Below are positions 1 to 53,766 of a stretch of 53,766 bases of DNA, one piece after another (the stretch's first letter is position 1; every line of letters begins with the position of its first letter). Location: positions 1-53,766 of IMG/VR virus record IMGVR_UViG_3300028025_002785; one strand, written 5' to 3'. The stretch comes from a virus. Below the pieces are notes generated by a model. That model had not been told where the DNA came from. It saw only the letters and a list, made by a program, of their open reading frames with translations, and made no database searches. The position numbers were made by a program, and so were the translations under genes.

Positions 1-1
1 T

Positions 2-118
2 GGTACCTTAATGTTGTTCCCTGCAAGTTACGCGTACCGCCACATAGCGCACCCAGTAAAAACTGGAACTAAGTACGCGGTTGTTACGTGGCTACACGAT
101 CAACCAAAGCCTAATTAA
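2..118 (+). CDS. 2OG-Fe(II) oxygenase, C-terminal fragment (5' end outside window)
   Basis: An open frame enters from the left edge and stops at 116-118. Its 38 residues read like the last strands of a prolyl-4-hydroxylase-type double-stranded beta-helix. They contain LMLFPASYAYRH followed by HPVKTGTKYAVVTWLHD. In this family the His of this segment is the distal iron ligand, and the basic residue about ten positions later (here in TGTKY) binds the 2-oxoglutarate carboxylate. Such hydroxylases are common beside structural genes of aquatic phages, where targets are mostly unknown. The last 8 nt overlap the 3' end of the opposing gene at 111-815. The start, the HxD motif and the full length cannot be seen. 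I am fairly sure of the fold but not of the substrate. Confidence 0.6.
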   Translation, partial: GTLMLFPASYAYRHIAHPVKTGTKYAVVTWLHDQPKPN

Positions 119-815
119 AAGATTTTTTCTTCCAATAGGCTGATTTGTACCATCCAGATAAAACAGCTTTACTTTTACGACTGTTTTGTTCACCTTCTTG
201 GATTAATCCTTTAGTTTCTTTGGCTTCCCAGTTTTCGTTTTTAAAAGGAACTAGTTGAGCTAAGGGTGTTCCTTGCGGTATTACTCCTTCAAAATCTTTT
301 TTAAGATAAAAAGGAATGCTTCCACCAGCTGAAGTGACAAAAGGTCCGTCTATAACTCCGCTTAAAGTTACAAAAGGCAGTTCTGGTCTATTAAAAGGTT
401 GAGTGTAAAGAACGCTGTACCCTACAGGGACTGAAAAAGATAAAGGTAGCTTCCACGTGTAATGCGTAGGTGAGCACCCAATTGGAGAAGGTAGATAAGA
501 AATTTTATCTTCTTCTCTAACCCCAACTAAATCTCCACCTATTCTCCAAGAAAGGTGCTGAACATTATTTTCTATGGAAACAACCAAGTCCATAGGCAAA
601 TGGATTAAATACCCCAAAGCCATAGCCTCTAAAAAAGGTGTGCACATTTTTACTGTGGGCACAGCCTCTTGAGCGGACCTAGGCGGGAATGGGCTAAGCC
701 ACTTTGGGGTGTCCTTAAACCATTTTGAGATAGTAGCCTTAGCTGGTCTAACCATATTAGGATCTATATCGGAATGGGCTGACTCGTACTTTAATATTGG
801 TAAAGGCTTTCTCAT
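111..815 (-). CDS. DUF6065-like phage protein
   Basis: A 234-residue protein of unknown function. The central and C-terminal parts match the pattern I know for DUF6065 proteins of aquatic phages: an N-terminal segment with PMDLVVSIEN and WRIGGDL, a Pro-rich strand ending in SVPVGYSVLYTQPFNRP, a 'pLeG'-like turn (LSGVIDGPF) and a final FEGVIPQGTPLAQLVPF. It has no signal peptide or membrane segment, so a soluble beta-rich protein is likely. In other phages relatives sit near 2OG oxygenases, which is also the case here because the neighbouring oxygenase fragment ends against it. The start ATG at 815 lies 6 nt after TAGAGT, implying a leaderless transcript. The family call is by pattern memory and the biochemical role is unknown. 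Confidence 0.5.
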   Translation of the reverse strand: MRKPLPILKYESAHSDIDPNMVRPAKATISKWFKDTPKWLSPFPPRSAQEAVPTVKMCTPFLEAMALGYLIHLPMDLVVSIENNVQHLSWRIGGDLVGVREEDKISYLPSPIGCSPTHYTWKLPLSFSVPVGYSVLYTQPFNRPELPFVTLSGVIDGPFVTSAGGSIPFYLKKDFEGVIPQGTPLAQLVPFKNENWEAKETKGLIQEGEQNSRKSKAVLSGWYKSAYWKKKSFN

Positions 816-821
816 GGCACA

Positions 822-827
822 ACTCTA
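822..827 (-). promoter_or_regulatory. Leaderless promoter -10 element for the 111-815 gene
   Basis: On the minus strand TAGAGT is followed by 6 nt (TGTGCC) and then the ATG at 815. No Shine-Dalgarno sequence is present. The distance puts the expected transcription start on the start codon itself. No good -35 is visible. Confidence 0.45.
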
Positions 828-860
828 CCATTCAAGTGACTTAGTCCTTCATTTTTAGAA

Positions 861-872
861 GAACATACGTTC
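861..872. promoter_or_regulatory. LexA/SOS-type box (GAAC-N4-GTTC)
   Basis: GAACATACGTTC is a perfect GAAC-N4-GTTC inverted repeat, the core of the LexA operator in actinobacteria and Bacillus-type bacteria. It sits 10 nt upstream of the TATACT -10 element of the collagen-like gene, over its -35 region, and 33 nt from the divergent -10. Repression by host LexA and induction by DNA damage are inferred. Confidence 0.5.
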
Positions 873-882
873 TCAAATGCTT

Positions 883-888
883 TATACT
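883..888 (+). promoter_or_regulatory. Leaderless promoter -10 element for the collagen-like fibre gene
   Basis: TATACT is followed by 7 nt and the ATG at 896, with no Shine-Dalgarno. The upstream -35 region is occupied by the GAAC-N4-GTTC palindrome rather than a TTGACA-like hexamer. Confidence 0.5.
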
Positions 889-895
889 GACAGCT

Positions 896-1252
896 ATGCC
901 TATCGACTTCCCAAACTCTCCTGCCCTGAACGAACTGTTCACAGTAGGTAACCAAACTTGGTATTGGGATGGTTCTGTTTGGCGCATCAATGAAGCCCAA
1001 GGTGAGACTGGTCCTACAGGACCGATCGGGCCAACTGGTCCAACTGGGCCGCAGGGTATCCAAGGATTTACTGGACCGACTGGATCTCAGGGACCTACAG
1101 GTCCTCTTGGTCCTACAGGATCTACAGGACCAACAGGTCCGACTGGAAGCACTGGCCCAACTGGTCCTATCTTTCAGAACATAGACGGCGGTGGAGCAAC
1201 TACAATTTATGGTGGTGCACCAACAATTGACGCAGGGAATGTGAGCGGTTAA
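896..1252 (+). CDS. Collagen-like tail fibre protein
   Basis: A 118-residue protein. A short N-terminal domain ([15 protein letters not shown], then a Trp-rich beta segment around WYWDGSVWR) precedes roughly 18 Gly-X-Y triplets dominated by [10 protein letters not shown], and a short Gly/Ala-rich tail with [15 protein letters not shown] follows. The N-terminal segment resembles those that begin collagen-repeat phage fibre proteins and probably attaches the rod, while the triplets should form a trimeric collagen helix. The stop codon overlaps the start of the next, larger collagen-like gene (TTAATGG), so the two are translationally coupled and probably work together in the same appendage. The start at 896 is fixed by the promoter spacing. 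An appendage role is likely; the receptor is unknown. Confidence 0.7.
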
Positions 1253-2970
1253 TGGCTGTAAAGATTCAACACAGACGCGATACTGCGGCTAACTGGGCAA
1301 GCGCAAACCCGCTTCTTTCACAAGGTGAGGTTGGCTACGAGTACGATACTGGTCGTTTTAAAGTCGGTAACGGTACTCAAGTTTGGAACTCACTTGCTTA
1401 TTCTTCTGGTGTAACAGGGCCTACTGGTCCAAGTTCAACATTAACTGTTGGAACAGTAACAACTGGTGCGCCAGGTTCTTCTGCTGCAATTTCTAACTCT
1501 GGAACTTCTTCTGCAGCTGTATTTAATTTTGCAATTCCTCAAGGACCTACTGGTCCTACAGGAGCTACTGGTCCAACCGGACCTACTGGCCCAACGGGCC
1601 CTACTGGTCCAGTTTCTACTGAACCATCAACAGTCACAGGTCCAACCGGACCTACTGGTCCAACCGGACCTACTGGTGCAGATTCAACAGTAACAGGACC
1701 TACAGGTCCTACGGGAGCAACAGGTCCGCAAGGTGTTCCAATTACTTTAATTGGTAGCGTTGCAGATGTTGCTTCACTCCCATCTACTGGCAATGATGTT
1801 AACGATGCTTACATTGTTGATGCAGATGGCGATGTGTATGTTTGGAACGGTACCTCTTGGTACAGCGCTGGACAAATTGTTGGAGCAACAGGTCCAACAG
1901 GACCTACAGGCGCAACAGGTCCAACAGGTGCGGACAGTATGGTTACAGGACCTACAGGACCTACAGGTCCTTCAGGCGTAATCTCTGTTACTGGTCCAGT
2001 TACTAATACTGGTACATCTACGGCTGCTGTACTGGGTATTGACCAAACTACTCTTTCTATTGCTAACACTCAGGTAACTGGTCTTGGAACATCTTCTGTT
2101 AAGGACATTCCAGCAACTGGAGATGCGTCTACATCACAAGTAGTTTACGGAACTGACACTCGCCTTTCTGATGTAAGAACTCCCGCCGATCTTTCTGTAA
2201 CAACTGGGAAGATTGTTGACGCAAACGTTACTAATGCTAAGTTGGCTAACTCCTCGATTACTATCGGAACAGACGTTGTATCTCTAGGTGGAACATTATC
2301 TGCTCCAACATTTACTGGTCTAAACCTTGGCTCTAGTCTTGTATTTGAAGGCGCTACAGCAAATGCGTTTGAAACTACTTTGAGCGTAGACGATCCAACA
2401 GCCGATAGAACTGTAACCATTCAAGATGCTAGCGGAACTGTTGCTCTTGTAGAGCATGTCTCAGCAGCCTTTGAAGTATCAGATCAGGTTATCGATGTAG
2501 CACCACGCTATGACAACCGTTCTGCAACATTTACAAGCGGAACTGTCTACTGGACATTCTTCTCACCTATGCACACTCATACAGCAACCTCTGTTGCGGT
2601 TGCCTCTGCTGGTACAGCAACAACGGGTGCAACAACAATTATTATGGGCGTGTACAGTTTTGATGACACGACAGCAACACTGCTTTCATCAACAGCAAAT
2701 GATGCAACAATCTTTGGAACACGTAACACTGTTTACTCTCGTAACCTAACCACTCCAGTAACCTTTGTTGCTGGTCAGCGCTATGGATTTGCAATCCTTG
2801 TTGTAGCAACAACACCCGGAACTGCTTACCTGGCATTCGGTTACCCACCAGCAGCGTTGAACGCGTTGAGCCCTGTTATGCGTGGCTATCTTGACTCGCA
2901 AACATCTCTGCCTTCATCTGCTGTACCTTTGGTTAATACATCTAACGGATATTGGGCGAGGTTCTCATAA
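1252..2970 (+). CDS. Collagen-repeat tail fibre / receptor-binding protein with Mtd-like N-terminal domain
   Basis: A 572-residue protein. Residues 1-50 ([34 protein letters not shown]) match the N-terminal domain of phage major tropism determinant and many fibre proteins. Several blocks of Gly-Pro-Thr triplets lie between about residues 55 and 245, interrupted by small globular inserts such as DVNDAYIVDADGDVYVWNG, which resembles a repeated fibre domain. After about residue 250 a beta-rich region follows, with a C-terminal jelly-roll-like domain from about 410 to 572 that is the best candidate for host binding. It is coupled to the preceding small collagen-like gene and followed by a 41-residue ORF. 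The repetitive triplet DNA could recombine and change fibre length. The fibre role is well supported; the receptor is unknown. Confidence 0.75.
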   Translation: MAVKIQHRRDTAANWASANPLLSQGEVGYEYDTGRFKVGNGTQVWNSLAYSSGVTGPTGPSSTLTVGTVTTGAPGSSAAISNSGTSSAAVFNFAIPQGPTGPTGATGPTGPTGPTGPTGPVSTEPSTVTGPTGPTGPTGPTGADSTVTGPTGPTGATGPQGVPITLIGSVADVASLPSTGNDVNDAYIVDADGDVYVWNGTSWYSAGQIVGATGPTGPTGATGPTGADSMVTGPTGPTGPSGVISVTGPVTNTGTSTAAVLGIDQTTLSIANTQVTGLGTSSVKDIPATGDASTSQVVYGTDTRLSDVRTPADLSVTTGKIVDANVTNAKLANSSITIGTDVVSLGGTLSAPTFTGLNLGSSLVFEGATANAFETTLSVDDPTADRTVTIQDASGTVALVEHVSAAFEVSDQVIDVAPRYDNRSATFTSGTVYWTFFSPMHTHTATSVAVASAGTATTGATTIIMGVYSFDDTTATLLSSTANDATIFGTRNTVYSRNLTTPVTFVAGQRYGFAILVVATTPGTAYLAFGYPPAALNALSPVMRGYLDSQTSLPSSAVPLVNTSNGYWARFS

Positions 2971-3095
2971 TGAACGTAGTTAAGACAAGTCTTGGAGTAG
3001 ACGCTCGTGGCTTTGAAACTTTTGAGGTAAAGAACGCCGATACTGGCGAAGTTATTGGGCACGACATAGTCGCTCCCGACTCAATCGACGAATAG
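2970..3095 (+). CDS. Small hypothetical protein (41 aa) after the tail fibre gene
   Basis: The ATG overlaps the TAA of the fibre gene (TAATG), giving a 41-residue acidic protein that begins MNVVKTSLGVDARGFETF and contains KNADTGEVIGHDIV. The coupling, the compact beta-like pattern and the tight fit between two genes support a real gene. It might be a small fibre chaperone or an appendage component, but no family is recognised. Confidence 0.5.
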   Translation: MNVVKTSLGVDARGFETFEVKNADTGEVIGHDIVAPDSIDE

Positions 3096-3097
3096 GC

Positions 3098-3103
3098 TAA
3101 ACT
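3098..3103 (+). promoter_or_regulatory. Leaderless promoter -10 element for the glycosyltransferase gene
   Basis: TAAACT, 6 nt (GACGCT), then ATG at 3110, with no Shine-Dalgarno. The same -10 hexamer and spacing recur upstream of 27298. Confidence 0.45.
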
Positions 3104-3109
3104 GACGCT

Positions 3110-4156
3110 ATGAAAATAGCCGTCTACACAATTGCCCTAAACGAAAAACAGTTCGTAGAAAAGTGGTACAACTCTGCTAAAGAAGCTGACTACCTACTTA
3201 TTGCTGACACTGGTTCTACTGATGGCACTGTTGCCCTCGCTAAAAGTCTTGGGATTAATGTAGTAGATATCTCAATCAAACCGTGGCGGTTTGATGACGC
3301 ACGTAACGCATCTCTTGCTTGTATCCCGAACGATATTGATTACTGTATTGCCCTTGATATGGACGAAGTTTTAATTGAGGGATGGCGTGAAGCCCTAGAA
3401 GCCGTACCAACACAAACAACCAGACCACGCTATAAGTACACGTGGAACTGGAACGAGGACGGAACTCCCGGTCTACAATATGGCGGAGACAAGATTCACT
3501 CTAGACATGGCTACCGATGGAAGCACCCTGTCCATGAGGTTATGGTTACTGACCGCATAGCCGAAATACAAAACTGGATTGAACTAGAGATTCATCATCA
3601 CGCAGATCCTACAAAGCCTAGATCTCAGTACATGCCGTTGCTAGCGCAGTCTGTTAAAGAAGATCAGTCAGATGACAGAAACGCTTTTTACTACGCCCGT
3701 GAACTTTTCTTTTACGGCAAGGTGGAAGAATCTATTGAAGAGTTTAAGCGCCACTTAAGTTTGCCTAGAGCTGTGTGGAAGCCTGAGCGTGCTGCTTCTA
3801 TGCGCTACATTGCCAAGATGTCTAGTGGGCAGGAACGTGAGGCGTGGCTTCTTAAAGCAGTAGATGAAGCTCCAGATCGTAGAGAGGCACAGGTTGACTT
3901 GGCCCAGTACTACTACGAGAACGCTAATTGGGAGCGCTGTTTTCACTACGCAACCTCAGCCTTAGAGATTAAGGAAAAGCCTTTGGAGTACCTATGTGAG
4001 GAGTTTGCATGGGGTTATGCTCCACACGACTACGCGGCTATATCGGCGTATAACTTGGGTGAAACATCTACTGCTCTTGAGCACGGGATGAAGGCAGTCG
4101 AGCTCAACCCGACAGATGAGCGATTGCAGCGTAACCTTATGTTCTATAAGAGTTAA
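3110..4156 (+). CDS. Family 2 glycosyltransferase with TPR-like C-terminal part
   Basis: A 348-residue GT-A-type enzyme expected to move a sugar from a nucleotide-sugar donor onto a virion protein, nucleic acid or host surface glycan. The N-terminus (MKIAVYTIALNEKQFVEKW) and IADTGSTDGT at about residues 31-40 form the nucleotide-binding strand and loop. ALDMDEV at about 82-88 holds the metal-binding Asp-x-Asp. From about residue 190 on the sequence is helical, with repeat-like stretches (REAQVDLAQYYYENANW, AISAYNLGETSTALEHG) typical of the TPR tails of such glycosyltransferases. It lies directly after the fibre genes, so modification of fibre or baseplate proteins is plausible. Family assignment is secure; the acceptor is unknown. 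Confidence 0.8.
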   Translation: MKIAVYTIALNEKQFVEKWYNSAKEADYLLIADTGSTDGTVALAKSLGINVVDISIKPWRFDDARNASLACIPNDIDYCIALDMDEVLIEGWREALEAVPTQTTRPRYKYTWNWNEDGTPGLQYGGDKIHSRHGYRWKHPVHEVMVTDRIAEIQNWIELEIHHHADPTKPRSQYMPLLAQSVKEDQSDDRNAFYYARELFFYGKVEESIEEFKRHLSLPRAVWKPERAASMRYIAKMSSGQEREAWLLKAVDEAPDRREAQVDLAQYYYENANWERCFHYATSALEIKEKPLEYLCEEFAWGYAPHDYAAISAYNLGETSTALEHGMKAVELNPTDERLQRNLMFYKS

Positions 4157-4165
4157 GGGGGAGTC

Positions 4166-4705
4166 ATGAGAGCCCACGCACCCGGTGGCCGTTTTACCAC
4201 TGAATTTGAACTCAATGCTATTGGCGACGGTATTACTTGGGATGTAACAAACCCTGTAGGAACATTTGCTGACTGGTGGGAGTACGACAAGACCAGCATT
4301 AACTTAGACCCTGTATACGACGTAGAGTCTATTTCTGGCGGTCGTGTATGGAAAGGTCCAAAGAGCCTTCACGTTATTAGCGCTAACTGGAACCAAGGAG
4401 AAGTCAGGGCAAGCGAGCGCGGTTACTACGCAGCCGATACTTTGGACTTCACTCTTAACATTGATGACCTACAAGAAGTAAGCCCCGAGTTATTTGAAAC
4501 GCGTGGTTCGTTCAAGGCTAAGATTTCTGAAGCAAATAGGTATCGTTGTGTTTGGAAAGAACAGGTCTACCGTCCATACGGCGTACAGCCAGACGGTTAC
4601 TTGGACGATCGAGGTACCCTTATTAAGGTACGTATGATTCAGGTAATGCCAGATGAACTGGTCAATGATGAACAGTTCCAAGACTACGCGAATGAGATAC
4701 ATTAA
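4166..4705 (+). CDS. Hypothetical virion or neck protein
   Basis: A 179-residue protein with no family I can name. It is beta-rich, with many aromatic residues (DWWEYDKTSINLDPVYDVE, SERGYYAADTLDFTLNIDDL, RCVWKEQVYRPYGVQPDGYLDD), and lacks signal or membrane segments. A strong GGGGGAG ribosome-binding site precedes the ATG at 4166, and the gene overlaps the next by one base. Its position between the appendage genes and the neck/tail block suggests a structural role. That role is inferred from neighbourhood only. Confidence 0.5.
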   Translation: MRAHAPGGRFTTEFELNAIGDGITWDVTNPVGTFADWWEYDKTSINLDPVYDVESISGGRVWKGPKSLHVISANWNQGEVRASERGYYAADTLDFTLNIDDLQEVSPELFETRGSFKAKISEANRYRCVWKEQVYRPYGVQPDGYLDDRGTLIKVRMIQVMPDELVNDEQFQDYANEIH

Positions 4706-4923
4706 TGGCAACAACTAAAGGCCCTAAAAAGGTCGCAAAAGTTATGAAAGAGTACAAGGCTGGAACGCTTCATTCTGGAAAAGATCCAAAAGGTCCAAAG
4801 AAAGCCCCTGTGGTTAAGTCAAAGAAGCAAGCCGTAGCCATAGCAATGTCTGAGGCGGGTATGTCTAAAAAAGGTTTGATGAACAAAAAAAATGATGGAC
4901 TAGTTAACAAGAAGGGCAAGTAA
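4705..4923 (+). CDS. DUF6496-like lysine-rich small protein
   Basis: A 72-residue, strongly basic protein. The pattern KKVAKVMKEYKAGTLHSG, then SKKQAVAIAMSEAG, matches the DUF6496 family found in many phages. Members pair a basic helix with the KxRKQAIAIALSEA-like motif, and their role is unknown. The stop codon overlaps the start of another lysine-rich gene, and the two end at a strong terminator. DNA binding or packaging into virions is conceivable given the charge. The family call is fairly secure; the function is open. Confidence 0.65.
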   Translation: MATTKGPKKVAKVMKEYKAGTLHSGKDPKGPKKAPVVKSKKQAVAIAMSEAGMSKKGLMNKKNDGLVNKKGK

Positions 4924-5186
4924 TGAAGCGCATGCCGTATAACGAGAAGAACGACAAGAAGCAGGACGCTAAGACCACTAAAGGCTTAGACAAAGAAGAG
5001 AAAGCAAAGTTTGAAAAGATGGATAAGGCTCATGGCAAGCGAAACAAGCCAGAGACCCAGACTGCTGATCGTAAGATTGACGAGAAGATTGTAAAGAAGA
5101 TTAAGTCAGCTGAAAAGCGCCATGAAGCCAAGGAAGGCAAGAAAGGCGAAAAGGCAGAGGACAAGCGAGAGAAAAAGAAGAAGTAA
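4923..5186 (+). CDS. Highly charged lysine-rich protein
   Basis: An 87-residue protein made almost entirely of Lys, Glu, Asp and Ala (for example KAKFEKMDKAHGKRNKPE and DEKIVKKIKSAEKRHEA). It is predicted to be helical or disordered and contains no hydrophobic core. It is coupled to the DUF6496-like gene and is the last gene before the terminator at 5193. Low complexity prevents a family call. Codon use and coupling argue that it is translated. Confidence 0.55.
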   Translation: MKRMPYNEKNDKKQDAKTTKGLDKEEKAKFEKMDKAHGKRNKPETQTADRKIDEKIVKKIKSAEKRHEAKEGKKGEKAEDKREKKKK

Positions 5187-5192
5187 TGACTT

Positions 5193-5215
5193 AGCCCCCA
5201 CAAAGGGGGCTTTTT
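5193..5215 (+). terminator. Rho-independent terminator
   Basis: The perfect stem AGCCCCC/GGGGGCT around the loop ACAAA is followed directly by TTTTT. It ends the fibre/glycosyltransferase/lysine-rich unit 6 nt after the last stop codon. Confidence 0.85.
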
Positions 5216-5232
5216 CATTTACCATTGGATCA

Positions 5233-5249
5233 ACTCCCATGCGGGGAGT
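5233..5249. other. Second short hairpin downstream of the terminator
   Basis: ACTCCC-ATGCG-GGGAGT forms a 6-bp stem in the 80-nt gap before the next gene. It has no T-run directly after it, so it may be an operator, a leader structure or chance. The rest of the gap, up to the GGAG ribosome site of the gene at 5300, shows no convincing promoter. Confidence 0.3.
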
Positions 5250-5299
5250 GGCTTTGCCCTTTTGCGTGATGTACCTGCGAATTCCGATTGGAGACTGCT

Positions 5300-5464
5300 A
5301 TGTCTAATAGACCTGAATGGTTAGACGGCCCTACAGAGGTCGATTTCATTCGTGGCATAACAGATCAAGCTCCTGACGCAAAAGATTCAGCCTTAGCGTT
5401 AGCCGCTGTCGGACTTGGGTATATGTACGGCATCAAAAAGGCAGAGAAAAAGAAAAATAAGTGA
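5300..5464 (+). CDS. Small hypothetical protein (54 aa)
   Basis: The ATG at 5300 follows a TTGGAG ribosome site. The 54-residue product begins MSNRPEWLDGPTEVDFIRG, has a helical hydrophobic stretch (ALALAAVGLGYMYGI) and ends in KKAEKKKNK. Its stop overlaps the GTG of the next gene (GTGA). The hydrophobic helix with a lysine-rich tail could be a single membrane-associated helix. It is the first gene of the tail operon, and no family is recognised. Confidence 0.5.
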   Translation: MSNRPEWLDGPTEVDFIRGITDQAPDAKDSALALAAVGLGYMYGIKKAEKKKNK

Positions 5465-5772
5465 GTGACTTTTTAAACAGAGCGCCTCGCCTTGCCGAAA
5501 GACTTTCTGATGAGTTGGACGGTGATCTTCAAGAACGCATGGCTAATGCAGACTGGAATCAAGTAGTCCGCATATCTGCTAAAGATGGCTTGATTAATCT
5601 TTCTTACGAATCTGTGCAAGAAGATAACATTTTTGAATCAGAGTATGGCTCTCCTCGACTAAGCCCAAATGCTGTAGTCCGTCCATTTCTAAATGAGTCT
5701 CAAAAGCAACTTGAGACTGCAATTGGGCAAGAGGCTATAGACTTCCTATTTTCGGAAGGAATCCTTCCATGA
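5461..5772 (+). CDS. Putative head-tail connector or neck protein
   Basis: A 103-residue protein starting at GTG 5461, coupled on both sides by 4-nt overlaps. It is mostly helical at the ends (RAPRLAERLSDELDGDLQERM, ESQKQLETAIGQEAIDFLF) with a short beta segment between. Its place directly before a probable tail-terminator gene and the sheath gene is where myoviruses keep connector and neck proteins. No family motif is visible, so this is assigned from synteny only. Confidence 0.45.
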   Translation: MSDFLNRAPRLAERLSDELDGDLQERMANADWNQVVRISAKDGLINLSYESVQEDNIFESEYGSPRLSPNAVVRPFLNESQKQLETAIGQEAIDFLFSEGILP

Positions 5773-6398
5773 CAATTTCAGATGACGCCTTTTTATTTGC
5801 AGAAGACAAGGCGCTAAAGTCTCACCTACAGGGAATCTCGGTATCGGATCTAAAGAATCCATCTCGACCTGTAAAGGTTTGGTTTGGATTTCCTGACGTT
5901 GAAATCCGTACACAGGACTACCCATATATGGTTATTGACCTTTACGACATTCAACCAGCAAACGATCGACAGAGTTCTGGCTTTTGGTTGGACAACACCA
6001 ACCGTGGCACACAAGCCCCTAGTAATACTGATGCGTACTCCTACTACGCTCCAACAACTTACGATCTGTTCTATCAAGTAAGTTCTTACGCTCGTCATCC
6101 TCGACATGACCGAAGCATTATGTTTTCAATGTTAAACGAAAAAATACCAGGTAAGTATGGGCACCTTCTCATCCCACAAGACAATGGGGTTGGAACAGTT
6201 GCTCGACATATGTTTCTCGAAGGGTTCGTAAAACGCGACTCCATCGAGGATGGAAGACGTCTCTTCAGAAACGTCTTTAGTATCAGAGTGGTTAGCGAAA
6301 TGACGCCTTATCAGGCAGCACAAGCGACACCTCTTGTGGAAACAGTAAACCTCGAAACAACACCTGCCACCATCCCATCGGGATTCGAATCGGTATAA
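5769..6398 (+). CDS. Putative tail terminator / tail completion protein
   Basis: A 209-residue protein immediately upstream of the sheath gene, the usual place of the protein that caps the tail (T4 gp3/gp15-like). An alpha/beta N-terminal domain with PVKVWFGFPDVEIRTQDYPYMVIDLYDI is typical of tail-completion proteins that handle strain-specific surfaces. It is followed by a polar loop (NDRQSSGFWLDNTNRG) and SYARHPRHDRSIMFSMLNE. It overlaps the preceding gene by 4 nt and has 39 nt before the sheath gene, with a good AAAGGAG ribosome site for the sheath. The role comes from position and general pattern. Confidence 0.45.
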   Translation: MTISDDAFLFAEDKALKSHLQGISVSDLKNPSRPVKVWFGFPDVEIRTQDYPYMVIDLYDIQPANDRQSSGFWLDNTNRGTQAPSNTDAYSYYAPTTYDLFYQVSSYARHPRHDRSIMFSMLNEKIPGKYGHLLIPQDNGVGTVARHMFLEGFVKRDSIEDGRRLFRNVFSIRVVSEMTPYQAAQATPLVETVNLETTPATIPSGFESV

Positions 6399-6437
6399 AA
6401 AATGACAACCCTAGAAACTCTCAAAGGAGATATATAA

Positions 6438-7928
6438 ATGGCTGGATACCTTCGTCCTGGTGTCTATGTTGCGGAATCCCTCAACCTAGTACCACCAGCT
6501 CAAAGCACAACCTCGCAGTCAGTCGCTGCATTTATTGGCTCTATGGATCGTGGCCCAGTTGATCCCACTCTGGTTACATCCTGGAGTCAATACGTAAACC
6601 TCTATGGAGGTTGGACTTCTAACAAGGCAGTGCACGTAGCTGCTCTTCTCTTCTTCTCAAACGGAGGAAGTCAAGCGTACTTTAAGCGCGTAGTTGACGT
6701 GGCTGCTGATACAGCAACACGTAGCTTTACAGATCGCGCTGTTTCACCTGATGGAACTCTAACTCTAAACGCTAAGAACGTTGGAGCATGGGGTAACAAC
6801 ATCAACGTAACAATTGCTAATGCTAATACAGCAGGAGCAGTTGACCTAACTGTCTACTACGGCGGAGATGCTTCAACTAACATTGTTGAGCGTTTTACAG
6901 ACCTAACTATGACAGCCACAGATGACCGTTATTTAATTTCTGTCATCAACTCACAGTCTAAGTACCTATCAGCTGTTGATGAAGGGTCTAACGCTACTGG
7001 AGCAACACGTCTACCAGTAACAATCACTAACGCAGATTTAGCAGCAGGAACTGACGGCGCAGCCGTTGATGCTTCTGACATCTCTGCTGCTGTTGACGCT
7101 TTTGATGTAATCCCAAGCTCGCTTGTTCTAAACGCGCCTGGTGTTACAGATGCTACAGCGGTTAACCTAATCACTAGCTACGCTGAAAACCGTGGAGATG
7201 TATTTGTTGTTATTGACCCAATTTCTGGATCAGCAGCAAACCAGATCACAACAGCGGATTCATATACAGCAACTTCTTATGCTGCTGTATATTACCCACA
7301 GATCGTAATTAAGGACCCATCAGTAACCACACAGGGAATTACAACACTTGCAAACCCTGGCGGAGCGGTTGTTGGTCTTTACCTTGCTACAGACGCTTCT
7401 CGTGGAGTGTTCAAGGCACCTGCTGGTCTTTCAGCCCGTGTTGGAGGCGCTGTTTCAGTAGCGGCTCTAACTAACTCAGAACTTGACAGCCTAAACAGCA
7501 ACTCTGCTGCAGTTAACGCAATCAAGTTTGTACCTGGTTCAGGAATTGTAGTTATGGGCTCTCGCACTCTAGATGGTTCATACATTTCTAAGTATGTTCC
7601 TGTACGTCGTACCCTCATCTACTTGCGTAAGGCGCTCTCAGAGCTAAGCCAGTTCGCTATCTTTGAGCCTAACGATGCAGTTTTGTGGCGTCGACTAACC
7701 GCAACTCTAGAAGGTCTTCTAACAGACTTCTGGCGTCAAGGTGGTCTACGTGGAGCAGTGCCAAGCCAAGCGTTCTACGTTAAGTGCGATACTGAGCTCA
7801 ACCCACAATCATCTATCGACGCTGGTCAGGTAAACATCGAAGTTGGTGTTGCTCTACAACGTCCAGCAGAGTTCATAATCATCAAGATCGGCCAGTTTGA
7901 CGGTGGCACCACCGTTACTGTGGCGTAA
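6438..7928 (+). CDS. Tail sheath protein
   Basis: A 496-residue contractile sheath subunit. The N-terminus MAGYLRPGVYVAE and the early SQSVAAFIGSMDRGPVDPTLV are the family signature of phage sheath proteins. The C-terminal domain (about 400-496) contains ALSELSQFAIFEPNDAVLW, LLTDFWRQGGLRG and AFYVKCDTELNP, followed by an amphipathic strand that exchanges between subunits. The middle (about 100-330) is a variable inserted domain. The sheath surrounds the tube encoded next and contracts on infection. Length and gene order fit the family, with a strong AAAGGAG ribosome site. This is the firmest evidence that the phage is a myovirus. Confidence 0.92.
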   Translation: MAGYLRPGVYVAESLNLVPPAQSTTSQSVAAFIGSMDRGPVDPTLVTSWSQYVNLYGGWTSNKAVHVAALLFFSNGGSQAYFKRVVDVAADTATRSFTDRAVSPDGTLTLNAKNVGAWGNNINVTIANANTAGAVDLTVYYGGDASTNIVERFTDLTMTATDDRYLISVINSQSKYLSAVDEGSNATGATRLPVTITNADLAAGTDGAAVDASDISAAVDAFDVIPSSLVLNAPGVTDATAVNLITSYAENRGDVFVVIDPISGSAANQITTADSYTATSYAAVYYPQIVIKDPSVTTQGITTLANPGGAVVGLYLATDASRGVFKAPAGLSARVGGAVSVAALTNSELDSLNSNSAAVNAIKFVPGSGIVVMGSRTLDGSYISKYVPVRRTLIYLRKALSELSQFAIFEPNDAVLWRRLTATLEGLLTDFWRQGGLRGAVPSQAFYVKCDTELNPQSSIDAGQVNIEVGVALQRPAEFIIIKIGQFDGGTTVTVA

Positions 7929-7944
7929 AGGAGACAAATAAAAA

Positions 7945-8553
7945 ATGGCAACAGATAGCGTAATCAATCGCTTCTCAAGCGTGGCGACCGATCCACTTCG
8001 TTCGTTTCGGTTCTACGCAGAGTTCCTTGCTCCACAACAGGGCAGTAAGGTAAGCTCAAAGATCACTGGCTTCAGCGGTGGTTTTACTCAGATCTCTGGT
8101 CTTGGTATTAACACTCAGAGCATTGCGTACCGTGAAGGTGGATACAACACCACTATTCACCAAGTACCTGGAATGACAACATTCAACCCAATTTCATTTA
8201 ACCGTGGAGTTATCTACAAGAACGATCAGGCAATCAACTGGATGAAGCACCTGTTCGCTGCAGCAGCAGGAGACGGAATCGCCCTAGGCGAGAACGACTT
8301 CCGTTGCGATATCAAGATTTACGTCTTGGATCACCCAGCAGCTAGCAACGCAACTGCTACAACCACTGGTGAGGGCGGTTCTAACGTTCCTAAGATGGGT
8401 TTCCATGTACACAACGCATGGATCTCAACTCTTAACTACTCTGACCTAGATGCAGGTGGAAACAACCTTATGGTTGAAACCATGGGCGTTGTACACGAAG
8501 GTCTGTCTGTGTTCTATACTGATAAAGACTTCAAGCCACTAGCAAGCGCATAA
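7945..8553 (+). CDS. Tail tube protein (gp19-like)
   Basis: A 202-residue inner tube protein, directly after the sheath as in most contractile phages and injection systems. The opening VATDPLRSFRFYAEFLAP, the segment ITGFSGGFTQISGLGINT and the later NWMKHLFAAAAG match the conserved T4-gp19-like phage tail tube pattern. The protein is a flat beta-barrel that stacks into hexamer rings whose length is set by the tape measure. AAAGGAG precedes the start by a suitable distance. No odd features are seen. Confidence 0.9.
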   Translation: MATDSVINRFSSVATDPLRSFRFYAEFLAPQQGSKVSSKITGFSGGFTQISGLGINTQSIAYREGGYNTTIHQVPGMTTFNPISFNRGVIYKNDQAINWMKHLFAAAAGDGIALGENDFRCDIKIYVLDHPAASNATATTTGEGGSNVPKMGFHVHNAWISTLNYSDLDAGGNNLMVETMGVVHEGLSVFYTDKDFKPLASA

Positions 8554-8578
8554 TCTAACTTTATAAGGAGAATTAATC

Positions 8579-9376
8579 GTGACCGAGCCTATGCTCTCTG
8601 ATCCATCATCCCTAGCACAAGCCGCAAAGCAGTTTACAGCGGAGCCTGTAGTAGCAATCACTACTCAGGCACCGTCTGATACTGAGGTCGCCCTTCCCGG
8701 AGGATTTATTAACCGGGAAGGCGCCTTAGTTAAGTACGCAGAAGTACGTGAACTAAACGGTGCAGACGAGGAAGCAATTGCTCGTTCTGGAAGTACTGGA
8801 CGTGCCCTTAACACGATGCTACAACGAGGACTTGTAAGCCTTGGTATGGAGTCAACATCTAAAGAAGATTTAGATACGTTGCTTTCAGGAGACCGAGACG
8901 CGATCCTTATTGGAGTTCGTAAAGCAACGTTTGGTAAAAACATTGAGTTTTCTGGGTCATGCCCGACTTGCTCAGCAGAACAGTCCATTATTTTGGACTT
9001 AGATAACGATATTCCAGTTAAGACTTTGGAAGATCCTGTAGAAGATCGACTATGGGAGTACCAGTCAAAACTTGGAACTGTAATTGTTGGTCTACCAACT
9101 GGTCTTACACAACGAAGACTGCTTGAGAATTCCGACAAAACAGCAGCAGAATTGAATACAATTTTACTGTCTGGGTGCATAGCATCTATTGGTGGAAGCC
9201 CTTCTATGGGAGCAACATCAGTGCTAAAGCTCAGCTGGAAAGATCGTGAAATACTCGTGCAACAAATTCTAGAACGTAACCCAGGCCCACGCCTTGGGGA
9301 GGTGAAGAAGGCTTGCGAGGCATGCGGCGAGGATATTCCTATGCCGTTGACCTTAGCAGCGTTGTTTCGAGTATAA
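8579..9376 (+). CDS. Tail assembly chaperone, frame-0 product (T4_baseplate-like, zinc motif)
   Basis: A 265-residue protein between the tube and tape measure genes, the standard place of the frameshifted tail chaperone. GTG at 8579 follows AAGGAG. The sequence has a disordered start, a helical core (LNGADEEAIARSGS, KEDLDTLLSGDRDAILIGVR), one Cys pair in SGSCPTCSAE (about 125-130), and a second in KACEACGEDIP near the C-terminus, suggesting one zinc site built from two CxxC knuckles. The arrangement resembles the T4 baseplate/tail-chaperone family of actinophages. The frame ends at TAA 9374-9376, but a well-formed +1 frame continues to 9515. The protein probably coats the tape measure during assembly. 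Confidence 0.7.
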   Translation: MTEPMLSDPSSLAQAAKQFTAEPVVAITTQAPSDTEVALPGGFINREGALVKYAEVRELNGADEEAIARSGSTGRALNTMLQRGLVSLGMESTSKEDLDTLLSGDRDAILIGVRKATFGKNIEFSGSCPTCSAEQSIILDLDNDIPVKTLEDPVEDRLWEYQSKLGTVIVGLPTGLTQRRLLENSDKTAAELNTILLSGCIASIGGSPSMGATSVLKLSWKDREILVQQILERNPGPRLGEVKKACEACGEDIPMPLTLAALFRV

Positions 9377-9515
9377 AGACGAGGACTACGTAAATCTTTT
9401 GGACCAATTTGAAGCACTAACTCGGCACTTTACTGGATGGACTTTGACGGATATCCGATCATTGTCATTTCGTGAACGCAAAAATTGGATCGAAAGATCT
9501 GGACGTAGGAGATAA
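9357..9515 (+). CDS. +1 frame extension of the tail assembly chaperone (probable programmed frameshift)
   Basis: This open frame has no ATG or GTG start and begins inside the preceding gene. If the ribosome slips at 9365-9368 (UUU C, followed by GA), tRNA-Phe can re-pair from UUU to UUC. The chaperone then continues as FEYKDEDYVNLLDQFEALT and ends near WIERSGRRR, adding 48 residues after residue 263 for a 311-residue fusion. The extension reads like genuine protein (acidic then basic helices) and ends 2 nt before the tape measure start. This is the same logic as lambda G/GT and Mu-type chaperones. A TTG at 9399 could start a separate small protein, but its ribosome site is poor. Confidence 0.6.
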   Translation, partial: QRCFEYKDEDYVNLLDQFEALTRHFTGWTLTDIRSLSFRERKNWIERSGRRR

Positions 9516-9517
9516 CT

Positions 9518-11779
9518 GTGGCTAAAGATACTGGATCAGCAATGGGTGTCGGTGGTGGCGGCGGAATTTTTAGCCGTAAGACCGAACTCGTTGCTGACCT
9601 GACGTCTGCATTTAAAACCCTCAATGCGGAACTAGAAAAAACTAAAAAGCTCTCAGAAGAAATCTCTAAGAATTTAAAGGGAGCATTTCCCGGTGGTGGC
9701 TCTGGAAATCTTTTAGGTTCAAGTTTTGGACAATCTACTGGAACCAACACAGCTGAAGAAAACGACGGAAGTAAGAGCGGTGGAGGCGGTCCAAGCCTAG
9801 GATTAAAGATCCTTCAAGGCGCTCTAAAAGTCGGCGGCATGGCTATGCAAGCGATGCCAACTGTTCAGCAATCTTTTGAACAAGACTTACTGCGCTCGCG
9901 TTTTGGTTTCTATGGTGGAGCAAACGCCAATGCTACACAGTTACAGATGGCACGTCAGGGAACAACTACTGACCCTCTAGACGCTGCTCGCGCCTCTATG
10001 ATTGGCGCTACCCAAGGCTTAATGCCGGGACTTAAAAACTTTAGCTCTATTGCACAAAGTGCTGCAACCATTTCTAACCTTATGCCAGGAGTCGGTGTAT
10101 CTGGCGGTATGCAAGCGATGGCCGCACTTAACCAAGGTCGAAACGTAAACATGCTCCGCATGATTGGCGTTAACGTTCGAGGATCTGACGGACTACAACG
10201 TAGTTTTGAAGACATCGCTAACGACCTTTGGAAAAATATTAATAGCCAAAAGAGTGGCTCAAGCAAGATTACTAAGCAAGACTTGTCTCTTTCTTTACAA
10301 CCAGGTAATGCTCTTGCTTCTATGATGGATCAGTACTTTGGTAATGACCCCGTTCTTCGCCAAGGTGTTATTTCTGCTCTTTACCAGAAGGCTGGTGGAG
10401 GGTCATTTACAAAAGAATCGTTAGACAAATCTGGGGCAACTACTAGCGCTGTTACCTCTATGAGCGACAGAAATGCCGCATCTCTTAACGCAATTCAAGC
10501 AGTTGCTCCAGCAACCCTTAAAGGTTTTGAAAAAGCCAACGAACTATTGGCTACTGCAAGTAATAAAGTTGCTGATCTTGCTAGAGATGCTGGAATTATG
10601 GGAGACGCTTTCCGTAAAGTTCTTGAATCAAAAGGCTTCTTAGACACCATTGCAACTTCTGGAAATGGAGCAGGAGCAACTGGTCTTGGTATGGCTGGAG
10701 GATTGCTTGGAAGTTTTGCTGGAAGTTTATTTGGTGGAAAAGCTTTTGGAAAACTAGGTACTGGCGTTAAGTCTGTTGGAAAATCCGTATGGGGTGGGCT
10801 TAAGAAATTTGGCGGAAGATTTCTTAGCGGCGCTGCTGTGTACGGCGGAATGGAAGTTTTACAAAACTATTTAAATAAAGCGGATGTACCAGACTGGTTG
10901 CGTACTGGCGGTAACGTTGCTTTTGACACTTTACAAGGCGGGTTAACGACACTTGCTGCGACTAAAAACCCATACGCTGCAATTGCTGGATCGGTAGCTG
11001 GCGGAGCGGCATCTATCATGAATCCTTATGGCGAGGGCGGAGGAAGCGATGATGTTGCGGAGGCCTCTCTTGGAATGGTTTACCCTCTTTCTGGAAAGCC
11101 TCCAATTACAAGTGAGTTTGGAAAGATCCGTCACCTTACATTTAACAACGGTCAGAAGAGCCCTTCTTACGGAAAACCTCACGGAGGTGTTGACTACGGT
11201 GTTCCAGAAGGAACTCCTGTATACGCGGTTACTGACGGAGTAGTAGAGCCTACTGGGTATGACGCACCTGGTTTTGGAAATTACATTAAAACATCAAACT
11301 CAGATGGCGCTGAAAACTTCTTTGGTCACCTAAGCCGTAAATTAGTTGAAGGTGGCACTAGGGTTAAGGCTGGAGATCTTGTTGGTTACAGCGGTAACTC
11401 TGGCTCATCTACTGGTCCACACCTGCACTTTGAAGTTCGCAAGGGTGGAAACAAGTTAGATCCTATGTCGTATCTATCTGGAGCAAACGCCAATACTTTA
11501 ACTGGAGGCGCGGTTCCTTCTAGCGGTGACAGTTTGACTTTAAAAAAAGGCGCTGGAAATTTAATTTTGCAACCTATGGGCGGAGAAGGTCCTACATCTG
11601 CTACTTCGTATGGAATGTTTAACAAAAGCCACAGCGAAGCTCAGACTATTAACTACGGTGGAGTTACAATTACATTTAATATGCCAGAGAACTCTGCATC
11701 TGATGTAAAAGCAATTGCTAACGAAGTTCGTCGTGTTTTGTCAGATGATAATATTCGTGAAAAGGCGGTAAACCGATAA
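9518..11779 (+). CDS. Tape measure protein with C-terminal M23 peptidase domain
   Basis: A 753-residue protein that sets tail length and probably opens the cell wall. GTG at 9518 follows AGGAGA. Residues about 20-60 are coiled-coil (TSAFKTLNAELEKTKKLSEE), followed by long Ala/Gly/Met-rich helical stretches and a glycine-rich membrane-like region at about 385-470. A complete zinc peptidase of the LytM/M23 family lies at about 525-650, with HGGVDYG (about 554) and HLHFEV (about 634) as metal ligands. M23 enzymes cut peptidoglycan cross-bridges, so the protein likely digests the wall as it is ejected with the DNA. The product is rather short for a tape measure, so the tail should be modest in length. 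Both functions are well supported. Confidence 0.8.
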   Translation: MAKDTGSAMGVGGGGGIFSRKTELVADLTSAFKTLNAELEKTKKLSEEISKNLKGAFPGGGSGNLLGSSFGQSTGTNTAEENDGSKSGGGGPSLGLKILQGALKVGGMAMQAMPTVQQSFEQDLLRSRFGFYGGANANATQLQMARQGTTTDPLDAARASMIGATQGLMPGLKNFSSIAQSAATISNLMPGVGVSGGMQAMAALNQGRNVNMLRMIGVNVRGSDGLQRSFEDIANDLWKNINSQKSGSSKITKQDLSLSLQPGNALASMMDQYFGNDPVLRQGVISALYQKAGGGSFTKESLDKSGATTSAVTSMSDRNAASLNAIQAVAPATLKGFEKANELLATASNKVADLARDAGIMGDAFRKVLESKGFLDTIATSGNGAGATGLGMAGGLLGSFAGSLFGGKAFGKLGTGVKSVGKSVWGGLKKFGGRFLSGAAVYGGMEVLQNYLNKADVPDWLRTGGNVAFDTLQGGLTTLAATKNPYAAIAGSVAGGAASIMNPYGEGGGSDDVAEASLGMVYPLSGKPPITSEFGKIRHLTFNNGQKSPSYGKPHGGVDYGVPEGTPVYAVTDGVVEPTGYDAPGFGNYIKTSNSDGAENFFGHLSRKLVEGGTRVKAGDLVGYSGNSGSSTGPHLHFEVRKGGNKLDPMSYLSGANANTLTGGAVPSSGDSLTLKKGAGNLILQPMGGEGPTSATSYGMFNKSHSEAQTINYGGVTITFNMPENSASDVKAIANEVRRVLSDDNIREKAVNR

Positions 11780-12927
11780 TGTCTCAGAACATCGTAACCA
11801 GTAGCCCGGACTCTGCTCGCGCAGCAGCAGCGGCCTCTGAAAGAGAACGAGCACGAATTGCTAGAATTCCGGGAGAGACCGAACGCTTAAAGCGCGGAGC
11901 GGCTGCTAGAGCTAAAAAAGAAGCAGAAGCACAAAAGGCTGCTGCTAAAGCGGCGGCGGCTCTTAAGAAGAAGCCTAAGGTAGATGCTGATAAGCAACCT
12001 CCTACAGAACCTTTAAACTACCGCTGGAACCTTCCACCACACAAGTGGAGTTTGCCAGTTCGTGCGATAGATATGCACCCAGATGTGTATGTCGATCCGT
12101 TGAACCCTAAGTTGGGTACGGTAGATGAAAGATACCGACGCGGTCGTCTATGGTGGTATGCAAACACCAAAAACAGTTACGCAAGTAACGTTAAGGGTAA
12201 TCCAAAAAATCAGATCGATGGAGATGACCGAAAGTACGGATTCCAGTTCTTATGGAACCCAGAAACGTTTTCTACATCTGTTTCTTTAAACACAGAAGTT
12301 ACTCCTACACCAGCGGATCGTTTCGTAGGTGTAGCTGGAGCCTTCCCTAGCGGAGAAACCATCAGTTTTACAATCAGAGTTGATAGAACAAACGACTTTA
12401 CTTGTTTACGAAACTTGCTTAAAAAAGACTACGCGTCTTCTTTGAACCTTATTTCTCCAGCATCTTTAGCGGTTGCTGGAAGTTCAGGTTCAGTAAACAC
12501 AACTACTCTTGCAGGTATCTTGGCTGCTTCAACAGAGGGTCCAGCAATCGATCAAATGGCGCAGTATTACTCTACTGGGTTCTCTTTAGTTCCCGGTGAA
12601 AGTATGCGAGATAAGATCAGAGAACTTTTAGAACTAGGCACTCTGGCTGATATTGAATACATCTACAAAGCGGTAAACGGACCTAACTGGAAGAGCATCA
12701 GTGGAAGAAACACTTCTGATATTGGTTATTTGTCTGCAACGCTTCTTCGAGTAGACATTGGTCCATCTTCATACATTGGGTACATTAACGGATTGACTGT
12801 TAATCACTTAGCTTTTAGCCAAGATATGACCCCATTCCGCACAGACGTTCAGATCTCAATGAACTTGATGGCATCTGCGGGTATTGCAAGCGACGGTACA
12901 GCGGCTCCAGTAGCCCCAACTAAGTAG
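11779..12927 (+). CDS. Baseplate or tail-tube initiator protein
   Basis: A 382-residue protein coupled to the tape measure gene (TAATG). The first 75 residues are Ala/Lys/Arg-rich and probably coiled or disordered (REAARAKKEAEAQKAAAKA-like composition). After that comes a beta-rich domain beginning RWNLPPHKWSLPVRAIDMHP, with KYGFQFLWNPETFSTSV and GETISFTIRVDRTNDFT, which resembles tube-like folds of proteins between the tape measure and the LysM protein of contractile tails. By synteny it should sit where tube polymerisation starts (gp48/gp54-like). The exact counterpart is not certain. Confidence 0.5.
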   Translation: MSQNIVTSSPDSARAAAAASERERARIARIPGETERLKRGAAARAKKEAEAQKAAAKAAAALKKKPKVDADKQPPTEPLNYRWNLPPHKWSLPVRAIDMHPDVYVDPLNPKLGTVDERYRRGRLWWYANTKNSYASNVKGNPKNQIDGDDRKYGFQFLWNPETFSTSVSLNTEVTPTPADRFVGVAGAFPSGETISFTIRVDRTNDFTCLRNLLKKDYASSLNLISPASLAVAGSSGSVNTTTLAGILAASTEGPAIDQMAQYYSTGFSLVPGESMRDKIRELLELGTLADIEYIYKAVNGPNWKSISGRNTSDIGYLSATLLRVDIGPSSYIGYINGLTVNHLAFSQDMTPFRTDVQISMNLMASAGIASDGTAAPVAPTK

Positions 12928-12934
12928 GAGAACC

Positions 12935-13216
12935 ATGGGAATCTTTCAAGGATCTAGATACGAATACTCTGTTGTTGACTTCGTTTCTACCTCACAGGAT
13001 GCTGATGCAAACGCTGTTGTGTTTTACAGTTTTGACGAATTAGGAACTTTTTCTTACCTAGAGCACACCTACATCGAGGGAGAAAGACTAGATAGCATCG
13101 CTCAGCGATACTACGACCGCCCTGACATGTGGTGGACAATTCTTGACCACAATCCTGATATCTCTGACCCAGACAATATACGGCCAGGACAGGTGTTGAG
13201 GATACCAAATGTATAA
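12935..13216 (+). CDS. LysM-like baseplate wedge protein (gp53/Afp7-like)
   Basis: A 93-residue protein. The C-terminal half (HTYIEGERLDSIAQRYYDR, then MWWTILDHNPDISDP, IRPGQVLRIP) is a classic LysM fold, as found in T4 gp53 and in the Afp7/Pvc7 proteins of contractile injection systems. Such proteins bridge the hub and the wedge rather than digest the wall. It follows a GGAGAACC ribosome site and overlaps the next gene by 8 nt. Gene order (tape measure, initiator, LysM, gp27-like, gp5-like) matches other contractile machines. Confidence 0.75.
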   Translation: MGIFQGSRYEYSVVDFVSTSQDADANAVVFYSFDELGTFSYLEHTYIEGERLDSIAQRYYDRPDMWWTILDHNPDISDPDNIRPGQVLRIPNV

Positions 13217-14549
13217 CTTTGTAAGTGTTGAGTTTCCAAACGCAGACGAAGAACTTGTGCAAGTTCTAGAGATGAACTTTTGGCAGTCTAGATACAAGCA
13301 CGATTTTGCAACATTCAAGTTTCGTGACTGGAACCCTGCCTACAACAACGTTCGTCCGGGAACTCCTATGCGGTTCACCCTTCAGGGCGATAACAATGTA
13401 GAGACTTTTAGTGGGTACGTGCACCACATTAAGCCTAACCTCACTCCTGGAAAAAACTATGTAGAAGTTCACTTTATTGGAGCATCGTACTACTTAAAGC
13501 AGACTTCTCAAACAACCTATAAAAATCGAACTGCTTCTGAAATTGTTATTGAAATTGCAAAACGCAACAACTTTGCATACCGAGTAGCCCCGCACCCACG
13601 CGTATATCCTCAAATATCTCAAGCTGGGCTTACCGACATGGAAATGATTAACAAGTTGGCTAAGCAGTGCGGGTACTCTGCTAGATTTAAAAACGCTGAG
13701 ATTCACTTTCAGCCAATGCTTAAAGTGTACGAAGAAGGAAGAGAAAACGCTCAAATCTTGACCCTTAGAGACGCAGACGACCCAGCGGGAAGCACCCTGT
13801 ACTCGTTCAACCCTTTAATTGGTGAAAGCTTGGAGCACGATGGGGAATACAAGTCTGCAACTGCTGTATCTGGCGTGGACGCTTACACAGGTAAAGTTAT
13901 TCAAGTGACTAACCAATTGCGCCCAAAAACAACAAAGACACGATCTGAACCAGAATTTTTTGATAGATTTTCTAGCGCAACTGTCGCAAACGATTACAGT
14001 GTTGCTAAAAGTGAATCTGAGTCGTCTGATCAACGTAATAGATTTCCTTACCGTGCTAAGGCAGAGGCGTTAGGCGACCCAGGGCTTCATCCCGATGTTC
14101 CTGTTTTTATCGACGGAGTGAACGAGGACTACTCAGGTTTTTGGGTCATCTTAGAAGCCGAACACAAACTAACATCAACTGGCTACACACAGTTCATGTA
14201 CACAACAGAGTTAACTCTAGGAACAGACTCATTGGGCAGTGCAGTTGCTGGTGCCGATAATAAAGTGGTTAGAGTGCCAAACTCTCGCGCTAAACGAAAG
14301 ATTATTCCTAACGTACGACAGACCAACAAAAAGCCAAAGACCACTTTAAAAACTGGCTCACTTTCTCCAACTAAAAACGCTCAAGTAGGTTTTGGAAACA
14401 TTAAGAACAGAACAAAACCAAAAACAGCAAACCAAGTCATTATTGCTAAGAAGTGGGTTAGCCCTTCGGGTAACTTGACCAACATCACCAAAACTAAAAC
14501 AAGGCCTCAAACTGTCGTTAAAAAGTTAAGGAGTAAAGGTGTACTCTGA
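13209..14549 (+). CDS. Baseplate hub protein (gp27 / late control D-like)
   Basis: A 446-residue protein at the central hub position. The early beta segments NFWQSRYKHDFATFKFRDWN and GTPMRFTLQGDNN, and VETFSGYVHHIKPNL, match the tube-like domains of gp27/VgrG/late-control-D proteins. KTYKNRTASEIVIEIAKR-like helices and GYSARFKNAEIHFQPM belong to the same fold. A basic, Thr/Lys-rich C-terminal tail (about 360-446, with many NxTKxKT stretches) is unusual and may bind the spike or DNA. It overlaps its neighbours by 8 and 11 nt. The hub trimer connects the tube to the spike encoded next. Confidence 0.75.
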   Translation: MYNFVSVEFPNADEELVQVLEMNFWQSRYKHDFATFKFRDWNPAYNNVRPGTPMRFTLQGDNNVETFSGYVHHIKPNLTPGKNYVEVHFIGASYYLKQTSQTTYKNRTASEIVIEIAKRNNFAYRVAPHPRVYPQISQAGLTDMEMINKLAKQCGYSARFKNAEIHFQPMLKVYEEGRENAQILTLRDADDPAGSTLYSFNPLIGESLEHDGEYKSATAVSGVDAYTGKVIQVTNQLRPKTTKTRSEPEFFDRFSSATVANDYSVAKSESESSDQRNRFPYRAKAEALGDPGLHPDVPVFIDGVNEDYSGFWVILEAEHKLTSTGYTQFMYTTELTLGTDSLGSAVAGADNKVVRVPNSRAKRKIIPNVRQTNKKPKTTLKTGSLSPTKNAQVGFGNIKNRTKPKTANQVIIAKKWVSPSGNLTNITKTKTRPQTVVKKLRSKGVL

Positions 14550-15219
14550 AAACAAATTTTATGGCATGTACCGAGCAGTTGTAGCGGATGCAAACGATCC
14601 TGAGAACTTGGGTCGCGTTACCCTGATTGTTCCTCAGGTTCTTGGTCAATCTGTGACTAACTGGGCATGGCCAGTAGGCGGAGCTATTAGCCAGACGAAA
14701 TACCCTTACGGGTCTTTCTCCACATCTGGTACTCAAGCGCTTGGCGTAAATACGGCAACTAAAATAACTGGGTTTGCTGAAGATGACACTAACAGAATGT
14801 ACTTATCTAATAACAGAATCTACGTTCAAGAAACGGGCGACTATTTTCTACAGTTCTCGGCTGTAATTGTAAAAAGCAACTCAAGTGCTGGTACAGCGGA
14901 CATATGGATTAGAAAAAATGGTGTCAATATTCCAAAGACTGGTACAAGAATAACCGTTTCTGGTCAAGGCGCTGAAGTAGTTATGACTGCTGGTTTGATC
15001 TTGGATTTAAAAGTAGGAGAGTACATAGAGTTCTACGGCTCTGCTAGTGCTACTAACATCTCTGTGACTTCTTACGCCGCCAATACTGGGCCTGCTATTC
15101 CGGGAGTGATTGCATCTATAAACCTAGTTGGAAAATGGAAACCCCAGCCGAATACTCCGGTATGGGCAATGTTTGAGGGCGGGGATCCAAACTTCCCGCT
15201 TTGGATTGGAGCGTCATAA
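14539..15219 (+). CDS. Baseplate spike OB-fold protein (gp5-like) with an inserted jelly-roll domain
   Basis: A 226-residue protein starting at GTG 14539 behind AAGGAG. Residues 1-55 (FYGMYRAVVADANDPENLG, RVTLIVPQVLGQ) are the first half of the gp5-type OB-fold. The last 25 residues (PVWAMFEGGDPNFPLWIG) are its final strand, normally only a few dozen residues away. Between them lies about 140 residues with a C1q/TNF-like jelly-roll pattern (RIYVQETGDYFLQFSAVIV, GLILDLKVGEYIEFYGSAS). I infer a domain inserted in the OB-fold, making a decorated spike base. No lysozyme domain is present, unlike T4 gp5. The hub/spike role is well supported, and the insertion is seen directly. Confidence 0.75.
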   Translation: MYSENKFYGMYRAVVADANDPENLGRVTLIVPQVLGQSVTNWAWPVGGAISQTKYPYGSFSTSGTQALGVNTATKITGFAEDDTNRMYLSNNRIYVQETGDYFLQFSAVIVKSNSSAGTADIWIRKNGVNIPKTGTRITVSGQGAEVVMTAGLILDLKVGEYIEFYGSASATNISVTSYAANTGPAIPGVIASINLVGKWKPQPNTPVWAMFEGGDPNFPLWIGAS

Positions 15220-15626
15220 TGGGTTCAGTAATTTCCTTGCCGTTTTCTTTCACCGTCTCTGGTGGGGTAAACACAACTAACTTGGTCTCTAAGACATGGT
15301 CAGATCGTGTCCTTGGAGTCATCTTCACACTACCTAGTGAACGCGTGATGCGCCCTAACTTTGGAAGCCTTGCAAAGTCTTCCGTGTTCGAGCCAGAGGG
15401 CGCTGTAGGTGAGTACGTACGTCGAGCTGTAACTTCGGCTTTTAACCAGTACTTGCCAGAACTATCCCTACTATCTGTAAAAGTAGTCAAGGAGTATGGG
15501 GAGTTAGGTGACGAAGGTTTCGTTATTTATGTAGACTATCTATTACCTAATAAACAAAAAGACAGCGTAACCGCAAAAATTGGCTCGTTTACTCGAGCTG
15601 GTGAACTCATTCAGGAGATCCAGTAA
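15219..15626 (+). CDS. Baseplate wedge protein (gp25-like)
   Basis: A 135-residue protein from ATG 15219, which overlaps the preceding TAA. An in-frame upstream ATG at 15201 lacks a ribosome site and would overlap more. The family signature is seen in WSDRVLGVIFTLPSERVMRP, FGSLAKSSVFEP and the helical stretch VRRAVTSAFNQYLPEL. The closing strands (VIYVDYLLPNKQKDSVTA) are also typical of the gp25/lysozyme-like W family. It nucleates sheath assembly at the baseplate and contacts the gp6-like protein encoded next, again coupled by TAATG. Confidence 0.85.
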   Translation: MGSVISLPFSFTVSGGVNTTNLVSKTWSDRVLGVIFTLPSERVMRPNFGSLAKSSVFEPEGAVGEYVRRAVTSAFNQYLPELSLLSVKVVKEYGELGDEGFVIYVDYLLPNKQKDSVTAKIGSFTRAGELIQEIQ

Positions 15627-17092
15627 TGGCTAACTTTATTCCGCAAGTTGACTACACATCTCGTGATTACGCGTCTATCAGAGAAGACCTACTCAACCTT
15701 ATTCCGCTGTATGCTCCTGAGTGGACTAGCCGTGACTCGGCTGACTTTGGCATTATCTTGCTTGAGATGTTTTCCTATATGGGAGACCTCCTCAACTACT
15801 ACATCGACCGAGCAGCAAACGAGTCGTTTCTTACTACCGCAAGCCAGCGTGAAAGCGTATTGCGAATCGCTAACATTTTGGGCTACACCCCAACAGATAG
15901 CGTTCCAGCCACAGCTACTTTAACCTTCTCAAACTCTACTGGCTCGGCAATTATTGTCCCAGCCCTTACTCAGGTTGCAAGCACCACTGTTGTAAACGGC
16001 GCTAATACCCAGATCATTTTTGAAACAGACGCCGTCCTATCTGTGCCTGCGGCTGTCGGAGCAACACCTGGCCAAGCAGACGTGTTGGCTACTGAAGGCG
16101 TTACGATTATTGAAGAAGTAGTTGGCAACTCAGATGGAACTTCAGATCAAGAGTTTGTACTCCTAAACGGTCCAGTTATTAGCAACAGCATCAGCGTTAC
16201 AGTAAATGACACTGTGTACAACGCAGTCCCTTACATTATCGACGCTGCGGGAACTGACCCAGTTTTCTATAGTAAAACTGACGCAGATGAAGTTACATCT
16301 ATTGTGTTTGGTGACGCGGTAAGTGGTCGCATTCCGCCTGCAAACTCGCAGATCCTTGTTACATACCGAATTGGTGGAGGAACTCAGGGTAACGTAAACG
16401 CCAACACCATCACTAATATTCTTACAAACTACTCGGCTGGTCTAAGTGTAAACAACACAGAAGCAGCAAGTGGTGGAGCCGATCTAGAGTCAACAGATTC
16501 AATCCGTATCAACGCTCCTTCAAGTATTCGCGCTGTAAACCGTGCTGTATCACTACGTGACTACGGTGATTTAGCTGTTCAAGTAACTGGAGTAGCAAAA
16601 GCAATTGCTACCTCTGAAGTTTACACAAGCGTAAACCTTTACATCGCTCCTTACGGAGACCCTGGTGCGGACGGTAGCGGAACTCTTACTCCTGTGTTTA
16701 ACCAGTTATCAAACAGACTTGGTCAGTTTTTTATTGATAAAACACCTCCTAACGTAACCTTAACTTTGTTCCCCCCAACTTTTGTTGGTGTCAATATCAC
16801 TGCAACTATTCAAGCGCTACCTCAATACAAGCAAAGTGTTGTAAAGAGAAACGCTGAAACAGCGCTCGCAGAGATTTTAGCGTTTGACAACGTGAACTTT
16901 GCTGATCGTATTTCTCTTCACTACGTTATCGAAGCGTTAGCTGGAGCCTCTGGTGTCTCATACTCAAATGTGACTCTACTGGCTAGAGAAGATGAATCTC
17001 AAACTGGCACAGATGACGCTGTGTTTTTAGTAAATGAAATTCCATCGGCAGGAACTATAACAATCACTGTCAATGGCGGAATTGCGGACTAG
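15626..17092 (+). CDS. Baseplate wedge protein J (gp6-like)
   Basis: A 488-residue protein. The start (MANFIPQVDYTSRDYASIR) and the helix RDSADFGIILLEMFSYMGDLLNYYIDRAANESFL are the hallmarks of gp6/J baseplate proteins, followed by QRESVLRIANILGYTP. The middle is beta-rich (about 90-270), and the C-terminal portion contains INAPSSIRAVNRAVSLRDYGD, the conserved 'vk..DYe' segment of the family. It forms the iris ring of the baseplate with gp25 and the tail-protein-I-like partner downstream. Length is normal. Confidence 0.88.
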   Translation: MANFIPQVDYTSRDYASIREDLLNLIPLYAPEWTSRDSADFGIILLEMFSYMGDLLNYYIDRAANESFLTTASQRESVLRIANILGYTPTDSVPATATLTFSNSTGSAIIVPALTQVASTTVVNGANTQIIFETDAVLSVPAAVGATPGQADVLATEGVTIIEEVVGNSDGTSDQEFVLLNGPVISNSISVTVNDTVYNAVPYIIDAAGTDPVFYSKTDADEVTSIVFGDAVSGRIPPANSQILVTYRIGGGTQGNVNANTITNILTNYSAGLSVNNTEAASGGADLESTDSIRINAPSSIRAVNRAVSLRDYGDLAVQVTGVAKAIATSEVYTSVNLYIAPYGDPGADGSGTLTPVFNQLSNRLGQFFIDKTPPNVTLTLFPPTFVGVNITATIQALPQYKQSVVKRNAETALAEILAFDNVNFADRISLHYVIEALAGASGVSYSNVTLLAREDESQTGTDDAVFLVNEIPSAGTITITVNGGIAD

Positions 17093-17101
17093 GAGAAGAA
17101 A

Positions 17102-17578
17102 ATGCCAGCAAGTTATCCATTAAGCATCAGACCTTTTACAACAAAGGTAAACGTACTAGACATTGTAGATGCGGCTGACCCTAACTCCTTACAGGAAGAA
17201 GTAGTCGCGCTAGAGACAACCATTGGCTTAAACCCAGCGTTGTCTACAACACCGTCTTCTTCTAATACGTTTGCTAACTCAACACAGTTCTCAACAATTG
17301 TTCAGCGTCTAGCTAATATTGAAACAGGTATCGTTGCAGATACTCACACCCAGTACATTAAGAGAACTGGTAATGAGATCCTTACTAACGCCACAGCCTC
17401 TAACGTTGCGTTTACCGTAAAGGGCGCTTCGTCGCAGTCTGCAAACTTGCAAAACTGGACAAACAGTAGCAACACAGTTTTAGCAAGCGTTTCTTCTGCT
17501 GGAGTTATTTCTGCTCCAAACGGACTATCTGCACCGCAATTAGATCAGTTAGCCATCCTTTCTATCTTTGGTTCATAA
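17102..17578 (+). CDS. Hypothetical baseplate or fibre-attachment protein
   Basis: A 158-residue protein with an AGGAGAAG ribosome site. The N-terminal half has an alpha-helix AADPNSLQEEVVALETTIG typical of short appendage-linker proteins in actinophages. The rest is Ser/Thr/Asn-rich and beta-like (NATASNVAFTVKGASSQSA), as in fibre shafts. It sits between the gp6-like and tail-protein-I-like genes, so a wedge or fibre connector is likely. No named family is recognised. Confidence 0.5.
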   Translation: MPASYPLSIRPFTTKVNVLDIVDAADPNSLQEEVVALETTIGLNPALSTTPSSSNTFANSTQFSTIVQRLANIETGIVADTHTQYIKRTGNEILTNATASNVAFTVKGASSQSANLQNWTNSSNTVLASVSSAGVISAPNGLSAPQLDQLAILSIFGS

Positions 17579-17581
17579 TCT

Positions 17582-19828
17582 ATGTCACGTTACGGTATTG
17601 ATTACTACGGCGTAGGTTCGTACGGCGCTGGGTCTGTTGCGTTTGTTGAGTTTGACGCATCTCCCTTTGAAGCGCGGTCCGTTGGTTACCAAAGAATCGA
17701 GTTGACTTGGACACCTCCAACTGGTGACTGGTCTCGTATTCGTTTGGTTCGCAATACGTACGGGTTCCCACTTTCCGTAGATGATGGAACTATCATTTCA
17801 GATGAACCAAAGAACTTTTCTACTGGCTACTACATCGACGAGGGAACTGTTCCAGCAGGAATTGGTCTTAAGCCAGCCTCTGGATACCACTACAGCCTTT
17901 TTGTTCTCAGTACACAGACTGGAACGTGGATCAAAGCTGGAGATGCTGTTGGAATCTCGTCTAAGGACTTCAACTCATTGGCTCGTATGTCTGATGCACT
18001 ACCTACTGTCTATAAGACAAGCAACCTGTCTGCTGTAACTGACAACTCTGAAAACCCTGCCCTACAAAAGTTTTTACAAATATTTGCAGTTGAGTACGAC
18101 CAGTACAAGACGAGTGCAAATTTGCTTTTAAACACATATGACACATCTGTGTCGTACGCTCCAATTATTCCAGTAATGATGCAGCAGTTTGGTATTGCTT
18201 ACGAACCAGAACTTGGTCTACAGCAATCTAGAATTCTGCTCCGTAATGCGGTGTATATAAATAAGTCAAAGGGAAGTCTTGAAGGACTGAAGAACTTTAT
18301 TAAAGCCTTTACTGGTTACGATGAATCAACTGCAATGGGTAAGAACCTAATGCTTGACTACAACGACTCATCTTTTGAGCAATCTGTTGGTCGATGGGCA
18401 GTTGTGGCTGGAACTGGAACGCTAGCGGTTGCGCCAGCATCTGAAGTGCTAGCCTACTCAGAACCTACACTGACCGACTTTCCAAATAAAATTTCGGGCT
18501 CACTTAAGATTACAAAAACAACAACTACTGGCGCTATAGAAATTGCTTGTGGAGAGTCTGCCCCTAAAACCAGAGGTATCCCTGTAAAAGAAGGTTTCTC
18601 TTACACGTTCTCAGTACGATCACGTGCAAAAACAAATGCTCGCGTAGTAACAGTAGACATTATTTGGTACGACCGAAACGGTGAAGAGCTGTCACGTGCT
18701 GGTGAAGGTTTTGCTACTAACAACGCAACTAACTGGAACACGCGAGTATCTTCAACAAGCGTTGCCCCTGTTAATGCGTACTTTGCTGTTCCGTACATTC
18801 GAGTAGACGCTGTTCCAGCGAATGAGATTCATTACATGGATGCAGCGCAACTTGAGCAAAGTTCAGAAGGTCCGACTTCTTTTGAAGAAGCCCGCGATGT
18901 GAAGATTACATTGAAGGCAAGCCGTGTTAACGAGTTTAAAAACCCTAGCTTTGAAGTGAACACAACTTACTGGTCTATTGATAACGCAACAATGACCCGT
19001 GACCTTCTTATCAAAGACGAGGCTAACAACAGTGATGTGTCTCTAAAGATTGAAGCCGACTCTACTGACGAAGTTGTTCTTTCATACACAGATCTTGCGC
19101 CAGTGCTTCCCGGTTTTTGGTACAGCGCTAGCGGATATGTAAGAACAGCATTTACTGGAGATCGATCTGAAGACTTGTTGGGTGGCTGGGGTATAGACTG
19201 GTATGACGCTAACGAGTCTTTTATTAGTAACACAGAATCTGCTGCTAAAAACTTAACTGAGTTCTACTCGGTAACAGATTACTACCGCACTGACGGAGTT
19301 TTAACGGTATCAACAACTGAAACAACAAGCCTTGTTGTAGGTCAACAGGTTCGTCTTCTTGGTTTTACTGATGTAACTCTAGATGGAGATTACGAAGTAG
19401 TTGTTGTTTCTGGAAGATACTTTCAAGTTTCATCTCCGGGAGCAAACATAAATTTAACTCCGGGAACTATTAATACTTTTGTACAGGACTTAAAGTTAGA
19501 CTTCACTCGAATCTCTTACTCTGTCTTGTCACCAGCAACCGCTGCGTACGGTAAGCCTTATTTCTTTTGGAATAACCCAGCCGTAGGTCAGACAATGCAC
19601 ATAGACTCAACTATGTTTGAGCGAGCGACTATCGCTAAACCATACTTTGATGGAAGCACTGGGTTCTCGTCAGCAAACGACTTGATTTGGGAAGGCGCTG
19701 TACACGACAGCCGATCCCACTACTACAAGAACCGTGTTGCCACTCAGTTACGCTTAATTGACCAACTTCCTAACTTTTTAACGGTAGGCACGACCTTCTC
19801 GGTGTTCTTGGCTCAACCCGGTTTGTAG
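17582..19828 (+). CDS. Tail protein I-like baseplate protein with C-terminal carbohydrate-binding-like domains
   Basis: A 748-residue protein. After an N-terminal beta domain (fibronectin-like, ELTWTPPTGDWSRIRLVRN), residues about 140-250 carry the P2 gpI pattern: MSDALPTVYKTSN, ENPALQKFLQIFAVEYDQ, GIAYEPELGLQQSRILLRNA and KSKGSLEGLKNFIKAFTGYD. Two carbohydrate-binding-like beta-sandwiches follow at about 270-430 and 440-650, each ending with the CBM-type IRVDAVPANEIHYMDAAQLEQ or a similar 'MFE' motif (HIDSTMFERATIAKPYFDG). The protein therefore joins the wedge to the outer baseplate and probably touches cell-surface glycans. It is the last gene before a promoter-bearing gap. The tail-protein-I part is well supported; the sugar-binding role is inferred. 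Confidence 0.7.
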   Translation: MSRYGIDYYGVGSYGAGSVAFVEFDASPFEARSVGYQRIELTWTPPTGDWSRIRLVRNTYGFPLSVDDGTIISDEPKNFSTGYYIDEGTVPAGIGLKPASGYHYSLFVLSTQTGTWIKAGDAVGISSKDFNSLARMSDALPTVYKTSNLSAVTDNSENPALQKFLQIFAVEYDQYKTSANLLLNTYDTSVSYAPIIPVMMQQFGIAYEPELGLQQSRILLRNAVYINKSKGSLEGLKNFIKAFTGYDESTAMGKNLMLDYNDSSFEQSVGRWAVVAGTGTLAVAPASEVLAYSEPTLTDFPNKISGSLKITKTTTTGAIEIACGESAPKTRGIPVKEGFSYTFSVRSRAKTNARVVTVDIIWYDRNGEELSRAGEGFATNNATNWNTRVSSTSVAPVNAYFAVPYIRVDAVPANEIHYMDAAQLEQSSEGPTSFEEARDVKITLKASRVNEFKNPSFEVNTTYWSIDNATMTRDLLIKDEANNSDVSLKIEADSTDEVVLSYTDLAPVLPGFWYSASGYVRTAFTGDRSEDLLGGWGIDWYDANESFISNTESAAKNLTEFYSVTDYYRTDGVLTVSTTETTSLVVGQQVRLLGFTDVTLDGDYEVVVVSGRYFQVSSPGANINLTPGTINTFVQDLKLDFTRISYSVLSPATAAYGKPYFFWNNPAVGQTMHIDSTMFERATIAKPYFDGSTGFSSANDLIWEGAVHDSRSHYYKNRVATQLRLIDQLPNFLTVGTTFSVFLAQPGL

Positions 19829-19852
19829 CCCATCTAGAAACCTGTGTAGTAT
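19823..19852 (+). promoter_or_regulatory. Promoter for the replication module
   Basis: TTGTAG (overlapping the tail gene stop), an 18-nt spacer and TAGTAT, then about 20 nt to a strong TAGGAGG ribosome site for the gene at 19874. No terminator separates it from the tail operon, so read-through is possible. Confidence 0.5.
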
Positions 19853-19873
19853 CCCCCGCCTAGGAGGATTCAC

Positions 19874-20452
19874 ATGGGATCAAGATTTGTAGTTGTAGCA
19901 GGTAACGGGGAAACAACCCGAGTCAACGTAGAAGCTTTGCTTGAAGATTATTATCGTGGCAAAGGTAAAGACGTTGTTTTAGTTTTACCTTTCAACGATA
20001 GACCAAGCCAAGGTCAGATATGGGCACATCAGGTATCTAGCGAGTTAGAGATACCGACCACGGTTATATGCCCTGCCAACTCTGTTGTTATGAGCCTTGG
20101 TAGTTCAAGTGTCCATAATGCGGAAGACCCTGTCCAAGCAACGGTTGAAATGATCAAGGGCGAGGACGCGGTAGGGCTTTTGCTATGGAATCCTTCTGAC
20201 CCAGCATCGATGGTGGTTCAAGCAGCCTTTAAAGAGGCTGGCGTGCCCTGCTACGACCTTTGCATAGGTCTGTTCGAGGTATCAGCTGGAAATCCAGTCA
20301 GCGAGTCCCAGGAGGTCGTTACAGCCGAAATCTCAGAATCTGAGACTAAGGTAAAGGCTAAGGAACCTGAGGTAAAGGCTAACGTTAACGACCTTACGGA
20401 GTTAATCACTAAGAAAGTCCTTGAAGCCCTTAAAGAGGCAGGGCTTGCGTGA
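19874..20452 (+). CDS. Hypothetical alpha/beta protein
   Basis: A 192-residue protein of unknown function. The first 140 residues look like a Rossmann-type alpha/beta fold (SRFVVVAGNGETTRVNVEALL, GKDVVLVLPFNDRP, EDAVGLLLWNPSDPASMVV, VPCYDLCIG). A 30-residue Glu/Lys/Val-rich linker and a short C-terminal helix (DLTELITKKVLEALKEAG) follow. This could be a nucleotide- or ligand-binding domain, but no catalytic motif is obvious. It opens the replication operon and is coupled to the winged-helix gene by GTGA. The structure is inferred from strand and helix patterns only. Confidence 0.5.
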   Translation: MGSRFVVVAGNGETTRVNVEALLEDYYRGKGKDVVLVLPFNDRPSQGQIWAHQVSSELEIPTTVICPANSVVMSLGSSSVHNAEDPVQATVEMIKGEDAVGLLLWNPSDPASMVVQAAFKEAGVPCYDLCIGLFEVSAGNPVSESQEVVTAEISESETKVKAKEPEVKANVNDLTELITKKVLEALKEAGLA

Positions 20453-21372
20453 TTGACCTGTCCCCAAAAGCGTATGGGTTCTTACTAGCGATCCATCAAC
20501 ACAACTTGAACATATCGGCTGAGTCCATGATGTTTAGGTTTAATGTGGGTAGGCGCTCAGCGCTGAGTGGGCTAAAAGAGTTACGAGACAAGGGCTATAT
20601 TAGAACTGGACCGCAGCGTATCGGCAATAAAATTATGACCGTTTCTGTCCTCACTGAAAAAGCGAATCGGGCGTTTTTTGGAAGTGTGGGCGCACAAGTT
20701 GTGGAGTCACATAACGTGACCCCTGTTACCAGTAATGAGCATATAAGCAGAATTACTAATTCTACTGTTATAAGTAAAAATCCTTCCTTGACGAAGTCAA
20801 GGGATGAATACGAAGTTATGAATATCGAGGTGAGTGAAATGTCATGGGGCGGAATCTTCGAATCTGTATCAGGACCTGATGATGAGATAGCGGCAGAGAT
20901 CCAGAAGGCTAGGGATAAGCGCAAGGCTGACAACAAGGCTGCTGCCGATGATCGGAAGAAAAAGTACAAAGAGGCTAAGACGGTTCTAGACTACGGTCGC
21001 AAGCAGGGTCGAGCTGGAACTCCGCGTAACGAGTGGAGCGTACGTGACGTTTGCTACGAGTTTGCTAGTCGACTTCTTGAGCATTTTCACATTGCTCCGT
21101 GGGAAGTTACCCAGAGCCAGTTCTCTGGCGCTCTAGCAGGGGCTAGAACTAGGCTGGATACCGATGGCGAGATTGAAGTTAGAGCCATGGAGATTTTCTT
21201 TTCTCAAATAAATATTAAAGAGTACAAAGACGCTGAAATTCTTTGGAGGTTGTATGTTAGTCGCTTACCTGGTTTAGTTGGTCAGGCAAAGATGACTATG
21301 CCTACAGAAAAAGCAAAGGAAACAGCAAAGAAGGCAAGAGACAAAGCACGTCGTGAATTAAGGGGAGAATAA
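20449..21372 (+). CDS. Winged-helix replication protein (putative initiator)
   Basis: A 307-residue protein from GTG 20449. Residues 1-80 form a winged helix (SPKAYGFLLAIHQHNLNIS, MMFRFNVGRRSALSGLKELRDKGYI, then a wing with TVSVLTEKANRAF), as in DnaD-like and replication-initiation proteins. A polar linker and a charged helix (DEIAAEIQKARDKRKADNKA) follow. The C-terminal domain (about 195-290) includes WSVRDVCYEFASRLLEHFHI and EIFFSQINIKEYKDAEILWRLY. It lies directly before the DnaC-like loader gene with a one-base overlap, the place of initiator or primosome proteins. Initiation is inferred from fold and neighbours. Confidence 0.6.
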   Translation: MIDLSPKAYGFLLAIHQHNLNISAESMMFRFNVGRRSALSGLKELRDKGYIRTGPQRIGNKIMTVSVLTEKANRAFFGSVGAQVVESHNVTPVTSNEHISRITNSTVISKNPSLTKSRDEYEVMNIEVSEMSWGGIFESVSGPDDEIAAEIQKARDKRKADNKAAADDRKKKYKEAKTVLDYGRKQGRAGTPRNEWSVRDVCYEFASRLLEHFHIAPWEVTQSQFSGALAGARTRLDTDGEIEVRAMEIFFSQINIKEYKDAEILWRLYVSRLPGLVGQAKMTMPTEKAKETAKKARDKARRELRGE

Positions 21373-22052
21373 TGTTTAAGCCAGATGATTTAAAGTTACG
21401 TCGCAAGACTTGGATTAAGGCTGCTGGTTTGCCTAAACATCTTCAAGGTTGGGAGTTTAACGACTGCACCGCCGTACCTTCTGATGTTATTGAGGACATA
21501 CAAGGTTGGCTTACAAAGGTCAAAGACAACAAGATCATTAACGCTATCGGCGAGCGCTCTTGCGGAAAAGGTATGGCGTTCTATGGGTCACCGGGACACG
21601 GAAAGACGACTCTTGCCTCAGCCATAATTCAAGAGGCTATTAGAACTTTCTCACTAGATGTTTTTCCTTTGAACGATGTTCGCCCTTGTTATTTCATCAC
21701 CTATGCAGGTCTTTTAGATCTTAAGGGAGAGATGATGGACGACTCTGTGGAAGAGTCCCGCGAAACTTTGTACGATGGAATTATGGGCGCTTGTTCTGAC
21801 GAGCATCGAAATGTAAAGATTCTTGTTATCGATGATGTTGGACGAGAGCATAACAACGCCTCTGCTTGGAACAAAAGCATGCTTCACCATGTTTTGAGGA
21901 CTAGGTTTAACAACGGTCTTCCAACCATCGTTACTTCCAATATTTTGCTAGATAACTGGCCTGACTGGTACGGTGAGGCAACTGGAAGTTTTGCACACGA
22001 AGCTTTTTACAATATTGACCTAGAATCTACGGAAGGGGACTTACGACAATGA
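21372..22052 (+). CDS. DnaC/IstB-like helicase loader ATPase
   Basis: A 226-residue AAA+ protein. Walker A is GSPGHGKTT at about residues 72-80, and Walker B is ILVIDDVGRE at about 149. A sensor-1-like segment is TIVTSNILLDNWPDW. The N-terminus (LPKHLQGWEFNDC) resembles DnaC-type loaders. Such proteins open the replicative helicase ring and place it on single-stranded DNA, here surely the DnaB-type helicase three genes downstream. It is tightly coupled (1-nt and 4-nt overlaps) to its neighbours. It is shorter at the C-terminus than bacterial DnaA but normal for DnaC. Confidence 0.8.
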   Translation: MFKPDDLKLRRKTWIKAAGLPKHLQGWEFNDCTAVPSDVIEDIQGWLTKVKDNKIINAIGERSCGKGMAFYGSPGHGKTTLASAIIQEAIRTFSLDVFPLNDVRPCYFITYAGLLDLKGEMMDDSVEESRETLYDGIMGACSDEHRNVKILVIDDVGREHNNASAWNKSMLHHVLRTRFNNGLPTIVTSNILLDNWPDWYGEATGSFAHEAFYNIDLESTEGDLRQ

Positions 22053-22360
22053 TGGAGTCATCAGTGGAGCACAAGAGATTGATACAGGTTTTTCTAAGCC
22101 CAACAGCTACACCTGGTCCAAATATCTTTGAAGTTAGTTCAAGCGCGGACGGTGATTTGTATTGCACTTGTTCTGGGTACAAAGGACGAACTACTTGCAA
22201 GCACACTCGTTTTGTAAAAGCACGTATTGACTCTAATAACGGTAACTACCCTCTAGAGGTTTCTAAGGCTGCTACGGAAGAAGACACCGAAAAAGCAAAA
22301 GAGTCTCCAGAAGCCTTTAGACAATTTGTAATTAGATTTGCAAAGATCGAAGTATTTTAA
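22049..22360 (+). CDS. SWIM-type zinc finger protein
   Basis: A 103-residue protein. The segment DLYCTCSGYKGRTTCKHTRFV fits the SWIM pattern CxCx(n)CxH, a small zinc fold found in DNA-binding and protein-interaction modules, and it lies at about residues 32-53. The remainder is a beta hairpin before it and a charged helix after it (EEDTEKAKESPEAFRQFVI). It sits in the middle of the replication operon between loader and helicase, so a primosome accessory or DNA-binding role is plausible. The start ATG overlaps the previous stop (ATGA). Confidence 0.6.
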   Translation: MMESSVEHKRLIQVFLSPTATPGPNIFEVSSSADGDLYCTCSGYKGRTTCKHTRFVKARIDSNNGNYPLEVSKAATEEDTEKAKESPEAFRQFVIRFAKIEVF

Positions 22361-22361
22361 A

Positions 22362-22772
22362 ATGCGAAACGGGGATATCAGCAACGACATACCGCAACGA
22401 ATAATTGTTACGGATGATGTCTTTATTCTTTTAGAGACCGAGGAGCTTCCTAAGAAGTACAAGGTAATTAAAAGAACTAGAAAAAAAGTATCTTTTAAAA
22501 AAGAAGTTCTTAGCCAACTTTACTTGTGGGCTATGAGAACTCCTTACACAATTGAACTTGCGTCTTTTAACTTGAACCAAGAAGAATTGCAAAAAGTTAT
22601 GGACACGCTAGACGAGTACGGAACCAATCCGTTTAGGTATTGCGTTTCTTACACGACTATCGAAGACTTAATTAATCAGCTACCATATCGCCCTGAATTA
22701 ATTGGGGTTATTGATAGACCTGATCGAATGTTACGTTACGGGCACTGGGGAATGGATATGACACGACTATGA
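22362..22772 (+). CDS. Hypothetical replication-module protein
   Basis: A 136-residue protein. An in-frame TTG at 22338 exists, but the ATG at 22362 directly after the preceding stop is a more usual start. It is rich in Arg, Lys and Tyr, with a helical core KKEVLSQLYLWAMRTPYTIELA and a C-terminus ELIGVIDRPDRMLRYGHWG that resembles the ends of other actinophage replication proteins I cannot name. It is coupled to the helicase gene by a 4-nt overlap. A helper in the primosome is possible but is inference. Confidence 0.45.
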   Translation: MRNGDISNDIPQRIIVTDDVFILLETEELPKKYKVIKRTRKKVSFKKEVLSQLYLWAMRTPYTIELASFNLNQEELQKVMDTLDEYGTNPFRYCVSYTTIEDLINQLPYRPELIGVIDRPDRMLRYGHWGMDMTRL

Positions 22773-24016
22773 ACAACGAGAAGAGATTACTAAGCAAGGC
22801 TCTTTTAGAAAGAGACCTAACCCCTTTATTTGACCGTAACGTAAATCAGTCTTGGTTCTCAGATGAGAACGACAAGAAGATTTGGGTTTACATCAGAGAG
22901 CACTACGCACGCTACGGCGAGTGTCCAAGCCTTGACGTTGTAAAAGACAACTATCCTTCGTATGAGGTTGTGCCAGTAAATGACTCGATTGATTATCTAC
23001 TGGATTCTTTGTCAGCTGCTCGTCGTAAGATTTACACAGCCAACATTCTTAGAGATGCAATTGAGAAGATTGATCGTGAGCAAGACCACGAAGGTGCACT
23101 ACAGGTTCTTCAAGCGGGTGTCCTTAAGATGGACGAGGCTGGCTTCAGCGAAACCAACGACATCGATATTACAGAAGACAAAGAACTTGACCGCCGTTGG
23201 GATAGGTATCAACAGCGCAAGTTAATCCCAGACGGATTGCTTGGTTACCCAACAGGTTTTCCAACTATTGATAAAGTCACTAACGGACTTCAAGATGAGC
23301 AGTTGATTGTTATTACCGCTACACCTAAGACAGGTAAATCAACCGTTGCCATGCAGGTTGCGATTAACATCCATACTCATTCTGAGGTTATGCCGATGTT
23401 CTATTCATTTGAGATGAGTAATCGTGAGCAAGAAGATCGTTATGACTCTATGCGTGCCCGCATCTCTCATCAGCGTTTGATTACAGGAACCTTGAGACCT
23501 GATGAAGAAGGTCGCTACAAGACACTTGTTACTGACAAGATGCGAGAGGACGCGGAAAAGTTTTGGCTTGTTGACTCTTCTTCTGGATCAACACTAAGCG
23601 GAGTAACTGCTAAGTTGCAGTTGCACCGCCCAAGTATTTTGTTTATCGATGGTATGTACCTTATGACAGATGAGCAGACTGGTGAGCAGAACACTCCTCA
23701 GGCTCTTACTAACTTAACTCGTGGTTTCAAGCGATTGGCTCAGACCTTTAAGATTCCTATTGTTATTACAACTCAGTCTTTAGATTGGAAGAAGGGTAAG
23801 GGCGGTCGACTTACAGCAAACTCTATTGGTTACTCATCATCATTCTTTCAGGATGCTGACGTTTTGTTTGGTCTTGAAAAGCCAGAAGAAAGTGATGACC
23901 AAACTCGTATTCTTAGCGTTCTTGCTAGCCGTAACTCAGGACCTGGTTCTACATTCCTTACATGGGCATGGGATGAAGGAACGTTCCGCGAAATGACAGG
24001 TGAGCTTGACGCATGA
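22769..24016 (+). CDS. DnaB-type replicative DNA helicase
   Basis: A 415-residue RecA-fold helicase that unwinds DNA at the fork. The N-terminal helical domain includes NNEKRLLSKALLERDLTPLF. The helicase domain begins GYPTGFPTIDKVTNGLQDEQ, with Walker A ATPKTGKSTVA at about residue 184. The motif-2 region is PSILFIDGMYLM, and a later motif is IVITTQSLDWKKGKGG. Bacterial DnaB has H4-type and arginine-finger segments in similar places. It is shorter than E. coli DnaB, as is usual for phage forms (gp41-like). It overlaps the primase gene by 4 nt, as befits partners in the primosome. Confidence 0.85.
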   Translation: MNNEKRLLSKALLERDLTPLFDRNVNQSWFSDENDKKIWVYIREHYARYGECPSLDVVKDNYPSYEVVPVNDSIDYLLDSLSAARRKIYTANILRDAIEKIDREQDHEGALQVLQAGVLKMDEAGFSETNDIDITEDKELDRRWDRYQQRKLIPDGLLGYPTGFPTIDKVTNGLQDEQLIVITATPKTGKSTVAMQVAINIHTHSEVMPMFYSFEMSNREQEDRYDSMRARISHQRLITGTLRPDEEGRYKTLVTDKMREDAEKFWLVDSSSGSTLSGVTAKLQLHRPSILFIDGMYLMTDEQTGEQNTPQALTNLTRGFKRLAQTFKIPIVITTQSLDWKKGKGGRLTANSIGYSSSFFQDADVLFGLEKPEESDDQTRILSVLASRNSGPGSTFLTWAWDEGTFREMTGELDA

Positions 24017-24942
24017 CCGTAGAAGAGATGGAAGACTTTCTTAAAGGTCTTGGTGTTGAAACCTACGGAGCACGTGGGTCAGAGGTAAAGGGATTATGCC
24101 CCGGTCACTTTGATAGAACTGGAAAAGAAGACCACAATCCGTCTTGGTCAATTAATGCTGACACAGGGGCGCATAACTGTTTCTCTTGCGGGTTTCGTGG
24201 AGGATTGCAGTACCTTGTTTCATACGTCAATGGTATTCCTATGGAAGAAGCTGACGAGTGGGTCAAGACAACTACTAGCGATCTATCAATGCGTTTAGAG
24301 CGAGCACTAAATCCGAAGCCAAAGACTGAAGCGATATCAGTTGACATCACCGAGGCTAACTTGGCGGCTTATGTCGCACCGCCAGTAGAACTATTACGTA
24401 GTCGTGGAATAACACCAGCCGCCGCAGAACTGTACGGAATTTTGTACGATGCTCGTAAGGAGTGTTGGATCCTTCCAATCCGCGACCTATCTGGAAAGTT
24501 ACTGGGTTGGCAGGAGAAGGGCGCTAAGGGCAGATACTTTAGAAACTACCCCGCTGGGATTCAAAAGAGCCACTCTTTGTTTGGGTACCAGCAGTACACG
24601 GGCGGGCCAATGGTAGTAGTCGAATCCCCGCTAGACGTGGCTCGTATGGCTTCTGTAGGGCTTCTAGGTGGCGTTTCTACTTACGGCACAGCAGTGTCTA
24701 AAGACCAGATGAGCGCAATTAAAGGCGCTGAGCGGGTTATCGTGGCGATGGACAACGATGAGGCTGGGCGCCAAGCCGCTCAAGACTTTCTTAAGAAGTC
24801 CGTAGATATGTGGTTTGAGTGCTGGTTCTTCGACTATGCCTCTAGCGGTATCAAGGATATTGGCGGAATGAGTAAGGCTGAGATAGTCTACGGAATTGAA
24901 AACGCTAAGCACGCACTACATGGGGAGAAGGCACTGTCATGA
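24013..24942 (+). CDS. DNA primase (CHC2 zinc finger and TOPRIM)
   Basis: A 309-residue primase that makes RNA primers for lagging-strand synthesis. The zinc-binding domain is LCPGHFDRTGKEDHNPSW with CFSCGFRG following (ligands Cys, His, Cys, Cys at about residues 28-58). The TOPRIM domain holds VVVESPLDVA (about 202, catalytic Glu) and VIVAMDNDEAG (about 245, the Asp-x-Asp pair). The central part contains the RNA-polymerase-like residues WILPIRDLSGKLLGWQEKG. It follows the DnaB gene with a 4-nt overlap. The protein is compact, without the long C-terminal helicase-binding domain of DnaG. Confidence 0.85.
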   Translation: MTVEEMEDFLKGLGVETYGARGSEVKGLCPGHFDRTGKEDHNPSWSINADTGAHNCFSCGFRGGLQYLVSYVNGIPMEEADEWVKTTTSDLSMRLERALNPKPKTEAISVDITEANLAAYVAPPVELLRSRGITPAAAELYGILYDARKECWILPIRDLSGKLLGWQEKGAKGRYFRNYPAGIQKSHSLFGYQQYTGGPMVVVESPLDVARMASVGLLGGVSTYGTAVSKDQMSAIKGAERVIVAMDNDEAGRQAAQDFLKKSVDMWFECWFFDYASSGIKDIGGMSKAEIVYGIENAKHALHGEKALS

Positions 24943-25490
24943 TCATTGGTCTTTCAGGTTACGCACAGTCTGGAAAAGACACTGTAGCTAACATTCTTGT
25001 TGAGAAGCACGGGTACAGAAGAATTGCATTTGCTGACCCAATTCGTAAGTTACTTTACGAGATGGACCCACTAATCCCTAAGGGTTACGGCGATAGCATT
25101 ATTAATTACCGACTTCAAGATTTAGTAGACTCCTACGGCTGGGACAAAGTAAAAGTAGATTTTCCAGAAGTTAGACGCCTTCTTCAAGAACTAGGAGTTG
25201 GCGCTAGAAAATTATTTGGAGACACCTTTTGGATTAACGAAGCCTTATCTGATGTAGCACCGCAAGATAAAGTAGTTGTCTCTGATGTTCGTTTTGAGAA
25301 CGAGGCTATTTGGATTCAAGAGTTCAAGGGTAAGATTTGGCGCATTAAACGAATTGGAACGGATGCCGTTAACGATCACGTTTCTGAATCTGAAATGGAC
25401 GGGTACCCAGTAGATCAGATCTTTGTTAACAATGGAACTTTAGAAGACCTAGAGGTTTTGGTCTCAACAAGAATGATGTCATACGCATGA
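24939..25490 (+). CDS. Deoxynucleoside monophosphate kinase (T4 gp1-like)
   Basis: A 183-residue P-loop kinase. MIIGLSGYAQSGKDTVA at residues 1-17 is the Walker A loop typical of phage dNMP kinases, and RRIAFADPIRKLLYEMDP follows as in T4 gp1. KVVVSDVRFENEAIWIQ (about 108-125) is the conserved strand-plus-helix carrying the DxR lid residues. The enzyme converts dNMPs to dNDPs using ATP and supplies replication together with the class II ribonucleotide reductase at 45.5 kb. It is tightly coupled to the primase gene. Length is short compared with T4 gp1 (241 residues) but normal for other phage relatives. Confidence 0.8.
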   Translation: MIIGLSGYAQSGKDTVANILVEKHGYRRIAFADPIRKLLYEMDPLIPKGYGDSIINYRLQDLVDSYGWDKVKVDFPEVRRLLQELGVGARKLFGDTFWINEALSDVAPQDKVVVSDVRFENEAIWIQEFKGKIWRIKRIGTDAVNDHVSESEMDGYPVDQIFVNNGTLEDLEVLVSTRMMSYA

Positions 25491-25699
25491 TGTGGTCTTG
25501 GGTACTAGCGACAATAGGCGTACTAGGCATTTACTTTGTCGGTAGAAAAACAATATGGGGCTGGCTAGTTCTTTTGGCTAACGAGGTCATTTGGATTGCC
25601 TACGCTCTAACCACTAAACAATACGGGTTTATAGTTTCTGCCGTTGCTTACGCTATCGTCTACATTCGGTCGTTCGTACACTGGAGGAGAGACGCTTGA
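25487..25699 (+). CDS. Small membrane protein
   Basis: A 70-residue hydrophobic protein with two or three membrane segments (WSWVLATIGVLGIYFVG, WGWLVLLANEVIWIAYAL, YGFIVSAVAYAIVYIRS) and a basic C-terminus (HWRRDA). No signal-peptide cleavage site is seen. It is sandwiched in the replication operon with 4-nt overlaps, so it is expressed early with the replication genes. It could anchor replication to the membrane or block superinfection, though no family is recognised. Confidence 0.6.
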   Translation: MMWSWVLATIGVLGIYFVGRKTIWGWLVLLANEVIWIAYALTTKQYGFIVSAVAYAIVYIRSFVHWRRDA

Positions 25700-27288
25700 C
25701 TTTCAAAGGGACGCTACTACCCTACCAACCTGAGGCGGTTGAAAAAATGATTGATCGCCACAAGGTTTTAGTGGCATACGATTTAGGGCTCGGGAAGACA
25801 GTACTAACGATTGCAGCGCTCGAACAGCTGATGGACAGCGGTTCAATCCGGGAGCCCGGAATGGTTATCTGTCTTTCCAGCCTTAAGTACCAGTGGGCTA
25901 ATCAAATTGAAAAGTTTACAGAAGGTACTTCTAAAGCATTAGTTATTGATGGAACACCTAAGCAAAGACTTAAGCAATATGAAGACGCGTACAACTGGCG
26001 AGAGACAGGTGTTGATTACGTAGTGATGAACTACGAACAGATTGTCAACGATTGGGATTTAGTAAAGAAACTACCTAGAGGTTTTATAGTTTGCGACGAA
26101 GCCACAGCAATTAAATCTTTTAAGTCTAAAAGATCTAAGGCAGTTAAGAAGATGGCAAACGCTCCTTTTAAGTTTGCTTTAACTGGAACACCTATTGAAA
26201 ACGGTAAACCAGAAGAGTTGTTTAGCATCATGCAGTTTGTAGACGACTCCGTACTAGGAAGGTTTGACATCTTTGACTCAGCATTTATTGTTCGTAATAA
26301 TTGGGGTGGAGTCCAGCGTTATAGGAATCTTCCTACTCTACACGAGCGTCTTAAGGAATCAAGTGTCCGAAAGTCGCAAAAAGATCCTGATGTTGCGCCG
26401 CACTTACCAGATTCCATACATAATGAACCGTTACTTATCACGCTCGATAGACGAAGCGCCAAGCTATATGAACGAATTAGAACAGACCTCCTAAATGATT
26501 TAGCGGAAGCAACCGCATTGTTTGGTGCAAACTTCAATGTCTTTGCACATTACGGGGTACAAAATGGTGGAGGAAGCCAAGAAGAAAACCAATGGCGTGG
26601 AAAGATTATGTCTAAGGTTGGTTGTTTAAAGATGCTTTGTTCACATCCTGACCTACTACGCACCAGTGCGCTTAAGTACAACTCTACTGGCGGGGAAGGC
26701 TCTGCCTATGCAAATGAGTTAGTCGAGGCTGGGTATTTAGAGGGTGTTGATCAATCTCCAAAATTAAACGCCCTAGTTCAATATGTAAAAGAGTTTTTAG
26801 ACCAAGCTGAAGAGAACAAAGTTGTTATATTTGCTACCTATGTAGACATGACAGACAAGCTCGCGGAAGCCCTGATCCAGTACGGTTGTAGAACTTACAC
26901 AGGTCGCCTTGACGCCAAGACCAAAGAGGAGAATAAAATTGCTCTTAACACTGACCCTAGTGTTCGTGTCCTTGTTTCTTCAGATGCTGGCGGTTATGGC
27001 GTTGATCTTCCTGCCGCTAACCTCCTCGTCAACTACGACCTACCGTGGTCATCGGGAGGCGCTACACAGCGAAACGGACGAATCATGCGAGCGTCCTCAA
27101 AGTGGCCGTCTATAGTCATCCAAGACTTCCTAGTAGCAGGATCTATTGAAGTCCGACAGCACGAGATGCTTCAGCATAAAAACGCCGTAGCAAGCGCTGT
27201 AATCGACGGTGAGGGCATAAATGAGGCTGGAGGGATAGATTTCAGCATAAGTAGCCTAAACCAGTTCTTGATGCTTAAATCCGTGTAA
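25696..27288 (+). CDS. SNF2-family DNA helicase/translocase
   Basis: A 530-residue superfamily 2 ATPase that probably starts at TTG 25696, behind GGAGGAGA and overlapping the upstream stop. Motif I is YDLGLGKTVLT (about 29-39), motif Ia VICLSSLKYQW, motif II VCDEATA (about 133) and motif III ALTGTPIENG. The C-terminal lobe ends with the motif VI region ATQRNGRIMRASS (about 455-467), after VDLPAANLLVNYDLPWS. SNF2 proteins move on double-stranded DNA. In phages they act in fork restart, recombination or remodelling (UvsW-like). It is the last gene of the replication operon. Confidence 0.85.
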   Translation: MTFKGTLLPYQPEAVEKMIDRHKVLVAYDLGLGKTVLTIAALEQLMDSGSIREPGMVICLSSLKYQWANQIEKFTEGTSKALVIDGTPKQRLKQYEDAYNWRETGVDYVVMNYEQIVNDWDLVKKLPRGFIVCDEATAIKSFKSKRSKAVKKMANAPFKFALTGTPIENGKPEELFSIMQFVDDSVLGRFDIFDSAFIVRNNWGGVQRYRNLPTLHERLKESSVRKSQKDPDVAPHLPDSIHNEPLLITLDRRSAKLYERIRTDLLNDLAEATALFGANFNVFAHYGVQNGGGSQEENQWRGKIMSKVGCLKMLCSHPDLLRTSALKYNSTGGEGSAYANELVEAGYLEGVDQSPKLNALVQYVKEFLDQAEENKVVIFATYVDMTDKLAEALIQYGCRTYTGRLDAKTKEENKIALNTDPSVRVLVSSDAGGYGVDLPAANLLVNYDLPWSSGGATQRNGRIMRASSKWPSIVIQDFLVAGSIEVRQHEMLQHKNAVASAVIDGEGINEAGGIDFSISSLNQFLMLKSV

Positions 27289-27291
27289 ACT
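27286..27291 (+). promoter_or_regulatory. Leaderless promoter -10 element for the RHH gene
   Basis: TAAACT then 6 nt (TGATGG) then ATG at 27298. It starts inside the last codons of the helicase gene. No Shine-Dalgarno is found before this start, which supports leaderless initiation. Confidence 0.4.
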
Positions 27292-27297
27292 TGATGG

Positions 27298-27444
27298 ATG
27301 CCTAACGCACCTAAGACCCCTACGCGTACTATCCGCGTCTCAGACGACCTCTGGATTGCTGTCCAGAAGAAGGCTGCCAGTCAGGAAGTCACAGTCACCA
27401 GCGTTATTATCGCAGCCCTTGAGGACTACCTAAAAGCCGAATAA
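27298..27444 (+). CDS. Ribbon-helix-helix (CopG/Arc-like) DNA-binding protein
   Basis: A 48-residue protein. RTIRVSDDLWIAVQKKAASQ is the beta-strand and first helix of the CopG/Arc/MetJ fold, and EVTVTSVIIAALEDYLKAE is the turn and second helix with the usual hydrophobic spacing. These proteins bind operator DNA as dimers with the strand in the major groove. The ATG at 27298 is the only in-frame start after a stop at 27292. It is a candidate regulator of phage promoters, for instance of the gene just downstream. Confidence 0.7.
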   Translation: MPNAPKTPTRTIRVSDDLWIAVQKKAASQEVTVTSVIIAALEDYLKAE

Positions 27445-27463
27445 CGGCGTGTCGTTCCTCGAT

Positions 27464-27493
27464 TTGTCAGTGCCCCACTGTAAGGTGTAGTTT
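27464..27493 (+). promoter_or_regulatory. Promoter for the recombination module
   Basis: TTGTCA, an 18-nt spacer and TAGTTT, followed about 17 nt later by the GAAGGGG ribosome site of the gene at 27518. It lies in the 73-nt gap after the RHH gene. Confidence 0.55.
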
Positions 27494-27517
27494 CTCACCA
27501 CAACAGAAGGGGACCCA

Positions 27518-27907
27518 ATGTCAGACAAGCAGAGCCTTACTAATGAGGCAAAACAATACTTAGCTCTCAAAGAGCAAATTAAATTCCTATCTGATCGTCA
27601 ATCAGAAATTAAAAAGCGTCTCAACGAAGCCGTGCAAGAACTTGGCGAAGTAGATGGTCGCGGACACATCACTTTAGAGCTTGATGAAGATATTAAAGTA
27701 ACAAATCAACGTCGAGTATCAAAAGCACTCAACATGGATGTAGCAGATCAATTGCTAGCAGAACGTGGCATTAAAGACGACTGCATCATCATGATTCCAA
27801 CCGTTAGCGAAGATGCAATTATGGCTGCGTTTTACAAAGGTCAATTAACAGAAGAAGATATTGACGCAATGTTCCCAGCAAAGGTATCGTTCGCTTTCGT
27901 ACTATGA
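27518..27907 (+). CDS. Coiled-coil protein of unknown function
   Basis: A 129-residue protein with a strong AGAAGGGG ribosome site. Residues 8-45 are a likely coiled-coil (NEAKQYLALKEQIKFLSDRQ, then EIKKRLNEAVQEL). A small alpha/beta domain follows (GRGHITLELDEDIKVTNQRR, KDDCIIMIPTVSEDAIMAAF), and the protein ends near LTEEDIDAMFPAKV. Similar small proteins lie beside recombination or polymerase genes in actinophages, but I cannot name the family. Confidence 0.5.
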   Translation: MSDKQSLTNEAKQYLALKEQIKFLSDRQSEIKKRLNEAVQELGEVDGRGHITLELDEDIKVTNQRRVSKALNMDVADQLLAERGIKDDCIIMIPTVSEDAIMAAFYKGQLTEEDIDAMFPAKVSFAFVL

Positions 27908-28356
27908 CAGAAGATTTTATTGATCAAACGTTTGCCGATCTAAACTACCCAGGTAGTAAACGCAAACGTCGTGAGGAAAAAGTAAAAGAAGTTAAGCAGG
28001 TTGAGTGGGATTCACATCCTCGTCCAACCGTTATGCCTAACGGAAAAGAACTAGATTTGTTCACCATAGGAGCATTAGCAAAAGCGTTAGGTCGCCCAGT
28101 TATTACTCTAAAACTATGGATGAGCGAAGGGCAACTTCCAACATCGCCTTACCGTTTGCCAACAACAATTGACAAAAACGGTGAGGAACGACAAGGTAGG
28201 CGCTTGTACAGCCGATCAATGATCGAATCAGCGGTAGCGATATTTACTAAGTTTGGCGTTTTGCACGTGAAGCGTATAGACTGGGAGAAGTACCGCAAGG
28301 TCACTGATGAAATAGCCGAGGCTTGGGAGAAATCTTTAGCTGAGGAAACTGCTTAA
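27904..28356 (+). CDS. MerR-like helix-turn-helix protein
   Basis: A 150-residue protein. The segment LFTIGALAKALGRPVITLKL plus WMSEGQLPTSPYRLP is a MerR/excisionase-type winged helix at about residues 53-90. It is followed by GRRLYSRSMIESAVAIFTKF, which corresponds to the usual 'R.Y....i..' helix of the family. A charged N-terminus (SKRKRREEKVKEVKQ) precedes it. It has no metal-binding Cys, so it probably acts as a DNA-binding regulator rather than a metal sensor. It overlaps the coiled-coil gene by 4 nt. Confidence 0.65.
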   Translation: MTEDFIDQTFADLNYPGSKRKRREEKVKEVKQVEWDSHPRPTVMPNGKELDLFTIGALAKALGRPVITLKLWMSEGQLPTSPYRLPTTIDKNGEERQGRRLYSRSMIESAVAIFTKFGVLHVKRIDWEKYRKVTDEIAEAWEKSLAEETA

Positions 28357-28392
28357 TAACTGCAAACAACTGCGATAAGGAGAAAACCGCCC

Positions 28393-29064
28393 ATGGGCGT
28401 AAACACAACAGATACACCGGATGCAACAACATACGGTCAGGTAGAAGACGAATCTTTCTCAGTGGAAGATCGTCCAACTCAATCCACTTCATCAACCGCT
28501 GTTCAATCAGGTTGGGAAGCCGCCGAACAACTAGTCACAACTCCTACAGAGTTTCCGACTGAGTTCAAGCACTCAGAGTCATTCCAGTTAATTCGTTTTA
28601 TTGATACTGGTGGACCATTTGCTAATTACCGCCAGCACTTCCTTAAGGAAAAGACCGAAGGTCGACGTTCATACGTCTGTATTGGCGACAACTGCCCACT
28701 TTGTGTAAAGCTTGGCGATAAGCCAGAGACAAAGCGTGCGTTTTCTATTGTTAATCTTTCAGCAAAGCCTTACCAACGCCAGATGTTGATTGCAACACCT
28801 CGTTTGTACAAGACTTTGCATGCTGGTGAGTTTTCCCCACAGGGACCTTTGACTCGCAACTACTGGGCGATTAGTCGCACAGGAGTAAAGCAGCAGACTG
28901 TTTACAATTTAATGTCAGTTAAGGGTCGTGATCTTGCAGAAGATTACGGAATTAACGAGGCTGAAGTAGAAGCAGCAATTGCTAACTTCAAGCCATTTGA
29001 GCGTTCTGAAATCCGCGAGGATAGCATTGCCGTTCTAACAGACATTGCAGCTAGCCTGCTCTAA
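28393..29064 (+). CDS. Putative single-stranded DNA-binding protein with Cys motif
   Basis: A 223-residue protein located directly before DNA polymerase, behind AAGGAG. After an acidic disordered N-terminus, residues about 60-190 form a beta-rich domain with FQLIRFIDTGGPFANYRQHF and YVCIGDNCPLCVKLGD (about 94-109, a Cys-x4-Cys-x2-Cys metal or redox site). QRQMLIATPRLYKTLHAGEF and NLMSVKGRDLAEDYGINEAE follow. T4 gp32 also pairs an OB-fold with a zinc loop, so this could be the phage ssDNA-binding protein. I base this on neighbourhood and general pattern. Confidence 0.5.
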   Translation: MGVNTTDTPDATTYGQVEDESFSVEDRPTQSTSSTAVQSGWEAAEQLVTTPTEFPTEFKHSESFQLIRFIDTGGPFANYRQHFLKEKTEGRRSYVCIGDNCPLCVKLGDKPETKRAFSIVNLSAKPYQRQMLIATPRLYKTLHAGEFSPQGPLTRNYWAISRTGVKQQTVYNLMSVKGRDLAEDYGINEAEVEAAIANFKPFERSEIREDSIAVLTDIAASLL

Positions 29065-29075
29065 CCAATAACTGT

Positions 29076-29112
29076 CTAGGAGGTGTTGGATGATCCCCCC
29101 AGCACCTCCTAG
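29076..29112 (+). promoter_or_regulatory. Large leader hairpin upstream of DNA polymerase
   Basis: CTAGGAGGTGTTGG and CCAGCACCTCCTAG form a 14-bp stem (one G-U pair) around a 9-nt loop, 17 nt before the polymerase start. No T-run follows, so it is not a classic terminator. The left arm contains AGGAGG. The loop side holds CCCCCC (29093-29098), which could instead pair with GGGGG at 29118-29122, part of the polymerase ribosome site. Two exclusive folds are therefore possible. Confidence 0.5.
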
Positions 29113-29129
29113 CCTTTGGGGGACACACT

Positions 29130-31085
29130 ATGAATATTATTCTTACAAACGATCAACTAGACGAAATGGTTGCGTATTACCTTGAGCAAGATGCTTTTGC
29201 GTTTGACGTTGAGACGGTCGGAGATCGTCGAGGTGATACTCCTGTTAATGAAGTTCTTTGGATTACTTTTGCTACTCATGGTAGGTGTGACGTTATTCCT
29301 ATGGGTCACCCTAATGGTGATTTACTAGAGGTTGTTTATCCTCTTACTGGTCAAGGCGAGAAAAGAGTAGAGCAAGGTCTTCCCGCTAGACCAAGTGATT
29401 ACTCACGCGATTCTAAAAAAGCAACTAAAGTTTTTAGCGAGGCACCGGCACAGTTGTTTCCAGCAGAGGTTTTTTCTTCCCTTAAACCTCTTATGTTTAA
29501 CGACAAGATATTAAAGATTGGTCACAACTTAGTATTTGACTTAACTTCTGTAGCAAAATACTACGACGGGAACTACCCAGTAGGTCCTTACTTTGACACA
29601 ATGATTGCATCATTTCTGTACGATAACCGTAATAAAAACCGATGCGGTTTAGCAGATTGTTTGAAGCGTGAGATTGGTTTTGTAATGGAGAAGGGCGTTG
29701 GCGCTCAGGTAGAGGTCTACTCCTTTAATGAAGTTGCAAAATACGCTTACCTAGATGCTAAGTACACTTTCTTGCTTTGGAAGATTCTTGTAAAGAAACT
29801 AGAAGAAAACCAAGTAACTGGTGTTATGAAACTTGAGATGGACGTTCTGAAGGTTCTTTGCGACATGAAGCTAACTGGCGCTCCCATAGACATGAGCGCT
29901 CTTGAGTCTTTAGATGCTAGATTGAAAGAAGACATTGAGACCGCAAAGGCTGAGATCTTTAAGGTTGCCGGTCAGCAGTTCAACATTAACTCGAACGCAG
30001 ATAAGCAAAAGATTCTGTACGGATCTAAGTCTGAAGGCGGTCGTGGGCTTAAGCCTAAGATTATTACAGCCAAGGGCGGAGACTCTGTATCAGCTGAGGC
30101 TCTTGAGGCTTACAGAGGACAAGACCCACTAGTGGACGCACTCCTCACCTATGCTGATTTAAATAAGTTACACACCACTTACGTCGTTCCGTATCTTGGC
30201 GGAGAGGTTACACGTACTACTGCTGGAAAGATACGAATTGAGCATAAGGACAGTCTCCTTATAAATAACCGCATTCACTGTGACTTCATTCAGCACGGAG
30301 CCGAAACGGGCCGTTTCTCAAGTAGAAACCCTAATTTGCAGAATGTACCTGCGCCTCACACAGAGCACGGTAAAGCTATTCGTAACTTATTCAGAGCGCC
30401 TGAGGGTCACAAATTTATCGTAGCGGACTACTCACAGATTGAGCCTCGAGTAATTGCTTCCTTTTCAAAAGACCCAATTATGATGCAGAACTACTTAGAC
30501 GGCGGAGACATTTACACCACGGTAGGAAACGAAATGGGTGTAGATCGTAAGGCTGGAAAGGTTTTAGTTCTTGCTATGTCGTACGGAGTAGGTCCAGAAA
30601 AGATCGCTCGTTCTATTGGTTGTACAAAGCAAGAGGCTAAAGACTTACTGGATCGATTCTCCGAGCGTTTCCCTTCCATTAGTTCTTACAAGTTTAAGGT
30701 ACTGGTGTCTACTAAAAAAATTGGCAATAAAGAAAAGCCAATCCCATATGTAACCACTATCTTAGGAAGACGTAGGTACTTGCCTGAGATGAACTCTGGC
30801 GATAAGTCTGACCGGGCAGGGGCAGAGCGCCAAGCGTTCAACACCAAGATTCAAGGATCAGCAGCGGACATCATTAAGCTGGCTATGGTTCGAGCACACG
30901 CACTTATCCCCAAAGAGGCTAAACTAATACTTACAGTTCACGATGAACTTGTGACCCTAACTCCAGACCATTTGGTCGATGAGACAGAGGCCGCAATCAG
31001 AACCGCGATGGAAGATATCAAACTGTTAGATATCCCATTGATTGCTGATGTAAAGGTTGTAGAGCGTTGGGGAGAGGCAAAATAG
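29130..31085 (+). CDS. polA: Family A DNA polymerase with 3'-5' exonuclease domain
   Basis: A 651-residue replicative polymerase. The exonuclease domain begins at about 20 with FAFDVETVGD (Exo I Asp-x-Glu) and contains KIGHNLVFDLT (Exo II) and KYAYLDAKYTFLL (Exo III). The polymerase domain has motif A VADYSQIEPRV (about 432), the O-helix RKAGKVLVLAMSYG (about 473) and motif C LTVHDELV (about 605). GRFSSRNPNLQNVP is also a family signature. There is no 5'-nuclease domain, which is usual for phage forms. The predicted fold in its 5' leader may control translation. The enzyme would copy the phage genome with the primase and helicase encoded upstream. Confidence 0.92.
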   Translation: MNIILTNDQLDEMVAYYLEQDAFAFDVETVGDRRGDTPVNEVLWITFATHGRCDVIPMGHPNGDLLEVVYPLTGQGEKRVEQGLPARPSDYSRDSKKATKVFSEAPAQLFPAEVFSSLKPLMFNDKILKIGHNLVFDLTSVAKYYDGNYPVGPYFDTMIASFLYDNRNKNRCGLADCLKREIGFVMEKGVGAQVEVYSFNEVAKYAYLDAKYTFLLWKILVKKLEENQVTGVMKLEMDVLKVLCDMKLTGAPIDMSALESLDARLKEDIETAKAEIFKVAGQQFNINSNADKQKILYGSKSEGGRGLKPKIITAKGGDSVSAEALEAYRGQDPLVDALLTYADLNKLHTTYVVPYLGGEVTRTTAGKIRIEHKDSLLINNRIHCDFIQHGAETGRFSSRNPNLQNVPAPHTEHGKAIRNLFRAPEGHKFIVADYSQIEPRVIASFSKDPIMMQNYLDGGDIYTTVGNEMGVDRKAGKVLVLAMSYGVGPEKIARSIGCTKQEAKDLLDRFSERFPSISSYKFKVLVSTKKIGNKEKPIPYVTTILGRRRYLPEMNSGDKSDRAGAERQAFNTKIQGSAADIIKLAMVRAHALIPKEAKLILTVHDELVTLTPDHLVDETEAAIRTAMEDIKLLDIPLIADVKVVERWGEAK

Positions 31086-31534
31086 TGCGTAAGTTTTGGA
31101 AGAAAAACGAACCAGAACCAGAAAGTTTTAGTACAGCAATCCCTATGGCTGTCATTGCTCGTTGGTATTTTTACGACGCAGGTTTAGAAGAGCCAAACAA
31201 GTTAGCCGATTTAGTCGGCATGATGCCAGTAAGTCTTGAAGGAGACGCTAAAGAGGAAGAAGACAGCGACCAGCGGTTAATTAGAGTTGCTCCCTTGCTT
31301 CCTTTTATAGAAACAATTACTGAGATCAACGCTAGAAGCATTACCGAGTTACAGTTTGACCATTACATCACTAGCGGTCAGTTAGACCCAAATGACCTAA
31401 CAGAAGAGAAAGCACATATAGAAGAGTTGTATCGTCAAGTAGGTCATTCTGCTCTTATAGCCGCTTTTGCATCTGGCTTAGAATTGGGTATTATCAGCAC
31501 AGACACAGTCCAAGGAGACATAGCGTATGAGTAA
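31085..31534 (+). CDS. Hypothetical protein downstream of DNA polymerase
   Basis: A 149-residue protein. GTG at 31085 overlaps the polymerase stop (TAGTG) and lies after GGGGAGAGG; an in-frame TTG at 31067 would overlap more. The middle is acidic (DAKEEEDSDQRL), and the C-terminal half is helical (RQVGHSALIAAFASGLELGI). No motif or family is recognised. Its position suggests co-expression with polymerase and RecA. Confidence 0.45.
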   Translation: MRKFWKKNEPEPESFSTAIPMAVIARWYFYDAGLEEPNKLADLVGMMPVSLEGDAKEEEDSDQRLIRVAPLLPFIETITEINARSITELQFDHYITSGQLDPNDLTEEKAHIEELYRQVGHSALIAAFASGLELGIISTDTVQGDIAYE

Positions 31535-31901
31535 TAACTGGTGGGCAAACAAATTAGGTCAGCCTCAAACTACACGTCAAGAGATGCCACTACCTCCGTC
31601 GCAAGTTCCCATGACATACGCCCCTCCCTCCGCAGCTCCATCTTTTCAACAACAACAAGGAGCTAGACCAACAGCGTCTGCACAGGCGTCACGTTGCCCA
31701 AGTTGTGGTGGAGGTAACTACGGAAGTATCGAAGGAACAAAGCCACGTTGTTATGAATGCGGTTATCCAATCGTACAAAGCGGTAGCGGTATGGGTAAAG
31801 GAATTACTGGAGGTCCAACACCTTCTGGACCTACGCAAGCAGCAGTACAAGTAGCAACAGGCGGATGGAATCCAACAACAATTATTGGAAAGTTAGGTTA
31901 A
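31527..31901 (+). CDS. Proline-rich zinc-ribbon protein
   Basis: A 124-residue protein. The first 55 residues are Pro/Gln/Ser/Ala-rich and disordered (PPSQVPMTYAPPSAAPSF). A zinc ribbon at about 56-80 is SRCPSCGGGNYGSI and KPRCYECGYPIV, the usual two CxxC knuckles. The C-terminus is Gly/Thr-rich. It precedes RecA with a TAATG overlap, so it may bind nucleic acid or recombination partners. It overlaps the preceding gene by 8 nt. Confidence 0.55.
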   Translation: MSNNWWANKLGQPQTTRQEMPLPPSQVPMTYAPPSAAPSFQQQQGARPTASAQASRCPSCGGGNYGSIEGTKPRCYECGYPIVQSGSGMGKGITGGPTPSGPTQAAVQVATGGWNPTTIIGKLG

Positions 31902-32986
31902 TGACTAAAGTGGCGCTTAATTCGGATCTATTAAAAGTCGTAGCAAAATTAAATAAGAAGTTTGGTCAAGACACTATTGTTATTGGCTCTGACATCAGAG
32001 ACTTATCAGAACGCTTTACTACTGGTTCACTAGCCCTAGATGTAGCACTTGGTGGGGGCTGGCCTATTAATCAATGGCATGAAATTGTTGGAGAAGAATC
32101 TAACGGTAAGACTGCTATTGCGTTTAAGACTATCGCCGCTAACCAACAGAAAAACCCAGACTGGACTGCTGTGTGGGTTGCTGCTGAGCAGTGGGTGCCT
32201 TCATATGCTGAGCTGTGTGGTGTGGACGTATCGCGGTTGTTTATTATTGAGTCAAATATTATGGAGGAAGTGTATGAAGCGGTTATCCAGATTATTGAAA
32301 GCAAGGCTGTTGATTGCATTGTTATCGACTCCCTTCCTGCTCTCGTACCTAGTGCAGAAGATCAGAAAGAAATGGAAGAATTCACTGTAGGTCGTGGCGC
32401 ACTTATGACCAACAAGTTCTTCCGTAAGGTCGGTAAGGCATCTAAGAGAAGTCTTATTGAGGATGAACGACCATTTATTGGTTTGATGATTAACCAATGG
32501 CGCGACAAGGTTGGCGTTATGTACGGCGATCCTCGCACAACACCGGGTGGCAAAGGTAAGAACTACGCATTCTTTACTCGCGTTGAGATCAAGCGCGACG
32601 AATGGATTGAGGTAGGAACAGGAGAAGCCAAGCGCCGTGTAGGTCAGACTATTAAGGCTAGAACCCTTAAGAACAAGTCAGCCCCGCCATCACAGGTTGC
32701 ATATATGGACTTTTACTTTGCTGACGGTGGAACCGTTCCGCCAGGCGACTTTGATTTCGCTAAGGAAATCGTTGCTCTAGGCATTATTAACAAGGTTATT
32801 ACTAGAGCTGGTGCCTATTACCGCTACACATTTAACGGAGAGCAAAGGCAATGGCAGGGCGCAGATGCTATGGTTAGCTCCATCAAAGAAGAGATTGATC
32901 TGCGAGAAACACTGGAGAAGGATGTTCTTGAAACCGTCAAGGCTGGATCTAAGTACGTTGTAGAGCCAGAAGATGACGAAGAGTAA
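31901..32986 (+). CDS. RecA/UvsX-like recombinase
   Basis: A 361-residue protein. ATG at 31901 overlaps the preceding stop; an in-frame ATG at 31865 would extend deep into the previous gene. The RecA core opens with FTTGSLALDVALGGGWPINQ, Walker A GEESNGKTAIAFK at about residues 62-74, and Walker B CIVIDSLPALVP at about 140-150. The DNA-binding loops fall in the region ERPFIGLMINQWRDKVGVMY. The C-terminal part is acidic (KYVVEPEDDEE), as in RecA. It forms filaments on ssDNA for strand exchange and works with the resolvases encoded downstream. Motifs are complete. Confidence 0.85.
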   Translation: MTKVALNSDLLKVVAKLNKKFGQDTIVIGSDIRDLSERFTTGSLALDVALGGGWPINQWHEIVGEESNGKTAIAFKTIAANQQKNPDWTAVWVAAEQWVPSYAELCGVDVSRLFIIESNIMEEVYEAVIQIIESKAVDCIVIDSLPALVPSAEDQKEMEEFTVGRGALMTNKFFRKVGKASKRSLIEDERPFIGLMINQWRDKVGVMYGDPRTTPGGKGKNYAFFTRVEIKRDEWIEVGTGEAKRRVGQTIKARTLKNKSAPPSQVAYMDFYFADGGTVPPGDFDFAKEIVALGIINKVITRAGAYYRYTFNGEQRQWQGADAMVSSIKEEIDLRETLEKDVLETVKAGSKYVVEPEDDEE

Positions 32987-33314
32987 AGGACAAAAGGAGT
33001 CAAGGAAGCATGAGGATAGGCTTGCAAAAGCCATCGATGGTCAGCGCACTGCTGCCAGCGGTGCTTTTTGGAGTCGAAAAGGCGATGTCAGGTCCAAAGA
33101 TTTGCTCGTAGAGCATAAGTGGACTGGCAAAGCATCCGTGACCATCAAGGCTGCGGTTCTAGAAAAGATCGTTACTGAAGCAATTCTTGACGGTCGCATG
33201 CCTGTCCTTGGCTTTCACCTTAATGGTGAAGACTACATAATGCAGTTAGAGGACGACTTTCTAGAGCAGCGCCAGAAACTTCAGGAGTGCTCTTGTTCGA
33301 AGACGAAGGCGTAG
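32973..33314 (+). CDS. PD-(D/E)XK resolvase-like endonuclease
   Basis: A 113-residue protein. The sequence fits the small PD-(D/E)XK nucleases such as the archaeal Holliday junction resolvases: Glu14 in RKHEDRLAKA, then AFWSRKGDVRSKDLLVEHKW with Asp38 and the Glu47-x-Lys49 pair. IKAAVLEKIVTEAILDGRMP is the following helix and VLGFHLNGEDYIM the last strand. Such enzymes cut four-way junctions or nick DNA during recombination and packaging. It overlaps the RecA gene by 14 nt, giving a natural partner. Catalytic residues appear complete. Confidence 0.65.
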   Translation: MTKSKGQKESRKHEDRLAKAIDGQRTAASGAFWSRKGDVRSKDLLVEHKWTGKASVTIKAAVLEKIVTEAILDGRMPVLGFHLNGEDYIMQLEDDFLEQRQKLQECSCSKTKA

Positions 33315-33613
33315 AAAAGTGGCGATATCAGGCTAAGTGCCGTGGTATGTGCGACAGTCCAGAGACCGACGATTGGTTTCCGCCTAGGGACAAAACTAAA
33401 TACAAAACTATTGCCGACCGCGCAAAGTCAGTTTGCTTTGGCAAAGACGGTAAGGCAGAATGTCCCGTGAGGTTAGAGTGTTTGCTCTATGCCGAAGGTA
33501 ACGATGAACAACACGGAATATGGGGTGGCTTATCGCATCGTGAGCGAAACGCTCTGAAGCGCAAAGCTGCTAAACACGGAAAAACATTAGAGGAATGGGT
33601 ACGCAAAAAGTGA
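33293..33613 (+). CDS. WhiB-like transcription regulator, variant Cys spacing
   Basis: A 106-residue protein. TTG at 33293 sits 5 nt after AGGAG and is preferred to the GTG at 33287, which overlaps that site. WhiB features are WRYQAKCRGMC, VCFGKDGKAECPVRLEC, LLYAEGNDEQHGIWGGLS and the basic tail ERNALKRKAAKHGK. The family binds a 4Fe-4S cluster through four Cys, normally with CxxC in the middle, whereas here the middle pair is separated by 8 residues and an additional Cys occurs early. These proteins control sigma-factor activity in actinobacteria. Cluster binding in this variant is uncertain. It overlaps its neighbours. Confidence 0.75.
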   Translation: MFEDEGVEKWRYQAKCRGMCDSPETDDWFPPRDKTKYKTIADRAKSVCFGKDGKAECPVRLECLLYAEGNDEQHGIWGGLSHRERNALKRKAAKHGKTLEEWVRKK

Positions 33614-34479
33614 AACCAACTGGTGCATTGAAAGCGTTTTTAAAGACTGACAAGAGCACCAGAGTGATTGGCGCCGTAGAGCGACACATTATTTCTAAAC
33701 CAAAAGATGATAGATCAACAACAGTTATCCATCCATCAGAGATGGCATCTGCTAGTTGGTGTCACAGAGCCCAGTACTTCTGGCTAAAAGGCGAAGCCCC
33801 AGCACCAGAAGTTATGAGCCTTCGACGTGCACTTATATTTGCACATGGTCACGCCATCCATGATATTTGGCAGACTTGGTTCACAGAGATGGATCAGATT
33901 AAAGGCGAATGGATATGCCGTACCTGCAAGGACGCTTGGTTTGGTTTAGCCTCTGACCACGAAGCAGATGATTTTTGCGATTTAAAGTACAAAGAAGTCC
34001 CTGTTTATTACAAACCTTTACGCATTTCTGGAAAAGCAGATGGATGGCTTGTGGATTTTGGCGACTCTTTACTGCTAGAGGTTAAGTCAATCGGTGAAGG
34101 CAGTATTCGCTGGTATGCCCCAGACATTGCCTACGAAAGCGAAAACGACTTTAAAAAGATGTGGGCTAACGTAAAAGCTCCTTTCCTAGAACATATTATG
34201 CAAGCTCAGATTTATATGAAGTTAATGGAACTTATGGAGCTGAAAGACGCTCCTCAAGAAGCCATTCTTATTTATGAGGCTAAAGGCTTGCATGAGATCA
34301 AAGAGTTTGTAGTACGAAAGAGCGATTTTGGTGTCGCTGACCTGTTTGAAGCAGCGGCTAACATCATTTCAGCAATTGACAAAGGTACCCCTCCCCTCTG
34401 TAATATTAATGGTGCGGCAGGATGTAAAAAATGCAGCCATTACACAGAGGAGAACCAAGGTGAGCCAACTAGCGATTAA
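33595..34479 (+). CDS. Cas4/RecB-like PD-(D/E)XK nuclease
   Basis: A 294-residue protein. The start could be ATG 33595 or GTG 33610, which overlaps the preceding stop as GTGA. Cas4/RecB features are HPSEMASASWCHRAQYFWL (Cys at about 55), HGHAIHDIWQTWF, ISGKADGWLVDFGDSLLLEVKS (catalytic Asp at about 149 and the Glu-x-Lys pair at about 161-163), MQAQIYMKLM and a C-terminal triple Cys in CNINGAAGCKKCSHY. An inserted CRTCKDAW with a later DFC may form a second metal site. Cas4-like proteins are iron-sulfur exonucleases that produce single-stranded ends for recombination. There are no cas genes nearby, so a DNA repair role fits. Confidence 0.75.
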   Translation: MGTQKVKPTGALKAFLKTDKSTRVIGAVERHIISKPKDDRSTTVIHPSEMASASWCHRAQYFWLKGEAPAPEVMSLRRALIFAHGHAIHDIWQTWFTEMDQIKGEWICRTCKDAWFGLASDHEADDFCDLKYKEVPVYYKPLRISGKADGWLVDFGDSLLLEVKSIGEGSIRWYAPDIAYESENDFKKMWANVKAPFLEHIMQAQIYMKLMELMELKDAPQEAILIYEAKGLHEIKEFVVRKSDFGVADLFEAAANIISAIDKGTPPLCNINGAAGCKKCSHYTEENQGEPTSD

Positions 34480-34960
34480 TGCTGGTACCAGTCAAACGGT
34501 AATCGAATCTTTGCAGACTCAAGGTTTTCAATTCCAAACAAAAATGGAATTGAAGTTACCAGAAGTCCCAGAAGATATTACAGAATTAGATGATGAAGGA
34601 TTAATGCAGTTATTTAGTAAGTTAACTGCGTATGCAAACTTTTTATCTGCTCAGTACGCTTGTGCTGTAATAGATGAAAAGAACGCAGAACAAGATTTAG
34701 ATTTAGCAGAGAGTAAGAAGTACATCCTTTCTTACGAAGAAAACAAAAAAGATACTGTGACGTTAATCAAGGCTCGAATGGCGTCAGATCCAGACATTAC
34801 TTACCTGCGTGAAGGTCTATCAGCAAAATACGCTTATCGTAAGTTAATTGAAGTTATGGTTAACAACATTGATAGAAGCACACAGTTAGTAAGTCGTGAG
34901 TTAACCCGTAGAACTTCTGGGTCTAACCAAGCCACTCGTGGTAGTCGGATGTTTCCATGA
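34460..34960 (+). CDS. Hypothetical protein
   Basis: A 166-residue protein. GTG at 34460 follows AGGAG by about 7 nt and is preferred to a far-upstream in-frame start at 34328 inside the nuclease gene. It is acidic and helical in the middle (DEGLMQLFSKLTAYANFLS, DEKNAEQDLDLAESKK), followed by TLIKARMASDPDITYLREGL and a Ser/Thr/Arg-rich tail. No family is recognised. It is coupled to the RuvC-like gene by 4 nt, suggesting co-function in DNA metabolism. Confidence 0.5.
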   Translation: MSQLAINAGTSQTVIESLQTQGFQFQTKMELKLPEVPEDITELDDEGLMQLFSKLTAYANFLSAQYACAVIDEKNAEQDLDLAESKKYILSYEENKKDTVTLIKARMASDPDITYLREGLSAKYAYRKLIEVMVNNIDRSTQLVSRELTRRTSGSNQATRGSRMFP

Positions 34961-35529
34961 GACTAAAGACATTTGGTGATGGTGTTACACCCAACAAAAA
35001 GTGTTGGGTAGGCATAGATCAGTCTTATAGTGGATTTGCTATAACCCTATTAGGCGAAGATAACTCGTACAAAACCACGGTAGCTAAGTTTGAAAGCAGT
35101 GGTGTTGAGCGGTTGTTTGAAATCCAAGAGCACGTTAAGGGAACTTTAAACGAGGCTATTAAGTGTTGCGACGTTTCAGATGTTGCCATAGAAGGCTACG
35201 CCTATGGAAGAGAGTTTGGAGTAGCCCAGTCAGGTGAACTAGGTGGCGCTGTGAAACTAGCTTTATACGGCATGGACAACCTAAACAAAGGCAAGCACCC
35301 AATGATTGTTGCCCCAACCAGTTTAAAGAAGTACGTAACTGGCAGAGGGAACGGCGTACAAAAAAACCAGATGCTACTTCAGGTATACAAAAAGTGGGGC
35401 GTAGAGTTTCCAGATGACAACGCCGCAGACTCTTATGGGCTAGCGCATATTGTTTCTGGAAAGGGTAAGATGGAGTACGAAAAAGAAATTTACGAAAAAC
35501 TACAAACCGCAGAAGGTAGGGAAAAGTAA
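34957..35529 (+). CDS. RuvC-like Holliday junction resolvase
   Basis: A 190-residue RNase H-fold nuclease. The first catalytic Asp is in WVGIDQSYSGFAI (Asp21). The second acidic residue is in VAIEGYAYGREFG (about 78), and the last acidic cluster is DDNAADSYGLAH (about 153). This Asp/Glu/Asp set matches RuvC-type resolvases used by phages. The gene is coupled on both sides, ATGA upstream and TAATG downstream. Together with the PD-(D/E)XK protein the phage encodes two potential junction-cutting enzymes. Confidence 0.75.
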   Translation: MRLKTFGDGVTPNKKCWVGIDQSYSGFAITLLGEDNSYKTTVAKFESSGVERLFEIQEHVKGTLNEAIKCCDVSDVAIEGYAYGREFGVAQSGELGGAVKLALYGMDNLNKGKHPMIVAPTSLKKYVTGRGNGVQKNQMLLQVYKKWGVEFPDDNAADSYGLAHIVSGKGKMEYEKEIYEKLQTAEGREK

Positions 35530-35699
35530 TGCCGAAGTATGACTTCACTTGTGTGCCTTGTGATAGCACCGTTGAAATGCACATGTCTATTAGCGCTACT
35601 GATAGACCCACCTGCTCTAAGTGCGGAAACTTTATGACAAAGGTGTGGACACCACCAGCAGTTCACTTTAAAGGCGGAGGATGGGGAGGACAAGGATGA
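35529..35699 (+). CDS. FmdB-like zinc ribbon protein
   Basis: A 56-residue protein. MPKYDFTCVPCDSTVEMHM followed by RPTCSKCGNFMTKVW is the FmdB/CxxC-CxxC family pattern, with the typical tail PPAVHFKGGGWGG. These small proteins bind zinc; FmdB was first seen as a putative regulator and is very common in phages and actinobacteria. The ATG overlaps the RuvC-like stop (TAATG), and the stop overlaps the next start (ATGA). Confidence 0.75.
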   Translation: MPKYDFTCVPCDSTVEMHMSISATDRPTCSKCGNFMTKVWTPPAVHFKGGGWGGQG

Positions 35700-35863
35700 A
35701 AAAGTACTCAGGTTTTATGGATGTAGGTTTAGATATGCCAGTTGTAGTCGCAGATGAAGACTTTATTGAGCATCTTCATGAATCAGGTTTTGTTGATGAA
35801 ATCGACCTTAATGATTTAATTTTTGAATGGCTAGACTGGTCAAAGGAGAACGTTAATGAGTAA
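35696..35863 (+). CDS. Small acidic hypothetical protein (55 aa)
   Basis: ATG 35696 overlaps the FmdB stop and follows GGAGG by about 7 nt, which favours it over the in-frame ATG at 35681. The product begins MKKYSGFMDVGLDMPVVVA and is acidic (DEDFIEHLHESGF, NDLIFEWLDWSKEN). It is helical with no known motif, and belongs to the chain of coupled small genes after RuvC. Confidence 0.5.
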   Translation: MKKYSGFMDVGLDMPVVVADEDFIEHLHESGFVDEIDLNDLIFEWLDWSKENVNE

Positions 35864-36086
35864 AACTCAAGACAAAAGAGCTGCTCGTAAAGCCGAGGCA
35901 GAAGAGTTTGTAAAGCAACGCCGAGAAGCTCAGATCACAATGTTTGAGAACAACTTCGAGGTTGGACTTCGTTTTTACCAAGACAACAAGGACAAGATGT
36001 CCGAGGAAGAACAGTTGCTGATCGAGCAGGAGATTGAAAAAAACCGCAAACTTATTGACGAGTTTAGGGCTAAGTGGAATGTTTGA
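35856..36086 (+). CDS. Coiled-coil hypothetical protein
   Basis: A 76-residue, highly charged helical protein (KRAARKAEAEEFVKQRREAQ, EEEQLLIEQEIEKNRKLIDE). Its heptad-like pattern suggests a coiled coil. It overlaps the previous gene by 8 nt and the next by 8 nt. No family is recognised. Confidence 0.5.
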   Translation: MSKTQDKRAARKAEAEEFVKQRREAQITMFENNFEVGLRFYQDNKDKMSEEEQLLIEQEIEKNRKLIDEFRAKWNV

Positions 36087-36255
36087 TCTTAGAGACAAGG
36101 ACAAGCCCCTAGAGGTTTGTATATGCGGCTCCACCCTGTGGAACGTTAAAGCCATGTTTGAGGACGGGGAGATATCCCTGTATATGCTGGATATGGAGTG
36201 TTATTTATGCGGCACACAGGCTACAGCCCCCACCCCAATAGATAATCGGATTTAG
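36079..36255 (+). CDS. Small zinc-ribbon-like protein (58 aa)
   Basis: ATG 36079 lies inside the end of the upstream gene and is preferred to the in-frame start at 36034. The 58-residue product has two Cys pairs, EVCICGSTLWNV and MECYLCGTQ, separated by a beta segment (AMFEDGEISLYMLD), as in rubredoxin or zinc-ribbon folds. It ends the chain of small genes. No function is known. Confidence 0.55.
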   Translation: MFDLRDKDKPLEVCICGSTLWNVKAMFEDGEISLYMLDMECYLCGTQATAPTPIDNRI

Positions 36256-36257
36256 CC

Positions 36258-36287
36258 TTACACCTTCTGTATTTACCCTCATAATTT
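36258..36287 (+). promoter_or_regulatory. Candidate promoter for the SpoVS-like gene
   Basis: TTACAC, an 18-nt spacer and TAATTT lie in the 72-nt gap. A second possible -10, TATACG, is at 36304-36309. The gene's ribosome site is CGAGGTG. Confidence 0.4.
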
Positions 36288-36327
36288 ACGTAGGGAGACC
36301 CACTATACGTAACCCGAGGTGCACTAA

Positions 36328-36600
36328 ATGTCTACAGAAGAACAAATCCTGCGTGTAAGCGCTGGCTCAAACCCGCAATCAGTAGCGTCTGCTATTGCCC
36401 ATAGTGTTTATGAAACACGAGGATGCAAGATCAGAGCAGTTGGTGCGGGAGCAGTAAACCAAGCAGTAAAAGCAATCGCTATCGCTAGAGGCTATACAGC
36501 TCCTAGAGGCATTGACTTGGTCTGCGTTCCCGGATTTTCAACTATCGAGAGTCATGATGGTCAGATATCTGCCATCGTATTCGAGGTAAAAACCAGTTAA
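36328..36600 (+). CDS. spoVS: SpoVS-like Alba-superfamily protein
   Basis: A 90-residue protein matching stage V sporulation protein S: ILRVSAGSNPQSVASAIAH, then RAVGAGAVNQAVKAIAIARG and GIDLVCVPGFSTI, ending near SAIVFEVKTS. SpoVS has an Alba-like fold that binds nucleic acid as a dimer. It affects sporulation and cell division in Bacillus and is often carried by phages. The gene stands alone between a promoter and a terminator, so it is probably separately controlled. Its targets here are unknown; it could package or regulate nucleic acid or disturb host division. Confidence 0.85.
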   Translation: MSTEEQILRVSAGSNPQSVASAIAHSVYETRGCKIRAVGAGAVNQAVKAIAIARGYTAPRGIDLVCVPGFSTIESHDGQISAIVFEVKTS

Positions 36601-36619
36601 TACTGGTACATTTATTTTT
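36592..36619 (+). terminator. Weak terminator overlapping the SpoVS stop codon
   Basis: ACCAGT-TAAT-ACTGGT forms a 6-bp stem whose loop holds the stop codon, followed by ACATTTATTTTT. It is plausible but weak. Confidence 0.45.
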
Positions 36620-36644
36620 CCAACCTTTGGCCGAAGGAAACACA

Positions 36645-36977
36645 ATGACTGATTCAACTAAGAACAAAGCACCAATCGCCCCTACTTCATTGGGTGCAGG
36701 TTCTGCACCAATTGCAAGTCACACAGCAAAGCCTGAAAAGGGTACGCTTGTAAAGAAGACAGGCAACATTAAGGGCGCAACAGATCCATATAAGCAAGCC
36801 AAGCCTTCACGTACATTCGTTAAGAAGACATCAGGCGCTGCTTATGGAATCACAGCACACATTCCTGCATACACATCACCCGAAGCTGGGGAAACCCAAG
36901 GAAATGGTCGATTGTTTCAGGCTGCAATCAAGCGCACTGCTCCAAATTTCAGAGCAGGCATTGATAGCCAATCCTAG
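36645..36977 (+). CDS. Basic, disordered hypothetical protein
   Basis: A 110-residue protein. ATG 36645 follows GAAGGA by 7 nt, whereas an upstream TTG at 36627 has no ribosome site. It is rich in Lys, Thr, Ala and Pro (KNKAPIAPTSLGAGSAPIA, GTLVKKTGNIKGATDP), with YKQAKPSRTFVKKTSGAAYG, and has little predicted core. It precedes a strong terminator. No family is recognised; the charge suggests nucleic-acid association. Confidence 0.5.
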   Translation: MTDSTKNKAPIAPTSLGAGSAPIASHTAKPEKGTLVKKTGNIKGATDPYKQAKPSRTFVKKTSGAAYGITAHIPAYTSPEAGETQGNGRLFQAAIKRTAPNFRAGIDSQS

Positions 36978-36995
36978 TTAGGTACTAGGCGGTCT

Positions 36996-37023
36996 GCCCC
37001 CCACCGACATAGGGGGGCTTTTT
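36996..37023 (+). terminator. Rho-independent terminator
   Basis: The GCCCCCC/GGGGGGC stem around ACCGACATA is followed by TTTTT. It closes the SpoVS/basic-protein unit and is one of the strongest terminators in the window. Confidence 0.85.
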
Positions 37024-37035
37024 CATTTTTCCGTT

Positions 37036-37064
37036 TTGTACAAATTACAACCGTGTGATTGAAT
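37036..37064 (+). promoter_or_regulatory. Promoter with leaderless start for the 37071 gene
   Basis: TTGTAC, a 17-nt spacer and TTGAAT lie just after the terminator, then 6 nt to GTG 37071. The distance and the lack of a Shine-Dalgarno suggest leaderless translation. Confidence 0.45.
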
Positions 37065-37070
37065 AGGGCT

Positions 37071-37295
37071 GTGGAGAAGATACCGTCAAACGCTAGAGGC
37101 TATTGCTCTGTCGCTAATTTTTTATCTACTAAAGATAAAGTATTTTGCCAAGAGTTTGAAGAGCTAATATCAAACGACTCTGCATCTACAGCAAGTTTAC
37201 ATAGGTTTTTACTGGCAAACAATGATATGTTTCCTGGCCTAACTTCATTCAAATCTCACAGAAATAAATGGTGTTCATGTGGCTCTAAAGGATGA
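37071..37295 (+). CDS. Small Cys-containing protein before the phosphoesterase
   Basis: A 74-residue protein from GTG 37071 (TTG 37059 is the alternative and falls inside the promoter). It is helical with EEFEELISNDSASTASLHRF, followed by SFKSHRNKWCSCGSKG. The end resembles the 'HR..C.C' tails of small helix-turn-helix phage proteins that pair with metallophosphoesterase genes. It overlaps the next gene by 17 nt. Whether it binds DNA is not clear from sequence. Confidence 0.5.
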   Translation: MEKIPSNARGYCSVANFLSTKDKVFCQEFEELISNDSASTASLHRFLLANNDMFPGLTSFKSHRNKWCSCGSKG

Positions 37296-38451
37296 GTTTA
37301 ACGAGTTTGTAAAAGCAGGTATAGAAGGCTCAGACAATGTAACAAAAGATATTCCAGACGCATGGCGTCCTCGATCCGAGATCGGTACCGAAGGCGGGTT
37401 CGTAGTTTCAACCCCAAGACCAGATGGCAATACTCCTGGCGCAGAAGAAATTTTAAGAGAAGCAAACCTAGACCCAGCAGAGTGGGCTGTTATTTCACAC
37501 CGCCGTTCACGTTGGCAAAAGTATGACGGAGATTGGCTAGAGTCATTCCGTATCAATGTAGTGCCTGTTACTAATAGCACAGCAAAAGATTTTGATGCAG
37601 AAAAACTTATTGAATCCATGACTAATTGGAGACCAGAAAGTTCCGTAGATTTTGAAGGTACCTTAACCGCTGTGTACAGCCTTGGAGACACACAGTACGG
37701 AAAAGACGATACACCAGCTATCGTTGATAGAGTGCTTAGATCATTTAGTGAAGCCGTTGAGCACCATAAGTTTTTACAAAGTAAGTACAAGATTAGTCAG
37801 ATTGCATTACCTCAACTAGGTGATTGCATCGAAGGTATGACCAGCCAAAAGGGTAAGGTAATGGGTCGCCACGATATTGGCGTAGCACAACAGGTACAGG
37901 TTGGTCGTAGAATTTTAATGAATCAAATTAAAGCTATGGCACCTTTTGCTACAAAGATCATTGTTCCAGTAGTTCCCGGTAACCACGATGAAGTACAGCG
38001 TTTCCTTGTCAGTCGTCCAGAAGATTCATGGCAGATTGAGATTGTCAGAGCTGTAGAAGATGCTTGTTTAGAAAACGATTTCTTAAAAGATCGTGTTGAG
38101 TTCCGTTATCCAGCAAAGGATGACAGCACCCTTGCAGTCAACCTAAGCGGTACTTTGTACGGAATGGCTCACGGTCATCAGGCACGTGACATGGTTAAGT
38201 GGTGGTCAGGTCAGGTTATGGGCAGGTGTGCAGTGGCAAACGCTGACATCTTGAACGTAGGGCATCTACATCACTACGATGTGCAGAGCGTTGGAATGCG
38301 TTTATTTATCCAAAACCCTGCTATGGACAACGGTTCTGGTTGGTTTAGGGACAAGTCTGGTCTGGAATCCCACCCCGGAATTACTTCATTAGTTGTCGGA
38401 GAAGGTTTTGACGCACGACGTGAGTTAGTCGTACTTGGCGGGTTTCGCTAG
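37279..38451 (+). CDS. Calcineurin-like metallophosphoesterase
   Basis: A 390-residue enzyme with all five metal-binding motifs: LGDTQYGKDD (about 136), LGDCIEG (about 180), VPGNHDE (about 234), AHGHQ (about 297) and GHLHHYD (about 329). Such enzymes cleave phosphodiesters or phosphomonoesters. In phages they may act on DNA ends, as in SbcD/Mre11, or on nucleotides or tRNA. The N-terminal 90 residues (WRPRSEIGTEGGFVV, HRRSRWQKYDGDWLESF) form a separate cap often seen in actinophage members. A GTG start and weak ribosome site suggest coupling with the upstream gene. The substrate is unknown. Confidence 0.82.
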   Translation: MALKDEFNEFVKAGIEGSDNVTKDIPDAWRPRSEIGTEGGFVVSTPRPDGNTPGAEEILREANLDPAEWAVISHRRSRWQKYDGDWLESFRINVVPVTNSTAKDFDAEKLIESMTNWRPESSVDFEGTLTAVYSLGDTQYGKDDTPAIVDRVLRSFSEAVEHHKFLQSKYKISQIALPQLGDCIEGMTSQKGKVMGRHDIGVAQQVQVGRRILMNQIKAMAPFATKIIVPVVPGNHDEVQRFLVSRPEDSWQIEIVRAVEDACLENDFLKDRVEFRYPAKDDSTLAVNLSGTLYGMAHGHQARDMVKWWSGQVMGRCAVANADILNVGHLHHYDVQSVGMRLFIQNPAMDNGSGWFRDKSGLESHPGITSLVVGEGFDARRELVVLGGFR

Positions 38452-38453
38452 CC

Positions 38454-38459
38454 TATAAT
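38454..38459 (+). promoter_or_regulatory. Leaderless promoter -10 element (TATAAT)
   Basis: A perfect TATAAT is followed by 6 nt (GTAGGC) and ATG 38466, without a Shine-Dalgarno. It is the clearest case of the leaderless layout in the window and drives the chain of small polar proteins. Confidence 0.6.
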
Positions 38460-38465
38460 GTAGGC

Positions 38466-39005
38466 ATGCCTAATCTGCATCAGAATGTCCAGTCGCTTGG
38501 TGCGGGTGGTATGTATGGCACCAACACCGTTTACGGTGGAGGCGGTCAAGCTGTCGCTCGTTCCGAGATGGATGAGTCACGTATGGGTATTGGACGCCAA
38601 CCGTCCGCAGAATATCCAGATGGTTATTTAGGAACGATTCGTTCCCGCCGTGATGATCGCGGTCGACCATCAAGCACATCAGACAATGTTTTGAACAGCA
38701 TTAAAAATCGTATTGGACAAAAGTCATACCAACGCGGCGTTCACCGTGGTGAAAGAATTGATCCAAGTGATTATTACTACCCAGCAGGACTAGAAGCAGA
38801 TCGCGGAATCAAACGCCAAATGCGTGGGGTTAAGATGGGCAACACAACGTTAGTTAAGAAGAATGCAGACAACGTAAAGTTAGTGCCAGCACCACATTTA
38901 CCTAATGACGGAAAAGCAGGTCCTACAGTTAAGAGCGACTCACCAGGTCAGATTAACCAGCGACGAGCCGATCAGTGGTCACCTTTGAAACCGAAGTGGC
39001 GATAA
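38466..39005 (+). CDS. Basic hypothetical protein, first of the small-protein chain
   Basis: A 179-residue, Gly/Arg/Asn-rich protein, largely disordered, with MYGTNTVYGGGGQAVARSEM, RIGQKSYQRGVHRGERIDPS and GIKRQMRGVKMGNTTLVKK. It shows no hydrophobic core and no known motif. It begins at a leaderless-type promoter and is coupled (TAATG) to the next gene. It could be a virion-associated, nucleic-acid-binding or host-directed protein. Confidence 0.5.
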   Translation: MPNLHQNVQSLGAGGMYGTNTVYGGGGQAVARSEMDESRMGIGRQPSAEYPDGYLGTIRSRRDDRGRPSSTSDNVLNSIKNRIGQKSYQRGVHRGERIDPSDYYYPAGLEADRGIKRQMRGVKMGNTTLVKKNADNVKLVPAPHLPNDGKAGPTVKSDSPGQINQRRADQWSPLKPKWR

Positions 39006-39340
39006 TGACAGGGCGCGTAGGAGACGGCGTATACAGCCGTAAACCATGGGACGATAACCCACCTCAAGATTATATTGGACCTTTCGGTAGCAACCGCGAG
39101 CGTTTGATTAAACAGGCCATGGCGGCCCATACTATGACCTCAGAAGAGATTCAGTTGTGGGTACGACCAAGCCTTCCTCAGATTGAGATGTTTCCAGATC
39201 GATACGGATACACCCAAAAAGAGTACGGAATTGAAGATATTATTGAATTAACGGGCAGAGCTGCTACTAGAAAAGACTTTTCTGGTGAAGCTACTACTAC
39301 TGAATCCACCAGTCGAAACACGTTAGGAAACTCAATCTGA
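39005..39340 (+). CDS. Hypothetical protein
   Basis: A 111-residue protein from ATG 39005 overlapping the upstream TAA; an in-frame ATG at 38975 is less likely. The order is an Arg/Asp/Pro-rich start (VYSRKPWDDNPPQDYIGPF), a helical core (RERLIKQAMAAHTMTSEEI, GIEDIIELTGRAATRKD) and a Ser/Thr-rich end. It seems more structured than its neighbours. No family is recognised. Confidence 0.5.
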   Translation: MTGRVGDGVYSRKPWDDNPPQDYIGPFGSNRERLIKQAMAAHTMTSEEIQLWVRPSLPQIEMFPDRYGYTQKEYGIEDIIELTGRAATRKDFSGEATTTESTSRNTLGNSI

Positions 39341-39516
39341 TGCCACGTAATAACACAGACTTTAAAAAAGGTCAGGTTCCTGTAACTTTTCAGATGTCAG
39401 CAAAAGATGGAAGCTGGTCTGGATCACACACTTTCATGTCTAAAAGCCCAGAACATGCTAAATCCCAAGCTAAGGCTACTGGGTATAAAGTAGAAGACGA
39501 AGGTAAAATAGGATAA
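39340..39516 (+). CDS. Small basic hypothetical protein (58 aa)
   Basis: ATG 39340 overlaps the previous TGA and TAA 39514-39516 overlaps the next ATG. The product starts MPRNNTDFKKGQVPVTFQM and contains SHTFMSKSPEHAKSQAKATG, with lysine-rich ends and one short beta pattern. It fits an uninterrupted chain of coupled genes, so it is very likely translated. No family is recognised. Confidence 0.5.
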   Translation: MPRNNTDFKKGQVPVTFQMSAKDGSWSGSHTFMSKSPEHAKSQAKATGYKVEDEGKIG

Positions 39517-39749
39517 TGGCTAAAGATAAAGCAAAAGACCCAAAGCGAGTACCTAGTCTAGGTATCAGCGACCCTATTAGTCATGTAAAAAAAGCATCAA
39601 GTGAGTACCTACCTCAAGGTAAAAAGTTTGATAGCCAAGGAAGAACTGACTCAGTTAGAGCCGGTATTTACGCTCACCGAGAGTCCGTCACTCAAGACAC
39701 TAATGCTAAAAGCACTCCAAACGTTATTAAGATCGATAGCAGTAAGTAA
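39516..39749 (+). CDS. Small basic hypothetical protein (77 aa)
   Basis: A 77-residue, Lys/Ser-rich, disordered protein (KDKAKDPKRVPSLGISDPIS, KKASSEYLPQGKKFDSQGR). It is linked to the previous gene by TAATG. No motif is recognised. Its composition matches the neighbouring genes, suggesting a shared role. Confidence 0.5.
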   Translation: MAKDKAKDPKRVPSLGISDPISHVKKASSEYLPQGKKFDSQGRTDSVRAGIYAHRESVTQDTNAKSTPNVIKIDSSK

Positions 39750-39983
39750 ATGACTAAAGACCCAGGTTTATTGACTGACTCAACAGGTGACGGAATGGCA
39801 GGAGCCACAGATGTTAACTTGCAGACTCAGCAAGATTTAAAAAAGACTTATTACAACGGCTCGAAGCCATGTATTGAGTGTGGTTTGGCTATGAACCCAG
39901 TAGAAGCAATGCATTCAACTGGATTATGTCCAAACTGCAAACGTCGGAAGAGCAACAAACTAGTGAAAGGCCGAATGGCATGA
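39750..39983 (+). CDS. Small zinc-ribbon protein
   Basis: A 77-residue protein. The C-terminal half holds KPCIECGLAMNPVEAMHSTG and LCPNCKRRKSNKL, two CxxC knuckles typical of a zinc ribbon, and ends in a basic tail. The N-terminal half is polar and disordered. Its start is directly after the previous stop, and its end overlaps the next start (ATGA). It may bind nucleic acid. Confidence 0.6.
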   Translation: MTKDPGLLTDSTGDGMAGATDVNLQTQQDLKKTYYNGSKPCIECGLAMNPVEAMHSTGLCPNCKRRKSNKLVKGRMA

Positions 39984-40186
39984 CAGTACGCAAAGCACGT
40001 TCAGAAAACGCATCACTTCTTACAGGAGCAACTGAAGGTAAGTACCGCCAGCGCCGCCCTAACACAGAAGTAGCACCAGGCATGGGTGACCAAGAGGTTA
40101 TTAAGAACCGCTCAGGTCTACACCCATACATGAACTATGGATTCATCAACTCTGAAGAGTCCAACAAAGTTAACCCACTGGGATAA
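39980..40186 (+). CDS. Small basic hypothetical protein (68 aa)
   Basis: ATG 39980 overlaps the preceding stop; a longer in-frame start at 39878 lies deep in the zinc-ribbon gene and is rejected. The protein is Arg/Lys/Asn-rich (KARSENASLLTGATEGKYRQ, EVIKNRSGLHPYMNYGFIN). No family is recognised. Confidence 0.5.
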   Translation: MTVRKARSENASLLTGATEGKYRQRRPNTEVAPGMGDQEVIKNRSGLHPYMNYGFINSEESNKVNPLG

Positions 40187-40188
40187 TA

Positions 40189-40566
40189 ATGAATCCAAAT
40201 CGTCAACAGTTTGAAAATGTCAATGTTTTGCCTAATATAGGTATTGATGAGTCCACTAACCGTGGGTATAACAAATCACTACCAAACAAGTCTTTGGCAC
40301 CGATTAAAGTTGACGTGAAGGCTACACGTTGGGATGGCCCACGCCTCGATGAGGTTACAGCTACAGGAATGTCTGGGGCTGACAGAGCAACAGCCACAGG
40401 TAAAACTGCCTCCGAAGCACGACAGAAGGCTTACAACGCTGTTTCAACAAAACGAGTTGAAGGAGCTAAAAGCGGAGAAACCGCTAAGCGCGAAGCCGCT
40501 AGAACAAGTTTTAACGATGTAACACCAAAGAAAACAATTAAGATCAACAGCGGAAAGGCTAACTAA
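40189..40566 (+). CDS. Basic disordered hypothetical protein
   Basis: A 125-residue, Lys/Thr/Ala-rich protein (NKSLPNKSLAPIKVDVKATR, ASEARQKAYNAVSTKRVEGA, AKREAARTSFNDVTPKKTIK). It shares the low-complexity, basic character of the neighbours and is coupled downstream by TAATG. No motif is visible. Confidence 0.5.
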   Translation: MNPNRQQFENVNVLPNIGIDESTNRGYNKSLPNKSLAPIKVDVKATRWDGPRLDEVTATGMSGADRATATGKTASEARQKAYNAVSTKRVEGAKSGETAKREAARTSFNDVTPKKTIKINSGKAN

Positions 40567-40994
40567 TGTCAGAGATGAAAGATTCAGCGGACCGTTCAGC
40601 GGACGCTTACGTAGCCGATCGACTTAGTCGCGCTGATAAAACACGTACTATTCAAAACGAGATCGACTCCACCCACGCATTGCCAGGTGGACGAAATAAC
40701 CCAATCCATAGCGAGGTTCCCGGCATGAACGCTGAGGACGCAAACCACCGAGCTATGGCTAAGCATTCAGCCGATTACATTGCTGCCGTAGGCGGTAAGG
40801 ATCGCGCAAAGATGGAGTCTGCACGCACAGGTTTTTACGCAGTTAAGTCCGCCTCACGAGGAGCCCCAAAGAACCTAGAGGCTCCTTGCTCAGGTTCAGG
40901 ATGCACCAAGATGGCTGCTCCTACAAAGAGCACATGTGAGCGCGGAGACTGTGGCGTATCACTAAGCAAGAATGTGAGCCGTCCTCGCGGATAG
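40566..40994 (+). CDS. Hypothetical protein with C-terminal Cys cluster
   Basis: A 142-residue protein. The N-terminal part is polar and helical (DSADRSADAYVADRLSRADK) and NAEDANHRAMAKHSADYIAAV follows. The last 40 residues contain five Cys in LEAPCSGSGCTKMAAPTKST and CERGDCGVS, likely a small metal site. It closes the chain of small proteins. No family is recognised. Confidence 0.5.
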   Translation: MSEMKDSADRSADAYVADRLSRADKTRTIQNEIDSTHALPGGRNNPIHSEVPGMNAEDANHRAMAKHSADYIAAVGGKDRAKMESARTGFYAVKSASRGAPKNLEAPCSGSGCTKMAAPTKSTCERGDCGVSLSKNVSRPRG

Positions 40995-41002
40995 TGTACG
41001 CT
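40992..41002 (+). promoter_or_regulatory. Candidate short-leader promoter for the 41010 gene
   Basis: Two overlapping hexamers fit: TAGTGT (40992-40997) and TACGCT (40997-41002). With TACGCT the ATG at 41010 is 7 nt downstream, which matches the leaderless layout seen elsewhere. GGGG before the ATG could also act as a ribosome site. Confidence 0.35.
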
Positions 41003-41009
41003 TGGGGTC

Positions 41010-41552
41010 ATGGTAATTGACCTCTCGACGTTAGCAAACAAAAAGGATGAACATCGCATCCTTATTTTGGCATGTAAAGACTGCTCCACAATGGAAGAGA
41101 TTCCAGTAGATGAGCGCTACCCAATTAAAAGCCAAGGTGATAATCCTTACCTAGCACTTGCTTTAGACAAGCATCAAAGACCACAACCACACATGGGCGT
41201 TCTATTTGATGTCGACTTTGCAGTGTGGGCAAGTGATACTGGTCGCAAGCAGATCCATGCACAAGTGCTTGAAGGACTTGGTGGAAAGGGTCTTGGCGAA
41301 GACATTTACGCTGCTAAAGATAATTATTCAGCAGACGCTATGAAGTGTTTTCAAGCACACAATAAACCAGAAGGTCAGTGTCCTGATTACAAGTCTGGTA
41401 CAAAGTTAATTAAGATTGACGTTATGAAACAAGAACGACGTGATGCAGGATTATCTGGAGAAAAACTTCCGTCGTTTTATCTGTGCGATTTTTGCCCAGT
41501 TAAAAGTTTTAATATGATGAAGAGCAACCAAGAGAGAGGACTGTACAAGTGA
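41010..41552 (+). CDS. Cys-rich hypothetical protein
   Basis: A 180-residue protein with one Cys pair near the N-terminus (ILACKDCSTMEEIP), two single Cys in the middle (MKCFQAHNKPEGQCPDYKSG) and one pair near the C-terminus (SFYLCDFCPVKSFN). That suggests one or two metal sites. The core is alpha/beta (MGVLFDVDFAVWASDTGRKQI). It is coupled by GTGA to the next gene and lies two genes upstream of the proteasome-like protein. No family is recognised. Confidence 0.5.
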   Translation: MVIDLSTLANKKDEHRILILACKDCSTMEEIPVDERYPIKSQGDNPYLALALDKHQRPQPHMGVLFDVDFAVWASDTGRKQIHAQVLEGLGGKGLGEDIYAAKDNYSADAMKCFQAHNKPEGQCPDYKSGTKLIKIDVMKQERRDAGLSGEKLPSFYLCDFCPVKSFNMMKSNQERGLYK

Positions 41553-41866
41553 CAGAAAATATCGAGCCACAGGAAGAAGTTGCCGTTCCTGAATTAGAAA
41601 AAGCAGCAGCTGATACCGCTTTCCTTATGATCAAGGATTGGGACGGAACATGGAAGGCGACCACTGATGTATCAATGGCTCTGACCATTGAACGCCGAGC
41701 CAACCGTAACGACGTAAAGACTGCTTGCCACGATATTCATGCGTTTTTAGATCATGTTGACCTAGCAACCATCATTGCGTCAAAACTTTCTGCTCCAAAT
41801 GTCTCGGATACCGAGCGAGCCGCCCAGTCTGTGCGGCAGGCTTTGTCAGACCGCGAAAACTCGTAA
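41549..41866 (+). CDS. Acidic hypothetical protein
   Basis: A 105-residue protein starting at GTG 41549. It is acidic and helical (PELEKAAADTAFLMIKDWDG, DVKTACHDIHAFLDHVDLAT), followed by NVSDTERAAQSVRQALSDRE. It precedes the proteasome-like gene by 18 nt, so both are likely made from one transcript and could be partners. No motif is recognised. Confidence 0.5.
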   Translation: MTENIEPQEEVAVPELEKAAADTAFLMIKDWDGTWKATTDVSMALTIERRANRNDVKTACHDIHAFLDHVDLATIIASKLSAPNVSDTERAAQSVRQALSDRENS

Positions 41867-41884
41867 CGACACAAGGAGACAATA

Positions 41885-42451
41885 ATGACCACACTCGTAG
41901 CCGTTCAAGGCGATGGTTGGTCCGTGATCGGGTGCGATAGTCGGGCATCGGATGAAGACGGGCGCTTCATGGAACTCGCCACCTCTAAAATTGTTAACAA
42001 CAATGGGGTGTTGATTGCCGTTTCTGGAGCATCACGAGGTGGGAACATCACACAATTTGGTTGGAAACCTCCAAAGCCACGGGCTACAGAGGACCTAGAT
42101 GTGTTCATGACTAAGAAGTTTATTCCGTCAATGCGTAAAGCTTTTATAGAAGCAGGTTACGATGCAAAGGATGATGGAGACGCTGCTTGGCAGGACTCCA
42201 ACCTTTTAGTTTCTATCTGTGGAGTCATTTACCCAATCTTTAATGACTACTCTTGGGACAGAGAAGCCCGTGACATTTACTACGCGGGTAGTGGCGGAGA
42301 TGTAGCGCTAGGCGCTATGGAGGCTTTGGGATACCGAAAGGCTAACTCACCAGAGGCTGTAGAAAAGATGATGCGTAAAGCAATTGAGATTGCATGCAGT
42401 CACGATATCTACTCTGGCGGAAAGATACACACACATATTCAGTACGAATAG
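41885..42451 (+). CDS. Proteasome beta / HslV-like Ntn hydrolase
   Basis: A 188-residue protein. The sequence begins MTTLVAVQGDGWSVIGCDSR, so removal of Met1 would expose Thr2 as the N-terminal nucleophile without any propeptide, as in HslV. Asp18 occupies the Asp17 position and Lys35 (in LATSKIVNN) is close to the Lys33 position of proteasome subunits. The glycine turn LIAVSGASRGG and the later YYAGSGGDVALGAMEALGY are typical of the family. The enzyme is expected to be a peptidase or peptide hydrolase. No HslU-like ATPase or alpha subunit is encoded in the window. Possible roles are prohead maturation, host protein turnover or counter-defence; these are inference. Confidence 0.78.
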   Translation: MTTLVAVQGDGWSVIGCDSRASDEDGRFMELATSKIVNNNGVLIAVSGASRGGNITQFGWKPPKPRATEDLDVFMTKKFIPSMRKAFIEAGYDAKDDGDAAWQDSNLLVSICGVIYPIFNDYSWDREARDIYYAGSGGDVALGAMEALGYRKANSPEAVEKMMRKAIEIACSHDIYSGGKIHTHIQYE

Positions 42452-42453
42452 CA

Positions 42454-42459
42454 TAGAAT
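42454..42459 (+). promoter_or_regulatory. Leaderless promoter -10 element for the nucleotidyltransferase
   Basis: TAGAAT then 6 nt (AGATAC) and ATG 42466, with no Shine-Dalgarno. It starts directly after the stop of the proteasome-like gene. Confidence 0.5.
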
Positions 42460-42465
42460 AGATAC

Positions 42466-43398
42466 ATGGACTTTTACGAGGCTTTGTCTGCCAGAGCTGT
42501 ACCCGTAAACATAGAGCCGTCCAAAACATCTTACTTCAGCAAGCCAGAGGTTGGTCTTGATCCACGCCTATTCCGTGATGGAAAACTTATACCTGCTGTT
42601 CGAAACTCTGTACTTACTGTTTTGTTCAACTACTTGTCCTCCCTTTACCAAGGTCCAAACGATTGGACGTTTGCTTGGTTAGCTGGTTCAGGAGTTTCGC
42701 ATCAGTGGGCGGCTAAACGACTTCCCGGCGATTTAGATTGCTTAGTAGGCATTGACTATGAAGCGTTCCGTCGTGCCAACACAAAATTTACAGGGTTAAG
42801 TAACCAAGAGATTGCAAGCATGTTCAACGAAGGCTTCCGCAACGATTTGTGGCCGTTGACAGATAACTTCATGGATGTGTTTGAGTTAACTTTTTATGTA
42901 AACGTACAGACAGACATCGCTAAGATCAAGCCATACGCAGCGTACTCACTTATTACAGATGATTGGCTAGTACAACCTACTATTGAAGAAGCACCAACAG
43001 ATCCTGCTTGGAATAGAAAAGTTGAAAAAGATAAAAGCAAAACTGCTGACATCATTGCTCGATACGCAACTGCTCTAACACATATTAAGCAAGCACCAAA
43101 CACTGCGATGCGGGTTAACGCAGAACGAGCTTTGCGTATGGCAGTAAAGCAAGCATCTGAACTTTACGAAGAGATCCACAAAGGTCGCAAGTATGCATTT
43201 AGCGAAAGCGGTGCTGGGTATTTAGATTACGCTAACTATCGCTGGCAAGCTGGAAAAGAATCTGGAATTGTTCAAGCCCTAGGTAAATTAAAAGAGATTG
43301 CAGACATGTCTGATCGAGATTTCGCTGCATCTACCTATGGGGTAGAGTTACCTGACGTATCAACCTTGATTCGTCGGGCTGCTACACGCAACAACTAA
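42466..43398 (+). CDS. Nucleotidyltransferase-fold protein
   Basis: A 310-residue protein. AWLAGSGVSHQWAAKRLPGD followed by LDCLVGID fits the polymerase-beta-type nucleotidyltransferase signature, GS....(D/E)xD, at about residues 68-95. DVFELTFYVNV at about 140 could supply the third acidic residue. The C-terminal half is helical (MRVNAERALRMAVKQASELY). Such enzymes add nucleotides to RNA, proteins or antibiotics. In phages they may modify tRNA ends, host proteins or toxins. It starts from a leaderless promoter, and the next gene follows 24 nt later. Confidence 0.65.
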   Translation: MDFYEALSARAVPVNIEPSKTSYFSKPEVGLDPRLFRDGKLIPAVRNSVLTVLFNYLSSLYQGPNDWTFAWLAGSGVSHQWAAKRLPGDLDCLVGIDYEAFRRANTKFTGLSNQEIASMFNEGFRNDLWPLTDNFMDVFELTFYVNVQTDIAKIKPYAAYSLITDDWLVQPTIEEAPTDPAWNRKVEKDKSKTADIIARYATALTHIKQAPNTAMRVNAERALRMAVKQASELYEEIHKGRKYAFSESGAGYLDYANYRWQAGKESGIVQALGKLKEIADMSDRDFAASTYGVELPDVSTLIRRAATRNN

Positions 43399-43422
43399 AA
43401 TAACGAAAACGGAGCATTAACT

Positions 43423-43875
43423 GTGGCAGTTTTGATTTACGTAGAGGGTGTTTTGGCTAGAAAACTTACACCTATCAAAGATGGTCTTGGGCTAGTCCGA
43501 ACCATTCAAGAGAAGCAGGCGATCATTCTGCTATGCGAAAACAAAGCAAAGACTGAGCACTGGCTACGAGAAAACAAATTAGCCCGTATCGACAACATTG
43601 TTGACCACAACATCCCCGCTCCCGGTGATGATGTAGAGCTACGACAGGCTGAGTACTGCCGTTCTTTGGGCCCTATCGACTACGTGATAACCGCCAATAC
43701 TGAGTTAGCCTCAAGACTTCTAGAAAAAGGCTTTCGAGTCCTGCTGTTCTTAGATCCAATTTACTTAGACCACAGATACCGCCCAGATACTATTGATGGG
43801 CGACGTAGTTGGGCTGACATCAAGGCTGAGCTAGATAAGCAAGCTGACATGTACTTGGATGACCCACGCAAATGA
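43423..43875 (+). CDS. HAD-like or kinase-associated protein, possibly degenerate
   Basis: A 150-residue alpha/beta protein starting at GTG 43423 behind ACGGAG. The first strand AVLIYVEGVLARKLTPIKDG lies where HAD phosphatases carry DxDGT, but the catalytic Asp pair is absent (VEG instead). QAIILLCENKAKTEHWLREN and DYVITANTELASRLLEKGFR continue the alternating pattern, and FLDPIYLDHRYRPD follows. It may bind nucleotides without catalysis, or may have another fold. It overlaps the next gene by 4 nt. Function unknown. Confidence 0.45.
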   Translation: MAVLIYVEGVLARKLTPIKDGLGLVRTIQEKQAIILLCENKAKTEHWLRENKLARIDNIVDHNIPAPGDDVELRQAEYCRSLGPIDYVITANTELASRLLEKGFRVLLFLDPIYLDHRYRPDTIDGRRSWADIKAELDKQADMYLDDPRK

Positions 43876-45338
43876 AGATTATTTACCTAGGGGCTGAGGT
43901 CCCAAGTAACCGCCTGCTGTTAGGATCCGCTGGGGCTAGGGCTGTTGGCGTAAGTTACTGGAGACTGATGAAGCGAGGGCTTCCAAAGACCAAGACCTAC
44001 CTTTTAAAGAACTACTTCCCAGAGGACATGGAGATTCTGGTACACCCCGGAATTCCAAAGGCTCAGGACTTAGGCAGAACCGAACTGGAAGAGTTTGCCG
44101 CTGACTACGAAGAGTTCATAATTGACAACTTAGATCGGCTGACATACTTCACTGAGTTAACCCATTTTCAGGTTGGCCCAGACTTCATTCGAGATCAAAG
44201 AGACACCGTTTGGGCAGAGGTACCGCCTGCCAAGTTCTTGCCTGTATGGAGCCCAGAAAGCGGGCATAGAGGGCTTGAGGAGATGGCTGGTAAGTACTTA
44301 GACATTGCCCTTCCCGGTGAGGCTATGGAGGACGCTGTATGGCTTTCTAACATGGCTAGGAAGCTCACAGCCAACGAGGGAACCAGGTTCCATGCTTTGG
44401 GTACAGCGCGACCAGACAACCTGCGTCAGGTGCCTGTGGAGACCGCCTCAACCTTATCGTGGCTATCGCCCATGACTAGGGGAGAAACAATTATTTGGGA
44501 CGGAACCAGATTGGTTCGCTATCCAAAGAGCATGAAAGAGCAGGCTCGTCCACGCCACAAGGCTGTGTACGAAAAGGCAGGTTTGGACTTCGACAAGATT
44601 GTTTCAGACGATGCACAAGAACTTTGCAAATTAGCAGTATGGTCGTTTGACCAATTAGAAACGAGGTTGACTGTGGGTAATGGATCGAACATATACGATA
44701 GTTTCGAGGATCCAGCTGGTGATGATTACGCGGAAACTACCCCTGCAATATCGGATAGGTTGGGGGTTGAGATGCGGAAACTTCAACCTCGAGAATTGAA
44801 CGATATGGGCAATTTACCCGTCTTCGGATTCGATGTTAAGACCGTTGTTGAGAAGGATGAACTAGGCAATGACATCCTCAAAGATGTACCAGTTGTACAG
44901 TCAAGAGACACCAGTTTGCGACAGTGCGATACATGCTTTGTTGCATCAAACTGCCCTGCTTTTAAACCTCAAACTATGTGTGCTTTCAAGCTACCAGTAG
45001 AGGTAAAGACTAAAGATCAACTTAAGAGTTTGATCAACGCAATCATTGAAATGCAGGGTCAAAGAGTCGCTTTTATGCGATTTGCGGAAGAAATGAACGG
45101 CGGATACGCTGACCCGAATGTTAGCCAAGAGATCGATCGGTTGTTTAAATTGATTAAGACAACCAAGGAATTGGACGATTCCAGAGAGTTCATTAGGATG
45201 ACTGTTGAACGCCAAGGATCAGCGGGAGTACTGTCCCAAATCTTCGGCGAGAAGGCTAAAGAACTTAAAGAATTACCTAACGGTGGCATCAGTGAAGATG
45301 ACACAACTAAGATAATTAAGGGTGCAATAGAGGATTAG
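43872..45338 (+). CDS. TGT/DpdA-like barrel protein fused to a Cys-rich helical domain
   Basis: A 488-residue protein. Residues 1-250 resemble tRNA-guanine transglycosylase/DpdA-type barrels: MKIIYLGAEVPSNRLLLGS, TRFHALGTARPDNLRQVP and ETASTLSWLSPMTRG, the last equivalent to the family's DS..SW segment, though the catalytic Asp is not conserved. IWDGTRLVRYPKSMKEQAR is typical of an actinophage group. Residues about 330-370 hold a Cys cluster (QCDTCFVASNCPAFKPQTMC), and the rest is helical (SLINAIIEMQGQRVAFMRFA). DpdA relatives insert 7-deazaguanine in DNA, but no preQ0 pathway gene is seen here, and the missing Asp argues for another role. Moderate to low confidence in the fold. Confidence 0.4.
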   Translation: MKIIYLGAEVPSNRLLLGSAGARAVGVSYWRLMKRGLPKTKTYLLKNYFPEDMEILVHPGIPKAQDLGRTELEEFAADYEEFIIDNLDRLTYFTELTHFQVGPDFIRDQRDTVWAEVPPAKFLPVWSPESGHRGLEEMAGKYLDIALPGEAMEDAVWLSNMARKLTANEGTRFHALGTARPDNLRQVPVETASTLSWLSPMTRGETIIWDGTRLVRYPKSMKEQARPRHKAVYEKAGLDFDKIVSDDAQELCKLAVWSFDQLETRLTVGNGSNIYDSFEDPAGDDYAETTPAISDRLGVEMRKLQPRELNDMGNLPVFGFDVKTVVEKDELGNDILKDVPVVQSRDTSLRQCDTCFVASNCPAFKPQTMCAFKLPVEVKTKDQLKSLINAIIEMQGQRVAFMRFAEEMNGGYADPNVSQEIDRLFKLIKTTKELDDSREFIRMTVERQGSAGVLSQIFGEKAKELKELPNGGISEDDTTKIIKGAIED

Positions 45339-45401
45339 ACATATCGTATATGTTCATGTTTTAGGGCATGAATCTGTACCCCCACTAGACAAGCATAAAA
45401 G

Positions 45402-45430
45402 TTGTTCGAGCACTTCATGAAGTGTAGGGT
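45402..45430 (+). promoter_or_regulatory. nrdJ promoter with palindromic operator in the spacer
   Basis: TTGTTC, a 17-nt spacer and TAGGGT. The perfect 14-bp palindrome CACTTCATGAAGTG (45411-45424) occupies the spacer and abuts the -10, so a bound dimer would block RNA polymerase. The leader to the ATG is about 47 nt with AGAAGAGG as ribosome site. The rest of the 139-nt gap has a weak inverted repeat (ACATATCGTATATGT, 45339-45353) after the upstream stop. Confidence 0.6.
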
Positions 45431-45477
45431 CCGTTTAAGTAAAATTACTGGTTCATAAGACGAGAAGAGGATAAAGA

Positions 45478-47514
45478 ATGAATTTGAGTTTCCGTTTGGC
45501 AGAGGAATTTGTAGCTGGGTACAAGGGTAAGAAGGTTCCTTGGGGCTATACAGATGCAGCAGGAAACTCGGTCGGTGAGATCACCTTTCTTAGAACATAT
45601 TCTCGACTGAAAACTGACGGAACCAAGGAGACTTGGGTAGACGTATGCGAGCGAGTCATCAATGGCATGTACTCCCTACAGAAGGATCACTGTAAAACCA
45701 ATCGACTTCCTTGGAATGACTCCAAGGCTCAGGCTTCAGCTAAAGAAGCCTTCGACCGTTTATTCAACTTGAAGTGGACTCCACCTGGCCGTGGGCTTTG
45801 GGTTATGGGAACCAACATTGTTAACGAGCAGAAGAACTCTGCTGCCCTACAGAACTGCGCTTTCGTAAGCACGTCTTCAATGACAAAGAACGATCCAGCA
45901 AAACCATTCGCATTCCTCATGGAAGCCTCAATGCTCGGAGTGGGCGTTGGCTTTGACGATAAGGGTGCAGATAAGGAATTCACAATTTATGAACCAAGAG
46001 AGCCAGAAGTCACAACAGTCATCCCAGACACCAGAGAAGGATGGGTTGATTCCGTCGCAGTTGTCATCAATTCTTACCTCCGACCAGATCAGAAGATTGC
46101 AGGCTTCGATTACAGCGAAATTCGCCCAGCAGGAACGCCTATCAAAACTTTCGGAGGAACAGCAGCAGGACACGAACCCCTCCTAAAACTTCACAACCAC
46201 ATTCACTCATTGTTTAAGGGTCGTGCTGGTCAGACGTTAACTCGTCGTGATATCGCAGACATTGGCAACATGATCGGAGTTTGTGTTGTAAGCGGAAACG
46301 TTCGTCGTTCAGCAGAACTTCTTATCGGTCGCCTTGATGACAAGGACTTCTTAAACCTTAAGAACGCTGAGGTATTCCCAGAGCGCAACTCATACGACCC
46401 AGCCGCACCGGGTTGGGCATGGATGTCTAACAACTCAATCGAAGCAACTGTAGGCGCTGACCTATCTGGAATCGTTGAAGGCATCGCTAACAACGGAGAG
46501 CCAGGTGTTGTATGGATGGACATGAGCCGTAAGTATGGGCGCTTGATTGATCCTGCTAACGACAAGGACTGGCGTGTAGCTGGGTACAACCCATGTGCAG
46601 AGCAGTCACTGGAGTCGTTTGAGATGTGTACCTTGGTTGAGACATACCTCAATCGTCACGACTCAGTAGAGGACTACAAACGAACACTTAAGTTTGCATA
46701 CCTATACGCAAAGACTGTAACCCTACTTCCTACACACTGGGAAGAGACCAACGCGATCATGCAGCGCAACCGTCGCATCGGCACATCAATGTCAGGTGTA
46801 GCTAACTTTGCTGACATCAATGGACTACCAGTGCTTCGTAACTGGATGGATAACGGATACGAAACAGTAAAGAACTACGATCGTATTTACTCAGAGTGGC
46901 TTGGTATTCGTGAGTCAATCAAGATGACAACCGTTAAGCCTTCGGGAACAGTTTCAATTTTGGCTGGCGAAAGCCCTGGCGTTCACTGGACACCGGGCGG
47001 AGAATACTTTGATCGTGCTATTCGTTTTAGTAACGATGATCCTATGCTCCCACTATTTAAGATGGCTAACTATCGTGTAGAGAAGGCTAGCGAATCACCT
47101 AAGACAACTTCTGTGGTGTTCTTCCCTATCAAGTCTTCAGCTAAACGATCAGAGAAAGACGTATCAATTTACGAGAAGGTGTCATTGGCTGCAACAGCAC
47201 AGCGACATTGGTCAGACAACTCTGTATCTGTAACAGTATCCTTTAACAAAGATACGGAGAAGGATGACGTTGGAACTGTCCTTCACATGTTTGACGGGCA
47301 ACTCAAAACCGTTTCCTTCCTACCTATGGGGAACGAGACTTACCCGCAGATGCCGTACACGCAGATCACTGAGAAGAAGTACGAAGACGCACAGATGAAA
47401 CTTATGCCGATCGACTTTAGTGGAGTGTATGCAGGAATGGCTGCCGATGCTATCGGTGAGGCGTACTGCACAACTGATGCTTGCGAAGTTAGACTGATTA
47501 AAGAGAATCAGTAA
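45478..47514 (+). CDS. nrdJ: Adenosylcobalamin-dependent ribonucleotide reductase (class II, NrdJ)
   Basis: A 678-residue monomeric-type reductase that turns ribonucleotides into deoxyribonucleotides, needing host vitamin B12. Features are the first active-site Cys in LQNCAFVSTSS (about 126), ARTPGG-like allosteric parts, the finger-loop NPCAEQSLESFEMC (about 371-384, with the radical Cys and Glu), VKPSGTVSILAGESPGVHW (about 485) and the C-terminal redox pair CTTDAC (about 664-669). It is close in plan to Lactobacillus RTPR. It stands alone between its own promoter and a bidirectional terminator and supplies the dNMP kinase and polymerase pathway. All key residues are present. Confidence 0.9.
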   Translation: MNLSFRLAEEFVAGYKGKKVPWGYTDAAGNSVGEITFLRTYSRLKTDGTKETWVDVCERVINGMYSLQKDHCKTNRLPWNDSKAQASAKEAFDRLFNLKWTPPGRGLWVMGTNIVNEQKNSAALQNCAFVSTSSMTKNDPAKPFAFLMEASMLGVGVGFDDKGADKEFTIYEPREPEVTTVIPDTREGWVDSVAVVINSYLRPDQKIAGFDYSEIRPAGTPIKTFGGTAAGHEPLLKLHNHIHSLFKGRAGQTLTRRDIADIGNMIGVCVVSGNVRRSAELLIGRLDDKDFLNLKNAEVFPERNSYDPAAPGWAWMSNNSIEATVGADLSGIVEGIANNGEPGVVWMDMSRKYGRLIDPANDKDWRVAGYNPCAEQSLESFEMCTLVETYLNRHDSVEDYKRTLKFAYLYAKTVTLLPTHWEETNAIMQRNRRIGTSMSGVANFADINGLPVLRNWMDNGYETVKNYDRIYSEWLGIRESIKMTTVKPSGTVSILAGESPGVHWTPGGEYFDRAIRFSNDDPMLPLFKMANYRVEKASESPKTTSVVFFPIKSSAKRSEKDVSIYEKVSLAATAQRHWSDNSVSVTVSFNKDTEKDDVGTVLHMFDGQLKTVSFLPMGNETYPQMPYTQITEKKYEDAQMKLMPIDFSGVYAGMAADAIGEAYCTTDACEVRLIKENQ

Positions 47515-47522
47515 AAGAGTAT

Positions 47523-47560
47523 AAAAATACCCCCAGCCAATAAAGCTGGGGGTATTTTTT
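47523..47560. terminator. Bidirectional terminator between nrdJ and the minus arm
   Basis: TACCCCCAGC-CAATAAA-GCTGGGGGTA is a 10-bp perfect stem with A5 on the left and T6 on the right, so it can stop transcription from both sides. nrdJ ends 9 nt before, and the last minus-strand gene ends 10 nt after. Confidence 0.9.
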
Positions 47561-47569
47561 ATTTAAATG

Positions 47570-47863
47570 TTATGCGTCAACCTTGTACTTCATTACTGAC
47601 TTAAAGTACTTAGGCTTTCCTTTTGCATCAAGACCTGCAAGCTCATGCACTTCCCACTTAACACTCTTGCGTGGAGTGAACTCAATTGCATATTCCTTTG
47701 CATGTCGCTTAGCTGCCGATGCGTTTGCCCAAGGAGATTTACTTCCATCGGTTACTTCATTACCAGCATCATCTGTGACTGTGATTTCCAATAGCCATGC
47801 GCCACCCTTGACATCGTTTTTCCAAAGGTGTGCTTCGAATGTGTTGTTGACCTTTTTAGCCAT
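47570..47863 (-). CDS. Hypothetical protein, last gene of the minus arm
   Basis: A 97-residue protein (NNTFEAHLWKNDVKGGAWLLE, KSPWANASAAKRHAKEYAIE, KYFKSVMKYKVDA). It is beta-rich followed by a helix, and resembles small actinophage proteins with a ferredoxin-like or DUF fold that I cannot name. It overlaps the upstream gene by 8 nt and ends at the shared terminator. Confidence 0.5.
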   Translation of the reverse strand: MAKKVNNTFEAHLWKNDVKGGAWLLEITVTDDAGNEVTDGSKSPWANASAAKRHAKEYAIEFTPRKSVKWEVHELAGLDAKGKPKYFKSVMKYKVDA

Positions 47864-48251
47864 TTACTTCCTCCAATTGTTGTACGGGAAGATGATACAC
47901 CCCGTAGTCGTTTAGTTCCATTTCGTGTACCAAGTCAGCGTGACCAGCATACGCCGCCTCGATGGTTGTATACCTACGAGACTTTACGATCTCGTTGTCT
48001 TCGTTGAAAGCATAGGAGACGAATATCTTTGGCTTCGATAAGTTCGGCTTCCAATCCCTCATAACAAAGTGACGCTCAGCTAGCCATGAGTACTCAGGCA
48101 TATCAATGCCAGTCCACTTAGTTAATACATTGATCCCATTGACTTTAGTTTCCTTTCTGAACGCGTGCTTACTGCTTGACTCCTCACACCACTGCGACAT
48201 GGTTATACGTTCACCGTGTCGGTTAAAGAAGTCGTACTCAGTTCTACTCAT
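47856..48251 (-). CDS. Hypothetical protein
   Basis: A 131-residue protein, MSRTEYDFFNRHGERITMSQ at its start, then KVNGINVLTKWTGIDMPEY and a basic beta-rich part (FVMRDWKPNLSKPKIFVSYA, IVKSRRYTTIEAAYAGHADL). It has no recognised motif. It overlaps both neighbours by 8 nt, so it is part of one polycistronic message. Confidence 0.5.
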   Translation of the reverse strand: MSRTEYDFFNRHGERITMSQWCEESSSKHAFRKETKVNGINVLTKWTGIDMPEYSWLAERHFVMRDWKPNLSKPKIFVSYAFNEDNEIVKSRRYTTIEAAYAGHADLVHEMELNDYGVYHLPVQQLEEVNG

Positions 48252-48435
48252 GACAATCCTCCGTAAAAAAACATTTCAATGTTCGTGGATCACGTGGCGT
48301 TATCTGATCACAATCAAAGCACATCTCCCACGGTATCAATTTATGATGCTCGTCTAGGTAGCGATCAACTGCTTCGATACCTCCAGCGTTGTGCATCTCA
48401 ATGCACTTATTCTTTAGATCCTCCATCAAGTCCAT
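48244..48435 (-). CDS. Small Cys-containing protein (63 aa)
   Basis: A helical N-terminus (MDLMEDLKNKCIEMHNAGGI) is followed by WEMCFDCDQITPRDPRTLKC and a closing TEDCHE. Four Cys, plus His at 62, could form a zinc site. It overlaps the methyltransferase C-terminal frame by 29 nt and the next gene by 8 nt. Function unknown. Confidence 0.5.
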   Translation of the reverse strand: MDLMEDLKNKCIEMHNAGGIEAVDRYLDEHHKLIPWEMCFDCDQITPRDPRTLKCFFTEDCHE

Positions 48436-49171
48436 TGTTCACCTCCACCAGACGATTGATAATCCATTGAACAACAGGCACAGCAACAGCGTTACCCATT
48501 TGCTTATAGCGTTGAGAGTCAGACTGACTATCAGTCCAGCCATCAGGGAAACCTTGTAAGCGCTCGCACTCTAGTGGAGTCAAGCGACGAACAACTGCTT
48601 CTTCATACGCCATTGTGTCTTTAGCACGCTTAGCGTTAAGGGTTGGTGCTACTTCCTCTTTAGGAAAGTCATAAAGCTCAAAGTTACCAACGTGTGCCAC
48701 ACCGTGACCTCCGACTGTATCTATAGTAAACATAGGGTCATCGGGATTTCCGTAACCTTTACCTTGTGGACCTGCTGTGTCACTACGACCAATAACAGTT
48801 CCTTGAATTGGATACGCAACAGCTTGACCACCAGTCGTATCAACTGTGTAAGCAGGATCTGCTTCAGAACCTAGCCCTAAACCATTCTGTTTCTTTTCCA
48901 TCTCACGACCATCCTGTATTGGATAAGCAAGCATAGGCATGTTGTTACCACCCGTTCCCATACGCGCTTGTAATGTATTTATAACTGGACCTTGAACTCT
49001 TAGATCGTCTACGCGGTTGCCGTAGAAGATAAGAACGGTTGCTCTTGTGTCACCGTTATTCTCAAATGCGTTGAGTGTAGGAGTTACTTCGCCCTCTACC
49101 CATGTCTCGAAATCATCCACGTTCTGCGCTCTCCTACTCTTTATGAACCACAAGGTGACCACTATCCACAT
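48407..49171 (-). pseudogene. C-terminal half of the cytosine-5 DNA methyltransferase (frameshifted part)
   Basis: A 254-residue frame. It begins with a stretch that is not gene-like (MWIVVTLWFI), and from KSRRAQNVDDFETWVEGEV on it reads as the continuation of the upstream Dcm domain. The target-recognition part holds repeated TLQARMGTGGNNMP and TVDTTGGQAVAYPIQ segments. The C-terminal motifs are RRLTPLECERLQGFPDGWT (IX/X region) and RYKQMGNAVAVPVVQWI (motif X). The reading frame differs by one base from that of 49134-49871. If the joint is a true mutation the enzyme is dead. If it is a sequencing error or a translational shift, one complete methyltransferase results. Confidence 0.7.
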
Positions 49172-49871
49172 CTTGGTTGACTACTGTTGCATGGTGATAA
49201 ATCTCTGCTGGTATAGCGTTGGCTACTTCTCGCGCTTCATCCCCTGCTCTAGTGCTGAGTGGAGTAGCGCTGGCAATGACTTTCCTCTTTTTGTTGCTCG
49301 TCTCAAGATGCCCTCGCATGCCTTCGATGAGAGCAAGTACTTCTGAAGATGCTCGCCCTGAGTCTCCAAGACATCCAACAATGAAGACTCTACGCCTTCT
49401 TTGTGGGACTCCGAAGTGCTGAGCGTCAAGAATCCTGTAGCTGACCCCATACCCGCGCTCAACCAACGCCCCGATAACGGTTCCCATGTCTCGTCCTTCG
49501 TTGGAAGACAATAAACCGGGGACGTTTTCGAGGACGAACCACTTCGCTTTGGTTTCGTCGAGGATGCGACAGATTTCCCAGAAGAGTCCAGATCTAGCGC
49601 CAGCGAGTCCTGCCCGCTTTCCTGCGACTGAGAGGTCTTGACACGGGAAGCCTCCAACAATAATTCCGTCACTACCATCGAATCCGAGTTCTCTAAGTTG
49701 ATCACCTGTTACATCCTTTACATCGTTAATTAGTGTTGAGTTTGGAAATTGTTTTGCTAATACTGCTCGTGCGTGCTTATCGATCTCACATGAAGCAACC
49801 ACTGAAACCCCAGCTCGCTCTAGTGCTAGATCAAATCCACCTACACCAGCAAATAGTGATACTGCTTTCAT
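49134..49871 (-). CDS. Cytosine-5 DNA methyltransferase, N-terminal catalytic part
   Basis: A 245-residue frame with the Dcm catalytic core: motif I SLFAGVGGFDLALERAG, motif II EIDKHAR, motif IV VGGFPCQDLSVAGKR (catalytic Cys at about 75), motif VI LENVPGL and motif VIII FGVPQRRRRVFIVG. It should flip out and methylate cytosine at C5 in a defined DNA sequence, protecting phage DNA or copying a host pattern. The frame stops at 49134-49136, and the matching C-terminal half continues one base out of frame. The joint lies at the HLVVHK segment, and reading AAA then skipping one base restores the SRRAQNVDD continuation. It is coupled to the upstream gene by 4 nt. Confidence 0.8.
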   Translation of the reverse strand: MKAVSLFAGVGGFDLALERAGVSVVASCEIDKHARAVLAKQFPNSTLINDVKDVTGDQLRELGFDGSDGIIVGGFPCQDLSVAGKRAGLAGARSGLFWEICRILDETKAKWFVLENVPGLLSSNEGRDMGTVIGALVERGYGVSYRILDAQHFGVPQRRRRVFIVGCLGDSGRASSEVLALIEGMRGHLETSNKKRKVIASATPLSTRAGDEAREVANAIPAEIYHHATVVNQDVDSGHLVVHKE

Positions 49872-50101
49872 TTAAGCCTTCTTTCGATTGTTCTCACAGT
49901 TCTACATGGATACGAAGACCGAATAGAACCGTGGGCTCTCACTTCAGCGCATACTTTGCATAGACCAAACCCACCCGGTGCGTGTAGATCTAACAAGTCT
50001 TTTAACATTTTTAAGTGAGATCTATTAGTAGTTTCCACTTTTGCTATAAGTTCTTGGTGATAAATTCTGGCTTCTGGGCTTTTCATCGCTACTCTTTTCA
50101 T
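49868..50101 (-). CDS. Hypothetical protein before the methyltransferase
   Basis: A 77-residue basic protein with a helical body (SPEARIYHQELIAKVETTNR, HLKMLKDLLDLHAPGGFGLC) and three Cys in GLCKVCAEVRAHG and SYPCRTVRTIERRLK. It could be a small zinc-binding protein. It is coupled upstream to WhiB and downstream to the methyltransferase by 4-nt overlaps. Confidence 0.5.
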   Translation of the reverse strand: MKRVAMKSPEARIYHQELIAKVETTNRSHLKMLKDLLDLHAPGGFGLCKVCAEVRAHGSIRSSYPCRTVRTIERRLK

Positions 50102-50388
50102 GCGTAAGTCTTAATCCTTCCCTTGTAGAATCCTCGCTCATCAGCAGTCATGCCACCCCACACACCATACGTTTCAGGCACAGTTAATGCGTGGTTCAAG
50201 CACTTAGCGATAACTGGGCAACCTTTGCACACAGCTTTTGCTTCTTTTTCTTTCTTACGTTTAGCGGCATCACGCATATTGTGCTCTAAGAAGAACAGTT
50301 CAGGATCTTTGCCCACGCAATTGCCTTGGTGTTGCCACTCCCATGCATCTGCAACGGGGTTTAAGTTTTTATAAGGTAGTACTGTCAT
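50098..50388 (-). CDS. WhiB-like transcription regulator
   Basis: A 96-residue canonical WhiB protein: WQHQGNCVGKDPELFF (first Cys), AVCKGCPVIAKCLNHAL (CxxCx5C) and the turn YGVWGGMTADERGFYKGR (GxWGG). These four Cys bind a 4Fe-4S cluster in actinobacterial and phage WhiB proteins, which bind sigma-A and change promoter choice. The presence of this family is strong evidence for an actinobacterial host. It sits in the early-like minus operon and may control the phage programme or dampen the host WhiB regulon. Confidence 0.88.
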   Translation of the reverse strand: MTVLPYKNLNPVADAWEWQHQGNCVGKDPELFFLEHNMRDAAKRKKEKEAKAVCKGCPVIAKCLNHALTVPETYGVWGGMTADERGFYKGRIKTYA

Positions 50389-50622
50389 TTAATTCTCTGT
50401 ATCTTGTAGCAACTCGATGGTTGCCTCTGCATCTTTAAGGTAATTGATTACCTTTTGAATATCTAACTCGTCAATGGGAGTGTCCTCAAGCACAACTCGT
50501 GCTGTGATCACATTGGCTATTGCAAATCCTTTTGGTGTCATTCGTACTGGACCTCCATCAATCGTGTCTAGGTTGCCTCTTTCAAGTGCAAGCATCATTA
50601 GCTTTTCTCTTACATCAGCCAT
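50389..50622 (-). CDS. Small hypothetical protein
   Basis: A 77-residue protein, MADVREKLMMLALERGNLDT then VRMTPKGFAIANVITARVVLE and a helical end KVINYLKDAEATIELLQD. It is preceded by GAGGAGG, lies inside the coupled chain and immediately before WhiB. No family is recognised. Confidence 0.5.
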   Translation of the reverse strand: MADVREKLMMLALERGNLDTIDGGPVRMTPKGFAIANVITARVVLEDTPIDELDIQKVINYLKDAEATIELLQDTEN

Positions 50623-50761
50623 TCTTTTCCTCCTCGAATCCTACCTCGATGATCTCCAATTTTCCTTCGTCCTGCAACGTCCGCAGTAGTTGCTCTTTGT
50701 CCGAAAATTTTGAATACACCTTCGGCTTTGACTCGATAGGTATAACAGTCTCAAAATCCAT
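50615..50761 (-). CDS. Small hypothetical protein (48 aa)
   Basis: ATG 50761 lies at the stop of the upstream small gene (TAATG), with GGGGG as ribosome site. The product starts MDFETVIPIESKPKVYSKFS and ends EIIEVGFEEEKNG. Its last codons contain the GAGGAGG of the next gene. The charged amphipathic pattern and coupling support translation. Function unknown. Confidence 0.5.
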   Translation of the reverse strand: MDFETVIPIESKPKVYSKFSDKEQLLRTLQDEGKLEIIEVGFEEEKNG

Positions 50762-50910
50762 TACCAACCCCCTAAACATTCATTCTTTGTGTGATACTTA
50801 AATATGAGGCTCATCATGGTGCGAGTCTGCGCCTCGATTAGTTCTTTGCAAGCACCGCATTTGTGCGTCCACTCACCAGTAAAGAAGTCGTGCTGGAACC
50901 CCTTACTCAT
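50761..50910 (-). CDS. Small Cys-containing protein (49 aa)
   Basis: The product starts MSKGFQHDFFTGEWTHKCGA and continues as a CxxC (CGAC) followed by a helix ELIEAQTRTMMSLIFKYHTK and a final NECLGGW. One CxxC and one later Cys might form half of a zinc site. It overlaps the upstream gene by 8 nt and the next by one base. Confidence 0.5.
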   Translation of the reverse strand: MSKGFQHDFFTGEWTHKCGACKELIEAQTRTMMSLIFKYHTKNECLGGW

Positions 50911-51076
50911 CAGGCTTCTCCAGTTCAATCACGCTTACAAACTCCCAGCCTCGAGACTTCCAGTCCTTGATCGCACTGACTGCTTTACTACGATCTGTGA
51001 ACGAAACTGGTGCGACTACCTCATGGACTAAAAGCCCCCAAAGCTTTTCATTTTTAACTACATCTGTTTTGCTCAT
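50903..51076 (-). CDS. Small hypothetical protein (57 aa)
   Basis: ATG 51076 follows AAGGGG by 6 nt and overlaps the stop of the preceding gene; an in-frame ATG at 51097 lacks this support. The product reads MSKTDVVKNEKLWGLLVHEV, then TDRSKAVSAIKDWKSRGWEF and ends VIELEKPDE. It resembles a compact alpha/beta domain. Function unknown. Confidence 0.55.
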   Translation of the reverse strand: MSKTDVVKNEKLWGLLVHEVVAPVSFTDRSKAVSAIKDWKSRGWEFVSVIELEKPDE

Positions 51077-51180
51077 TAGATCCCCTTCTTTACGCATTGT
51101 TCACAATAGAGTTCAGTTTCTTCTACAGATTGCCATTGGACTGGAACCGTAGCTTTGTTACTTCCACATTCTGCACACAT
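51076..51180 (-). CDS. Mini zinc-ribbon protein (34 aa)
   Basis: A very short frame linked on both sides by TAATG overlaps. MCAECGSNKATVPVQW and ELYCEQCVKKGI give two CxxC pairs 24 residues apart, enough for one zinc ribbon. AGAGGGG lies before the start. The Cys pattern and coupling support a true gene despite its length. Confidence 0.55.
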   Translation of the reverse strand: MCAECGSNKATVPVQWQSVEETELYCEQCVKKGI

Positions 51181-51392
51181 TAGTACCACCCCTCTTCTAG
51201 TAGAAACGCCCACTCCTTAACGAGCGCCTTTGTAATTTCCGTGACTTCCTCATCCTCATAGGCTCCATAGTCGCTGAGGATATTGACATCGGTTAGGGTT
51301 TCCATCATGCGAGCATTGAGTTCGCCCTGCGAAAATGTGCCCCTTAACAATTGGGCAATCTGAATATCTAAGTTTTCCTTAGTCATAGTCAT
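51180..51392 (-). CDS. Small acidic helical protein
   Basis: A 70-residue acidic protein (TKENLDIQIAQLLRGTFSQG, NARMMETLTDVNILSDYGAY) with DEEVTEITKALVKEWAFLLE near the end. It is coupled by 4 nt to the upstream gene and by one base to the mini zinc ribbon. No family is recognised. Confidence 0.5.
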   Translation of the reverse strand: MTMTKENLDIQIAQLLRGTFSQGELNARMMETLTDVNILSDYGAYEDEEVTEITKALVKEWAFLLEEGWY

Positions 51393-51697
51393 GCTGATAA
51401 CTCCTTCGCAATTGATCTTTTGACCTCATTAATTGCCTTTCGCTCGCATCGGCTGATAACTTGCTCAGCCTCAGCAATGCCGTGGGTGTGCCAACCTTCC
51501 CAATACTTTGCATTGGTAGCCTCAACATAGAGGTGGATGATCTTGGTGCGTTCCTCATCAGTTAAGCAGTTAGGGATTAGATCCATTAGTTCCATGAAGA
51601 TAGGCTCTTCTTTGTTGACGTACTTAGCCTTTTCTGGTTGGTGGTATTCAATAGTCCATTTAGCATCTTGCAGCTGAATTGTTGTTGCGATATCCAT
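51389..51697 (-). CDS. Hypothetical protein, first gene of the minus operon
   Basis: A 102-residue protein. ATG 51697 follows GAAAGGG, while the in-frame ATG at 51769 lies upstream of the promoter and is rejected. The sequence is helical (IATTIQLQDAKWTIEYHQPE, EEPIFMELMDLIPNCLTDEE, RTKIIHLYVEATNAKYWEGW) with HGIAEAEQVISRCERKAINE near the end. It lies behind a CRP/GlxR-type promoter, so it leads a unit of about thirteen coupled genes. Function unknown. Confidence 0.55.
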   Translation of the reverse strand: MDIATTIQLQDAKWTIEYHQPEKAKYVNKEEPIFMELMDLIPNCLTDEERTKIIHLYVEATNAKYWEGWHTHGIAEAEQVISRCERKAINEVKRSIAKELSA

Positions 51698-51735
51698 AGG
51701 TACAGCCCTTTCGGTTAGTTGTTTGATATAGAGAA

Positions 51736-51764
51736 CATTAGGGCTACCGGGCAGGCTCGCCAAT
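51736..51764 (-). promoter_or_regulatory. Promoter of the minus-arm operon
   Basis: On the minus strand TTGGCG (51764-51759), a 17-nt spacer and TAATGT (51741-51736). The CRP-type box at 51775-51790 is exactly 10 nt upstream. The same geometry and much of the same sequence recur at the GP88 promoter. Confidence 0.6.
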
Positions 51765-51774
51765 AACATTTGGT

Positions 51775-51790
51775 GTGACCTGCATCACGT
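51775..51790. promoter_or_regulatory. CRP/GlxR-type box, one mismatch
   Basis: TGTGACCTGCATCACG: TGTGA-N6-TCAC with only the last base deviating from TGTGA-N6-TCACA. Its centre is about 86 bp before ATG 51697 and about 18 bp before the -35 hexamer. Confidence 0.6.
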
Positions 51791-52205
51791 GCGGGAAAGG
51801 GCCCGAAATAGATTTACTTCTCCTTGTTTCTATAGAGAGAGCACATGAGAGAGAGTAATAACGTCTCACGTTACTATCTCGGCTCTATTAGCCGCTACAT
51901 GGCTAGAGATCGCAGATTAGGCACATTCAGGCGAGATATGCGTATATCTCTCTGGGAGAGAGGCTGCAGAGCTGGTGGCACAACTGCTTAGTCTCTTTGT
52001 CGACAATGCAGTAGCCTAAATGTGCAGACAAAGCGATTTGTCGACATTAAATGTCAGCTATATGGCTCTCTCTCTCTTCTCTCTCTCTCTCTCTCTTTTC
52101 AAGCTTTCTCTCTCATTCAAGCAGATTTGATCCAAATGGGCAACTTCTCTCTCTCTCCGAGAGCATGACCGGGCATGAATGAGCAAGACTGGCTATGACT
52201 GGTCA
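51791..52205. other. Non-coding GA/CT-rich segment with inverted repeats (possible origin, packaging site or ncRNA)
   Basis: This gap has no convincing gene on either strand. It holds long CT runs at 52062-52099, further CTCTCT/GAGAGA runs throughout, and two copies of TTTGTCGACA 41 bp apart (51996-52005 and 52037-52046). A spaced inverted pair is GGCACATTCAGGC near 51918-51930 with GCCTAAATGTGC near 52014-52025. Two imperfect palindromes of the type ATGAC-YGG-KCATG lie near 52164-52206. Such repeat-rich, gene-free DNA suggests an origin, packaging signal or structured RNA. A 48-codon plus-strand ORF at 51845-51991 lacks support. Confidence 0.45.
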
Positions 52206-52253
52206 TGTGGCGAATATCACACGTGAGCAATATCACATGTGACCTGGGTCACA
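52206..52253. promoter_or_regulatory. Three head-to-tail CRP/GlxR-type boxes
   Basis: Three contiguous 16-bp boxes: TGTGGCGAATATCACA (52206-52221, one mismatch), CGTGAGCAATATCACA (52222-52237, one mismatch) and TGTGACCTGGGTCACA (52238-52253, perfect). The periodicity is exactly 16 bp with no gap. The two inner copies also form a 16-bp direct repeat beginning AATATCACA. Confidence 0.65.
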
Positions 52254-52255
52254 GG

Positions 52256-52310
52256 CCTCTCTCTATACCCTATCCCGAAGGGATAAGGGGAGGGTGGGTC
52301 AACACAAACA
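52256..52310. repeat. Conserved intergenic element, copy 1
   Basis: Directly after a perfect CRP-type box come a CT run, TATA, CCCGAAGGG, a G-rich stretch (GGGTGGGT) and CAACACAAACA. The same order occurs at 53533-53589. The CCC-GAA-GGG core forms a short hairpin in both copies. The role is unknown; it may be a promoter or insulating part of the regulatory unit. Confidence 0.55.
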
Positions 52311-52340
52311 TTTGGCTTTTGGGAGTAGGCATTTCCCTTT

Positions 52341-52377
52341 AAAAAGAAAGCCCAGCGGGGGCTGATTTCCGCTGAGC
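52341..52377 (-). terminator. Terminator for the 52416-53406 unit
   Basis: On the minus strand GCTCAGCGG and CCGCTGGGC form a 9-bp stem (one G-U pair), followed by TTTCTTTTT. A second hairpin without a T-run lies between it and the gene end. Confidence 0.7.
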
Positions 52378-52384
52378 TTCCTTG

Positions 52385-52410
52385 TTTGCTCAACCCCGGA
52401 GGGGAGCAAA
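52385..52410 (-). other. Hairpin directly after the 52416 gene
   Basis: TTTGCTC and GAGCAAA pair around a C-rich/G-rich interior (CCCC-GGA-GGG), 5 nt after the stop codon. No T-run follows. It may protect the 3' end or assist the downstream terminator. Confidence 0.5.
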
Positions 52411-52415
52411 GCTAT

Positions 52416-52691
52416 CTATTCATCCCATTCATCGTATCGATCGACCCATGCATCTAGGTGATGGGCCTCTACTATAGCTCTCGCCGGTGCCTGATCCTTA
52501 TCTCTCCACTTGACTGGAGAGGGTAGGTCGATCAGACGGTCGAAGTCTTCCTCCCAATAGGCATTAATTGCCGCCTTGCATGCATCGATCATAGACACTG
52601 GCACTGGCGGGTAGTGATTACTAGTTAAGTGAATCGCTAACCCCTGATCGAGGTCCATATTTGCGTACTCTATAGCTTGCGTTGATCCCAT
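52416..52691 (-). CDS. Conserved-looking hypothetical actinophage protein
   Basis: A 91-residue acidic protein: MGSTQAIEYANMDLDQGLAI, then HYPPVPVSMIDACKAAINAY and WEEDFDRLIDLPSPVKWRDK, ending HHLDAWVDRYDEWDE. This type of small acidic protein, with the VPVSMIDACKAAI helix, is familiar from actinophage early regions but has no known role. It follows the GP88 gene by 10 nt with GGAGAC as ribosome site and ends before two hairpins. Confidence 0.55.
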   Translation of the reverse strand: MGSTQAIEYANMDLDQGLAIHLTSNHYPPVPVSMIDACKAAINAYWEEDFDRLIDLPSPVKWRDKDQAPARAIVEAHHLDAWVDRYDEWDE

Positions 52692-52701
52692 GACTGTCTC
52701 C

Positions 52702-53406
52702 TTACTTCTTAGATATCGAGAATGAAATATTACTTTTACCCTTTAAACATATACCGCATGCCACGCACGCACCTTCAAGCTTGATCTGCCCACGCTGTTC
52801 AGGACATACCGCTGTGCGCTCGCCTATTGATAGGAGCATCTCTTTTGCCTGGTCGAATGTCTCGTGTAATCCTGCTAACGGGAGCCCTGCACGCTTGACA
52901 CGTGCCGCGGCTTCGAAGTTATCAGTATCAGTGGAGAAGTAGATCGAGAGATTCTCTAGACCCATAAGGCTATAGATAGCAGACTCTACACGTGTATACG
53001 CCCAAAACCTAACGTTAGGGTGCATCTGCACTACCTTTTGCCATGCATAGGTATACGTACCGTTGAAGAAGTCCCCGTCCCAATGAATGCGGAAGTCCTT
53101 AGGCGCATCCCACTTTTCACACTCAGCTTCAAATTCGATGATCATGTCATCCAATAGGGTAACCATAGTGTCGATATCTGCATCTCTCACTAAGTCCCAA
53201 TTGTGAATTAGGCTAGCCTTTACGTTAGGGTAGATCTTCTCTAGTTTTCCTGCGTAGCATATTTTGCTGCACACTGAAGTAGCCGACGGGCAAGAGTAGT
53301 CTCTCCCGGCGGGTAAACCAAACGAATTTGCAATGCGTGCTGTTTTGCCGTTAGGCGTTAAACTATTTGATACCTTGCGATCTTTCGACCGCTTCAATTT
53401 CTCCAT
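52702..53406 (-). CDS. GP88-family protein with Cys clusters
   Basis: A 234-residue protein of the GP88 family seen in mycobacteriophages and other actinophages. Characteristic parts are KTARIANSFGLPAGRDYSCP, SATSVCSKICYAGKLE (three Cys), FRIHWDGDFFNGTYTYAW, VRFWAYTRVESAIYSL and a C-terminal Cys set in TAVCPEQRGQIKLEGACVAC with GICLKG following. The two clusters may bind iron-sulfur or zinc, and the core looks like a barrel with radical-SAM-like spacing, but no CxxxCxxC motif is present. Its function is unknown. It is preceded by a promoter with two CRP-type boxes. Confidence 0.75.
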   Translation of the reverse strand: MEKLKRSKDRKVSNSLTPNGKTARIANSFGLPAGRDYSCPSATSVCSKICYAGKLEKIYPNVKASLIHNWDLVRDADIDTMVTLLDDMIIEFEAECEKWDAPKDFRIHWDGDFFNGTYTYAWQKVVQMHPNVRFWAYTRVESAIYSLMGLENLSIYFSTDTDNFEAAARVKRAGLPLAGLHETFDQAKEMLLSIGERTAVCPEQRGQIKLEGACVACGICLKGKSNISFSISKK

Positions 53407-53433
53407 AATCAGCCCTTCTAGTAGTTAATGCAT

Positions 53434-53462
53434 AGTTAACTCTCTCTAACCGCGCTCGCCAA
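53434..53462 (-). promoter_or_regulatory. GP88 promoter
   Basis: On the minus strand TTGGCG (53462-53457), a 17-nt spacer and TTAACT (53439-53434). The CRP-type box lies exactly 10 nt upstream, as at 51736-51764. The intervening sequence between box and -35 is also similar (CAAA....TA). Confidence 0.6.
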
Positions 53463-53472
53463 TACCTTTTGC

Positions 53473-53488
53473 TGTGATCTACATCACA
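53473..53488. promoter_or_regulatory. CRP/GlxR-type box, perfect match
   Basis: TGTGATCTACATCACA is a perfect TGTGA-N6-TCACA palindrome, 10 nt upstream of the GP88 -35 hexamer. Confidence 0.7.
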
Positions 53489-53515
53489 CCTGGAGCAGCT
53501 GACAGCAGCTGGCTG

Positions 53516-53531
53516 TGTGACCTACATCACA
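53516..53531. promoter_or_regulatory. CRP/GlxR-type box, perfect match
   Basis: TGTGACCTACATCACA, a second perfect box with its centre 43 bp from the first, about four helical turns, so two dimers would lie on the same face. The conserved element copy 2 begins 2 nt after it. Confidence 0.7.
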
Positions 53532-53532
53532 T

Positions 53533-53589
53533 CTCTCTCTTGATATAACCCGAAGGGTGAATGGGTGGGTGGGCATTCAACACAAACAA
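53533..53589. repeat. Conserved intergenic element, copy 2
   Basis: CT run, GATATAA, CCCGAAGGG, G-rich stretch (GGGTGGGTGGG) and CAACACAAACA, in the same order as at 52256-52310 and again directly beside a perfect CRP-type box. Confidence 0.55.
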
Positions 53590-53621
53590 GCAGGCCCCGG
53601 CGGCCGCAGCCGCCAGGGTCG
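53590..53621 (-). terminator. GC-rich hairpin terminator after the right-edge gene
   Basis: On the minus strand GGCGGC-TGCG-GCCGCC forms a stable stem, extended by AGGC/GGCCT outside it, and is followed by the T-rich CTTGTTTGTG. It starts 8 nt after the stop of the edge gene. Confidence 0.6.
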
Positions 53622-53628
53622 CCTGGAA

Positions 53629-53766
53629 TTATTCGAAGCTGATCCGCAGCTCCACTACACGGTTATCCTCATTGAGCCGAACCTCAACAGGATAGATACC
53701 ATCACCGTATCCCGAGCTGGTGGCCACGGCCTCGTTAGCTTGGCCATTTTGCACGAACCAGTTATG
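53629..53766 (-). CDS. Partial protein, C-terminal 45 residues (DUF4241-like pattern)
   Basis: A frame open from the right edge to TAA 53631-53629. The product ends with NGQANEAVATSSGYGDGIYP, then VEVRLNEDNRVVELRISFE. A 'GYGDGxYpVxV' end is common to DUF4241-type and related small beta proteins. Too little is present for a firm name. The start and the rest lie outside the window. Confidence 0.5.
   Translation of the reverse strand, partial: HNWFVQNGQANEAVATSSGYGDGIYPVEVRLNEDNRVVELRISFE

Follow-up and report, generated by a model that had tools for sequence, protein, structure and literature searches.

Cluster A (L5-type) mycobacteriophages carry stoperators, 13-bp asymmetric repressor sites. 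The boxes described here are likewise short, repeated, and located in a right arm with gp88 among its leftward genes, but they are 16-bp palindromes, and no TGTGA-N6-TCACA boxes were found near gp88 of the cluster A phage JoshKayV. That host CRP can act on phage promoters is known from Escherichia coli phage T1, where it does so as a repressor (PMC6737242). The promoters of T1 pir, dam and recE thus share with those considered here a host CRP as controller, known for T1 and proposed here; however, they are repressed and tuned by glucose and cAMP, whereas the upstream, helically phased boxes in the present phages point to activation. Also unlike T1, the sites here form arrays, belong to actinophages, and have a likely host in which no class III cyclase was found. 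A second point of comparison is provided by the actinobacterial regulons of GlxR and Mycobacterium tuberculosis CRP, which involve the same palindrome and the same recognition helix, and in which upstream sites such as -62.5 and -69.5 occur for the M. tuberculosis protein (PMC4117774, PMC4005916). Here, by contrast, the sites lie in phage genomes at a far higher density than in hosts, and a host regulon is not visible. Searches of the open literature turned up no account of such boxes in phages of actinobacteria.

The window, meaning the whole 53,766-nt stretch that was analyzed, is an entire IMG/VR virus record (IMGVR_UViG_3300028025_002785) from a contractile-tailed phage with a tail sheath, and its baseplate J protein is nearest to those of Streptomyces phages (36%). 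Among the genes of the phage are those for two WhiB proteins, a DNA polymerase, a ribonucleotide reductase and a gp88-family protein, and from about 47.5 kb onward gene direction is leftward. Elsewhere in the record we noted the second WhiB (33287-33613), a SpoVS protein (36328-36600), a weak match to a proteasome subunit (41885-42451), and a queuine tRNA-ribosyltransferase-like protein (43872-45338) that we take to be of the phage DNA-modification type.

Scanning the record for TGTGA-N6-TCACA with at most one mismatch returned six sites in all, starting at 51774, 52206 and 52222 (one mismatch each) and at 52238, 53473 and 53516 (perfect). The initial annotation had listed six such sites, three of them perfect and all intergenic, and this description is borne out in every respect except the start of the first, which lies one base before the 51775 given; the other five starts were correct. 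All six fall within 1.76 kb, so the even density along the genome that the annotation had named as grounds for abandoning its proposal is not seen, and the enrichment confined to the right arm, which it had named beside binding as support, is present. Matches with two mismatches, 13 in number, are scattered over the record; with these included the total comes to 19, lower than the shuffle mean of 28. Second-order Markov simulations of the record (n = 200) gave means of 0.04 perfect and 1.35 near-perfect sites per record, maxima of 1 and 5, respectively, and never more than two sites within any 1758 bp. The six sites combine the palindrome and the intergenic position of CRP/GlxR sites, and their inner bases fit the CRP consensus; across 89 distinct boxes, position 6 is nearly devoid of A and the center prefers TA. 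That such sites are a chance or compositional artifact of palindromic intergenic DNA has practically no probability in our estimate: nothing was found in its support, and it is ruled out by the simulations, by reversed-pattern controls, and by the conservation of the boxes in dozens of relatives. The features of the region are as follows, with promoter elements and the terminator predicted from the sequence.

53516-53531, minus strand: TGTGATGTAGGTCACA, a CRP-type box without mismatch, the farther upstream of the two at the gp88 promoter
53473-53488, minus strand: TGTGATGTAGATCACA, a CRP-type box without mismatch, the nearer of the two to the gp88 promoter, center about -53.5 from the predicted start
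53457-53462, minus strand: predicted -35 element of gp88, TTGGCG, whose offset of +11 to +16 past the box is kept in L004-L006
53434-53439, minus strand: predicted -10 element of gp88, TTAACT, after a 17-nt spacer
52702-53406, minus strand: gp88-family gene, 234 aa (Pfam PF17338, E = 1e-44), first gene of a leftward unit
52416-52691, minus strand: gene for a 91-aa protein with no assigned function, beside gp88 in box-bearing relatives
52345-52380, minus strand: predicted intrinsic terminator, a stem followed by TTTCTTTTT, end of the gp88 unit
52238-52253, minus strand: perfect box TGTGACCCAGGTCACA, opening a tandem array
52222-52237, minus strand: one-mismatch box TGTGATATTGCTCACG, abutting the 52238 box
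52206-52221, minus strand: one-mismatch box TGTGATATTCGCCACA, abutting the 52222 box
51774-51789, minus strand: one-mismatch box CGTGATGCAGGTCACA, at the promoter of the WhiB/methyltransferase operon
51758-51763, minus strand: predicted -35 element of the WhiB/methyltransferase operon, TTGGCG
51735-51740, minus strand: predicted -10 element of the WhiB/methyltransferase operon, TAATGT
51389-51697, minus strand: gene that opens the leftward operon, its start moved from 51769 to 51697
50098-50388, minus strand: WhiB-like regulator (PF02467, E = 1.4e-24) within the downstream operon

The gp88-family protein is 50-51% to those of cluster A mycobacteriophages. Its two boxes lie 43 bp apart from center to center, or about four helical turns. 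The 51774 box has an identical copy in the same place in L004-L006, and the gene beside it is likely to begin at 51697 and not at 51769; we prefer the later start because the predicted -10 element would otherwise fall inside the gene, and the later start is preceded by a Shine-Dalgarno-like AAAGGG. Between the gp88 unit and the WhiB/methyltransferase operon sits the triple array (52206-52253), whose order of boxes is conserved in L004-L006. No promoter was found at the right distance from the array, and as a guess it might serve in looping or in CRP recruitment.

Several other observations were made in this part of the genome. About 400 nt of non-coding DNA (51800-52200) carry TGTCGACAAA repeats that are partly kept in L004-L006 and L266; this DNA could contain a small RNA or an origin, and comparison of the right arm with known RNA families gave only sub-threshold matches. 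At the position of one CRP-type box of L004 the window carries TTGTCGACAAAG. The C5-cytosine methyltransferase is split between overlapping frames on the minus strand (48407-49171 and 49134-49871, a 38-nt overlap), and a similar overlap in L270, L271 and L274 suggests a conserved split gene or a programmed frameshift.

The boxes recur in related phages. Relatives have about 10-19 boxes, nearly all of them in the same right arm. In each of the records G001-G006, which were found through gp88, 11-19 boxes have no more than one mismatch, compared with 0-3 matches to the reversed pattern, and 13 of the 15 boxes of G002 (a 71-kb record) lie inside 7.2 kb. A GC-richer relative (G007/L011) has a single box, and no perfect box occurs in 935 kb of sequence surrounding the DNA polymerases of 80 relatives. 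Through the neighboring 91-aa gene we collected 42 further loci, more than half of them with boxes. These are mainly from a clade with 37-40% GC (clade IV), in which each locus has 3-6 perfect boxes apart from one short locus with a single box; the others have one or none. Searching IMG/VR by pattern alone, for two perfect boxes close together, yielded at least 111 new loci; over their 1.0 Mb there are 440 perfect boxes, and one-mismatch boxes outnumber control sites by 611 to 30. About 30 among the at least 111 new loci listed encode gp88 or the 91-aa protein, and the matches listed also include other, unrelated phages. A scan of IMG/VR with the pattern TGTGATGYAGRTCACA was dropped because chance matches were mixed into the matches listed. 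Some loci (L392, L397, L401, L421, L422, L429 and L011) keep the 91-aa gene or gp88 and have no box or only one. In the right arm of L007, a canonical parS-like site (TGTTTCACGTGAAACA, about 6313-6328) adjoins a CRP-type box.

The surroundings of the boxes have a regular anatomy. In the window and L004-L006 (clade I), a -35 element (TTGGCG or TTAGCG) occupies +11 to +16 past the box and, across a spacer of 17 nt, a -10 element (TTAACT, TAATGT or TTAAAT) occupies +34 to +39; with the start placed 7 nt past the -10 element, as predicted from sequence, the box center lies at about -53.5. Clade II (L009, L010) has a different block, GGGTGGCAGGTT, with the -10 element one base further and the box at -54.5, and both G011 and the clade with 37-40% GC have still other blocks beside the box. 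The box is thus constant across clades while the adjacent promoter block varies by clade, a pattern that would make a conserved host protein likelier as its partner than a fast-evolving phage protein.

For a test of helical phasing we used the 37-40% GC clade, in which the core promoter reads TGTCRG-10 nt-TATAAT (342 promoters from 86 loci), grouping promoters by downstream protein into 50 families and comparing the modal distances of the box centers. These distances are periodic at 10 to 10.5 bp, about 10.25 (R = 0.46, p about 2e-5), as are the 118 family-distance pairs, which are not fully independent of one another (R = 0.39, p about 2e-8). Peaks lie near 54.5, 63.5-64.5, 74.5 and 84.5 bp, and inside single families the spacing shifts by whole turns, for example 54.5/63.5/74.5. 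The distances in clades I and II (-53.5 and -54.5) share this phase. Box-to-core distances differing by whole turns, which mark a class-I-like arrangement, are therefore found across the 50 families, the exception being about one fifth of the family-distance pairs, at 69.5-71.5, that are half a turn out of phase. Phasing of this kind suggests an activator that touches RNA polymerase from one face of the DNA.

In L388-L428 we also observed repeated promoters in which TGTCRG precedes a TATAAT-like -10 element by 16 nt (292 of 316), many of them without a CRP box. We rejected TGTCRG as a -35 element since this offset is too short for a 17-nt spacer, and consider it a candidate site for a phage regulator. 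The idea that boxes compensate for a weak -35 element was likewise rejected, the boxed promoters of clade IV having a better -35 than the box-free TGTCRG promoters; the lone contrary case, gp88 of L011 with TTGACA and no box, is anecdotal.

Which protein might read the boxes? A search for CRP-type cyclic nucleotide-binding proteins (PF00027) in the window and 11 relatives, some of them fragments, was negative, and on this basis we rejected a phage-encoded CRP. By tetranucleotide profile the window is closest to low-GC Nanopelagicales (r = 0.56-0.61, with relatives reaching 0.72), and its correlation with other actinobacterial genomes is mostly below 0.35, so that by composition the Nanopelagicales are the likely host order. 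We reached named genomes of this order through the AcI-852 probe sequence (PMC3699509). Six of eight encode one CRP, beside nth, and the two without it are small assemblies of 0.6-0.9 Mb. This protein aligns over its full length with M. tuberculosis CRP (E = 2e-79) and has an identical recognition helix, GASRETVNKALADFA, and by sequence it is the orthologue of GlxR and M. tuberculosis CRP. With no CRP in the phage and a matching one in the likely host, host CRP is the best candidate for the binding protein.

The genomes of the likely host order fit this candidate less well. Across 61 Nanopelagicales genomes there is no excess of the motif (1042 near-perfect versus 1048 control sites); three host genomes have no perfect box; LanE-43 has no perfect site, and all 19 of its one-mismatch sites are in predicted coding DNA; and no box was seen upstream of the host crp gene. 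The annotated CRP/GlxR recognition is supported by the motif and by the host helix but is not reflected in host-genome sites. Either the host is wrong, or its CRP sites are few or degenerate, or the boxes serve another protein, and our confidence in host CRP is lowered accordingly. The missing excess would be expected if a phage protein other than a CRP, such as an uncharacterized right-arm protein or a WhiB partner, bound the boxes and their likeness to CRP sites were convergent. Use of the phage's own protein had been the alternative offered at the outset; the PF00027 search of the window and 11 relatives, some of them fragments, found nothing for its CRP-family form, and we judge the remaining form unlikely. 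Box-bearing relatives do have uncharacterized proteins in common, for example the one encoded at 52416-52691, but that 91-aa gene, or gp88 in the case of L011, is also found in relatives without boxes; among the right-arm proteins scanned, WhiB is the only one besides the methyltransferase halves to match a DNA-binding family; and the inner bases of the boxes match the CRP consensus and the box stays constant while neighboring elements diverge. The box-free relatives that keep gp88 or the 91-aa gene (L011, L392) count against host CRP as well.

Alternatively, the true host may be an unsampled actinobacterium with cAMP and a normal CRP regulon that the phage joins. This possibility agrees with host CRP as the binder and conflicts with a cAMP-free reading. 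Many other Actinomycetota have perfect boxes above control (at least one in 169 of 296 genomes, for example 17 versus 1), and no sampled host fits clade IV well, but for the window and its near relatives the best correlation is that with low-GC members of the Nanopelagicales, and we are inclined to doubt that the host lies elsewhere.

It had also been proposed that the phage reads host cAMP or energy status through these sites. We found no support for this. No class III adenylate cyclase (PF00211) was detected in eight host genomes, two of them partial, with Corynebacterium glutamicum as a positive control, so for this class the host cyclase expected under cAMP-dependent catabolite control is not seen. 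The host CRP retains E..TS..R..TN, the cAMP-site motif found in M. tuberculosis CRP, a protein with an E. coli-like consensus whose DNA binding does not need cAMP and becomes only about 2-fold stronger with it (PMC4005916). Taken with the lack of a host site excess, these points leave cAMP sensing unsupported, and our analysis suggests that the phages probably use host CRP without sensing cAMP. They bear as well on whether host CRP might repress or time phage genes, tying infection or dormancy to cAMP or nutrients. T1 offers the precedent, since its pir promoter is a direct target of repression by cAMP-CRP and its dam and recE are repressed too (PMC6737242), and in the window there could be room for several dimers on the 53473/53516 pair and on the triple array. 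Nevertheless, we consider repression improbable given that the box centers lie upstream of the core promoters and in phase with them instead of covering them, that the host genomes searched have no class III cyclase, and that CRP of the M. tuberculosis type is nearly independent of cAMP (PMC4005916).

We therefore return to host CRP as an activator. Direct observation extends to the sites, their clustering, their conservation across phages and fixed phase, the lack of a phage CRP, and a CRP in the likely host order; from these we infer the host assignment, binding, the sign (activation) and a large degree of cAMP independence, and we think it reasonably probable that the boxes are sites at which host CRP serves as a class-I-like activator of right-arm genes. 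In such a mechanism, host CRP would sit some 54 bp upstream of the start, and in relatives at about 64, 74 or 84 bp as well; from there, on one side of the DNA, it would touch the host's RNA polymerase and raise transcription of gp88 and the WhiB/methyltransferase operon. A more far-reaching proposal, to which we give a rather low probability, starts from abundant freshwater actinobacteria whose CRP has no visible regulon with this motif and no class III cyclase found to signal to it, and from phages that carry dense, phased CRP promoters: the phages would in effect have taken over host CRP as an activator that works without cAMP and mainly on their own genes.

Freshwater actinobacteria rank with the commonest bacteria of lakes, and transcription start in their phages is little understood. 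Family-wide promoters of the CRP type would explain how the right arm is switched on in phages without a CRP of their own, and promoter positions would become predictable in many uncultured phages. They also raise the question of why a CRP whose DNA-binding and cAMP-site residues are conserved persists in hosts whose genomes show neither sites for it nor a class III cyclase.

Follow-up and report, generated by a model that had tools for sequence, protein, structure and literature searches.

Introduction

A gene-free segment headed by three regulator-type boxes packed against each other raises the question of which protein reads these boxes in a virus and what such an array could control. The window analysed here is the whole of the IMG/VR virus record IMGVR_UViG_3300028025_002785 (53766 bases, GC about 45%). 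The original prediction described the boxes as touching without a single intervening base, with an exact 16-bp periodicity of about 1.5 helical turns, in an arrangement unlike a simple operator and beside a gene-free, repeat-rich segment. It likened the arrangement to a sink, a nucleation array or an assembly platform, which might control replication or an untranslated RNA. It recognised neither the host CRP/GlxR type of the boxes nor the presence of the same box in promoters of this phage and of its relatives. We know of hardly any work on regulation in phages of freshwater actinobacteria.

The virus record and its probable host

The genes of the window include those for a tail sheath, DNA polymerase A, RecA, a class II ribonucleotide reductase (78% to that of Actinomycetia phage DSL-LC01) and two WhiB proteins. 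WhiB is an actinobacterial marker, and it was present in 20 of the 39 virus records examined. WhiB, the Gp88 gene and the class II ribonucleotide reductase together indicate an actinobacterial host for the window virus, probably one from freshwater. A search for near-identical phage records with positions 29130-53766 returned none, and the tetranucleotide comparison with 19 bacterial stretches gave correlations of 0.09-0.38, with no group standing out. The phage also encodes a SpoVS-family protein (PF04232, 1.2e-29) at 36328-36600 (plus strand) and a C5 DNA methyltransferase at 48407-49871 (minus strand), the latter as two overlapping frames (49134-49871 and 48407-49171); frames of similar size with the same overlap are found in the related locus L001.

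The three-box array and the gene-free leader

An exact box is defined here as the 16-bp palindrome TGTGA-N6-TCACA, and a looser count allows one mismatch. With these definitions, the three abutting boxes of the original prediction were confirmed at 52206-52253 (Table 1).

Table 1. Features of the array, the leader, the composite promoters and the WhiB genes in the window.
Feature	Position	Strand	Remarks
Array box 1, TGTGGCGAATATCACA	52206-52221	.	CRP/GlxR-type palindrome, 1 mismatch
Array box 2, CGTGAGCAATATCACA	52222-52237	.	1 mismatch to TGTGA-N6-TCACA
Array box 3, TGTGACCTGGGTCACA	52238-52253	.	exact TGTGA-N6-TCACA, 0 mismatches
Conserved upstream element ATGTTTGTGTTGACCCACCCTCCC with UUCG-type hairpin	52271-52313	-	ahead of the array
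Second copy of upstream element	53546-53590	-	before boxes 53473 and 53516
Terminator-like hairpin of upstream gene	52349-52363	-	
Gene-free leader	51790-52205	-	GA/CT tracts, two TTTGTCGACA repeats (51996, 52037), short covarying stem
Single box, first composite promoter	51774-51789	-	1 mismatch; 10 bp before -35-like hexamer
-35-like TTGGCG, first composite promoter	51758-51763	-	part of repeated TTGGCGAGC; hexamer assigned by reading
-10-like TAATGT	51735-51740	-	17 bp from -35-like hexamer; assigned by reading
Gene after first composite promoter	51389-51697	-	likely start 51697 (by reading); no Pfam match
Single exact box, second composite promoter	53473-53488	-	
Further exact box	53516-53531	.	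43 bp from box at 53473
-35-like TTGGCG, second composite promoter	53457-53462	-	assigned by reading
-10-like TTAACT	53434-53439	-	17 bp from -35-like hexamer; assigned by reading
Gp88-family gene (PF17338)	52702-53406	-	behind second composite promoter
WhiB gene 1	50134-50337	-	two WhiB genes also in several relatives
WhiB gene 2	33320-33556	+	

The window has 3 exact boxes, where 300 dinucleotide shuffles averaged 0.053. Six boxes have at most one mismatch, none of them outside 51774-53531; the shuffles gave a mean of 2.12 and a maximum of 7, so that the number of one-mismatch boxes is not extreme by itself. On the other hand, two boxes 16 bp apart appeared in 0 of the 300 whole-window shuffles, and the region 51770-52416 holds 4 boxes against a mean of 0.024, with a pair in 0 of 2000 shuffles.

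The array follows the terminator-like hairpin and the conserved upstream element, and heads 416 gene-free bases; its place beside a gene-free, repeat-rich segment is borne out. This segment runs from the stop of the minus-strand frame 52416-52691 as far as 51697, the likely start codon, which was assigned by reading. Reading of the sequence on both sides of the array found neither the composite-promoter element nor a -10, and no -35/-10 pair at the usual distance. Repeats of about 10 bp (GCATGACCGG, GCATGAATGA, GCAAGACTGG, CTATGACTGG and TCATG) adjoin the array at 52164-52207; they were not seen by eye in L001.

The first part of the upstream element (ATGTTTGTGTTGRCCCACCCTCCC) is invariant in 6 aligned loci except for one A/G position. 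As a conserved noncoding element, GTTTGTGTTGRCCCWCCC precedes the operator regions, that of the box-free locus L008 included, and 72 IMG/VR stretches hold it. The TTTGTCGACA repeat of the leader also occurs in the same segment of L001, L003, L004, L006 and L008. An inverted repeat at 51948-51962 (minus strand) has arms that differ among relatives yet stay complementary, which amounts to one short stem in which both strands have changed (alignment columns 115-129; four sequences, two of them near-copies); a single short covarying stem is too little to claim an RNA. Rfam gave 0 matches over the whole window at the gathering score.

Identity of the boxes

For the Corynebacterium cAMP receptor GlxR, the published consensus is 5'-TGTGA-N6-TCACA-3' (PMC7999487). 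All three array boxes fit this palindrome, two of them with one mismatch. GlxR and Rv3676 are names of CRP in relatives, and the GlxR/CRP consensus can be written as TGTGANNTANNTCACA, with a T-A centre. Among 110 unique boxes of the window's group, whose centres had not been selected for, T-A is favoured as well (T in 127 of 220 at position 8), and array box 3 itself has T-G at its centre. The phage boxes thus share with GlxR and Rv3676 (Crp) sites the same 16-bp TGTGA-N6-TCACA and the T-A centre, but differ from them in being viral, in standing before gene after gene and in forming head-to-tail arrays. As far as their sequence tells, the boxes are most likely sites of the type bound by the host cAMP-receptor regulator.

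Conservation and spacing in relatives

The nearest relatives (L001, L002 and L003) have three boxes at the same place as the window, and they keep the array although the bases between half-sites have changed. The spacings there are 16 and 17, and pairs at both distances are common in IMG/VR, so that the exact 16-bp periodicity holds for the window but not as a rule: what is conserved in related phages is the three-box array and its location rather than a strict 16-bp step. L006 has boxes spaced 16, 27 and 16 at the array place. In L004 and L005 this place holds two boxes at a distance of 26 bp, and the Gp88 gene is preceded by a longer array (16, 17, 15, 16, 32); in L060, 7 boxes form a cluster. 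Relatives without the array, which the original prediction had named as its refutation, were found in part: a tandem pair is missing from L331, L332, L335 and L338, and L008, whose Gp88 is 60% identical, has the same layout but no box at all and shows, by eye, other repeats at the same place.

Among 80 Gp88 loci, at least three boxes were found in 50, one box in 2 and none in 28. The last figure implies that this gene neighbourhood can do without the boxes, which constitute a lineage trait. A pair 15-17 bp apart is present in 12 of the 80, several of these loci being near-copies of each other. In a wider set of 151 overlapping loci (1.32 Mb), chosen by Gp88 or by the upstream element, 614 boxes with at most one mismatch were counted, against 60, 25, 71 and 43 for four scrambled palindromes.

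Exact abutting pairs were found in 20 stretches of IMG/VR, and they are very rare in prokaryote genomes (7 stretches in 257 Gb). By centre spacing, the unique exact pairs in IMG/VR number 17 at 16, 10 at 17, 1 at 18, 0 at 19, 2 at 20, 6 at 21 and 7 at 22. The figures for 17-22 come from a complete scan of gaps 1-6. These counts mean that several unrelated viruses prefer a spacing of about 1.5 turns to one of 18-20, 16 and 17 both being used. The prediction of regulator boxes about 1.5 turns apart, in a departure from a simple operator, is supported. When pairs of scrambled palindromes were scanned for (gap 0-30), none of the 105 stretches obtained had a spacing of 16; many of these matches lie at repeated positions such as 23, so that the control is a rough one. 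According to our own ORF calling, 17 of 19 abutting pairs are intergenic and 2 overlap a 53-codon frame; the 19 leave out L051 and L053, near-copies of L049 and L052. In L016, L029, L032 and L059 a TTGACA-17-TANNNT promoter begins 16-27 bases after the pair.

As for named phages, DSL-LC01 (a metagenome assembly) has 0 exact boxes and 4 with one mismatch, Wakanda 0 and 1 in the 80 kb of its 127 kb covered in two pieces, and Gaia no box in 45-90 kb. Cultured relatives sought for the array-bearing L058, L060, L031, L483 and L370 gave no useful match.

Single boxes and composite promoters

Two boxes of the window, at 51774 and 53473, share one layout on the minus strand: the box is followed after 10 bp by TTGGCGAG, then by a -10-like hexamer 17 bases past TTGGCG, and then by a gene. 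TTGGCGAG occurs twice in the window, both times at these composite promoters. The relatives have about 10 boxes per 10 kb, typically one ahead of a gene and followed, at a fixed distance, by a phage-specific element in the place of the -35. The sequence of this -35 region is repeated within one phage and different between phages.

Counted with patterns derived from the same sequences in which they were counted, the private element is AGGGTGTAGGT in L441 (10 of 10 copies 5 bp after the box), GGGTGGCAGGTT in L352 (8 of 8 at a fixed distance from the box), CAAA..TTGGCGA in L141 (6 of 6, 1-2 bp after the box) and GGGTCTAGGGTTG in L157 (3 of 3, 6-7 bp after the box); in L350, GGGTGGCAGGTT stands at the fixed distance in 3 of 4 cases and at 16 bp in the fourth, three of the copies being the same sequences as in L352. 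The loose pattern for L333 had a box in 6 of 19 occurrences, and the pattern for L332 gave no matches. The distance of the -10-like hexamer peaks 31-32 bp past the box (10 matches), and the next highest single distance, at 62, has 4.

With the -10 assigned by reading, single boxes are centred at about -53 from presumed start sites. The site of a canonical class I CRP promoter is centred at -61.5, or whole turns further, and that of class II at -41.5; a box at about -53 would not be in a canonical E. coli CRP position. A scan of 51600-53766 for consensus sigma-70 promoters found 1 promoter-like site, against 2.9 expected, and did not find the composite promoters; the consensus scan by itself therefore gives them no support. 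WhiB, acting with a host sigma factor, is a candidate for the phage factor that would read the private -35 elements beside the boxes.

The protein that reads the boxes

No match to the CRP DNA-binding domain (PF13545) above the cut-off was obtained in 16 plus 24 virus records, many of them fragments, apart from which one weak sub-threshold match was seen in G018; the cNMP-binding domain (PF00027) gave none in the 16. With no CRP above the cut-off in these 40 records, a host protein is the most likely reader. On the host side, the solved structures closest to a Rhodococcus protein (3h3u, 3d0s and others, E about 1e-132) belong to the CRP/FNR family and include M. tuberculosis CRP. An orthologue of this protein (E 1e-40 or better) is present in 281 of 296 genomes of its class, and ASRETVNKALADF, taken as the recognition helix, is identical to that of Rhodococcus in both of the orthologues from small genomes that were compared.

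Exact boxes total 3 in 17 genomes of 1.2-1.5 Mb from the class, which may be of the 'Ca. Planktophila' kind. With the backward pattern as an uncalibrated control, the core GTGA-N6-TCAC occurs 140 times against 387 in these genomes, being the rarer in all 17, and 228 times against 59 in three larger ones. If the host is of the small-genome kind, its CRP may not use TGTGA-N6-TCACA, despite the same helix in two such proteins. The counts would fit a host of another kind, a CRP that acts through weaker sites in small genomes, or boxes that are read otherwise.

Proposed mechanism and alternative explanations

The explanation that we favour, and hold to be somewhat probable, is that the boxes are host CRP sites, the single ones in composite early promoters and the array as a multi-CRP operator heading the leader. 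It draws on the identity of the sites by sequence, their conservation in the nearest relatives, the fixed spacing to promoter elements and a phage gene content with no detectable CRP; from these, CRP binding, activation and a role for the array are inferred. Host CRP with cAMP would bind the single boxes, which lie some 53 bp ahead of the presumed start sites in composite early promoters where the phage-specific element would replace the -35, and the bound CRP would most likely activate RNA polymerase together with a factor reading that element. The array, which heads the gene-free leader, would bind several dimers of CRP. In B-DNA, a neighbour at 16 bp is rotated by roughly half a turn, and a distance of 32 bp makes about three turns, so that neighbouring dimers would lie on opposite faces and those of boxes 1 and 3 on the same face. 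This geometry would concentrate host CRP at the start of the early region, and host cAMP could then act on the leader as well as on the promoter that lies about 430 bp downstream of the array.

Several alternatives deserve consideration. The spacing may be incidental, short duplications of boxes in regulatory regions having left copies one box length apart. Boxes 1 and 2 are 75% identical across the 16-bp shift, as expected from a short duplication, and the frequent spacings equal the box length or one base more; however, the array of L001-L003 has outlived changes between half-sites, and exact abutting pairs are hardly found in prokaryote genomes, and we regard this explanation as unlikely. 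A part in a replication origin, where CRP or another protein would open or organise the leader, is rather unlikely. The segment is long, gene-free and repeat-bearing, with TTTGTCGACA twice in the window and again in the same segment of relatives, and abutting pairs elsewhere are mostly intergenic; direct repeats as in iteron origins are present, but no initiator gene has been assigned or linked, the cumulative GC skew turns near 44-48 kb, where the gene strand switches, and not at 52 kb, and the same box is part of promoters elsewhere.

The boxes might also serve as operators for a repressor, or another regulator, that is encoded by the phage and happens to read TGTGA-N6-TCACA, in an immunity system like that of the cluster A stoperators. 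The bimodal presence of boxes among Gp88 loci, the other repeats at the same place in L008 and the box-side elements that differ from phage to phage would agree with it; nevertheless, we think it quite unlikely, given the absence of CRP-type proteins above the cut-off in the 40 records and boxes that match GlxR down to the centre. Among 47 window ORFs, the only possible regulators recognised by Pfam were WhiB (twice), SpoVS and a sub-threshold MerR fragment, and a cluster A repressor query, run with no positive control, was without match in 15 records. Finally, the array could be a decoy that draws host CRP off host promoters and has no role at phage promoters. Its three sites have no promoter at the usual distance, L060 has seven, and with so few exact boxes in the small genomes phage sites could outnumber host ones; yet many boxes stand singly at promoters, and for CRP at its usual copy number three to seven sites would be few, unless the phage genome is amplified. 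We consider a decoy very unlikely.

Returning to host CRP as the reader, the box in front of many early genes in relatives suggests a virus wired into host metabolic control. A broader picture, which we put forward as a speculation with little chance of holding in full, is that a large set of uncultivated actinophages has placed its early regulon on the host cAMP receptor: the box and a private -35 read by a phage factor would form the promoters, and arrays at 1.5 turns would load CRP on both faces so as to seize it in streamlined hosts with almost no consensus sites. If the boxes work as read here, infection by these viruses would be tied to host cAMP, and the phage-private promoter elements would be a direct handle on a specificity factor not known so far; the arrays would be a natural test of CRP dimers binding side by side 16 bp apart.

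Comparison with known systems

The right arm of cluster A mycobacteriophages resembles the window in having Gp88 near its right end, with about 51% protein identity to the window Gp88. Unlike the window, the right end of the cluster A phage JoshKayV (8.3 kb) has 0 boxes. Cluster A stoperators are asymmetric 13-bp sites, and the boxes, being palindromes, do not belong to this type.

In the literature searched, few papers of which were examined in full, neither arrays of CRP/GlxR boxes in phages nor a promoter family built on a box with private -35 elements nor arrays at 16-17 bp were found to be reported; the terms 'GlxR', 'Crp' and 'cAMP' are absent from the text of a WhiB/Lsr2 survey (PMC8612146). 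A known case of phage promoters under host-CRP control is E. coli phage T1, in which host cAMP-CRP acts directly at the promoters of pir, dam and recE and so connects infection with metabolism (PMC6737242). The action of host CRP on phage promoters is what T1 has in common with the present proposal; T1 differs in that the effect is repression and the host a proteobacterium, and the word 'tandem' is absent from the text searched.

The closest cultured cases are the 'Ca. Planktophila' phages LanE43-AprE7 and LanE43-AprF5, described in the parts consulted as freshwater actinophages with WhiB (PMC10202952). Unlike the window they have no tandem array, and the boxes go unmentioned in the text of that paper examined. 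Each has two exact boxes, whereas four scrambled controls gave 0 exact matches each; three of the four boxes are intergenic, one of those in E7 lies inside a 54-codon frame, and F5 has two more with one mismatch. L032, which carries an abutting pair, matches both phages at 76% over 1.86 kb. With their single boxes, these two cultured phages make part of the proposal testable now.
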